From Clostridia bacterium (GTDB lineage Bacteria; Bacillota; Clostridia; Oscillospirales; Acutalibacteraceae), in contig JAFPCP010000021.1 in NCBI GenBank assembly GCA_017423825.1, positions 1 through 37,786 on the forward strand: a DNA stretch of 37,786 nt. Reading direction: 5' to 3'. A program made the translations under genes and the position numbers. Positions 1 to 37,786 of the stretch are shown here, piece by piece. The notes under the pieces were generated by a model that was given only the letters and a program-made list of their open reading frames with translations, was not told where the DNA came from and did no database searches. Position 1 is the first letter of the stretch, and the number at the start of each line of letters is the position of its first letter.

Positions 1-1134
1 CCTGCGGTTGTCTTTTTTTCTTTTCTATATGTTATATCTGGAAGTGAGAAAAAATACATACGTGTTAAAAAATTGTTCGATTTTTTATCTGCAATAGCTG
101 GATTATCAATGGTTGCTTATGCTATCTACAATACCATTAAGGCTCCTTTGGTTTTCTTTAATTCAGAAACGATAAAATCATTTTTATTGCCAATAATTTT
201 ATTGTTTTTAAACCTTCCTGTTGTGTATGCTTTGGCATTGTACAATATGTACGAGCAGATTTGTATACGGCTAAAAGGCAAAAAAATAGAACAAATCAAG
301 ATGAAACTGCGTTTGTTTTTGTTTTGCGGAATAAATCTGTACAAAGTTACGGCGGTAAGGCAAAGTTTATCACAAACGGTTATGATAAGTTTAACAGAAA
401 AAGATTTGAAAGCTAATTTGGACAAGCTTGAAGATAGGCTGTTACTGAGAATAGGAGATAATTATATGAAACGTTCAAAATTCTATATCATTACATTTAT
501 AATAGGGATTATTATAAGTGCGGTTGGGGTTGTTCTGTTAAACACAGATGCAACAGCCAAAGAGATATTGACTTTGAATTTTAAGATAGATATTCCCAAT
601 ATTAAAGAACTGTCAACATATATTCTTTGCACTATAATGGTATTTTGCCTCTTTGCATTGATCCTTGCTATTGGGTTCGGAAAAAGAAAGTATGAAGAAA
701 TTTCTCAGGTTAAAAAGTTTGTGATGTTAGAGTTACTTACAGCCGTTAACCGACAAAAAACACAACTTCAGGATTTTATTCCAACAGATTCACCGGAGGA
801 TCTTTACATATGCTATATCGTAAATGCGTATGAAATTAAAAAGGCATGTGATAAAGTACTGTCTGCTTACGAAAATGTTTTAAAAACATGGGAAAAAGAA
901 AGTATTGAACAATTGCAGTTGTATTCAACTGCGGTAGTTGGAGATATAGGCATAGATACCGAACATTTTACTGAATACAATGTAACGAGTTTTGCTAAAT
1001 ACTATAATGAAAAGGTTAAGAGCGCACCTCAAAGTGATAAGTTTAATAGCTTTATAAGTATCCTCGAAACAGATATTAAAAAATACGCCGATAAAGTAAA
1101 GCTTGTAGCAGATGACTTTAAAGCATTCTTTTGA
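1..1134 (+). CDS. Multi-pass membrane protein of unknown function, 5' end outside the window
   Basis: The reading frame is open from base 1, so the true start lies upstream; the first start-like codon inside the window is TTG at 73, with no convincing ribosome site. The visible part has about four hydrophobic segments: two near the N-terminus (about 95-165 and 165-255 in bases), one around 480-540 and one around 615-680. Between and after them are charged, lysine-rich stretches, and the C-terminal 150 residues look soluble and helical. I do not recognise a family. The gene is strongly AT-rich, like the recombinase that follows. A terminator hairpin closes it at 1155-1182. It may be a surface or transport component linked to the recombinase locus, but nothing in the sequence assigns a role. 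Confidence 0.75.
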   Translation, partial: PAVVFFSFLYVISGSEKKYIRVKKLFDFLSAIAGLSMVAYAIYNTIKAPLVFFNSETIKSFLLPIILLFLNLPVVYALALYNMYEQICIRLKGKKIEQIKMKLRLFLFCGINLYKVTAVRQSLSQTVMISLTEKDLKANLDKLEDRLLLRIGDNYMKRSKFYIITFIIGIIISAVGVVLLNTDATAKEILTLNFKIDIPNIKELSTYILCTIMVFCLFALILAIGFGKRKYEEISQVKKFVMLELLTAVNRQKTQLQDFIPTDSPEDLYICYIVNAYEIKKACDKVLSAYENVLKTWEKESIEQLQLYSTAVVGDIGIDTEHFTEYNVTSFAKYYNEKVKSAPQSDKFNSFISILETDIKKYADKVKLVADDFKAFF

Positions 1135-1154
1135 TTCTATATTATTCATAGTTA

Positions 1155-1182
1155 AAATGCCGTCCGTTTGGGCGGCATTTTT
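1155..1182 (+). terminator. Rho-independent terminator after the membrane-protein gene
   Basis: The arms AAATGCCG (1155-1162) and CGGCATTT (1173-1180) enclose a 10-nt loop, and a T run follows. It lies 20 bases after the stop codon and separates this gene from the recombinase. Confidence 0.8.
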
Positions 1183-1193
1183 GTATTAATTAA

Positions 1194-1929
<736 letters not shown>

Positions 1930-1939
<10 letters not shown>

Positions 1940-2059
1940 CTATGGTATTTTATCATAAATGAAAAGAAAATGCAAGTACTTTTAAGAAAAAATCGAATTT
2001 TTGGAGATATTTATTTAATGATACCTGAAAAGCAATTCCTTACCCGGTAAGAACGGCCA
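1930..2059. mobile_element. Invertible promoter segment (about 156 bp between crossover cores), present orientation OFF
   Basis: The DNA between the two inverted 26-bp sites contains no gene. It carries a strong SigA-like promoter on the minus strand at 1947-1975, facing back toward the recombinase and into the site 1 hairpin. A flip would map any position x to 3989 minus x. The promoter would then occupy about 2014-2042 on the plus strand, about 190 bp upstream of the start of the cysteine-rich repeat gene. In the present orientation that gene has no good promoter of its own that I can see. Phase variation by promoter inversion is known for Hin in Salmonella and Mpi in Bacteroides. The assignment here is inferred from site symmetry, core polarity, promoter position and the adjacent invertase gene. 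Confidence 0.75.
1947..1975 (-). promoter_or_regulatory. SigA-like promoter inside the invertible segment, pointing left
   Basis: On the minus strand, TTGCAT (1970-1975) is followed by a 17-bp spacer and TAAAAT (1947-1952). A TGA immediately before the -10 box makes an extended -10 element. Transcription would begin near 1940 and meet the site 1 palindrome at once. Confidence 0.75.
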
Positions 2060-2085
2060 TTATCAAAAAGTACACCATTTGATAA
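2060..2085. other. Candidate serine-recombinase crossover site 2 (right end of invertible segment)
   Basis: The layout is again 12-2-12: left half TTATCAAAAAGT, core AC, right half ACCATTTGATAA. The two half sites agree at 10 of 12 positions when one is reversed. The outer parts resemble the TTATCAAAAA/TTTGATAA arms of hix sites from the Hin system. The core is AC on this strand (GT on the other), opposite in polarity to site 1, which predicts inversion and not deletion. Confidence 0.72.
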
Positions 2086-2228
2086 TAGTCGTTTTGTCGC
2101 AAAAATAGCCCTATATTAACGGGGAAATCAGGAGTTGTTGAATTTTGTGCTTTTTTATTGTGTTACCACGCGGACATCCTAAAACTTGTAACAAATGTAA
2201 AAACAAAAACTAATAAGGAGAAAAAATT
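2086..2228 (+). other. Leader between the invertible segment and the repeat gene
   Basis: This AT-rich stretch has no open frame I would call. Only weak promoter-like matches occur, such as TTGAAT near 2139 without a fitting -10. AAGGAG at 2215-2220 is the ribosome site for ATG 2229. In the ON orientation it would be the 5' untranslated leader of the repeat gene. Confidence 0.5.
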
Positions 2229-3761
2229 ATGAAGAGACATTTTTCTAAAATCTTTGCAATGCTTTTAGTATTATCAATGCTCTTAACACAGCTTATAATA
2301 CCTGCATCTGCATTAGAAGCAACGAAATGTGAATGCGATCCTGCGACACGCACAGGAACCGTAACAGGCGAAGTTGCTCCTACATGCGCAAACTTTGGAT
2401 ACAAAGTATATGAATGTGACGAATGCCACGGAACATATGCTGAACTTACCGCTGTGCCTACAGGTGCACATGATTACGTAAATCATGATGCTCAGGCTCC
2501 CACCTGTACTGAAATTGGTTGGGATGCTTACAGAACCTGTAACACATGTGATTTAAACGAATATGTGGAAATTCCTGCTACAGGACATTCTCACGATGCA
2601 GTAGTAACCAATCCTACCTGTACCGAGCAAGGTTATACCACCCACACTTGCCCCGATTGTGCTGATACTTATGTAGATACATATGTAGATGCATTAGGTC
2701 ATACCGCAAGCAGTGAGGTTGAAGAAAACCGTGTTGAGGCTGATTGTGAAAACAATGGCTCATATGACACTGTTATCTACTGCGCTGTATGTGGAGAGGA
2801 ATTTGTTCGTGCTTCACACACAATTACTGCTACAGGCCACGACTACCAAGAGACTGGCAGACAGGATGCTACTTGTGTTGTAGACGGCTACATCGATTAC
2901 GAGTGTACTGTATGTCACGAAACCAAGATAGAAACAATCGCGTGTGTTGGACATCACGATTATGACAAGCAGGTAATCGGCGCTACTTGTGAAGACGCCG
3001 AAACTGTAAGATATACTTGTAAGGTATGTTCCTTCACTTTCGATGAGGCTGTTGGAGAACCTCTTCAACACGTTCACGGAGATGCTGTTAAGGAAAACAT
3101 TATTGCCGCTGATTGCGTAAACCCTGGTTCTTATGATTCCGTTATTTACTGCGATGTATGTGATGCAGAACTCAGCCGTGAAAATGTTGTAGTTGATCCT
3201 CTTGGTCACACCGAAACAACTGATAGCGCTATTGCTCCCACTTGTACTGAAACCGGTCTTACCGAAGGTAAGCATTGCTCTGTATGTGATACTATTATTG
3301 AGGCTCAGCAGGTAGTAGATGCTCTTGGACACGACTACGTTCCTACTGTAACTGCTCCTACTTGTTCTGCACAAGGTTACACTACCCACGATTGCTCACG
3401 TTGCGACGATTCATACGTTGACAGCTATGTTGATCCCAATCCTCTTTCTCATAGAGGCGTAATTACTAAAGACGAAGTTAAGGCAACCTGTACCGAAACA
3501 GGTCTTACCTTCCAAATCGAATGCGGCGATTGCCACATTGTTTTAGCAGCACAAAAGACAACTCCGATTGATCCTGATAATCATAATTATATAGATATAG
3601 TTACTGAAGCTACTTGTTTAGATGCTGGCTTTACTACTCACACTTGTTCGCGTTGTGATGATACATATGAGGACGCTTTTGTAGATGCTTTAGGTCATGA
3701 AGAAGTTGCGCACGAAGCTAAGGCTGCAACTTGTACTGAAATTGGTTTCGTCGGTAAATAA
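2229..3761 (+). CDS. Secreted cysteine-rich repeat protein, apparently cut short at its 3' end
   Basis: The 510-residue product starts with a signal peptide: MKRHFSK, then a hydrophobic run to about residue 28 ending PASA. The rest is about eleven degenerate repeats of 30-45 residues. A typical unit has a Cys in an (A/P)TCTE context, a CxxC pair about 9-15 residues later, and a closing GH. Each unit thus offers three Cys and one His, which could bind zinc or form disulfides. Repeats of this look are common in surface proteins of gut Firmicutes; their role is unknown to me. The protein stops at TCTEIGFVGK, part-way through a unit, with no sorting signal or membrane anchor, so I suspect a truncated C-terminus. 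ATG 2229 has AAGGAG 8 nt upstream. The gene sits immediately downstream of the putative invertible promoter and is probably phase variable, at present OFF. Confidence 0.85.
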   Translation: MKRHFSKIFAMLLVLSMLLTQLIIPASALEATKCECDPATRTGTVTGEVAPTCANFGYKVYECDECHGTYAELTAVPTGAHDYVNHDAQAPTCTEIGWDAYRTCNTCDLNEYVEIPATGHSHDAVVTNPTCTEQGYTTHTCPDCADTYVDTYVDALGHTASSEVEENRVEADCENNGSYDTVIYCAVCGEEFVRASHTITATGHDYQETGRQDATCVVDGYIDYECTVCHETKIETIACVGHHDYDKQVIGATCEDAETVRYTCKVCSFTFDEAVGEPLQHVHGDAVKENIIAADCVNPGSYDSVIYCDVCDAELSRENVVVDPLGHTETTDSAIAPTCTETGLTEGKHCSVCDTIIEAQQVVDALGHDYVPTVTAPTCSAQGYTTHDCSRCDDSYVDSYVDPNPLSHRGVITKDEVKATCTETGLTFQIECGDCHIVLAAQKTTPIDPDNHNYIDIVTEATCLDAGFTTHTCSRCDDTYEDAFVDALGHEEVAHEAKAATCTEIGFVGK

Positions 3762-4060
3762 AACTGCTCAAGCGGTGGTGCTACCGTCCATTAAGGGAAA
3801 TATCCGTCTCTTATGGGAATCGCATACGAAGTTTCCGGGATTTAATCGGTAATGAAAATCCCCGCCGAACGAGCCCTTAGTCTCGGCCAGGCTGAAATGC
3901 CTTGCACTCGGCGTAGCGTCAGTAAATAATACAAGGTTATTTACACTCTTGAACTACAAGAGAACACGCACGGAAAATCTATTAATCTTGCGTTAAAGTG
4001 TAAATAGATTAAGCCAAGTACTAACCTTATTTTACAGCAGAATACAAGAACAGAATTTTC
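3762..4060 (+). ncRNA. Hairpin-rich unidentified region, candidate structured RNA or mobile-element end
   Basis: No credible reading frame is present. The plus strand contains a series of helices: CGGT/ACCG (3773-3786), GGGATTT/AAATCCC (3837-3843 with 3856-3862), CGCCGA/TCGGCG (3863-3868 with 3908-3913), GTAAATAA/TTATTTAC (3922-3929 with 3937-3944), CTCTTG/CAAGAG (3946-3951 with 3957-3962) and AATCTATT/AATAGATT (3976-3983 with 4003-4010). It begins right at the stop codon that cuts the repeat gene short, which fits an inserted element or intron remnant. I found no group II domain V and could not match group I core elements. The family is unknown. Confidence 0.4.
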
Positions 4061-4079
4061 TTTTCATTCCATAAAAAAG

Positions 4080-4137
4080 GATTGTGCTGACCGTCCGTTC
4101 GAGAGTACTTTAATTTCGAGTTTGGGTCAGCACAATC
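4080..4137. repeat. 13-bp perfect inverted repeat with a 32-nt loop
   Basis: GATTGTGCTGACC (4080-4092) pairs with GGTCAGCACAATC (4125-4137). The stem could be a factor-independent terminator for the upstream region (A/T-rich sequence lies on both sides) or the boundary of an inserted element. There is no long T run directly after it. Confidence 0.55.
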
Positions 4138-4208
4138 TATAAAAGCAATTTTTGATGCTCAACGGTTTGAGATGATATATGACTTTCATTTGCAAATGAG
4201 CAGAAAAA

Positions 4209-4294
4209 TTTTCGTACACAAAATTATTTTCGTCAGAAAAAACCTAGATATTTTATTGACGAAAATACCCTATAATTTATATTTTTCGTACACA
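4209..4294. repeat. 12-bp direct repeat flanking a -10 box upstream of the lipoprotein gene
   Basis: TTTTCGTACACA occurs at 4209-4220 and again at 4283-4294, 74 bp apart. A TATAAT hexamer at 4271-4276 lies between them without a good -35 at 17 bp (TTGACG at 4256-4261 is too close). The copies could be regulator binding sites or a small duplication. Confidence 0.4.
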
Positions 4295-4315
4295 GCTTTT
4301 TACGCAAGGCTTGCA

Positions 4316-5098
4316 ATGAAAAAGTATATATGCTTGTTACTGGTTTTAGCGCTTTCCTTGTTTTTTGGTGCCTGTACAGGTTCAGAGGTAGAGGTGAACA
4401 AGGATGATACAACTCTATCCGCAAATAAAACCACCACATCATATGAAGAGGCGCCCAAGACAACTACACCTTCTCATTCTAAATGGTATTTGCCTAATTG
4501 TTCTCAACAGCAGATGTTTGATTATTTTGAAGAAATTGTTCTTCATATGGAATACAGCACAGGTAATAGTGCCGTTGTGCAAAAATGGAATGGACCGCTT
4601 CGCTATCGTATAAATGGCACCGCCACTAAAAAGGATCTTGAGGTGTTAACAGATTTGTTTGCACAGCTCAATAAGGTTGCCGGATTCCCCGGAATCTATG
4701 CCGCCGATGGCGAGCAGGAGAATTTGACCATCAGCTTTTTAGGGCCGGAGGATTTCAATACCTCTTTTTCTGCGTGCATTAACGGCGAAGATGCCTATGG
4801 AGCGACAGAGTTTTGGTATTATGATGACACCAACGAGATTTACACGGCAAGGATAGGGTACCGCACAGATGTTGACCAAACTACTCGTGTATCAATATTA
4901 ATTGAAGAAATTATTAATACGCTTGGCATCAGCGATACCGTGCTGCGAGAGGACAGCATTGTTTATCAATATTCAAATGATAACACGGCCCTTAGTGATG
5001 TAGACTGGGTAATTTTGAAACTGCTTTATGACCCCCAAATTAAATGTGGCATGAACACGGACAGCTGTAGAGATATTGTCAAAAAATTATATTATTAA
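4316..5098 (+). CDS. Lipoprotein with a DUF2927-like domain
   Basis: The 260-residue product has a lipoprotein signal (MKKYICLLLVLALS, then a lipobox ending FFGAC with Cys near residue 21) and a Thr/Lys-rich linker to about residue 60. A globular domain follows. Its C-terminal part reads ILIEEIINTLGISDT, DSIVYQ, then DVDWVILKLLYDP and GM, which is the pattern I associate with DUF2927. Known members are extracytoplasmic proteins of unknown function that look like degenerate peptidases. I chose ATG 4316 because it begins the signal peptide; the frame is open upstream to 4172 but codes nothing signal-like. The gene stands alone, with a terminator at 5135-5176. Confidence 0.8.
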   Translation: MKKYICLLLVLALSLFFGACTGSEVEVNKDDTTLSANKTTTSYEEAPKTTTPSHSKWYLPNCSQQQMFDYFEEIVLHMEYSTGNSAVVQKWNGPLRYRINGTATKKDLEVLTDLFAQLNKVAGFPGIYAADGEQENLTISFLGPEDFNTSFSACINGEDAYGATEFWYYDDTNEIYTARIGYRTDVDQTTRVSILIEEIINTLGISDTVLREDSIVYQYSNDNTALSDVDWVILKLLYDPQIKCGMNTDSCRDIVKKLYY

Positions 5099-5134
5099 TA
5101 TTTGCCCGGTTGGTTATGAACAACTGCATCAGCC

Positions 5135-5176
5135 AAGAACCTCGACACGCAAACACGTGCTGAGGTTCTTCTTTTT
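5135..5176 (+). terminator. Terminator of the DUF2927-like gene
   Basis: AAGAACCTC (5135-5143) pairs with GAGGTTCTT (5162-5170), with an inner ACACG/CGTGC-like stem, and is followed by CTTTTT. Confidence 0.85.
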
Positions 5177-5356
5177 ATAGTGTGTGCGTGATGCCGAGAT
5201 TCGAAAAGGCATCAGCCTTTTCCGGGTTTTGTGCAAGCAAAGAGTGGGACAAGCACCATCACGGCGCAACCCCGGGGTTCAAGACCCTGTCATCTCGCCC
5301 AAAAGCCACCTGCACCCGATACGGTTTGAAGGTAAAAAGTAATATAGCCCAAAAAC
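5177..5356. other. Unassigned intergenic block, possible dispersed repeat
   Basis: The block starts with a hairpin (GAAAAGGC 5203-5210 with GCCTTTTC 5215-5222) and continues GC-richer than its neighbours. A 74-codon frame (5182-5406) crosses it, but it has no ribosome site, runs through the terminator palindrome and resembles no protein I know, so I do not call it a gene. Its makeup suggests a dispersed intergenic repeat or small RNA. That is a guess from appearance only. Confidence 0.3.
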
Positions 5357-5387
5357 AAAACACTACCCGAATTTCGGGTAGTGTTTT
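5357..5387 (-). terminator. Terminator of the phosphonate operon (bidirectional palindrome)
   Basis: CACTACCCGAA (5361-5371) and TTCGGGTAGTG (5373-5383) form a near-perfect palindrome extended by AAAA/TTTT. On the minus strand it is followed by GTTTTTGGG. It lies about 55 nt after the end of the decarboxylase gene and would close that operon. Confidence 0.8.
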
Positions 5388-5440
5388 GTTAGATGCAGGG
5401 GGTTAAAAAACGACTATATATTTTGCAAAGGGCAAAACAA

Positions 5441-6541
5441 TCATAAATTATTCATAAAGTTCTCTTTGTTTTCTTTGGCAGTGGTGGTGGGGCGACCTAA
5501 ATCGTCGCGGGCACCGATTGAGCACTTGACCTCGATAAGGGTGAGCTCGGTTGCGTTTTTAGCCTTATGGAGCTCTTTGTCCAAAGCCTCGAAACTATCA
5601 ACACTTACTGCGTAAGGGTAGCCACAGCCTTCGGCAATTTTGATTATGTCAATCTTTTCGGCAACTGTGGGCATACCGCCAACGGTTTCGTGCGCCCCGT
5701 TGTTAATAACAATGTGCACTAAGTTTTGGGGCTTATTTGCACCAACAAGTGCCATTGCTCCCATGTGCATAAGCAGTGCGCCGTCGCCGTCAATACACCA
5801 AATTTTCTTTTCAGGCTTATAGGTCGCAACGGCATAAGCAATGGAGGAACTATGCCCCATTGAGCCAACTGTAAGGAAATCGTGTCCGTGGTGCTGGCCA
5901 TTGGCTTCGCGAATTTCAAAAAGTTCGCGAGAAGCCTTGCCGGTGGTAGAAACTATGGCGTCCTCACCACTGTAATTTACTATGTGGCGGATGATTTCCT
6001 CCCGTACCATAGCGTTATGATTTTCGTATTTGACCTTTTTCTCGGCTTCCAAAGCCCCCTTGCGTACAACAAAGGCTACCTGTTTGCCGCGGTCTAAAAG
6101 TGGCTGCCAGGCATCTAACTGTGCCTCCACCTCGGCCTCGGTTGTGTCTTTAGAGATTATAAAGGTTTTGACATCCATATCCTCTAAAAGCTTAACTGTA
6201 ACCTCACCCTGATAGATGTGCTGAGGCTCATCGTGAATGCCGGGTTCACCGCGCCAACCCACTATAAAAACGCAAGGAATGCCGTAAACCTTATCGTTCA
6301 TTAAAGAGGCCAGAGGGTTTATAATGTTACCCTCGCCACTGTTTTGCATATAAACCACAGGAACTTTTTTGGTGGCAAGGTGGTAGCCGGCTGCCAATGC
6401 AACCGCATTCCCCTCGTTAGGTGCGATAATATGATTCTTGCCTACGCCATACTCCGAAATCAAATAATCACAAAGTGGTTTAAGTTGTGAATCGGGAACA
6501 CCGGAGAAAAAATCAAATCTTTTTAAGAAATCCAGCTTCAT
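5441..6541 (-). CDS. ppd: Phosphonopyruvate decarboxylase
   Basis: This 366-residue enzyme would decarboxylate phosphonopyruvate to phosphonoacetaldehyde with thiamine diphosphate and Mg2+. That irreversible step pulls the unfavourable PEP mutase reaction forward. The N-terminal half carries the Pyr-type domain (APNEGNAVALAAGYHLAT near residue 40, with the catalytic Glu). The C-terminal PP domain carries the thiamine diphosphate motif GDGA beginning at residue 252 and ending in INNGAHETVGG about 27 residues later. Length and motifs match the family (aepY/fom2/bcpC type). It is last in a three-gene minus-strand operon; its start lies 10 nt after the stop of the dehydrogenase gene, with GGAGA in the gap. 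Acetolactate-type decarboxylases are longer, and the neighbouring PEP mutase domain makes this assignment firm. Confidence 0.95.
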   Translation of the reverse strand: MKLDFLKRFDFFSGVPDSQLKPLCDYLISEYGVGKNHIIAPNEGNAVALAAGYHLATKKVPVVYMQNSGEGNIINPLASLMNDKVYGIPCVFIVGWRGEPGIHDEPQHIYQGEVTVKLLEDMDVKTFIISKDTTEAEVEAQLDAWQPLLDRGKQVAFVVRKGALEAEKKVKYENHNAMVREEIIRHIVNYSGEDAIVSTTGKASRELFEIREANGQHHGHDFLTVGSMGHSSSIAYAVATYKPEKKIWCIDGDGALLMHMGAMALVGANKPQNLVHIVINNGAHETVGGMPTVAEKIDIIKIAEGCGYPYAVSVDSFEALDKELHKAKNATELTLIEVKCSIGARDDLGRPTTTAKENKENFMNNL

Positions 6542-6551
6542 ATGTTGTCTC

Positions 6552-7652
6552 CTATTCTGTGATTTTGGTATAAAGTGTATAAAGAGTTTCTCGGTCCAAC
6601 TCTACCGGATTGTTTTTAAGTCGCACAGGGTTTACCGATGCCGCCAAAACATCCAACTCGTCATCCGTGGCGGTAGGGGCTTCTATACCCATTTCGGCAA
6701 GCATGTCTTTGAAGAATACCACGGCAGCTTCGGGGGATTCACAACCTAAGGCTTCCGCTATCGATTCATACACTTTGAGTAAATGTTCTTCACCTCGCGG
6801 GTCAATACATTTCTGCGGATTTTGAATCATATAATCCCAGATATGGGGCAGTCCAATGGCAACGGCATGACCGTGAGGCAAAGAGAAAAGCGAGGTCATT
6901 TTATAGCTTAAAGCGTGGGCGGCGGTGGTTTGAGTAATATTTATTGCTCTGCCCGCGAAATTAGAGGCAAGCAACATATCCTGCAAAACACTATCCTTGT
7001 TTTCAAAGATATATGCCCTGTAGTTTTTAATAATGGTTTTAACCGCCATTTCGGAATACCCAAAGCTCTCCTCTGTGGAATTAACTGACCACCAGGATTC
7101 AATACCCTGACAAAGTGCATCCAAAAGGGTGCATTTTCTTTGGTATAGAGGCAGAGTTTTCAAAACGGCACTGTCTAGTATAGCATAATTCGGCACAATA
7201 CTGTCATGGGTTACAGATTGCTTCTGTTCACCGTAATAAATAACGGCATATCTTGTGGACTCACTTCCGGTGCCGGCGGTTGTGGGTAGGGCGATCAAGG
7301 GAATCTCACTGTCAAAAAACGTCTGCTTTAAGTAATTTTCACCCGGTGTCATTTTGGCGAAGAGCTTAATACACTTAGCAACATCTATGCTGCTGCCGCC
7401 ACCCACAGCAACGATTGCATCACAATCCGAGCTTCTCAAAAGTTCGACACCCTTAACAACGTCCTCATAAAGTGGGTTGACTGAAAAATCGCTAAATTTA
7501 ATATGCGGCATGAAAATACCTGCAAAGTAATCCTTTATGGGGAGAAAATCAAAAGCACCGTCGCATACAAGCATAAATTTTTTAGAACCTATACTCTGCA
7601 AAATTTCGCCTATTTTTCGGTGGGAATTTACACCCGTGATAATCCGTTGCAT
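6552..7652 (-). CDS. Iron-type alcohol dehydrogenase, probable phosphonoacetaldehyde reductase
   Basis: This 366-residue protein belongs to the Fe-dependent (group III) alcohol dehydrogenases. The N-terminal nucleotide-binding domain has GGGSSIDVAK from residue 84. The central PTTAGTGSE motif follows, and the metal-binding part contains AAHALSYKMTSLFSLPHGHA with several His ligands. Members sitting between PEP mutase and phosphonopyruvate decarboxylase genes (PhpC, FomC, DhpG type) reduce phosphonoacetaldehyde to 2-hydroxyethylphosphonate. No 2-aminoethylphosphonate transaminase is present here, so the alcohol branch is the likely one; the exact substrate is inferred from context. The gene ends in TAG, followed 10 nt later by the decarboxylase start. 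That matters because it shows TAG acting as a normal stop in this operon. Confidence 0.88.
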   Translation of the reverse strand: MQRIITGVNSHRKIGEILQSIGSKKFMLVCDGAFDFLPIKDYFAGIFMPHIKFSDFSVNPLYEDVVKGVELLRSSDCDAIVAVGGGSSIDVAKCIKLFAKMTPGENYLKQTFFDSEIPLIALPTTAGTGSESTRYAVIYYGEQKQSVTHDSIVPNYAILDSAVLKTLPLYQRKCTLLDALCQGIESWWSVNSTEESFGYSEMAVKTIIKNYRAYIFENKDSVLQDMLLASNFAGRAINITQTTAAHALSYKMTSLFSLPHGHAVAIGLPHIWDYMIQNPQKCIDPRGEEHLLKVYESIAEALGCESPEAAVVFFKDMLAEMGIEAPTATDDELDVLAASVNPVRLKNNPVELDRETLYTLYTKITE

Positions 7653-7657
7653 GTATC

Positions 7658-9664
7658 TTAGTCCTCCGGAATAAGAGTAATGATTTCCTTAATACTCATA
7701 CACATATCGTCGGCTTCCTTGGCTCTGTGGTTTTCAAGGATTGTTTGAGCCGCCTTTTGCATGGCAGGGAATCCGCTTCTGGTGAGTTGGTTGGCATAAA
7801 TAACGACGTTTACGCCGCGAGCCTTAAATTCCTCCTCGGTAACCGTGTTGAAAGAAGTGGGTACAACAACGATGGGAGTGGTTGTATCCTTGGCTCTGAA
7901 CTTTTCAACAAACTCGAATATCTCGGCGGGGTCTTTCTTTCGGGAGTGTATCATAATAGCATCGGCGCCTGCGCCTGCAAAAGCAAAGGCACGCTCTAAT
8001 GCATCCTCCATACCTCTTTCAAGAATAAGGCTCTCAATACGAGCACAAATCATAAACTCAGAGGTTTTCTGTGCGTTCTTACCCGCCTTGATTTTCTCGC
8101 AGAAGTTTTCAATAGAATCTTGAGTCTGCTCAACCTCCGTGCCGAAAAGGGAGTTCTTTTTAAGGCCGGTTTTATCCTCGATAATGACCATCGAAACGCC
8201 CATTCTTTCAAGGCTCTTAACGGTGTAAACAAAATGCTCGGTAAGGCCGCCGGTATCGCCGTCGAAGATGATGGGCTTTGTTGTAACTTCCATAATATCG
8301 TCGATGGTTCTGAAACGGGAGGTCATATCAACAAGCTCAATGTCGGGTTTGCCCTTGGCGGTACTGTCGCAAAGGCTGGAAACCCACATGGCGTCGAACT
8401 GATAGGTTTTACCTTCTTGCAACACGGTGGTGTTTTCGGCAATGAGCCCGGTTATTCCGCTGTGTGCCTCTAATGCTGAAACACAGCCCTTTAAGTCAAT
8501 AAGCTTTCTTAATCTGCCGCGGCGAACGTCCGGCATCGAAAGACGCATTCTTGAACGCTTGTCAAGTTCTATAAACTCTTCACCGTTGGAGTAGGGGAAT
8601 TCAACAAGCTTGCCGCCATATTCGGCCAATATGCTTGTTACCTCGTCACGAATGGTTTTCTGGAAACCGGTTTTCCAATCATCACCGTGAACAACGTAGG
8701 TGGGTTTGAGTTTCCTCAAGTTTTCGGAATAGCTCAAATCCTTCTGCTCAATAACTTTATAAACACCGTTAATATTCTCAAAAATGGTTTTTCTCTGATT
8801 ATAGGCAACGAGCGGAAAGCGCTTGTAGCTAGAAATCGCCTCGTCTGACAATACGCCGATAATAAGTTTCCCAAGTCTTGCGGCCTTATTTATAATGGAA
8901 ATGTGTCCGCCGTGAATAACATCGGTAGAGAAACACATATAAACCGTTCTGTTGTTAAGCTCGGCAAGCTTGGACGAAACAATAGCCAAATCGTCCTGCG
9001 TATCAATTTCAGAGCAGAGTCTATCCGTAACATCAAGGGACTTGATAATAAGCTTATCGGTAATCTCGTTAAGAGCGTTCTCGGCATAGCACTTTCTGTT
9101 GTCGCTTTCACAGAATTGAACAATATTGTCAAGCCAAATTTTCCAATCGGCTTTGTTTAATTTGTAAACCGGCTGGCAGGCAACAGCATCGGTAAAAAAT
9201 TCAATGCCAACCTTTTTAATCTCGCCGTCCTTAACAACTGCCTTGAAATCTTTATCAGGCAAGGGCAAGGTGGAGCTGATGGTCATACAACTGTCGACAC
9301 TATTAACTACATCCTCTAAAACGGAGGCCTCAAACACCAAATCGCCGTGAAGCATAACGATATCGTCGTCAAGAAACTCTCTTGCGCAGTAAATGGAGTA
9401 AATGTAGTTGGTTTGATCGTAAATGGGGTTTTTTACAAATGTGATGTGCAAATCAAGTTCGAGTGAATTGCAGTAGTTGACAAGAACATCGTCGAAATAA
9501 CCGGTGGTCATAACTACTTCTCTGACGCCTACATCAGCAAGCAGTTTTAACTACCTGGATAAAATTGTTTCGGTTTTGGAAATTTCCGTCATACATTTAG
9601 GGTGTTCGCTTGTAAGAACGCCCATTCTGTGGCCGAGGCCGGAGTTAAGAATCAATGCTTTCAT
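7658..9664 (-). pseudogene. pepM: Nucleotidyltransferase - cytidylyltransferase - PEP mutase fusion with an in-frame amber codon
   Basis: Read through, the frame gives 668 codons and three domains. Domain one (about 1-235) is an NTP-transferase fold that begins MKALILNSGLGHRMG, as in phosphonate cytidylyltransferases of the PntC type. Domain two (about 240-365) is a cytidylyltransferase-like domain with HGGH at 251-254. Domain three (about 380-650) is PEP mutase with the signature EDKTGLKKNS at 496-505, which makes phosphonopyruvate from phosphoenolpyruvate. Codon 38 is TAG (9551-9553), one base from the Gln codon CAG, with no frame change. Translation would stop after 37 residues, or restart at ATG 9511, which loses the nucleotide-binding loop but keeps domains two and three. 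AGGAGTG lies just upstream of ATG 9664. A point mutation, a sequencing error or natural readthrough are all possible. The downstream genes look intact. Confidence 0.85.
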
Positions 9665-10053
9665 GTGTGTATCACTCCTATTAAAAATTTGTGCTTTCAT
9701 TTTTATTTGCAACAAAGCCAGTGTAATGGAAAGCAACCAAATTGGTCAACAATAAAGTGGATTTATTATCAAAAAAGGATTGAAAATCACGTAATGTTGA
9801 TATACAATAAACATATAGCAACAAAAAGGATGAGATTTTGTATCAATAGGTGCAAACATTAAAAAGAAAATTTGAGCTAAGAATGTCCCGGTAAGAGTTC
9901 GCAAACGAAGTAGGATAAGGCCTATTTTAATACATTACCCATAAACTGAAAATGAAACTATTTTCGAGAGAAGAAGTTGGCGTATGAGCCTTATACTTTG
10001 AATAGTGAATATGGAACGGGTATGTAGTATGCACAATCAAATAAGGAGTGTTA
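9665..10053. other. Divergent intergenic region between the phosphonate operon and the mutarotase gene
   Basis: I see no gene here. On the minus strand TTGACC (9744-9749) and TACACT (9720-9725), 18 bp apart, could drive the phosphonate operon. For the plus strand I see only weak matches near 9970-10010. No riboswitch pattern was recognised. Confidence 0.4.
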
Positions 10054-10056
10054 ATG

Positions 10057-10374
10057 ATGGAAAAATACGCATGGAAAGCACAAATCAAAGAAGGCAGTTT
10101 AAGTGAATACTGTAAAAGACATGATGAAATCTGGCCGGAAATGGTAACGGTTTTGAAGGCGGCCGGCATTAAAAATTACACCATCTGGAATGTTGGCAAT
10201 GACCTTTTTGGTTATTACGAATGCGAACACGGTATGGCGTACGCCACAAAGGTTCAGAGTGAAAGCCCTGTTGTGAAAAAGTGGGATGAATATATGAAGG
10301 ACATTTTAATTATGCCAATGGACCCCATTACCAAAGCACAGCCCCTGTTAAAGAAAGTTTTTGAACTGGATTAA
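10057..10374 (+). CDS. L-rhamnose mutarotase family protein
   Basis: A 105-residue protein of the RhaM/DUF718 family, small dimeric alpha/beta-barrel epimerases that interconvert alpha- and beta-L-rhamnose. The family pattern is visible as EYCKRHDEIWPEM near the N-terminus (the catalytic His region), then KNYTIWNVGNDLFGYYE, and a C-terminal tail rich in MDP. AAGGAG at 10043-10048 places the start at ATG 10057 (8 nt spacing) or ATG 10054 (5 nt). The gene stands alone between the phosphonate operon and a decayed gene, with a strong terminator behind it. No other rhamnose gene is nearby, so it may be a survivor of a sugar-utilisation cluster. Confidence 0.88.
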   Translation: MEKYAWKAQIKEGSLSEYCKRHDEIWPEMVTVLKAAGIKNYTIWNVGNDLFGYYECEHGMAYATKVQSESPVVKKWDEYMKDILIMPMDPITKAQPLLKKVFELD

Positions 10375-10453
10375 TAGAAAGCAAAGATTTTCACAAACAA
10401 AATCCGTCCCCTGTATTTTTCGCAGTTGAGACGATCCGTTATTTGCAAAAAAA

Positions 10454-10486
10454 GGCCCGAGAACCATTTGTTCTCGGGCCTTTTTT
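10454..10486 (+). terminator. Strong rho-independent terminator
   Basis: GGCCCGAGAAC (10454-10464) pairs with GTTCTCGGGCC (10470-10480), with A's before and TTTTTT after. It can work in both directions. Confidence 0.93.
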
Positions 10487-10504
10487 CGGTTTTAGGCGGT
10501 TGCT

Positions 10505-10582
10505 TTAATCGCCAAAGTGTTTGTATAGTTCTTTCGCCATGTTTTCGGCAAGGATTGCCGAAAGTAAAAATGGTTTTGCCTG
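10505..10582 (-). pseudogene. Orphan 3' coding fragment
   Basis: A 25-codon open stretch on the minus strand ends in TAA at 10505-10507 and reads AKPFLLSAILAENMAKELYK plus HFGD. It looks like the amphipathic C-terminus of a real protein. A TGA lies directly upstream, and no start or ribosome site is present. It sits between the LamG remnant and a terminator. The parent family is not recognised. Confidence 0.3.
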
Positions 10583-10601
10583 TCAGGTTATAGGACGCGG
10601 T

Positions 10602-11535
10602 TTATTTCGCATATTCTCCAAACGACTTGGAGTACATTAAACCATCGGTGTCGGAGGCAACCCACAAAGCGTCTTCTTTGAGCTCCTCTTCGGTGCGAAT
10701 GTCGCTGAACAGGTTGACTGTGTAGATTTTACCTTTGAAGAGCTGGTCGGTTGTATCTCTGCCGTCACCGCCGATAAACATGTTGTTCTGCTTATCCGTC
10801 ATGGGAGAGCCCATATCCACGGTTTCTTTGAGCTCGCCATTGACATACAGGTTGACCATGTTGCCGTCCACCGTGAATGTTCATTTCCGCCTTTTCGCAG
10901 ATAACCGCCACGGCACCGCCCACTTTTACGGGGTAGGAAACCACGTAGTTTTCCTCGAATGTTCTCTCGTTGCCAACCTTTTTGTTGTTAACAATAGAGA
11001 CGTCCGCGTAAATGTTAACAATGGCTTGTTTGGACAGGAAAAGCGCACTACCCACTACATCGACGGTGGTATTATCTTTGTTGCCGTCAATGGTGAATAG
11101 ATCCGCTTCTTCGGAAAAAGAGCCCAAAGTGAAGGTGATCTCTTCTTCTGTCAGCACGCCATCTTTATCTGCGCCGACAACGAAGATGTCCGAAGCAAAC
11201 TCCGCTGCTCGGGTTAAGGTTCGTTTTTCGCGCGCATAGAGTTTCAGATTGTTGGTGACATAGAAGGTTCTGTCCAGTTGGAAGTCGGCCCCAATACAAA
11301 TGACGCTGTATTGAGCATCAATGGCCGCCTCCAACTCATCGGCGCTATAAACAATTTCGCCGACGTCGTCCCCTCCTGTTTCGATTTGGGGTGTTTCAAC
11401 AGGGGTTTCTGTTTCGGTTTCCGTTTGGACTTCTGTGCTCGCACCTGTTGCAAAAACAAAGGATGGGCAAGCAGAAAAGAGCAAGCAAAAACTCAACAGT
11501 AAAGCCAGGGTTCTCGCACACAGTTTCTTTTTCAT
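10602..11535 (-). pseudogene. Secreted beta-helix/LamG surface protein collapsed by an internal deletion and frameshift
   Basis: The 5' part starts at ATG 11535 (AGGAAAGG about 8 nt upstream) with a signal peptide (MKKKLCARTLALLLSFCLL to VFATG), then a Thr/Glu-rich linker. A region typical of parallel beta-helix adhesins follows, ending GGAVAVICEKAEMNIHGG. At about 10872-10880 the frame breaks. The next frame continues without gap as VDGNMVNLYVNGELKETV, IGGDG and GKIYTVNLFSD, the pattern of a LamG/concanavalin-like domain, and stops at 10602. Normal proteins of this build carry several hundred residues between the two parts. The break therefore looks like a deletion joining distant parts of one gene, although an assembly collapse between repeats is possible. 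Confidence 0.75.
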
Positions 11536-11876
11536 TTGAACAACCTTTCCTACCGCTTTTGGCGAACGGTAAATTTGATATTTGCCTAATAATAAAGTAC
11601 AACAAAAAATAACAAAGCAAACCATTGGCATTTCAACCATTTTTTGCAGCCATAATTTGTGCGTTTAGACGCAAGAAAATCAGGTTTTTTGGTTGTAATC
11701 GGCGAAACGGTTTGCTTTTTGAACGTTTCGGTCGAACGCGGCTGTTTACCGCAATGGTTCTGTTTGTTCACAGCGTTGGGGGAATATTTGCATAAGTGAA
11801 GAATAAAAACTGGACAAAGGCACAAAAAAGGAGTATAATACAGAGGATTATTGGTCTTTTCAAGGAGGAAACAAGC
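11536..11876. other. Divergent intergenic region at the compositional boundary
   Basis: It holds the leader and possible promoter of the decayed surface gene (minus strand TTGTTA, 17 bp, TTATTA near 11582-11610) and the promoter of the next lipoprotein on the plus strand. No further gene is seen. The sequence becomes clearly GC-richer to its right. Confidence 0.5.
11811..11839 (+). promoter_or_regulatory. SigA-like promoter of the foldase-like lipoprotein gene
   Basis: TGGACA (11811-11816) is followed by a 17-bp spacer and a perfect TATAAT (11834-11839). Transcription should begin near 11846, about 30 nt upstream of the start codon. Confidence 0.85.
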
Positions 11877-12983
11877 ATGACAAAGCATGTTAAACGAACC
11901 TTCGTTGCCGTTTTGGCGGTGGCGCTGTCCGCTGCACTGCTGTTGAGCGGCTGTTCTGCGCCGAAGTTGATTATCGGCGGCATTTCCCGTACCGCCGGCA
12001 CGATAGGGGAAGAAAAAGTGGCCACCGGCGAATATTTGGCCTATTTGTATAATTCTTTTTACTCGATGTACTATTCGCAGGGATTATATCAGTATGCGCA
12101 ATACGGATATGATGCATGGGGACAGGAATACACCTACGGCGAAGGCGATGACGAACAAAAGGTGGATTTGGCGGAGTATATAAAACTCACCGCCAAGGAC
12201 AACTTGGTGCGTCAGGCGGCGCTGCGTCAGTTGCTGAAAAAGTATAACATCGAATGGAACGCCGACAAGTTAAAAGAGACCGAGGAACAACTGGCTTCTT
12301 TGGGAAAAGATGCATATCTGGCACTCGGCATAAACGACGAGCATTTCGCCGATGCGTATAAACAACTCGTGCTCAATGAGTATAGCGTGTTTTACACCTT
12401 GTACGGCAAGGGCGGCGAGCGCGAGGTATCCGAAGCCGACCGCCGCGCGTATTTTGAAAAGAACTTTGTTTCCTACAAAATCATCGAGATGTCTTTGCTG
12501 GACAGCGAAGGCGCGGAGATGGGCGACAAAGCCAAAAAAGAGGTCACCGATGAACTGGAAGACTATCTGGCCATTTACAAACAAACCGGTAGTTTTGAAA
12601 AAGCGGTAGACACCTACAATAAGAGCCAAGCCACAGACGGCGAAGAGACACAGGCCAGCACCGATGCGCAGAACCGGAAGGACGTGGATGCATCGCAAGC
12701 GGACGAGCAACTGATAAAAGCGGTGCGCAGCGTGGATGTCGGTTCGGCAAAGGTGGTCACCTACAAAGCAGGCGGCACCACGCCGACAGCGGCGCTGATA
12801 TTGCGGTTGGATATCCATACGCCGAACACCCTGTTTGCGGACAAAACCGAAGAGATTTTGTATGGTGCCAAACATGAGGAATTTGATGCCGAAGTGCAAA
12901 AAGTCATCGATGGCCTGCCCGTGAAATTAAAAGCCTCTGTTGTTAAAAAGTGCAGCCCCAAGAACTTCGTGACGAATGAATAA
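11877..12983 (+). CDS. Lipoprotein resembling the N-terminal part of SurA/PrsA foldases
   Basis: The 368-residue product has a lipoprotein signal with lipobox LLSGC (Cys about residue 23). It continues with SRTAGTIGEEKVATGEYLAYLYNSF, close to the way extracytoplasmic peptidyl-prolyl isomerases of the PrsA/SurA class begin their helical chaperone domain. The centre is helical and charged. I do not see a clear parvulin domain, so catalytic isomerase activity is doubtful; a chaperone-like role at the outer face of the membrane is inferred. ATG 11877 follows AAGGAGG with 7 nt spacing. It has its own promoter (11811-11839) and terminator (12996-13029), so it is a single-gene unit. Confidence 0.75.
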   Translation: MTKHVKRTFVAVLAVALSAALLLSGCSAPKLIIGGISRTAGTIGEEKVATGEYLAYLYNSFYSMYYSQGLYQYAQYGYDAWGQEYTYGEGDDEQKVDLAEYIKLTAKDNLVRQAALRQLLKKYNIEWNADKLKETEEQLASLGKDAYLALGINDEHFADAYKQLVLNEYSVFYTLYGKGGEREVSEADRRAYFEKNFVSYKIIEMSLLDSEGAEMGDKAKKEVTDELEDYLAIYKQTGSFEKAVDTYNKSQATDGEETQASTDAQNRKDVDASQADEQLIKAVRSVDVGSAKVVTYKAGGTTPTAALILRLDIHTPNTLFADKTEEILYGAKHEEFDAEVQKVIDGLPVKLKASVVKKCSPKNFVTNE

Positions 12984-12995
12984 CCCAACAAACAG

Positions 12996-13029
12996 ACAAG
13001 CCCGCACGGGATATCCCGTGCGGGCTTGT
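12996..13029. terminator. Bidirectional terminator between convergent genes
   Basis: A 34-bp almost perfect palindrome has arms ACAAGCCCGCACGGGAT and ATCCCGTGCGGGCTTGT. It ends both the lipoprotein gene and the small minus-strand gene that starts at 13354. Confidence 0.9.
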
Positions 13030-13039
13030 GTTGTATATG

Positions 13040-13354
13040 TCAACTGGTATAATCTTCGAGAAGCAGGGAGAGTTCCGTTTCATCTTCTACGGGGATGCCG
13101 GCTTGCACCTGCTTTTGCATATCCTCCGGCAGGGCGCTGACCGGCATATCAAACACCTGCATGGGATAGTCTTTTTGCCCCTCAAAGACGGCGACCTGTC
13201 CTTCCCAGTTGCCAATCACAAAGCGGGAGGTATACGGGGTCGGGGTTTCTGCGCGGGCGGGGAGAAAGAACCGAAAAATAACAAACAATGCCACGGCGGC
13301 TATCGCCAAGGACACGAAAACAGCCAACAAAACGGAACGCCAAGTGGAGCGCAT
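13040..13354 (-). CDS. Small single-pass membrane protein, tentatively BofC C-terminal-domain-like
   Basis: The 104-residue product has one transmembrane helix (about residues 7-29, VLLAVFVSLAIAAVALFVIF). A short extracytoplasmic domain follows: FVIGNWEGQVAVFEG, VFDMPVSALPEDMQKQVQAGI and ELSLLLEDYTS. The pattern of a sheet strand followed by LPEDMQ and LLEDYTS reminds me of the small domain at the end of BofC, a forespore regulator of sigma-K processing, but this is from memory and tentative. ATG 13354 has AGAGGG 6 nt upstream; the in-frame ATGs at 13360 and 13372 lack that spacing. It is convergent with the foldase-like gene. Confidence 0.65.
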   Translation of the reverse strand: MRSTWRSVLLAVFVSLAIAAVALFVIFRFFLPARAETPTPYTSRFVIGNWEGQVAVFEGQKDYPMQVFDMPVSALPEDMQKQVQAGIPVEDETELSLLLEDYTS

Positions 13355-13424
13355 CGCCATCCCTCTTTCCATGGATTTTTGTTAGCATGTCCCGATGGAT
13401 TAAAAATATACGCGGATAAAAACT

Positions 13425-13525
13425 ATGCATTTTTGGCACAAAATGCATAAAATACGGAAAAAGTTGGATTTTAGGGCAAAAATCGTTAATTTAGGTTTGA
13501 CATTTGGCCTGTTTTGCAATACTAT
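13425..13525 (+). promoter_or_regulatory. Promoter and palindrome upstream of the penicillin-binding protein gene
   Basis: TTGACA (13497-13502) is followed by a 17-bp spacer and TACTAT (13520-13525), a good SigA-type promoter. About 50 bp upstream a 9-bp inverted repeat, ATGCATTTT (13425-13433) and AAAATGCAT (13440-13448), could bind a regulator or serve the divergent gene. Confidence 0.75.
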
Positions 13526-13611
13526 TAGTATGTATATTTTTGTAATTTTGGCAGGCCAAGTGATTGACCGAGGTACGTGGCTGCGGCCACGACCGAAGGA
13601 GGGAAAACCGT

Positions 13612-15978
13612 ATGGCGAGAAAACCGTTGCGTCCGCGCTTGACGCTGAAAGAGAGGGTGCAGGAATGGCCCGACCGTTTGTGTCGGTGGTTGCGTGCATT
13701 TGTGCGTAGCTGGGTGCGCCCGACTCCCCAAGATAAGAAGAACCGTCGTCGGTTTTTGCGACGGATTGGCCGCGTGTGCCTGACCGGCGTGCTCGTGGGG
13801 GTTATTTCTCTGTGCATCGTGGGCAGCGTGTTGGTTGTGTATGTCATGAGCAACTTCAACGCCGATGAATATATTCCGGTGCTTGGCGAAATGTCGATGG
13901 AAAACCGCTCGGTTATCTACGTGAAAAACGACGCGGGCAAATTCGAAGCGTATCACAACTTACAGGGCGGCAATTCTGTTTGGACGGATTTGGATAAAAT
14001 CCCGCTCAATCTACAAAAGGCGGTTATCGCGATTGAGGACGAGCGTTTCGGTGAACACGAAGGCGTGGACTGGAAACGCACCGTGTCCGCGTTTGTCAAC
14101 CTGTTTCTCAACCGCATATTCCATCTGGACAGCACGGAATACGGCGGCTCTACGATTACGCAGCAGCTCATTAAAGTAACCACGCAGAACACCGACCATA
14201 GCATTGAGCGGAAGATTAACGAAATTTTGGCGGCTATGGAATTGGAGCGTAGCGAATATACCAAAGAACAGGTGCTAGAAGGCTATCTCAACAACCTGCC
14301 GCTCACCGGGGATTTGGTGGGCGTGGGTATCGGTGCTCGCTATTATTTCGGCAAAGAGGTCTCCGACCTGAGCTTGGCAGAATGTGCGGTGCTTGCGAGC
14401 ATCACCAACAACCCCAGCATCTATCACCCGTATCAACGCCCGGAAAACGTGCGCCAACGGCAGAAACTCGTGTTAGCCAAGATGTATGAATTGGAATTCA
14501 TCACCCGGGACGAATATATCAACGCCCTCAATGAAGAATTGGTGTTCAAAAGCAGTGCGACCAGGCTGGAAACGCAGGATTACTATGTCGACCTGGTGGT
14601 GGAAGACGTTATCGAAGACCTGATGGAAGAATACGGCTACACCTACAACTATGCAGAAAACATGGTGTATTACGGCGGACTGAACATCTATTCCGCCGAA
14701 GACCCCGACCAACAGTTGGCGGTAGAAGCGATTTATGCAGACGAAGATAACTATCCCGCGAAACGGCAAAGCGACGAGAAACAGCCGCAGACCTGCTTCT
14801 TTGCGGTGGATGAAACCGGTCGCGTGGTTGCGACCATTGGCGGCCGCGGAGAAAAGACGGAAAACCGCGTGCTCAACCGCTCCACACAATCGGTGCGCTC
14901 TCCTGGTTCGTCCATGAAACCGATCACCTCGTATGGCCCGGCGATTGCGCTGGATTTGGTGCATTATTCTTCGATGTTGCGGGATGCCCCCATCACATTG
15001 CCTAATGGGACAAAATGGCCGCACAACTACGAAATGAAATCCACGCCGGATAACGGAAATGTGTTATTGGGTATCGCCTTGCAAAAATCCCTCAACACCA
15101 CCGCCGCGCGGTTGGTGCAACAGTTGACACCGGAACGCAGTTTTAATTATGCCACCAACACCTTCCAGTTAAGCACGCTGGTAGAGGCGCGCTCGGTCAA
15201 CGGCAGCATCAAAACCGATATAGACCTTTCGCCGCTGGCGCTCGGCGCTCTCACCGACGGCGCAACCGCCCGTGACATGGCCGCCGCGTATGCGGTGTTT
15301 GCCAACGGCGGGTATTATAACGAGCCCTACACCTACTACAAGGTGACAAAGGGCAGCGGGGATGACGAAACCACCGTGCTCACCGGCGGTCAAAAATCGG
15401 TGATGGTTTTGGATGCGCAGTCCAGTTACGTCATTGAGAAATTGTTGGAACGTGTAACGGTGTATGGCACCGCCGCGGATATCGGTAAATCCTGGAAAGG
15501 GTGGCCCGTGTTCGGAAAAACCGGTACGTCTGAGAACGAGCAGGACGTGTATTTTGCCGGTGGTACGCCGTATTATACTGCATCGAGCTGGTTTGGATAC
15601 GACAACAACCAGGCGCTCAGCAAAGCGCAAACCGGTGCCGCGAAAAAGTTGTGGAACTTGGCAATGAAAGCCTTGCATCGCAACCTGCAAATCAAAGATT
15701 TTGAACAGCCCAGCGGCGTGGAAACGCATAAATATTGCACCGCCACGGGCGAATTGGCCACCGAGGCCTGTCCTAAGACGGACACGGGTGTGTATAAATC
15801 CACCAACAAGCCGGGCGTATGTTCGACGCACGGCGGTGCGGCCGCCACAAAGCCCACCACCACGGCGCCTTCGACTACCACCACTAGCCCATCCGCAGAA
15901 ACCTCCACGACCACCGCGGTCACGGATTCGGAGGACAATCCGGCGGATGAGCAGGGTGCGCCTGTCGAGACCGAATGA
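13612..15978 (+). CDS. Bifunctional class A penicillin-binding protein (glycosyltransferase and transpeptidase)
   Basis: The 788-residue protein polymerises lipid II and cross-links the glycan at the outer face of the membrane. A basic cytoplasmic tail is followed by one transmembrane helix (about residues 60-85). The family 51 glycosyltransferase domain shows EDERFGEHEGVDW with the catalytic Glu, GGSTITQQL, RKINEILAAMELE and the YFGK region. The transpeptidase domain has the nucleophile motif SSMK at residues 433-436, SLN near 490, and KTGT starting at Lys636. The C-terminus is a low-complexity Thr/Ser/Pro tail, perhaps surface exposed. ATG 13612 has AAGGAGGG upstream; an in-frame TTG at 13564 does not. 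It is followed after a short gap by homoserine dehydrogenase with no evident terminator, so co-transcription is possible. PBP1A type is the best fit. Confidence 0.95.
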   Translation: MARKPLRPRLTLKERVQEWPDRLCRWLRAFVRSWVRPTPQDKKNRRRFLRRIGRVCLTGVLVGVISLCIVGSVLVVYVMSNFNADEYIPVLGEMSMENRSVIYVKNDAGKFEAYHNLQGGNSVWTDLDKIPLNLQKAVIAIEDERFGEHEGVDWKRTVSAFVNLFLNRIFHLDSTEYGGSTITQQLIKVTTQNTDHSIERKINEILAAMELERSEYTKEQVLEGYLNNLPLTGDLVGVGIGARYYFGKEVSDLSLAECAVLASITNNPSIYHPYQRPENVRQRQKLVLAKMYELEFITRDEYINALNEELVFKSSATRLETQDYYVDLVVEDVIEDLMEEYGYTYNYAENMVYYGGLNIYSAEDPDQQLAVEAIYADEDNYPAKRQSDEKQPQTCFFAVDETGRVVATIGGRGEKTENRVLNRSTQSVRSPGSSMKPITSYGPAIALDLVHYSSMLRDAPITLPNGTKWPHNYEMKSTPDNGNVLLGIALQKSLNTTAARLVQQLTPERSFNYATNTFQLSTLVEARSVNGSIKTDIDLSPLALGALTDGATARDMAAAYAVFANGGYYNEPYTYYKVTKGSGDDETTVLTGGQKSVMVLDAQSSYVIEKLLERVTVYGTAADIGKSWKGWPVFGKTGTSENEQDVYFAGGTPYYTASSWFGYDNNQALSKAQTGAAKKLWNLAMKALHRNLQIKDFEQPSGVETHKYCTATGELATEACPKTDTGVYKSTNKPGVCSTHGGAAATKPTTTAPSTTTTSPSAETSTTTAVTDSEDNPADEQGAPVETE

Positions 15979-16027
15979 ACAAACCATAGGATAAACCAAC
16001 TTGTTTGCAAAAGAAAAGGATGATTGT

Positions 16028-17284
16028 ATGATTGCCATTGCCATTTTAGGACACGGTGTGGTTGGCTCCGGCGTTGCGGAGGTGCTCCGCAATAATGCGG
16101 AAGGCATCGCCGCCAAGGCGGGTCAGTCGATTGAAGTGCGGCGGATATTAGATTTGCGCGCTTTCCCCGATTTGCCGTATGCCGATTTGTTCACCACACG
16201 TTTTGAAGATGTTTTGGAGGATGCGGACATCCGCATCGTGGTGGAGACCATGGGCGGTCTGCATCCCGCGTATGACTATGTGAAAGCCTGTTTGCTGGCC
16301 GGCAAAAGCGTGGTCACTTCCAACAAAGAATTGGTGGCGGCCGCTGGCGATGAGTTGCTGGCGATTGCGCGGGAAAACAACCTGAATTTCTTGTTTGAGG
16401 CCAGTGTGGGCGGCGGCATTCCGATTTTGCGTCCGCTGGACCAATGCTTGGCGGCCAACGAGGTGTTTGAGATTGCCGGTATCCTCAACGGCACCACCAA
16501 CTTTATGCTCAGCAAGATGATACACGAGAACATGTCTTTTGAAGGGGCGCTGTCGCTGGCTCAAAAGTTGGGCTACGCTGAGCGCGATCCGTCCGCGGAC
16601 ATTGAAGGGCACGATGCGTGTCGTAAGATTTGCATTTTGGCTTCTTTGGCGTTCGGGAAACACGTGCATCCGGAAGAGGTACATACCGAGGGCATCACCA
16701 ACATTTCTTCCGAGGACGTTCGCTACGCTGCGGCTTGTGGCGGTGTGATTAAGCTGGTCGGGCGTGCCACCCAGACAGAAGATGGACATGTGATTTGCTT
16801 AGTAGCGCCGATGATCTTGCCGGCGGACAACCTGCTGGCAGATGTGGACGACGTTTTCAACGGCATTATGGTGCGCGGTGATAACGTAGGCGACGTTGTG
16901 TTTGTCGGCCGTGGCGCCGGCAAGTTGCCCACCGCCAGCGCGGTGGTCGCCGACGTCATAGACGAGGTCAAACACCTGCAAGCCCGCAAATATTTATTCT
17001 GGGGCGCCGGCGAAGAGGGATACGTGCGGGATTATCGTTTGGCTCCCGCCAAAATGTTGCTTCGTTTCTCCTGCCAAAAGGATGCGGGTGCGTTGGTGCA
17101 GATTGGCCGTGTGTTCGGCGATGTGCGCATGATTTCCATCCCGGATGCGCCGGAGGATGAGGTGGCGTTTATAACACCGTGTATGCCGGAATATCTATTG
17201 ACAGAGAAAATAGATGCCTTTACGGGTATGACGCTGATAAAAAGTCTGCGGCTTTTCCTGGTTGACGGCATAGAGCAGATGTAA
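16028..17284 (+). CDS. hom: Homoserine dehydrogenase
   Basis: This 418-residue enzyme reduces aspartate semialdehyde to homoserine, the branch point to threonine and methionine. The N-terminal Rossmann motif GHGVVGSG starts at residue 8. The catalytic domain contains the family signature around GILNGTTNFML and GYAERDPSADIEGHDACRKI, with the conserved Asp and Lys. A C-terminal extension of about 80 residues has the size of the regulatory ACT domain found in Gram-positive homologues and may give threonine feedback. ATG 16028 has AAAAGGA about 7 nt upstream; the frame is open to TTG 16001 without a better site. It is followed 37 nt later by aspartokinase, forming a clear amino-acid pair. Confidence 0.95.
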   Translation: MIAIAILGHGVVGSGVAEVLRNNAEGIAAKAGQSIEVRRILDLRAFPDLPYADLFTTRFEDVLEDADIRIVVETMGGLHPAYDYVKACLLAGKSVVTSNKELVAAAGDELLAIARENNLNFLFEASVGGGIPILRPLDQCLAANEVFEIAGILNGTTNFMLSKMIHENMSFEGALSLAQKLGYAERDPSADIEGHDACRKICILASLAFGKHVHPEEVHTEGITNISSEDVRYAAACGGVIKLVGRATQTEDGHVICLVAPMILPADNLLADVDDVFNGIMVRGDNVGDVVFVGRGAGKLPTASAVVADVIDEVKHLQARKYLFWGAGEEGYVRDYRLAPAKMLLRFSCQKDAGALVQIGRVFGDVRMISIPDAPEDEVAFITPCMPEYLLTEKIDAFTGMTLIKSLRLFLVDGIEQM

Positions 17285-17321
17285 AAGACGAGTTATTTTC
17301 AAGACCGGAGGGGTTTACTGT

Positions 17322-18527
17322 ATGTTAGTAGTTAAGAAATTCGGAGGCAGTTCGGTTGCGGATGCGCAACGCGTGATGAATGTAGCGAGAATCGTTACCG
17401 ACACCTACAAAGAGGGCAACGATGTGGTGGTGGTGGTATCCGCCCAGGGCGATACGACCGACGACCTCATTGAAAAGGCGCTGGAAATCAATCCGCGTGG
17501 CGGTAAACGGGAAATGGACATGCTGCTGTCTGCCGGTGAACAGATATCCATCTCTTTGTTGGCGATGGCGATTTCCTCTCTCGGATATCCCGTGATTTCG
17601 CTGCTCGGCTGGCAGGCCGGTTTCCAAACCAACAGCACTTATGGTGCCGCTCGCATCAAACGTGTTGATCCCGAGCGTATCCGTGCGGAATTGGATAAAC
17701 GCCGCATCGTCGTGGTGGCCGGCTTCCAGGGCATCAACAAGTATGACGACATTACGACACTCGGCCGCGGCGGCTCGGACACCAGTGCGGTGGCGATTGC
17801 CGCTTCCATGCACGCCGACGTGTGTCAGATATATACGGATGTGGAAGGCGTCTATACCGCGGATCCCCGCAAGATCCCCAGTGCGATCAAATTGACGGAA
17901 ATCACCTACGATGAGATGTTGGAAATGGCCACCTCGGGCGCGCAGGTTCTCAATAACCGCTCGGTAGAGATGGCGAAAAAGTATGGGGTTGAGTTAGAGG
18001 TGCTGTCCAGCCTGAAACGGGCGCCCGGCACCAAGGTTAAGGAGGTAACGAACGTGGAAAAAATGTTGATTAAAGGTGTAGCCAAAGACGATAGCGTGGC
18101 GCGGGTATCCATCATTGGGTTGCCGGACAGTCCTGGCATTGCGTTTAAGATATTCTCTCGCATTGCGAAGGCGCACATTTGTGTGGATAATATTTTACAA
18201 TCCGTGGGCCGTGACGGCACAAAAGATATCGCCTTCACTGTGCCCGCCAGCAACGGGGACGAGGCTGTGCAGGCGCTCAAAGAGTATTGCGAAGCGAAAG
18301 GCGTGAAGGCGCTGGAATGCGATACCAACGTGGCGAAAGTTTCGATTGTCGGTGCGGGCATGGAAACCCACGAAGGGGTGGCGGCGGATATGTTTGGCGC
18401 CTTGTCGGATGCTGGCATCAACATCCAGATGATTTCTTCCAGCGAAATTCGCGTGTCGGTTTTGGTGGAGAAAAAAGATGCGGACCGTGCTGTGGAGGCG
18501 GTACATCGGCATTTTTTGGGTGATTAA
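17322..18527 (+). CDS. lysC: Aspartokinase, with an internal start for a beta subunit
   Basis: The 401-residue kinase phosphorylates aspartate, the first step to lysine, threonine and methionine. The kinase domain begins with KFGGSS at residues 6-11 and contains FQGINKYDDITTLGRGGSDTSA near 150, which binds aspartate and ATP. Two ACT domains (about 260-400) sense end products. A full-strength Shine-Dalgarno TTAAGGAGGT lies inside the gene at 18037-18046, followed 7 nt later by an in-frame GTG (codon 245, 18054) and by ATG codon 248 (18063). In Bacillus subtilis lysC the same arrangement yields a separate ACT-only beta subunit from one gene, so an alpha2-beta2 enzyme is likely here. It forms a pair with hom. 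Confidence 0.95.
   Translation: MLVVKKFGGSSVADAQRVMNVARIVTDTYKEGNDVVVVVSAQGDTTDDLIEKALEINPRGGKREMDMLLSAGEQISISLLAMAISSLGYPVISLLGWQAGFQTNSTYGAARIKRVDPERIRAELDKRRIVVVAGFQGINKYDDITTLGRGGSDTSAVAIAASMHADVCQIYTDVEGVYTADPRKIPSAIKLTEITYDEMLEMATSGAQVLNNRSVEMAKKYGVELEVLSSLKRAPGTKVKEVTNVEKMLIKGVAKDDSVARVSIIGLPDSPGIAFKIFSRIAKAHICVDNILQSVGRDGTKDIAFTVPASNGDEAVQALKEYCEAKGVKALECDTNVAKVSIVGAGMETHEGVAADMFGALSDAGINIQMISSSEIRVSVLVEKKDADRAVEAVHRHFLGD
18037..18065 (+). promoter_or_regulatory. Internal ribosome binding site and start of the aspartokinase beta subunit
   Basis: TTAAGGAGGT (18037-18046) sits between the kinase and ACT domains. GTG 18054 follows at 7 nt and is in frame, predicting a product of about 157 residues with both ACT domains. 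Confidence 0.7.
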
Positions 18528-18554
18528 AAAACACTGAAAAGGAGTGGTCACGCA

Positions 18555-19376
18555 ATGGCATCGCAAGCAAACCTGCGGCAAAAACAGACCAAAGTGCTGT
18601 GTTTTGCTAACAATAAAGGCGGTAGCGGAAAATCCACCTCTTGTGCCAATGTCGGCTATGCTTTGGCACAGCAGGGCAAACGAGTGTTGCTTCTGGACGG
18701 GGATATGCAGATGAATTTGAGCCTGTCCTTCTTCCCGGAGGACCAGGTGTTGGAAATGGCGCAGGGGGAGAAAAACCTCTACCATGCCATTCGTGAGCAA
18801 AAACCATTGACCGACTATATTCTGCCGACAGCGTATACGGGGCTGGATTTGATACCCTCTTCGACGCTGATGAGCGGCATCGAATACGAGCTGTTCACCA
18901 AATGGCAGCGGGAAATGATACTGAAAAAGTGTTTGCAACCGGTGCGGGACAGCGGGGAATATGATTATATCCTGTTAGACGCGCCGCCCACGCTGGGTGG
19001 TTGGGTGATGAACCTGCTTTGTGCGGCGGATGCGCTCATCTTGCCGGTCGAGGCAAGCCCCTGGGGATTGTTTGGTTTGGCGAATATGTTTGAATTTTTG
19101 GCGGCGGTGCGGGAGATGAACCCGACGCTGACGCTGCTCGGCATCGCCTTGACGAAAGTGTCGGTGCGTAAAAATTACTTCAAACAGACCATGGAAATCC
19201 TCGGCGAGATGGAGGACGTGTATGTGTTTGATTCCATCATTCGTGTAGACAGCACGATTGAATGGGCGCAGGACAGCAGTCGCCCGGTCGGCGCATATAA
19301 GGCCAGCAGCCGCAGCGCACAGGAATATGCGGCGTTGGCAAAGGAGGTAGAGGCACGTGTCCATCGGAAAGAATAG
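18555..19376 (+). CDS. ParA/Soj-type partition ATPase
   Basis: The 273-residue protein has the deviant Walker A motif KGGSGKST at residues 21-28, preceded by the usual strand (VLCFANN). LLLDGDMQMNLS is the A' motif, and YDYILLDAPPTLGG is Walker B. ParA proteins bind DNA nonspecifically as ATP dimers and position chromosomes, plasmids or protein cargo. Here it overlaps the next gene, a short ParB-like protein, by 20 nt, so the two are translationally coupled. It follows lysC by 27 nt (GGAGTGG ribosome site) and may share its transcript. The partner lacks a DNA-binding domain, so a chromosome-partition role is less certain than the fold; cargo positioning is an alternative. The stop codon is TAG. 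Confidence 0.9.
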   Translation: MASQANLRQKQTKVLCFANNKGGSGKSTSCANVGYALAQQGKRVLLLDGDMQMNLSLSFFPEDQVLEMAQGEKNLYHAIREQKPLTDYILPTAYTGLDLIPSSTLMSGIEYELFTKWQREMILKKCLQPVRDSGEYDYILLDAPPTLGGWVMNLLCAADALILPVEASPWGLFGLANMFEFLAAVREMNPTLTLLGIALTKVSVRKNYFKQTMEILGEMEDVYVFDSIIRVDSTIEWAQDSSRPVGAYKASSRSAQEYAALAKEVEARVHRKE

Positions 19377-19803
19377 TTTAGCTCGTGCGGCGGCCGCCGC
19401 CGGAAGTTCCGCGACCGTTACACCCGATAAAGAGAAAGTTAGTGCGGTTACGGTGTGCGAGGTTGCTATAGAGGCTATCCTTCCCGCGCGCGGGGACGTA
19501 TGGCCGCAGACGGTGTGCGCATCGCTGGTTGAGTCGGTGAAAGACCACGGCGTTGTGGAGCCGCTGTTGCTGGCTAAAACAGAAAAAGAGGGCCCGGTTT
19601 TGCTGGGCGGCGCGCGTCGGTTGTGCGCGGCCAAGGCTGCCGGTTTGGAGATGGTTCCGGCCATCATCCGCGAAATGACGGGAGCGCAAGCAAAATCTCT
19701 GCGTGCCGAGTTGCGGCGCTTTGCCGGACAAGAGGAGGCAAAGCACGTGTCTGCTGCCACGGCAACGTCTGTGGGACAGGCCATGCCTGATTGGTTATTG
19801 TAA
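19357..19803 (+). CDS. Short ParB-like protein with only the N-terminal domain
   Basis: The 148-residue product starts at GTG 19357 inside the end of the parA-like gene, with AAGGAGGTAGAGGC just upstream. After about 35 variable residues comes a ParB/Srx-like fold: the strand VCEVAIEAILPARG, then SVKDHGVVEPLLLAKTEKEGPVLLGGARRLCAAKAAGLEMVPAIIRE. The GGARR box corresponds to the GERR motif that binds CTP and contacts ParA in full ParB proteins. The protein ends soon afterwards. The central helix-turn-helix that reads parS and the dimerisation domain are absent, so it cannot bind parS in the standard way. It may be an adaptor for the adjacent ATPase. Confidence 0.82.
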   Translation: MSIGKNSLARAAAAAGSSATVTPDKEKVSAVTVCEVAIEAILPARGDVWPQTVCASLVESVKDHGVVEPLLLAKTEKEGPVLLGGARRLCAAKAAGLEMVPAIIREMTGAQAKSLRAELRRFAGQEEAKHVSAATATSVGQAMPDWLL

Positions 19804-19840
19804 AACAAGGCGGCTAAACAGCCGGCATATAGCAACATAC

Positions 19841-19887
19841 ATACCCCTGCCAAGCGGTTATACCGCAATCGGCAGGGGTATTTTTTT
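19841..19887 (+). terminator. Terminator of the parA-parB unit
   Basis: ATACCCCTGCC (19841-19851) pairs with GGCAGGGGTAT (19871-19881), with an inner GCGGT/ACCGC stem, followed by a T run. Confidence 0.93.
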
Positions 19888-20049
19888 GCAAAAAAAATAA
19901 ACAACCTGGTCATACGTGCTATATTGGCGCTCTATTTTTTGCTAAACAGGCAAAAACGGGGCACACTACATCACATATAGATATCCTTATTTTGTTTTCT
20001 GCAAGAGTGCATTGCGGATGCGAAAATTTTGTTGGAAATGAGGCATTGT

Positions 20050-21396
20050 ATGAATCGGCGTACGTTTAAGCAAGGGATCCATCCTCTCGATGATGGGAAA
20101 GCTTCCACCAAAGACAATCCGGTTCGGGCTATGCGCCCGACCGGAGAGGCGGTGTATCCGCTCAACCAGCATCTGGGCGCCCCGTCCAAACCGGTGGTTG
20201 CGGTGGGCGACGCGGTGCTGGTCGGGCAGACGCTGGCGGCGCCCTCCGAGTTTGTTTCGGCGGCTATTTGTAGCGCAGTTTCCGGCACCGTGAAGGCCAT
20301 TGAGCCACGGCGTGCTGTCAATGGTAGACAGGCGTTGTGTATCGTGGTGGAAAACGACGGACGCTTTGAAGCGGTGTCTGATTTCGATACGCCCCGTACC
20401 GCCACTCAGCTATCCGCACAGGAGATTCTGGATATTATACGGGATGCCGGCATTGTGGGACAAGGCGGTGCGGGGTTCCCTACCCATGTAAAATTGACCG
20501 CGAAGCCCGGCGTGCAACTGCAAACGATTATCGTCAACGCCGTGGAATGTGAGCCATATTTAACGTCGGATTATCGGTTGATGCTGGAACGGCCGGAACA
20601 ATTGGTGGAGGGATTGCAGGTGGTTTTGCAATTGTTTCCGCATGCTAAGGGCGTGATAGCTGTTGAGGATAACAAACCGGAGGCAATTCGTTTGTTGCGG
20701 CAGACGATACAGGGCAATCCGCGCCTTTTGGTGCAAGAGCTGAAAACCAAATATCCGCAGGGAGGCGAGCGCATGCTTATTCACGCCGTCACGGGGCGTG
20801 ACATACATTCCGGCAAACTGCCGATGGAGGTGGGATGTGTGGTGCTGAATGTGTCCACGGTTGTGTCGATTTGGCGGGCGGTGTGTCGCCGCGTGCCGCA
20901 GATTTCCACGATAATGACCGTTGCCGGTGACGGGGCGGCGACTCCTTGCAATATAGAAGTGCCGGTAGGCACGAGTTATCGAGAAGTGCTGGAAGCTGCG
21001 GGCGGAATGAATGGTGAGCCTGAGAAGATGATTGCCGGTGGTCCGATGATGGGACTGGCTATGGTTTCGTTGGATGTGCCGGTGCAAAAGACGGATTCGG
21101 CGCTGCTGCTCATGTTAGAGGACGAGGTTGCGCAGTATGAGCCGACCGCCTGTATTCGATGCGGACGCTGTGTGCGGGCTTGTCCGTCGTTTTTGGTGCC
21201 GCCGACGATGGCGCGCGCGGCGGACCACAATGCATTGGACTGTTTTCAGGCGGTGCACGGCATGGAATGTATTGAATGTGGGTGTTGCACCTATGTGTGT
21301 CCCGCTAAGCGGCGGTTGACGCAAAGTTTCAAAACGGCGAAGGCGGCGGTAAAGCAACAACAGCGGCGCCGCGCCGAGCAAAAGGCGGGCAAGTAA
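20050..21396 (+). CDS. rnfC: Rnf complex subunit C
   Basis: RnfC is the peripheral subunit that binds NADH and FMN in the ferredoxin:NAD+ oxidoreductase. The 448-residue protein starts with FKQGIHPLDDGK, typical of the family, followed by a biotinyl-lipoyl-like section and GQGGAGFPTHVK for nucleotide and FMN binding. Two [4Fe-4S] motifs lie at Cys368, 371, 374, 378 (CIRCGRCVRAC) and Cys407, 410, 413, 417. ATG 20050 has GAGG 6 nt upstream; an in-frame ATG at 20038 is the alternative. It is the first of six genes in the standard clostridial order C-D-G-E-A-B. No clear promoter or Rex-type operator is visible in the 160 bp upstream. Confidence 0.96.
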   Translation: MNRRTFKQGIHPLDDGKASTKDNPVRAMRPTGEAVYPLNQHLGAPSKPVVAVGDAVLVGQTLAAPSEFVSAAICSAVSGTVKAIEPRRAVNGRQALCIVVENDGRFEAVSDFDTPRTATQLSAQEILDIIRDAGIVGQGGAGFPTHVKLTAKPGVQLQTIIVNAVECEPYLTSDYRLMLERPEQLVEGLQVVLQLFPHAKGVIAVEDNKPEAIRLLRQTIQGNPRLLVQELKTKYPQGGERMLIHAVTGRDIHSGKLPMEVGCVVLNVSTVVSIWRAVCRRVPQISTIMTVAGDGAATPCNIEVPVGTSYREVLEAAGGMNGEPEKMIAGGPMMGLAMVSLDVPVQKTDSALLLMLEDEVAQYEPTACIRCGRCVRACPSFLVPPTMARAADHNALDCFQAVHGMECIECGCCTYVCPAKRRLTQSFKTAKAAVKQQQRRRAEQKAGK

Positions 21397-21450
21397 AAAC
21401 GCTGTAACAATAGGCGGCGTGCCGCTTAAAGAAAGGGTGGAATCCTCTCG

Positions 21451-22455
21451 ATGGTTAATGTATCTGTATCCCCGCATATTCGCAGTCGACTCACGACCTC
21501 TATTGTGATGGTAGATGTTGCGATTGCGTTGCTCCCGGCACTGCTGATGGGCGTGTTTGTGTTTGGTCTGCGTGCGTTGTTGGTGATAGCGGTGACGGTG
21601 GCGGCTTGTTTGCTGACGGAATACGTATATCGCCGGCTGATGAAACTTCCCAACACGTTGTCGGACGGCAGTGCGTTGGTGACGGGCTTGATTTTAGCCA
21701 TGAATATGCCGGCGTCGGTACCGTTATGGGTGCCGGTTTTGGGGAGTGTATTTGCCATAGGGCTGGTTAAACAGCTGTTTGGCGGATTAGGTCAAAACAT
21801 CATGAATCCAGCCTTGGCGGCGCGGTGTTTTTTGCTGATTTCGTTTCCGGCTCTTGTGGGCGGGAGCATACCGGCGGTGGGAAATTTATTTGATGGCAAT
21901 CTGTGGCAGGGTTTTCTGTCCCGTATGACTACCGCCACGGTGGACGCTACCTCCACGGCAACTCCGTTGCAACTGTTAAAAGACGGTGGTACGGTGGACC
22001 TGTTGCAGGCGTTTCTGGGCTTACATTCCGGCTGCATCGGTGAGACCTCTACGTTGGCTATCCTACTCGGTGGCGTGTATATGGTGTGGCGGGGTGTTAT
22101 CAGTCCGCGCATACCGGTGGTGTATGTGGTGTCGGCTTGCTTGTGCATCGGCTGCATGCGGTGGTTGTCTGTCGGGGCTATGCCGTCTGCCAACTATCTG
22201 CTCGGGCAGGCATGCACCGGAGGCCTGATGGCGGGAGCTGTTTTCATGGCCACGGATTATGTGACCAGCCCCATCACTCCGGCCGGGCAGTGGATATATG
22301 CAATTTTGCTGGGTTTGTTGACGGCGTTGTTCCGTGTGTTTGGCTCTTATGCTGAGGGAGTGTCGTATGCCATCGTTATCGGCAATACGGTGGTGCCTTT
22401 GATTGAAAAAGTGACGTTACCCCGTCCGTTTGGAAAGCGAGGTGCCGCCCGATGA
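21451..22455 (+). CDS. rnfD: Rnf complex subunit D (membrane flavoprotein)
   Basis: The 334-residue integral membrane subunit has about nine hydrophobic helices and belongs to the NqrB/RnfD family. The sequence ATSTATPLQLL holds Thr171 in the place of the covalently flavinylated Thr of the S-x-A-T motif. The family stretch DGSALVTGLILAMNMP and the C-terminal DYVTSPITPAGQ are clear. RnfD forms part of the ion-translocating core. ATG 21451 follows AAAGGGTGG. Its end overlaps the start of rnfG by 4 nt (translational coupling). Confidence 0.95.
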   Translation: MVNVSVSPHIRSRLTTSIVMVDVAIALLPALLMGVFVFGLRALLVIAVTVAACLLTEYVYRRLMKLPNTLSDGSALVTGLILAMNMPASVPLWVPVLGSVFAIGLVKQLFGGLGQNIMNPALAARCFLLISFPALVGGSIPAVGNLFDGNLWQGFLSRMTTATVDATSTATPLQLLKDGGTVDLLQAFLGLHSGCIGETSTLAILLGGVYMVWRGVISPRIPVVYVVSACLCIGCMRWLSVGAMPSANYLLGQACTGGLMAGAVFMATDYVTSPITPAGQWIYAILLGLLTALFRVFGSYAEGVSYAIVIGNTVVPLIEKVTLPRPFGKRGAAR

Positions 22456-23012
22456 AACAGATTTTGAAAAACGCAGGGGTTTTATTAGCTGTTACGCTGG
22501 TGGCGGCTGTCGGGCTTTCGTTTGTGTACCAGCTCACCAAAGAACCGATTGCGCGGGCGGAATTGCAGGCAAAAGCGGAGGCCTACACGGCGGTGTATGC
22601 GGATGCGGTGTTTGCCAACGTGGAGGACGCCGATGCGGTGTTACAGGCGTATAATGCCACCCTGCCGTCCGGCACGGCGGTGAAGGAAATCCTCGCCGCC
22701 AACAACGCGGGTGGCGCGCATATGGGATATGTGTTATCCGTAACGGCTACGGGCTATGCGGGGGCTGTGGAAATTGCGCTTGGCATTGAAAAAAGCGGTG
22801 TGGTTGTGGGGTATGCGGTGCTCAGTCACAACGAGACACCCGGCTTCGGCGCAAATTGTGAAAACGCGGACGTGCGGCAGCAGTTTATAGGCATTACGTC
22901 GGCAGATGAGATTGACGGCATCACCGGTGCCACCTATACCACAAATGCGTTGAAGAGCGAAACGCAGGCCGCCATTGACCTGGTTAAGCAATTGGAAGGG
23001 GGCGGAAAATGA
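22452..23012 (+). CDS. rnfG: Rnf complex subunit G (covalent FMN protein)
   Basis: The 186-residue protein is anchored by one N-terminal transmembrane helix, with an FMN-binding domain outside the cell. The flavinylation motif DGITGAT places FMN on Thr161, added through a phosphodiester bond by ApbE in known systems. No apbE gene lies in this window. Conserved ETPGFG is also present. It overlaps rnfD and rnfE by 4 nt on each side. Confidence 0.95.
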   Translation: MKQILKNAGVLLAVTLVAAVGLSFVYQLTKEPIARAELQAKAEAYTAVYADAVFANVEDADAVLQAYNATLPSGTAVKEILAANNAGGAHMGYVLSVTATGYAGAVEIALGIEKSGVVVGYAVLSHNETPGFGANCENADVRQQFIGITSADEIDGITGATYTTNALKSETQAAIDLVKQLEGGGK

Positions 23013-23809
23013 TGTTCAAAAAAGCCATGCAACGAATAGGCAACGGCATCCTCAAAGAAAATCCTATTTTTGTGCTTTTATTGGGCATGTGTGCCACCCT
23101 TGCGGTTACCACGTCGGCCATCAACGGATTGGGCATGGGGTTGTCCACGATGGCGGTGTTGGTCGCGTCGAATGGACTGATTTCTTTGTTGCGCAAAATC
23201 ATTCCTGCGGGTGTGCGTATGCCGGCGTATATTGTGATTATTGCGACCTTTGTGACGATTGTGCAACTGGTGTTGCAGGCCTATGTGCCGAGGTTGTATA
23301 CTTCGCTCGGTATTTTCATTCCGCTTATCGTGGTGAATTGCATCATTTTAGGGCGTGCGGAGGCGTATGCTTCGACGCACCCGGTGGCGTTAGCGCTGTG
23401 TGATGGTGTGGGTATGGGACTGGGTTTTACCCTCGCGTTGGCCATCATCGGTTTGGTGCGGGAGTTTTTCGGCAGCGGTTCTGCGTTCGGTATTCCCGTG
23501 ATGCCGGATTGGTACGAGCCCGTGGCGATTTTGGTGATGGCGCCCGGCGCCTTTTTTGTGCTCGCGATTTTGGCGGCATTACAAAACAAATGGCACGCCC
23601 CCAGCGCCACCAACAAAAAGCATGACAGCGATCTCGCGTGCGGCGGGCATTGTGCGGATTGTGCCGGCTGTACAGCGGCGGCGAATCATGCGCAGGTGGC
23701 CGAACAGACCGCGGAAAACGTGCGAAAACTGGCTGAGGAGAAAAAACAAGCGGCCGCGCGAAAAAAAGCCGCGGCGGAAAAGCCGGATGAAGGGGGTGCG
23801 CCGGTATGA
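23009..23809 (+). CDS. rnfE: Rnf complex subunit E with a cysteine-rich and Lys/Ala-rich C-terminal tail
   Basis: RnfE is one of the two related six-helix membrane subunits (NqrD/RnfE) that bind a [2Fe-2S] cluster at the core of the pump. The first about 200 residues show the usual helices, with FVLLLGMCATLAVTTS and FIPLIVVNCIILGRAE carrying the conserved cysteines. The protein is 266 residues, clearly longer than typical RnfE. The extra C-terminus has five Cys in a short space (CGGHCADCAGC and neighbours) and then a Lys/Ala/Glu-rich helix ending EGGAPV. The tail should lie in the cytoplasm and might bind metal. The start is ATG 23009 or 23012, and it overlaps rnfA by 4 nt. Confidence 0.94.
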   Translation: MMFKKAMQRIGNGILKENPIFVLLLGMCATLAVTTSAINGLGMGLSTMAVLVASNGLISLLRKIIPAGVRMPAYIVIIATFVTIVQLVLQAYVPRLYTSLGIFIPLIVVNCIILGRAEAYASTHPVALALCDGVGMGLGFTLALAIIGLVREFFGSGSAFGIPVMPDWYEPVAILVMAPGAFFVLAILAALQNKWHAPSATNKKHDSDLACGGHCADCAGCTAAANHAQVAEQTAENVRKLAEEKKQAAARKKAAAEKPDEGGAPV

Positions 23810-24384
23810 AAACGGTGTTTTTAACGTTGCTCACAACGGCTCTGATAAACAACGTAGTGCTGAGCCAATTCTTGGGGCTGTGTCCGTTTTTGGGCGTATC
23901 CAAGACGGTAAAAACCGCCGCCGGCATGAGTGGCGCGGTCGTTTTTGTCATCACGCTCTCTTCGGCGCTGACGAGTGTGTTGTATGATTTTGTGCTGGTG
24001 CCACTGGATGTGCTGTATATGGAAACGATTGTGTTTATTCTCGTTATCGCGGCGCTGGTGCAGCTGGTGGAAATGGTGCTCAAAAAATCCATTCCCGGCT
24101 TGTATGGGGCTTTGGGTGTGTATCTGCCGCTTATCACCACCAACTGTGCGGTGTTAGGTGTTTCGCTGACAAATGTGCAAAGCGGGCATTCGTTTGGAAT
24201 GAGCGTTTTGTCCGGTTTTGGGACAGCGGTTGGTTTTGGCGTGGCCATTTTGATTTTGGCTGGCTTACGAGAAAAAATGCAGCACAATGAGGTGCCGCAT
24301 GCGTTTCAGGGAATGCCGATTGTGTTGGCGACAGCCGGTTTGATGGCGATTGCGTTTTCCGGATTTTCTGGACTGCAATTTTAA
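23806..24384 (+). CDS. rnfA: Rnf complex subunit A
   Basis: The 192-residue six-helix membrane subunit (NqrE/RnfA) has NNVVLSQFLGLCPFLGVS near the N-terminus and VYLPLITTNCAVLG in the middle. The two conserved Cys regions share an iron-sulfur cluster with RnfE across the membrane. Length and pattern are standard. It overlaps rnfE by 4 nt and is followed 9 nt later by rnfB, with GGGGGTGA in between. Confidence 0.96.
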   Translation: MKTVFLTLLTTALINNVVLSQFLGLCPFLGVSKTVKTAAGMSGAVVFVITLSSALTSVLYDFVLVPLDVLYMETIVFILVIAALVQLVEMVLKKSIPGLYGALGVYLPLITTNCAVLGVSLTNVQSGHSFGMSVLSGFGTAVGFGVAILILAGLREKMQHNEVPHAFQGMPIVLATAGLMAIAFSGFSGLQF

Positions 24385-24393
24385 GGGGGTGAC

Positions 24394-25212
24394 ATGGGTA
24401 TGATGACATCCATTGGTACCGCCGCTGCCGTGATAGGTGGGCTTTCTTTGCTGATTGGTTTGTTGCTGGGCCTCGCCGGGCGGCTGTTTGCCGTCCACGT
24501 GGACGAAAGGGAAGGGATGGTTCGCGAGATGTTGCCCGGGAGCAATTGTGGCGGTTGCGGCTATGCTGGTTGTGACAGCCTTGCAAAAGCCATTGTTAAC
24601 GGGGAAGCGCCTGTCGGCGCGTGCCCGGTGGGCGGCGGAGAGGTTGCCCACCGCGTAGCGGAGATTATGGGGGTTGAGGCGCAGGAGCAAGTGCGTCAGG
24701 TGGCGCACATCCATTGTGCCGGTACCTGCGATAAAGCAAAACGCGAATACGATTATTTTGGTGCGCCGGACTGCCGCCAAGCGGCGCAGGCGCCGGGGCA
24801 CGCCGGCAAGGCGTGTGCGTATGCCTGCTTTGGGTTGGGAACCTGCGTGGACGAATGCCCGGTGGGTGCGATTTCTTTGCGGGATGGTGTCGCCGTGGTG
24901 AATCCGGACGTGTGCATTAGTTGTGGCCGCTGTGTGGGCGTTTGCCCGCAGCGCATCATTTCCATGCGTCCGAAAACCAACCAGGCGGTGGTTTGTTGTT
25001 CCTCCACCGCTCCCGGAAAAGAGGTCAGAATCGTGTGCGCGGCCGGGTGCATTGCTTGCGGCATTTGCCAAAAAGTATGTCCCGCAGGCGCCATCCACGT
25101 AAAAGACAACCTTGCCCGGGTGGATTATGAGAAATGCATTGCGTGCGGGACGTGTGTAAAAAAATGTCCGGTGCAGGTTATTCATCGTGTGGAGAGCCAA
25201 GAAGAGGCTTGA
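24394..25212 (+). CDS. rnfB: Rnf complex subunit B (ferredoxin-accepting iron-sulfur protein)
   Basis: RnfB takes electrons from reduced ferredoxin. The 272-residue protein has an N-terminal membrane helix, then the RnfB-type cluster motif CGGCGYAGC starting at Cys52. Two pairs of ferredoxin-like [4Fe-4S] motifs follow: CFGLGTCVDEC with CISCGRCVGVC, and CIACGICQKVC with CIACGTCVKKC. That gives room for about five clusters. It closes the rnfCDGEAB operon. Two further extracytoplasmic genes of probably related function lie downstream after a 133-nt gap. Confidence 0.96.
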   Translation: MGMMTSIGTAAAVIGGLSLLIGLLLGLAGRLFAVHVDEREGMVREMLPGSNCGGCGYAGCDSLAKAIVNGEAPVGACPVGGGEVAHRVAEIMGVEAQEQVRQVAHIHCAGTCDKAKREYDYFGAPDCRQAAQAPGHAGKACAYACFGLGTCVDECPVGAISLRDGVAVVNPDVCISCGRCVGVCPQRIISMRPKTNQAVVCCSSTAPGKEVRIVCAAGCIACGICQKVCPAGAIHVKDNLARVDYEKCIACGTCVKKCPVQVIHRVESQEEA

Positions 25213-25345
25213 TTTGGTTGGACGGATGCTTAGCGATAGAGCACCCTCCCTTAAAAACCAGCATTTTCCTGTATAGACAGCACATCGCGGATGCATAGTA
25301 AAGGTGTGAGCAATTGGGTTGCTTGCCAGAATGGAGGAAAATGGA

Positions 25346-26320
25346 ATGAAAAGACTATGTGTATTTCTTTGCTGTGCCTTGCTGGTGTTATCCTTGGCGG
25401 GTTGCAGCAAGAAAGACGATACCCCGGCGGGGGATGCCGGTACGACCAAAGGGGATAGAAAAATCGGTTTGGGGCACGTGTCTTCCCTTACGATGGATGG
25501 CACAGACAAAACACGCGTAAAAACCACCGTGGCAGCGGTTGTGCTGGACAAGGATGGCCGCATTGCGTCCTGTGAATTGGACGAATTGGATTTTGTTGTG
25601 ACCTTGTCCGGCGGTGCGCCGCAGAGCGTATCCGACCTCACCACAAAAGGGGAGAAAGAGGATGCCTATATCCCGACAAAAGAGGATATCGGCTCCGACA
25701 AAGGCTTGACCACGCCGTGGCACGAGCAGGCAGATGCCTTTTGCGATTATGCAGAGGGGAAAACGGTGGGTGAATTGACCGGCCTGGCTACCACCGATGG
25801 CAAAAGCGCCGAAATCAAGGGATGCGATTTGGTGGTGACGGATTTCATTCAGGCGGTGAGTCGTGCGGCGTCGGGGGCGATGACGCACGCCATGGCGGCC
25901 GGCGACGATTTGGAACTGGCTATCACCGCGATTCCAGGGGATAGCGCCGCCAACGATAAGGTGCAATATACCATTGAAATGGCGGCGGTTGCGCTGAATG
26001 AAAAGGATGTCATTACAGGGTGTATGACCGACACCTTGGACGCCAAAATGACGATGGAAAACGGTGTATTCACCACGGTGTCCGGTCCGGTGGAAAGCAA
26101 GCGCGATGCGGGGGATGCCTATGGCATGAAAGAAGCGTCCGGCATCAAGCGGGAATGGTATGAACAAGCCGATGCGTTTGACACCTACGTGCGTGGCAAA
26201 ACCGCGGCGCAACTTGCCGACATGAAACTCGGCGCAGATGGGAAAACGGATGCGATTTCCGGCTGTACGATTACCATCACGTCGATGCTCAAAAACGTCA
26301 TAAAGGCGGCGCGAAAATAA
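25346..26320 (+). CDS. Rnf-adjacent lipoprotein made of two tandem repeats
   Basis: The 324-residue product has a lipoprotein signal (MKRLCVFLCCALLVLSLAGC). Two related modules of about 140 residues follow. Each has a TTVAAVVLD/TIEMAAVALN-like strand and a WHEQADAF.DY..GKT / WYEQADAFDTYVRGKT motif. Each ends with a GCDLVVTDFIQAVSRAA / GCTITITSMLKNVIKAA helix. I do not know a characterised member; the final GCTI segment is faintly like the SGAT region of FMN-binding domains but lacks the Thr acceptor pattern. ATG 25346 has GGAGG 8 nt upstream. Its position between rnfB and a second RnfG-like protein suggests a role in extracytoplasmic electron transfer or cofactor delivery, which is an inference from context. 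Confidence 0.8.
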   Translation: MKRLCVFLCCALLVLSLAGCSKKDDTPAGDAGTTKGDRKIGLGHVSSLTMDGTDKTRVKTTVAAVVLDKDGRIASCELDELDFVVTLSGGAPQSVSDLTTKGEKEDAYIPTKEDIGSDKGLTTPWHEQADAFCDYAEGKTVGELTGLATTDGKSAEIKGCDLVVTDFIQAVSRAASGAMTHAMAAGDDLELAITAIPGDSAANDKVQYTIEMAAVALNEKDVITGCMTDTLDAKMTMENGVFTTVSGPVESKRDAGDAYGMKEASGIKREWYEQADAFDTYVRGKTAAQLADMKLGADGKTDAISGCTITITSMLKNVIKAARK

Positions 26321-26344
26321 AATAAACAAGAAAGGGTGCTACCG

Positions 26345-26522
26345 ATGCACAAGCGGCGTTGTATACGTGTGGGCTGGTCGGTTGCACCTTTTTTTGGATA
26401 CCCGCCCGCACGCGGTCACATGTAGGGGTGTGTTGTCGGGCGCATTATTCACTCTGCCCATAGAGCGGGGATTGTCTTCGTTAGAACCGTTTTCGAAGGC
26501 GGAGACCTATGTAACGGATTAA
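26345..26522 (+). pseudogene. Possible broken small gene between two Rnf-associated genes
   Basis: ATG 26345 follows AAAGGGTG and runs 26 codons (MHKRRCIRVGWSVAPFFGY and on) to TAG 26423. After a run of seven T at 26389-26395, another frame reads FLDTRPHAVTCRGVLSGALF and ends ERGLSSLEPFSKAETYVTD at TAA 26520, directly before the next ribosome site. Joined through the T run, the two would make one small membrane-targeted protein. The coding signal is weak. Confidence 0.3.
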
Positions 26523-26535
26523 ACAGGAGGACGGC

Positions 26536-27093
26536 ATGAATAAGAAACCTAAACGCATTTCACGGGCTTGGTCGGTGTGTTTGTTGGCAATCATGGGGAT
26601 CGGGTTATGGCCGCTCAGCGGTTTGTGGTATACCGCCGTGCGGGCGCCGTATCTCATCCCGGATGCCGTTGCAGTGCAAACCGCCGGCGCACAGGCTTTG
26701 GCGGTTGACAAAGGGCAGTTGGCACGGTATGGCGTGGTGTCGGCCGCCGAGGCGTTGGATGCGGATGGGCACATCTCAGGGTATGTGCTCATCAGCGAAC
26801 AGCAGGGATATAAATCGGTGATTCGGGTGCAATCCACCTTCACGCCGGATGGCGCTCATCTGGCAGGCGTTCGGGTGTTGTCCCAAAATGAAACGGAATA
26901 TTTGGGCGACCGCATCGCCGCAGAGGGTTTTACGATGCCGTTTGCGGGGCGCACGCTTCCTGTGAAACTATGGGGTTCAGCGGCGCTGGGTTCGCCGGTG
27001 GACGGCTTGTCCGGTTCGACGATATCGGCGAGCGCGGTGGTCACAGCGGTGAACAACGCCCACGCTTTTTTGCGGGCATATTTGGCGGCGTAA
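26536..27093 (+). CDS. Second RnfG-like FMN-binding protein
   Basis: The 185-residue protein has an N-terminal membrane helix (about residues 12-30) and an extracytoplasmic FMN-binding domain. YVLISEQQGYKSVIRVQSTF and VRVLSQNETEYLGDRI resemble the GYKG and ETPGLG regions of RnfG. VDGLSGSTISASAV supplies the flavinylation site with Thr162 as the likely FMN acceptor (SGST in place of SGAT). AGGAGG lies 5 nt before ATG 26536. It differs from the RnfG encoded 4 kb upstream and could be a loading partner, a stand-in subunit or an independent extracellular electron carrier. Regulation with the Rnf operon is plausible because no terminator was seen between them. Confidence 0.85.
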   Translation: MNKKPKRISRAWSVCLLAIMGIGLWPLSGLWYTAVRAPYLIPDAVAVQTAGAQALAVDKGQLARYGVVSAAEALDADGHISGYVLISEQQGYKSVIRVQSTFTPDGAHLAGVRVLSQNETEYLGDRIAAEGFTMPFAGRTLPVKLWGSAALGSPVDGLSGSTISASAVVTAVNNAHAFLRAYLAA

Positions 27094-27131
27094 CGCCGCA
27101 GCACTTATGAGGTGAGCGCATGACAAAGAGA

Positions 27132-27171
27132 AACCCCGACGACCATGGGTGTGTAGTTGGTCGTCGGGGTT
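27132..27171. terminator. Terminator between convergent genes
   Basis: AACCCCGACGACCA (27132-27145) pairs with TGGTCGTCGGGGTT (27158-27171). It serves the flavoprotein gene and the convergent amidase gene. Only short T-rich stretches follow on either side. Confidence 0.8.
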
Positions 27172-27197
27172 GTTTGGGGAATGGGGATGCACCCGCA

Positions 27198-27704
27198 TCA
27201 CCAATTGCGAACGCCCAGTATGTGAATGTATCGTAGGCTGTGGCATACATATTCCACCAATGGCTTGTTGTGCGCATCGAAAGAATGCGCGGTGACACGC
27301 ACACCGTCGGTGGTGTCGGTTATCAGCAGCGAGTGATAATAGGTGCCGTCCTCGCGACAGAGTTGCACGATATCCCCTGGCCCGATGGGTGCGGGCGGCG
27401 CATCGTGCACGGTGAACGGCCCCATCGATAAGCCATACGGTCCCACCGAACTGTTTGTTGTGAGAAAACGGTGCAGATACACCACACTGCTCCAAGAGGC
27501 GGTGCGTTGTCCGGCGGAGATATAATACCAGCCATACACCGGAGAATAGTTCATGATGCTGCTGCCCGCGTATAGACATTGGGACACAAAGCTGCTGCAA
27601 TCGCCGCCGTATTCCGAAAAATCAAAATAGCGCGGGTTACGCGCAAGTGCCCATTGGTGAGCGTAGTTGACCGCAGCTTGGCGGTTGTAGGGGATGAGTT
27701 GCAT
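27198..27704 (-). CDS. Amidase_6 (NlpC/P60-like) domain protein
   Basis: The 168-residue protein matches the putative amidase domain pattern. It opens with YNRQAAVNYAHQWALARNPRY, followed by GGDCSSFVSQCLYAG with the likely catalytic Cys36. GDIVQL, then HSLLITD provides the catalytic His, and the protein ends YVCHSLRYIHILGVRNW. Such domains belong to the papain-like peptidase/amidase superfamily and often act on cell-wall peptides. No signal peptide is present in the called form, so it may act in the cytoplasm or be exported another way. In sporulating relatives similar small proteins are linked to spores. ATG 27704 has GGAGGG 8 nt upstream; the longer frame to 27758 starts without a site. Confidence 0.85.
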   Translation of the reverse strand: MQLIPYNRQAAVNYAHQWALARNPRYFDFSEYGGDCSSFVSQCLYAGSSIMNYSPVYGWYYISAGQRTASWSSVVYLHRFLTTNSSVGPYGLSMGPFTVHDAPPAPIGPGDIVQLCREDGTYYHSLLITDTTDGVRVTAHSFDAHNKPLVEYVCHSLRYIHILGVRNW

Positions 27705-27767
27705 AATAAAATCCCTCCTCGCGGCATTTTTATGTTTTTGCGGCGGCAAAAATGCCATAGGAAAGGC

Positions 27768-27796
27768 TTGAAAAACCGCCCGCGGCGTGATATACT
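27768..27796 (+). promoter_or_regulatory. SigA-like promoter of serS
   Basis: TTGAAA (27768-27773), a 17-bp spacer and TATACT (27791-27796). The leader is only about 45 nt and contains a small hairpin GGGCGGT/ACCGCCC (27812-27828), too short for a T-box. Confidence 0.85.
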
Positions 27797-27850
27797 AACA
27801 AAATATAGAGGGGGCGGTTGGACCGCCCAAAGAACAGGAGGACGATACCT

Positions 27851-29146
27851 ATGCTGGATATGCGTTTTGTGCGGGAAAATCCGGAATTGGTAAAAGAGAA
27901 CATTCGTAAAAAATTCAAAGATGCAAAACTACCGCTGGTAGATGAGGTGATAGCGCTCGATACGCGCAAACGGGAGGTCAACACCCGTGCAAACGAGTTG
28001 CGCGCAAACCGCAATAAGGTGAGCAAAGAAATCGGTGCGCTGATGGCCCAAGGCAAACGCGACGAGGCGGAAGAGAAGAAAAAACTGGTTTCACAGCAGG
28101 CGCAAGAACTGGCCGATTTGGAAGCGGAAGAAACCGTGCTGGCCAAAAAGGTCAATGAAATCATGATGAAAATTCCGAACATCATTGACGCCTCCGTTCC
28201 GCTGGGCAAAAACGACGAGGAGAACGTAGAAGTACAGCAATACGGCGAAAAAACCGTGCCGACTTTTGAGATTCCGTATCATACGGATATCATGGCGGCG
28301 TTTGCCGGCATTGACAAGGCGGCAGCCGGTCGTGTGGCCGGTGAGGGCTTTTATTATCTCATGGGGGACATCGCCCGCCTGCACAGCGCCGTGCTGGCAT
28401 ATGCCCGCGATTTTATGATCGATAAAGGTTTTACGTATTGCATCCCGCCCTTTATGATTCGCTCGAACGTGGTGACCGGCGTTATGAGCTTTGAGGAAAT
28501 GGACGCCATGATGTACAAAATCGAAGGCGAAGATTTGTATCTCATCGGCACGAGCGAACATTCCATGATAGGCAAGTTTATCGACACCATCATCCCCGAA
28601 GAACAGCTGCCCCTCACGCTCACCAGTTATTCCCCCTGTTTCCGCAAGGAAAAGGGCGCGCACGGCATTGAGGAGCGCGGCATTTACCGCATCCACCAGT
28701 TCGAGAAGCAGGAAATGATTGTCATCTGCAAACCCGAAGAGAGCATGGATTGGTTCCATAAGATGTGGAGTTACAGCGTGGAATTGTTCCGTTCGCTGGA
28801 TATTCCGGTGCGTACGCTGGAATGTTGCTCCGGTGACCTGGCGGATTTGAAGGTGAAATCCTACGACGTTGAAGCGTGGTCGCCCAAACAGCAGAAATAT
28901 TTTGAGGTGTGCTCCTGCTCCAATTTGGGTGATGCGCAGGCGCGTCGTTTGGGAATCCGCGTTAAAGGCGCCGACGGGCAGAAATATCTGGCGCATACCC
29001 TCAACAATACGGTGGTGGCGCCGCCGCGTATGCTGATTGCGTTGTTGGAGAACAATTTGCAGTTTGCCGATGGCAAATACAGCCTGCGTATACCGGAAGC
29101 CTTGCAACCGTATATGGGTGGCAAAACCTTGATTGAACAAGCGTGA
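27851..29146 (+). CDS. serS: Seryl-tRNA synthetase
   Basis: The 431-residue class II synthetase charges tRNA-Ser. The N-terminal part (about 1-110) is the long antiparallel coiled coil that grips the tRNA variable arm (KEIGALMAQGKRDEAEEKKKLV and following). The catalytic core shows LIGTSEHSMIG, motif 2 as CFRKEKGAHGIEERGIYRIH, and motif 3 around NNTVVAPPRMLIALLENN. Motif 2 differs from the FRxEAG form most common in bacteria, suggesting one of the divergent bacterial SerRS lineages. ATG 27851 has AGGAGG about 9 nt upstream. Single-gene unit with its own promoter and terminator. Confidence 0.95.
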   Translation: MLDMRFVRENPELVKENIRKKFKDAKLPLVDEVIALDTRKREVNTRANELRANRNKVSKEIGALMAQGKRDEAEEKKKLVSQQAQELADLEAEETVLAKKVNEIMMKIPNIIDASVPLGKNDEENVEVQQYGEKTVPTFEIPYHTDIMAAFAGIDKAAAGRVAGEGFYYLMGDIARLHSAVLAYARDFMIDKGFTYCIPPFMIRSNVVTGVMSFEEMDAMMYKIEGEDLYLIGTSEHSMIGKFIDTIIPEEQLPLTLTSYSPCFRKEKGAHGIEERGIYRIHQFEKQEMIVICKPEESMDWFHKMWSYSVELFRSLDIPVRTLECCSGDLADLKVKSYDVEAWSPKQQKYFEVCSCSNLGDAQARRLGIRVKGADGQKYLAHTLNNTVVAPPRMLIALLENNLQFADGKYSLRIPEALQPYMGGKTLIEQA

Positions 29147-29201
29147 TCCAAGGGTTGTGGGCACGTATGATAGCGCGTGGGTACAAACACCATAGAAAAA
29201 G

Positions 29202-29232
29202 GGTGACTCTGTGAAAGGAGTCACCTTTTTTT
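29202..29232 (+). terminator. Terminator of serS
   Basis: GGTGACTC (29202-29209) pairs with GAGTCACC (29218-29225), followed by TTTTTTT. Confidence 0.93.
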
Positions 29233-29272
29233 ATTGCGCAGAGATGTGGTGAAAACTTTTTACAAAAACCCC

Positions 29273-29301
29273 TTGACACCTTGCTTGAAAAGTGATATCA
29301 T
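29273..29301 (+). promoter_or_regulatory. Promoter of the SPFH/ribbon-helix-helix operon
   Basis: TTGACA (29273-29278), a 17-bp spacer and TATCAT (29296-29301). The -10 box lies inside the paired operator at 29293-29311. Confidence 0.88.
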
Positions 29302-29311
29302 TTTGATATCA
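29293..29311. promoter_or_regulatory. Paired TGATATCA operator
   Basis: Two identical 8-bp palindromes TGATATCA lie at 29293-29300 and 29304-29311. Their centres are 11 bp apart, about one helical turn, and they overlap the -10 box and start site. That geometry fits two ribbon-helix-helix dimers side by side. The second gene of the operon encodes such a protein, so autorepression is likely. Confidence 0.75.
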
Positions 29312-29338
29312 TAAAGAATGTTTGGAGGGTTTGCTTTT

Positions 29339-30355
29339 ATGAAAGAGGTTATATTGTCGGGTAAAAAGAACGGGTTGGCTGTTCTGCTGTGCACGGTTGT
29401 GTTATATCTGCTGGGTATTGCCGCTTGTATCGTGGGTGGCATTTGGTTGGAACAGGGACGCTCGGCGGCGCTGCTGATTATCGGCAGCGTGTATGTGTGC
29501 GTGGGCTGGCTTCCGCTGCCGGGGCTGAAAGTGTTGCAACCCCAAGAGGCGTTGGTGCTGACCTTGTTTGGCAAGTATGTCGGCACGCTGAAAGGGGAGG
29601 GGTTCTATTTTGTCAACCCCTTCTGCGTCGGGGTTAACCCGGCTGCCAAGACGAAACTCAATCAGAGTGGCGATGTGAAATCCGTCACCCATATGTTGGC
29701 GACGGATGGCACAAAGGATCTTTCCTCTGTGGAGCTGGTGAACAAAAAACTGTCTTTGAAGATGATGACTCTCAACAACAACCGGCAAAAAATCAACGAT
29801 TGCTTGGGCAATCCGGTGGAAATTGGCATCGCGGTGATATGGCGTATTGTGGACACAGCCAAAGCGGTGTTTGACGTGGACAATTATAAGGAATATCTGT
29901 CTTTGCAGTGTGATACGGCGTTGCGGAACATCGTGCGTTTGTATCCTTATGACGTATCCCCGAACGTAGACACCACCGGTGACGGACAGGCGGATGACGG
30001 CAGTTTGCGTGGTTCGAGCGAAGTGGTCGCCGCGCGCATTCGGGATGAGATTCAACAGCGTGTGGCACAGGCGGGCATTGAGATTGTGGATGCACGCATC
30101 ACCAATTTGGCGTATGCGACCGAAATCGCGGCGGTTATGTTGCAGCGGCAACAGGCCTCGGCGATTGTGGACGCGCGTAAGATGATTGTGGATGGCGCTG
30201 TCGGCATGGTAGAGATGGCCTTGGAGCGTTTGAATGAGAATCAGTCGGTGGTGCTGGACGAAGAGCGCAAAGCCGCGATGGTTTCGAATTTGTTAGTGGT
30301 GCTGTGCGGCAATCACGATGCGCATCCGGTCGTCAACACCGGTAGCCTGTATTGA
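29339..30355 (+). CDS. SPFH (band 7) domain membrane protein
   Basis: The 338-residue protein has two N-terminal transmembrane helices (about residues 12-37 and 44-62). An SPFH/band 7 domain follows: [24 protein letters not shown], then a [32 protein letters not shown]-like core and [23 protein letters not shown] proteins form large ring or cage assemblies around membrane proteases or microdomains. The usual long coiled-coil tail is short here. ATG 29339 has GGAGGG 9 nt upstream; an upstream in-frame ATG at 29318 lacks one. The stop codon is 4 nt before a small ribbon-helix-helix gene. The two share a promoter overlapped by TGATATCA palindromes. Confidence 0.9.
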
Positions 30356-30359
30356 TGCT

Positions 30360-30578
30360 ATGAACGATACACAGAAAAAGCAGGTGCCGCTGCGTCTATC
30401 TCCGGCGTTATACCAGGCGATTGCCGCATGGGCAGAGGATGATTTCCGGTCCATCAACGGACAGATTGAATATCTGCTCACCGCCTGTGTGCGCCAGCGC
30501 AAAAAGAACGGGGCTTACGTGCCACCCTTGCCGGAAGAGCCGTTTGAGGTAGATCTATCCGAGGCATCTGAAAAATAA
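30360..30578 (+). CDS. Arc-like ribbon-helix-helix DNA-binding protein
   Basis: The 72-residue protein has the fold of Arc/CopG-type repressors. [22 protein letters not shown] supplies the DNA-contacting beta strand (QVPLRL) and first helix. [21 protein letters not shown] supplies the conserved S-x-N-x-x-I turn and second helix. The last 20 residues are acidic and Pro-rich. It starts 4 nt after the SPFH stop codon, so the pair is coupled. It is the natural candidate to bind the two TGATATCA sites at the operon promoter. Although the layout resembles a toxin-antitoxin pair, the partner is an SPFH protein and no toxin is evident. Confidence 0.88.
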
Positions 30579-30590
30579 AAGGACAGAAAA

Positions 30591-30630
30591 CGCCCCGATA
30601 CGGCATACGCTGTATCGGGGCGTTGTTTTG
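30591..30630. terminator. Bidirectional terminator
   Basis: CGCCCCGATACGG and its complement (30591-30622) form a strong stem, with AAAA before and TTGTTTT after. It ends the SPFH operon and the convergent DUF2752 gene. Confidence 0.9.
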
Positions 30631-30635
30631 CGGTT

Positions 30636-31019
30636 TTATATGCGCAGAGAGTATATAAGCGCGGAAAGCAACAGGGCAGCTCCCCATAACCACCGATTCC
30701 ACGAGCGACGCGCGAAAGGAGTGGCATCGCAGGCGATCAGGAAAAGATACAGCGGAAGCACAAAGACCAGCGGGTTATAGGAAAAGGCTACACGGAAATT
30801 CCCTTGCAAGAGGTGGCATAAAGCGCGCGTCATGCCACAGCCGGGGCAGGGGATGCCGGTGAGAGATAGGAACGGGCACCGATATGGTTGCACCAGCATG
30901 AGCAGAAGCACGCCGCCGCCCACAAAAGCGCCCGCGGTAAGTATGCCGCGGCGCGCAACCCCGGCATGCTTACGAAAGAAAGACCTGCCGTCGATCGGCG
31001 GCAGGTCTTTTCGGTTCAT
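30636..31019 (-). CDS. DUF2752 family membrane protein
   Basis: The 127-residue protein has about three hydrophobic helices and the family hallmark CPFLSLTGIPCPGCGMTRALCHLL, with its closely spaced Cys pairs. The function of DUF2752 is unknown; the cysteines could bind metal or lipid-phase ligands. Its ATG overlaps the TGA of the TM2 gene (ATGA), so the two are coupled. A 12-bp-stem hairpin with T-rich flanks lies in its first 14 codons (30979-31011), where it might attenuate expression. Confidence 0.85.
   Translation of the reverse strand: MNRKDLPPIDGRSFFRKHAGVARRGILTAGAFVGGGVLLLMLVQPYRCPFLSLTGIPCPGCGMTRALCHLLQGNFRVAFSYNPLVFVLPLYLFLIACDATPFARRSWNRWLWGAALLLSALIYSLRI
30979..31011 (-). terminator. 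Terminator-like hairpin inside the start of the DUF2752 gene
   Basis: On the minus strand AAAGACCTGCCG and CGGCAGGTCTTT form a strong stem around a short loop, followed by CTTT. It codes for RKDLPPIDGRSFF, so either the overlap is accidental or it limits read-through from the upstream TM2 gene. Confidence 0.5.
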
Positions 31020-31414
31020 TCTTGTAACGGGACGCCGTTCGCGTCCGTGTTTATGTTGCCGCAGAGGATTAAAATCCCCTCAATAAATCCCCACAAACCG
31101 GCGGCGCCACAGGTCAGTGTGGTGAGCACGATTTGCAGTATGCCCCGGCCGGTATTCCCCAGATAGAAATTGTGTATACCCCAGGCGCCCAGGAAAATGC
31201 CTAACAAACCGGCGGCCATTTTGGATTTTTGTGCGCCTCCGGCATAGGCGGGTGGCGTCAGCGCAACACCGCAACTGGTGCAGAAAGCTCCGCCGGGTTG
31301 CGTTTGCACGCCGCAGTGGGGGCAAAAATTGGAGCCCTGCCCATTGGCGACACCACATTTGACGCAGATGGCGGCAATATCTTCGATTTGATTGCCACAA
31401 TGTCTACAATACAT
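31016..31414 (-). CDS. Zinc-ribbon TM2-domain protein
   Basis: The 132-residue protein begins with two or three zinc-ribbon knuckles: CRHCG with CVKCG, and CPHCG with CTSCG. After a linker comes a TM2 domain: KMAAGLLGIFLGAWGIHNFYLGNTGRGILQ, then LTTLTCGAAGLWGFIEGI. TM2 domains have two membrane helices joined by a tight turn; their function is unknown. GAGGA precedes ATG 31414. It is upstream of, and coupled to, the DUF2752 gene, a pairing often seen in Firmicutes. Confidence 0.9.
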   Translation of the reverse strand: MYCRHCGNQIEDIAAICVKCGVANGQGSNFCPHCGVQTQPGGAFCTSCGVALTPPAYAGGAQKSKMAAGLLGIFLGAWGIHNFYLGNTGRGILQIVLTTLTCGAAGLWGFIEGILILCGNINTDANGVPLQE

Positions 31415-31448
31415 ATGCAGTCCTCGCTTTATTATAAAATGGAGTGGT

Positions 31449-31817
31449 TTATTGATGTTCTCTCTGCTGACGAATCATATCCTTGAGCGTTTTTTGGCGT
31501 TGTTCTTCGGTGAGTTTACGAAAAACCACCAGCAGTTGCTGTTCTTGTGCGTCAAGCTGCAACACCGGTTGGTTGTCTTGCAAGACGGCTTCGTGCGGGA
31601 CGTCATCCCGACCGAGCAGATAGTCCACCGTCACGGAAAACAAGGCCGCTAATCGCAACAGTCCGGCTTGGTCCGGTGCGGCATCATCGTTTTCGTATTT
31701 CGTATAGGTGGTGCGATGGATCTGCATGTATTCGGCGACGTTTTCCTGCTTTAGTCCGGCGTTTTTACGCAATTGGCGCAGGCGTTGAGCAAAAAGCGAA
31801 TATCTGGTTTTGTCCAT
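31449..31817 (-). CDS. Xre-family helix-turn-helix regulator
   Basis: The 122-residue protein has an N-terminal Xre/Cro-type domain: LRQLRKNAGLKQENVAEYMQIHRTTYTKYENDDAAPD, then LLRLAALFSVTVDYLLG, with the standard recognition helix. The C-terminal 45 residues are helical and Gln-rich, without an evident sensor domain. GGAGGTGA lies 7 nt before ATG 31817. It is transcribed away from the AI-2E family gene, from a promoter at 31844-31872. Targets are unknown; autoregulation or control of the divergent permease is possible. Confidence 0.9.
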   Translation of the reverse strand: MDKTRYSLFAQRLRQLRKNAGLKQENVAEYMQIHRTTYTKYENDDAAPDQAGLLRLAALFSVTVDYLLGRDDVPHEAVLQDNQPVLQLDAQEQQLLVVFRKLTEEQRQKTLKDMIRQQREHQ

Positions 31818-31843
31818 CGTATCACCTCCCTTTGTACTATTTA

Positions 31844-31872
31844 ATCATAGCACGCTTATACCCAAATCACAA
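31844..31872 (-). promoter_or_regulatory. SigA-like promoter of the Xre regulator
   Basis: On the minus strand TTGTGA (31867-31872), a 17-bp spacer and a TATGAT -10 box (31844-31849). Confidence 0.8.
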
Positions 31873-31941
31873 GAAAAAGCAGCCTTAAAAAATGTGAAAA
31901 ATAAGAACATTTAGCAGATGGATAGCCGAAAAAAATACGCC

Positions 31942-31970
31942 TTGTATTTCGGGATTTTGTTTGGTATACT
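31942..31970 (+). promoter_or_regulatory. SigA-like promoter of the AI-2E family permease
   Basis: TTGTAT (31942-31947), a 17-bp spacer and TATACT (31965-31970). The start codon lies about 40 nt downstream. Confidence 0.8.
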
Positions 31971-32015
31971 ATGGTTAACAGAAGTTATAGTATCTATGCA
32001 GAAAGGGCGCCGTAT

Positions 32016-33185
32016 ATGAATAAAAAACAAGGATTAAAGCGTTGGCTTTGGTATTTTAGCCTGCTGGCCGCTGTTTTGTTGTTATATAAAGTATCGGCCA
32101 GTTTGCCGCAAATTTTTACCGGCATCGGCAAATTGATCAACATCCTAGCCCCCTTCATAGGCGGATTTGCGCTGGCGTTTCTTCTCTATTGGCCGTGTGC
32201 ATGGCTGGAGGGTTTGTTGCGGCGCATGCAAGGGCGCTTTTGGCAGCGCGCGGCGCGGCCGTTGTCTTTGCTGATTGCGTATTTGGTATTGTTTGGTGTG
32301 TTTGGGGCGTTGGTATATCTATTGATTCCCAATCTCGTTATGAGCTTAAAGGATTTGCTGGTATCCATGCCGCAGTATATAGAACACACGAAAATGCGGT
32401 TGGAGGAGTTTTTACAATCCGGCATTTTTGCCGAGTTCGCGAGTCTCACCACGGATAAATGGAACGACCTGTACGCCTATTTGATAAACGCTCTGCAAAC
32501 ATTTCTCACCACCGAGAATCTGCTCACCGCGTTAAAGACGGTGGTTTCAGCCACGACGTCGCTGGTGGACGTGGTGGTTGCGGTTATTGTGTCGGTGTAT
32601 ATGCTGGCGGACAGAGAGCGGCTTTTGCGCGAGAGCGGTTTGTTCCTCGGGCTGTTTTTCAAGAAAAAAGCCTTGTGTACGGCACAACAGTATGGCAGAC
32701 GGGCGGTGGATATTTTTTATAAATATCTGTACGGTGCGTTGCTGGATGCGTTGTTAGTGGGCGTGGTCGTATCGATAGGGCTGCTGGTGTTCCGGGTGCC
32801 GTATGCCGTGTTGCTCGGTTTGTTGCTTGGTCTGATGAATTTAATTCCGTATTTCGGCGCGATTATCGGCGGCATAGGAGTTGTATTATGCACCTTGCTG
32901 ACTAAAAATATTTATGCGGCAATTGGTGTGGCCATTTATGTGGTTGTGATACAACAGGTGGATGGCAACATTATTCAACCCCGCATTGTCGGCGGTTCGG
33001 TGGGCTTGCGCCCGATATACGTGCTGTTAGCGATCACCTTGTTCGGCGGTTTGTTCGGCTTCTGGGGCATTCTTTTGGGCGTGCCGCTAATGGCTGTGTT
33101 GCAAATGCTGGTCAAAGATGCGATTGCCCTGCGTCGTCTGCACACGAAACCCGACTCTGTCACCTCTCCGCAGGATACACCGTAA
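32016..33185 (+). CDS. AI-2E family permease-like membrane protein
   Basis: The 389-residue protein has two N-terminal helices, an extracytoplasmic helical segment, and then a cluster of helices. The family pattern includes FRVPYAVLLGLLLGLMNLIPYFGAIIGGIGVV and, near the end, IVGGSVGLRPIYVLLAITLFGGLFGFWGILLGVPLMAV. Members include TqsA (autoinducer-2 export), sodium-proton antiporters and sporulation proteins such as YtvI, so the substrate is open. ATG 32016 has AAAGGG about 8 nt upstream; the frame extends to 31971 but that would start inside the promoter. It has its own promoter and terminator. Confidence 0.9.
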   Translation: MNKKQGLKRWLWYFSLLAAVLLLYKVSASLPQIFTGIGKLINILAPFIGGFALAFLLYWPCAWLEGLLRRMQGRFWQRAARPLSLLIAYLVLFGVFGALVYLLIPNLVMSLKDLLVSMPQYIEHTKMRLEEFLQSGIFAEFASLTTDKWNDLYAYLINALQTFLTTENLLTALKTVVSATTSLVDVVVAVIVSVYMLADRERLLRESGLFLGLFFKKKALCTAQQYGRRAVDIFYKYLYGALLDALLVGVVVSIGLLVFRVPYAVLLGLLLGLMNLIPYFGAIIGGIGVVLCTLLTKNIYAAIGVAIYVVVIQQVDGNIIQPRIVGGSVGLRPIYVLLAITLFGGLFGFWGILLGVPLMAVLQMLVKDAIALRRLHTKPDSVTSPQDTP

Positions 33186-33190
33186 ACCAA

Positions 33191-33230
33191 ACACCACCCT
33201 GTTCCGTTTGTGGGCAGGGTGGTGTTTTTT
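33191..33230 (+). terminator. Terminator of the AI-2E family gene
   Basis: ACACCACCCTG (33191-33201) pairs with CAGGGTGGTGT (33215-33225), followed by a T run. Confidence 0.93.
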
Positions 33231-33239
33231 GCTTTGGAA

Positions 33240-33266
33240 TTAGCACTCTATCGACGAGAGTGCTAA
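33240..33266. promoter_or_regulatory. CIRCE operator (HrcA binding site)
   Basis: TTAGCACTC (33240-33248), a 9-nt spacer and GAGTGCTAA (33258-33266) match the CIRCE consensus perfectly. HrcA represses heat-shock genes through this element. It lies about 145 bp upstream of clpB. A TATACT (33306-33311) downstream could be the -10 box, although its -35 is weak. Confidence 0.95.
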
Positions 33267-33412
33267 AATTTCATATTTTTGTAACAATTTCGCGGGAAAG
33301 TGGGGTATACTTGTAAGTAGAAAGCGGGTGTTTCCCGCGGTGTTTTATACGTAAGGCAAAGGCGTTTTTGGCGGGCGTGCCGCAAATACGCCGACAAAGG
33401 AGGACTTTCGGT

Positions 33413-36016
33413 ATGATTGGACAGAACTTCACACAACGTTCCATCGAGGCGATACAGGCCGCGCAGGCGATGGCCATTCGCCGGCAACAGTTGCAGATTG
33501 AGCCGATTCATTTGTTGGCCGCTTTGCTGGAACAGCCGGAGGGCCTGATTTCGCAAATGATGGAAAAAATGGGCTTGTCGGCGGCGTCTTTGTCGGAGCA
33601 GGTGGGCCGTGTTATAGATGGGTTGCCGCAGGTGTCCGGCCCGGGCCGCGAGGCGGATAAGGTGTATGTGTCTGCTGCGACCGACCGTGTTTTATCCGCG
33701 GCACAGGCGCAGGCACAGCGCATGAAGGATGAATATGTGTCGGTGGAGCATCTGTTCCTAGGTTTGTTGGAACAAGGGGATAAGCCGGTAACCGATGTGT
33801 TGCGTGCTGCCGGGGTGGAGATGAACGCCTTTTTACAGGCATTGGCGACCGTGCGTGGCAATACGCGGGTGACCACCGATACTCCGGAGGAAACCTACGA
33901 CGCGTTGCGCAAATACGGGGATGATTTGGTGGAGCGGGCCCGCAGCAAGAAGATGGACCCTATCATCGGCCGCGACGAGGAAATTCGCAACGTCATTCGC
34001 ATTTTGTCCCGCAAGAACAAAAACAACCCGGTGCTCATCGGCGAGCCGGGGGTTGGCAAGACGGCGATTGCGGAAGGCTTGGCACAGCGCATCGTCAAAG
34101 GGGACGTACCCACCAGTTTGAAGGAAAAAACGGTGTTTTCTCTGGACATGGGTTCGCTCATCGCCGGCGCCAAATACCGAGGGGAATTTGAAGAACGGCT
34201 CAAAGCGGTGCTTGCCGAGGTGAAGAAGAGCGATGGCCGCATCATTTTGTTTATTGACGAGCTGCACACGATTGTCGGCGCCGGTAAAACTGATGGCGCG
34301 ATGGATGCGGGTAACCTGCTCAAACCGATGCTCGCGCGTGGCGAATTGCATTGCATTGGCGCGACCACCCTGGACGAATATCGCCAGTATATCGAAAAAG
34401 ATCCCGCGTTGGAGCGCCGTTTTCAGCCGGTGACGGTGGGAGAGCCGTCGGTGGAGGATACGGTCGCCATTCTGCGGGGGCTGAAAGAGCGGTACGAGGT
34501 GTATTACGGTGTGAAGATACAGGATGCGGCTATTTTAGCGGCTGCGACGCTGTCGCATCGCTATATTACCGGCCGGTTTCTGCCGGATAAAGCGATTGAT
34601 TTAGTGGACGAGGCGTGTGCCATGTTGCGCACGGAAATCGAATCCATGCCGACGGAATTGGACGTTATCCGCCGCCGCATCATTCAGCACGAAATTGAAG
34701 AGGCGGCGCTCAAAAAAGAAACCGATGAACGCAGTGTCCAGCGTTTGAAAACGTTGCAAGAGGAACTCGCCCAGTTGCGGGAGGAGTTTAATAGCCAAAA
34801 AGCTCAATGGGACAACGAAAAGGCGGCGATTGCGCGTGTGCAGAGCCTGAAAGAGGAGCTGGAAAAACTGCATGCGGACATTGAACGGGCGGAAGAACAA
34901 TACGACCTCAACAAAGCGGCCGAATTGAAATACGGCCGCTTGCCGGCAGTGCAAAAGCAACTCGAAGAGCAGGAGAAGCTGGCCGAAGGACAACGGTCGG
35001 CCCGTTCGTTATTGCGGGATAAGGTTACGGAGGAGGAAATCGCCCGCATCGTGGAGCGGTGGACGGGTATCCCTGTGTCGCGCTTGATGGAAGGGGAGCG
35101 GGAGAAATTGTTGCATCTGTCCGACATCCTGCATGGGCGCGTGGTCGGACAGCAAGAAGCCGTCACCAAGGTGTCGGAGGCGATACTTCGTTCCCGCGCG
35201 GGCATCCAGGACCCCAATCGGCCCATCGGCTCGTTTTTGTTCTTGGGGCCCACCGGTGTCGGTAAAACAGAGCTCGCCAAGGCGCTCGCGGCCTGCCTGC
35301 TGGACGATGAGCGTAACATCGTGCGCATAGATATGAGCGAGTATATGGAAAAGCACGCGGTATCTCGACTTGTCGGTGCGCCCCCCGGCTATATTGGCTA
35401 TGAGGAGGGCGGCCAGCTCACCGAGGCGGTGCGTCGCCGTCCATATAGCGTGGTGCTGTTTGATGAGATCGAAAAGGCGCATCCGGACGTGTTCAACATT
35501 CTGTTGCAGGTGCTGGACGATGGTCGCATTACGGATTCGCAGGGGCGCACGGTGGATTTTCGCAACACCATCGTCATTCTCACCAGCAATTTAGGCTCGG
35601 CGGCTTTGCTGGATGGCATAGACGGCGAGGGCAACATTACCGCAGATGCCCGACAAGAGGTGATGGCGATGTTGCGCCAAGCCTTCCGTCCGGAATTCCT
35701 CAATCGATTGGATGAGATTGTGTTTTATAAACCGTTGACGCGTGAGGCAATCGAGCAAATTATCGATTTGTTGTTGGAAGCGCTGAATCGGCGCTTGGCG
35801 GAAAAGCAATTATCCTGCGTGCTCACCGATGAAGCAAAAGACTTTGTGGTGGAGAATGGGTTTGACCCCTTGTATGGTGCGCGACCCTTGCGGCGCTATC
35901 TGCAAAGTCGGGTTGAGACGTTGTTGGCACAAACCATTTTGCGGGAGGATCCGGCTCCCGGTACGGTGCTGACCGTTGCCCGAAAAGGGGATGCGCTGAC
36001 GGTATCTCTCTCGTGA
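33413..36016 (+). CDS. clpB: ClpB-type disaggregase
   Basis: The 867-residue AAA+ chaperone threads aggregated proteins through its hexameric pore together with DnaK and DnaJ. The N-domain has two Clp-N repeats (about 1-145). The first AAA module has Walker A GEPGVGKT at 210-217 and Walker B IILFIDE at 277-283. The M-domain coiled coil (about 400-530, Glu/Gln/Lys-rich) marks ClpB and not ClpC. The second module has Walker A GPTGVGKT at 612-619 and [12 protein letters not shown] 33413 follows AAAGGAGGA. The CIRCE element upstream puts it under HrcA control. It is convergent with dnaJ. No ClpP-binding IGL/F loop was noted, which fits a disaggregase. Confidence 0.96.
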
Positions 36017-36036
36017 TTCTAGAATAATCTCAGAAA

Positions 36037-36077
36037 AAAACCCCCGCACCGTGGTATTTCCACGGTGCGGGGGTTTT
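36037..36077. terminator. Bidirectional terminator between clpB and dnaJ
   Basis: CCCCCGCACCGTGG and CCACGGTGCGGGGG (36041-36073) form a long stem, with AAAAAAA before and TTTTG after. Confidence 0.93.
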
Positions 36078-36082
36078 GTTTG

Positions 36083-37228
36083 TTAATGGAATCCTTTTTT
36101 GAGTTTGTCGAAAAAGGAGGTGCGGCGTTGGTAGTTTTTGTTTCCGGTGGAGTTTTCGAACGCTTGCAGCAATTTGCGTTGTTCGGCGGATAGGTTTTTC
36201 GGCACTTCCACCGCCACCCGCAACAGCAAATCGCCGACACCGCGGCCGCTGAGATGCGGGATGCCCTTGCCCTTGATGCGCAGGATGTCCCCGGGCTGGG
36301 TGCCCTCCTTGATGGTGTGCGTCATGCGCCCGTCGAGGGTGGGGATTTCTATCTCCGCGCCGAGCGCGGCCTGTGCAAACGTAACCGGCAATTCATACCA
36401 GATATTCACGCCGTCCCGCTCAAACAGCGGATGCGGCCGCACGCCGACCTGCACAATGAGGTCGCCCGCGGGGCCGCCGTTGCGTCCGGCGTTTCCTTTG
36501 CCGGCGATGCGGATGGACTGGCCATCGTCGATGCCGGCGGGGATGTTAATTTTGATTTGCTCCGTGCGTCGGACCAGCCCCTGACCGCCGCAATCGGGGC
36601 AGGGGTCGCTGATGATGCGGCCGCGCCCTTTACATTGGGGGCAGGTGGTTTGCGTGGACATCACGCCGAAGGGGGTGCGCTGTTGTTGCATCACCTGGCC
36701 GGTGCCATGGCAATGGGAACAGGTTTGGGGCGTGGTGCCTTTTTTGGCGCCATTTCCGCCGCAAGAGGCACAGGGGACGATGCGAGGCACGTTGACCTCT
36801 TTTTTGGTTCCCTTAGCGGCCTCTTCGAAAGAAATCATCACCGAGGCACCGCAATCGTTGCCGCGGCGCGGGGCGTTGGGGTCGGCGCGGCGAGCGCCGC
36901 CGAAACCGCCACCGAAAATGGAGGAGAACATGTCGCCCAGGTCACCGAAATCCACGTTCACGCCGCCGTAACCGCCATAGCCGCCGGGGGAGAAATTCGG
37001 GTCGACCCCTGCGTGGCCAAACTGGTCATACCGCGCCCGTTTATCCGCGTCGGACAGCACCTCGTGTGCTTCGCCTATTTCCTTGAATCGGGCTTCAGCC
37101 TCGGCGTCCCCCGGGTTGAGGTCGGGGTGGTATTGTTTAGCCAGACGGCGGTAGGCTTTCTTTATTTCGTCTTCCGAGGCGCCCTTTTGTAGGCCGAGCA
37201 CCTCGTAATAATCTCGCTTATCTGCCAT
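36083..37228 (-). CDS. dnaJ: DnaJ co-chaperone
   Basis: The 381-residue Hsp40 stimulates DnaK ATPase activity and delivers substrates. The J-domain carries HPD at residues 34-36. A Gly/Phe-rich linker follows ([16 protein letters not shown] to about residue 120). The zinc-binding region has four CxxCxGxG-type motifs: [24 protein letters not shown] and CPDCGGQG. The C-terminal substrate domains follow ([22 protein letters not shown] and on). All parts are present. GAGGAA precedes ATG 37228. It lies downstream of dnaK, with a 92-nt gap holding a hairpin. Confidence 0.97.
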
Positions 37229-37267
37229 AGGTTATTCCTCTCCGAGCATAAATGTACAAAGCGGCAC

Positions 37268-37295
37268 CACCGCCCGACGTTGCCGCCGGGCGGTG
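37268..37295 (-). other. Hairpin between dnaK and dnaJ
   Basis: CACCGCCCG (37268-37276) pairs with CGGGCGGTG (37287-37295) around a 10-nt loop. There is no T run, so it is more likely an mRNA processing or stability element, or a partial attenuator, than a full terminator. Confidence 0.55.
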
Positions 37296-37320
37296 TGGAG
37301 CCTGTGAAAGGGTGAGGGGA

Positions 37321-37786
37321 TTATTGCACGTCCCCGTTATAATAGCCTTCGCTATCGGGGGCGGCGGTGCCGTCCGGCGCCTGCTCGGCACCCGGCACGG
37401 GGCCGCCTTGGGGTGCGTTGGCCTGATAAATCTTCTCGCTGACGGCGTAGAAGGCTTTGGTCAATTCTTCCTGTTTGGCTTTGATGGCCTCGATGTCTTC
37501 GCCTTTGAGAACTTCTTTGAGTTGCTCAATTTTGCCTTGCAGTTCGGTCTTGTCAGCCTCATCCATCTTGTCGCCCATCTCTTCGATGGTTTTTTCGCAC
37601 TGATACACCATCTGGTCGGCGTTGTTGCGGGTGTCGACCGCCTCGCGGCGCGCCTTATCCTCGCTGGCGTATTGCTCCGCCTCTTTGACCGCCTTTTCCA
37701 CGTCCTCTTTGGACATGTTGGTGTTGGAGGTGATGGTGATGTGTTGCTCGCGGCCGGTGCCCAGGTCCTTTGCGGACACGTTCACG
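37321..37786 (-). CDS. dnaK: DnaK (Hsp70) C-terminal part, 5' end outside the window
   Basis: The frame is open to the window edge. The visible about 155 residues cover the end of the substrate-binding beta domain ([16 protein letters not shown], a DnaK hallmark) and the helical lid ([43 protein letters not shown] and on). A disordered tail ends in EGYYNGDVQ. The tail is Gly/Pro/Ala-rich, as in many Firmicutes. It is the upstream partner of dnaJ; a grpE/hrcA block is expected beyond the window edge. Confidence 0.95.

Follow-up and report, generated by a model that had tools for sequence, protein, structure and literature searches.

The rnf operon and the two genes that follow it

The window, i.e. 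the whole stretch of 37,786 nucleotides of Clostridia DNA that was analysed, contains the complete gene set for an Rnf complex, followed on the same strand by genes for two proteins that we call Lipo and FMN2. The features needed for the discussion below are as follows.

20056..21396, + strand: rnfC (TIGR01945, 488.5 bits; cut-off 246)
21451..22455, + strand: rnfD (TIGR01946, 297.5 bits; cut-off 207)
22452..23012, + strand: rnfG, single FMN_bind domain with the motif DGITGAT (PF04205, 57.2 bits; TIGR01947, 90 bits, under the cut-off of 102)
23009..23809, + strand: rnfE (TIGR01948, 240.2 bits; cut-off 213.4)
23806..24384, + strand: rnfA (TIGR01943, 250.5 bits; cut-off 229.3)
24394..25212, + strand: rnfB (TIGR01944, 109 bits; cut-off 68.7)
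25346..26320, + strand: Lipo, predicted 324-aa lipoprotein with two divergent FMN_bind-type domains (lipobox, profile, model and fold)
26249..26269, + strand: candidate flavinylation motif DAISGCT of Lipo domain 2, residues 302-308, acceptor Thr308 (conserved T/S acceptor)
26321..26535, no strand: gap of 215 bp, the place of apbE in the same-genus relative L007 (gene-order comparison)
26536..27093, + strand: FMN2, predicted 185-aa membrane-anchored FMN_bind protein with the motif DGLSGST (PF04205, 46.1 bits)

The rnf genes form one complete and intact run, rnfCDGEAB, at 20056-25212, in which RnfA, RnfB, RnfC, RnfD and RnfE score above their TIGRFAM cut-offs and RnfG, below that of TIGR01947, is recognised through PF04205. 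The original prediction was that this operon is extended by two further genes, and both open reading frames are indeed found after it, each preceded by a purine-rich ribosome-binding site, with 133 bp between rnfB and Lipo and 215 bp between Lipo and FMN2. A sequence scan of the two gaps found no sigma-70-like promoter on the + strand and only short terminator-like stems, making it plausible that rnf, Lipo and FMN2 are carried on one transcript. Rfam has no matches within the window. A ParA/ParB-like pair, which L007 and L009 also have, lies between lysC and rnfC (18555-19803), and a putative amidase gene (PF12671; 27198-27758, - strand) lies between FMN2 and serS, where L007 has eetA-eetB.

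Lipo as a divergent tandem FMN_bind lipoprotein

Lipo has a lipobox, LAGC, with Cys20, and two domains of about 145 residues each, domain 1 at about residues 36-180 and domain 2 at about 185-324. That the protein is a tandem repeat, as had been proposed, is borne out by comparison of its halves: their BLOSUM62 local score is 167, against a mean of 33 (sd 6, maximum 63) for 500 shuffles of one half, and profile-profile comparison of domain 1 with domain 2 gives a probability of 100% and an E of 6.5e-56. The repeat is confined to the protein level; Tandem Repeats Finder reports no DNA-level repeat at Lipo.

To which family, then, does Lipo belong? PF04205 gives 16.6 bits near the C-terminus, below the gathering cut-off of 22 bits, and matches at E<=0.01 in just 1 of 64 aligned members of the Lipo family. 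The family profile leads instead to 2KZX, with an E of 1.8e-8 for the whole protein and 1.1e-13 for domain 2, and the aligned piece of 2KZX, which contains DAISGAT, scores 25.6 bits with PF04205 and so lies over the cut-off of 22. Both 2KZX (A3DHT5 from C. thermocellum, a 131-residue chain) and 3O6U (CPE2226 from C. perfringens, a 120-121-residue chain) are described as PF04205 proteins (PMC4348036), both were solved without flavin, and they are the leading PF04205-type profile and fold matches of Lipo; where Lipo has DAISGCT, 2KZX has the canonical DAISGAT.

Predicted structures point the same way. The models have pLDDT values of 91.3 (whole Lipo, pTM 0.86) and 90.0 (domain 2), and with neither of them did Foldseek find anything in the PDB at E<=0.001. 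Among the Foldseek candidates, VIA-align ranks 2KZX first for whole Lipo (Z 8.9), followed by 2L4X (7.2) and 3O6U (7.0); for domain 2, 3O6U and 2KZX are level at the top (Z 8.3), followed by 2L4X (6.6), and the Z values for 2L4X are inside the range that the tool calls common. As 2L4X is apo-IscU, an IscU-type Fe-S reading of Lipo was considered and dropped, since the profile searches led to 2KZX and to no IscU protein and the Z values are in that common range. Additionally, the Lipo-family profile was compared with a profile of RnfG and FMN2 (alignment A2, 19 sequences), giving 89.7% for the whole family, 53% for domain 1 alone and 9.8% for domain 2 alone, for which the best of 20 column-shuffled controls reached 0.6%. 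The homology bridge from Lipo to FMN_bind is stronger via 2KZX than via this profile, and both homology and fold, i.e. the E of 1.1e-13 to 2KZX and the Z of 8.3 to 2KZX and 3O6U, place Lipo with FMN_bind.

A family that the original prediction had to leave unknown can thus be given a probable place: going by profiles and models, we take Lipo for a lipoprotein with divergent FMN_bind domains in tandem, of either the PplA/Cad or the FMN-bind2 type. L020 (9383-11764) and L026 (9542-10924) encode fusion proteins in which a canonical FMN_bind domain at the N-terminus precedes Lipo repeats at the C-terminus; apbE follows in both.

Candidate flavinylation sites

The published flavinylation motif is Dxx[S/T]GA[S/T], and a review reports that replacing its Ala by Val merely halves flavinylation, whereas loss of the Thr abolishes it (PMC12052999). 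The DAISGCT of Lipo domain 2 is one residue off this motif. Domain 1 has SAEIKGCD in the corresponding place, with Asp161 at the acceptor position, and its acceptor is also gone in L007-L010, the closest four relatives (D in three, N in one). Across the aligned Lipo members, a T or S occupies the acceptor position of domain 2 in 63 of 64 sequences (the other has a gap) and that of domain 1 in 59 of 64, and the two acceptor columns rank among the four columns of the alignment that are richest in mixed S/T. The residues before the acceptor go with genomic context; rnf loci mostly have AGCT, loci with Ndh2 or prenyl-enzyme genes mostly have ASVS, and SSVT is present in about half of the Lipo loci that have neither. 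In other words, most members deviate more from the canonical motif than DAISGCT does. The original prediction had placed a flavin site on FMN2 only; this restriction should be given up, as Thr308 in Lipo domain 2 also stands in a near-canonical motif.

How far might ApbE tolerate such variants? The pattern D[ATV][IV][ST]GCT is present in five single-domain lipoproteins adjoining apbE in three genera of the window's family, their genes being tail-to-tail with apbE and not in one operon with it. In the class of L078's genome (annotated Bacilli), the domain 2 profile has matches at E<=1e-4 in 112 of 346 genomes, and among the best 30 loci, L136, L139 and L142 have canonical GAT sites and L119, L121 and L131 have SGAT plus a GVT or SVT site within one protein. 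Because the motifs of these relatives form a continuum from canonical to variant, SGCT is a plausible natural ApbE site. In the article listings and passages covered, we found no SGCT-type flavinylation site, and no modified protein of this kind is known to us.

These sites also bear on an alternative in which Lipo is a pseudo-FMN_bind protein that keeps the fold and carries no covalent flavin, acting as a loose binder of flavin or another ligand, as a scaffold, or as a flavin-handing partner of ApbE/EetB. Noncanonical motifs in nearly all members, the loss of the domain 1 acceptor from the window protein and from L007-L010, and the near-absence of PF04205 matches from the family would all suit such a protein; a hydroxyl acceptor conserved in domain 2 of 63 of 64 members, the D..[ST]GCT kept by the five single-domain relatives beside apbE, and the pairing of SGAT with GVT or SVT within one protein argue against it, and we consider it unlikely. 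We prefer the reading in which Lipo is itself flavinylated, and from the motifs we infer covalent FMN on Thr308 of Lipo and on Thr162 of FMN2.

Gene neighbourhoods of the Lipo family

A search of 84,980 species genomes via short conserved peptides yielded 78 Lipo loci, and because of this method the set is skewed toward the close family. Rnf genes accompany Lipo at 28 of these loci, and 27 of those have the complete C, D, E, A and B. At 22 loci that show no rnf gene, Lipo is accompanied by genes for Ndh2, for prenyl enzymes or for both. The remaining 28 have neither, and several of them are cut by contig ends. ApbE is the steadiest partner of the family: it is present at 64 of the 78 loci (within 1.5 kb at 62), and the remaining 14 genomes carry it elsewhere. 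An additional 18 loci, of which one belongs to the window's own genome and 17 to its family, divide into 13 that are rnf-linked, two that are Ndh2-linked and three that are neither, all 18 with ApbE; L098 and L007 are one contig and are therefore counted in both sets. The typical Ndh2 locus has genes for Ndh2, a polyprenyl synthase, UbiA, Lipo, ApbE, a NusG_II protein that we take to be EetA, and a PF07456 protein. The last of these is described as EetB, an FAD exporter (PMC9973259).

The proposed arrangement with rnf is therefore a recurrent one (28/78 and 13/18 loci), but it is not specific to Rnf. No rnf gene is seen within the available stretch at 50 of the 78 loci, several of them cut by contig ends, and because of this the expectation that Lipo homologues would be found chiefly beside rnf fails, taken literally.

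For alignment A1, the window and L085 were combined with 62 of the 78 loci, omitting four fusions or long repeats, six partial sequences, five near-duplicates and one whose start was unclear; A3, which was thinned, has 41 rows, L078 and L082 having been dropped from 43 prepared references. Genome-level counts say little. Among 150 genomes of the window's family, a tally of 120 with A1-profile matches consists mostly of N-terminal (signal peptide) matches, and the full-length count is 19 near-whole-profile matches in 18 genomes. All 18 have ApbE and Rnf (Fisher p 0.37 and 0.044), a weak co-occurrence because ApbE (137/150) and Rnf-Nqr (123/150) are common. The next six A1-profile matches (35-55 bits) are the five single-domain GCT lipoproteins and L112, a protein of 283 aa that lacks a GCT-type motif and whose contig carries no apbE. 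ApbE and Lipo are found with zero PF04205 matches in two of 49 genomes, those of L073 and L043, which are drafts of unstated completeness.

Other layouts were seen. In L094 (4729-7140), Lipo is separated from apbE by genes that appear by eye to encode a TetR-type regulator and an ABC transporter. Tissierellia-type loci (L041, L056, L061, L074 and L083) have a regulator-like gene (IclR according to the annotation of L083), Lipo and apbE, with an ABC-transporter gene pair after apbE in several and neither rnf nor Ndh2 nearby. L068 (4444-6821) has tandem RnfG genes, two in one rnf operon.

Might Lipo then be an ApbE-dependent flavoprotein of some other pathway, Ndh2-type or as yet unknown, which stands in the rnf operon because both it and Rnf need ApbE and flavin export, with Rnf not its donor? 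The 50 loci that show no rnf would fit, as would L008, where Lipo lies between lysC and serS and rnf is absent. On the other hand, rnfB is followed by Lipo, directly or via eetA-eetB, in most of the rnf loci whose gene order was compared; RnfC_N scores over its cut-off in 45 of 50 genomes whose Lipo is not rnf-linked, a model that also responds in genomes such as that of Bacillus subtilis; and L008 and L009 come from genomes in which a full Rnf operon lies at another place. This alternative appears to us quite unlikely, and we retain Rnf as the probable donor at loci such as that of the window.

A second operon in the same genome

What became of apbE at the window locus? The same-genus relative L007 has the order lysC-parA-parB-rnfCDGEAB-Lipo-apbE-FMN2-eetA-eetB-serS, and the flanks of the window match it; apbE, eetA and eetB are missing from the window locus, and no significant remnant of apbE was detected in the 215-bp gap between Lipo and FMN2. 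L009 has lysC-parA-parB-Lipo and then a contig end, and L008 has lysC-Lipo-serS. A second operon, rnfCDGEAB-eetA-eetB-Lipo-apbE, is present elsewhere in the window genome (L085) and in the genomes of L008 and L009 (L103 and L104). In the metagenome-assembled genome (MAG) of the window it lies on contig C57 (L085 6134-14775), where a second complete Rnf operon comprises an RnfG with two FMN_bind domains, eetA, eetB, a paralogue of Lipo at 30% identity and the sole ApbE of the MAG. L007, L010, L011 and L017 come from genomes with a single full-length Lipo, and L017 has rnf and Lipo with apbE absent from the available stretch, its single ApbE being on another contig. The RnfE proteins of both operons have a Cys-rich C-terminal tail, CGGHCADCAGC and CAGCPNASHCHVETC (window 23009-23809; L085 10675-11364).

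Contamination was considered as the source of C57. The GC contents of the two stretches are close (0.494 against 0.501), but those of the two operons lie further apart (0.508 against 0.557). The contig may be a binning error, and we keep it in the MAG because the L008 and L009 genomes have the same operon type. From the gene orders, the window operon has apparently lost redundant cofactor genes, apbE, eetA and eetB, with loss rather than gain the probable direction in this lineage, and we read Lipo and FMN2 of the window as now relying on the second operon for these genes.

FMN2 and the question of a second RnfG

FMN2 is a member of PF04205 (46.1 bits; cut-off 22) with one N-terminal hydrophobic stretch. 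Its motif, DGLSGST, departs from the canonical one at the Ala, and the first D and last T are kept in 7/7 sequences, in keeping with the flavin site predicted at Thr162. The original prediction that both products are extracytoplasmic and redox-linked likewise agrees with what was found, namely a lipobox on Lipo, the hydrophobic stretch on FMN2, and FMN_bind-type domains on both. FMN2 relatives are present on six contigs (L007, L010, L011, L094, L095 and L099), all with rnf, these being loci that were fetched through Lipo.

It had also been suggested that one of the products is an alternative RnfG, an idea that finds no support for Lipo and little for FMN2. That FMN2 is a spare or second RnfG inside the Rnf complex strikes us as very improbable: it aligns with RnfG across the FMN_bind region, and it is present in window-type operons with a one-domain RnfG where the C57 operon has a two-domain RnfG, but its 65.2 bits fall below the 102 that TIGR01947 requires, its operon already contains a complete rnfG, and L011 has a long RnfG and FMN2 together.

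Relation to known systems

Much of the surrounding territory is already described: PplA/Cad lipoproteins, FMN-bind2 tandems, eetB near Rnf, and multi-flavinylated RnfG. Cad-type proteins are reported to have one or two SGAT motifs and to keep company with apbE, NADH dehydrogenase 2 and prenyltransferases, cad-apbE pairs occurring only where rnf is missing; Cad, the Enterococcus pheromone-precursor lipoprotein, was modelled there on 3O6U (PMC7074142). For Lipo, too, a pheromone-precursor role was considered. Judged by published descriptions, Lipo resembles PplA/Cad (cAD1 precursor; Listeria and Enterococcus) in having a lipobox and two FMN_bind-type domains, the first of which is recognised through its profile similarity to the second, and its family is likewise coupled to apbE and, at 22 of 78 loci, to Ndh2 and/or prenyl-enzyme genes; given these shared neighbours, Lipo sits where PplA/Cad sits. 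In contrast to PplA/Cad, the window Lipo has no SGAT, with SGCT on domain 2 only and GCD on domain 1, it follows rnfB, and apbE is missing from its locus. The Lipo family also breaks the reported pattern of cad-apbE only in the absence of rnf (PMC7074142).

FMN-bind2 is described (Huang et al. 2024, PMC10979944) as a large FMN_bind subtype with domains of about 160 aa, often in even copy number, each pair of which carries two flavinylated sites; Lipo has two domains of about 145 aa but has lost one of the two sites. Meheust et al. proposed that multi-flavinylated RnfG opens a second electron path (PMC8238504), and Lipo and FMN2 would similarly place FMN_bind domains of an rnf cluster on the outer face, albeit as separate proteins. 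Finally, 572 Clostridia genomes are reported to have eetB (PF07456) near Rnf genes, EetB being read as an FAD exporter for ApbE, and the passages covered of that study describe no PplA-like protein in these EetB-ApbE-Rnf clusters (PMC9973259). Within the article listings and passages covered, we found no description of this lipoprotein family in rnf operons.

A working model and its implications

The operon, the lipobox, the two FMN_bind-type domains, the conservation of the acceptor, the linkage to apbE and the two donor contexts are all features of the sequences, and we lean towards one explanation of the whole: Lipo and FMN2 would be outer-face, ApbE-flavinylated electron relays fed by Rnf. 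Rnf carries ferredoxin electrons to the FMN that RnfG bears on the outer face, from where they return to NAD at RnfC. Beyond these features, we infer the flavinylation, the electron flow, its direction and the acceptor. ApbE, an exported flavin transferase, would attach FMN to Thr308 of Lipo and Thr162 of FMN2, with ApbE and the flavin exporter EetB supplied by the second Rnf operon, on the other contig of the window genome. Electrons would then pass from reduced ferredoxin through Rnf to the outer-face FMN of RnfG, onward to FMN2 and Lipo, and finally to an acceptor outside the membrane, with FMN2 as the near relay and Lipo as a mobile relay on its lipid anchor. In the window's own genome no flavinylated or terminal reductase was found, the other PF04205 matches being RnfG and the two-domain RnfG. 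Elsewhere among the Clostridia, Ndh2 and quinone would take the place of Rnf as the electron source of this lipoprotein family.

A broader version of this model can be offered tentatively. In many Clostridia, Rnf might double as a ferredoxin-driven outward reductase; one lipoprotein family might serve two donors, Rnf or Ndh2 with quinone; ApbE might accept Dxx[A/S/T][G/S][A/C/V][T/S]; and the failure of PF04205 to detect the family might be why it has gone unnoticed.

The implications are several. A Cys-for-Ala motif offers a direct probe of the range of ApbE specificity. A survey based on PF04205 would miss the Lipo family, and flavin-based electron transfer in Gram-positive bacteria may thus exceed current counts. 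If Rnf does feed lipid-anchored flavoproteins on the outer face, electrons from fermentation ferredoxin could exit the cell, which would bear on redox balance in Clostridia, on the reduction of iron and other acceptors, and on energy conservation.
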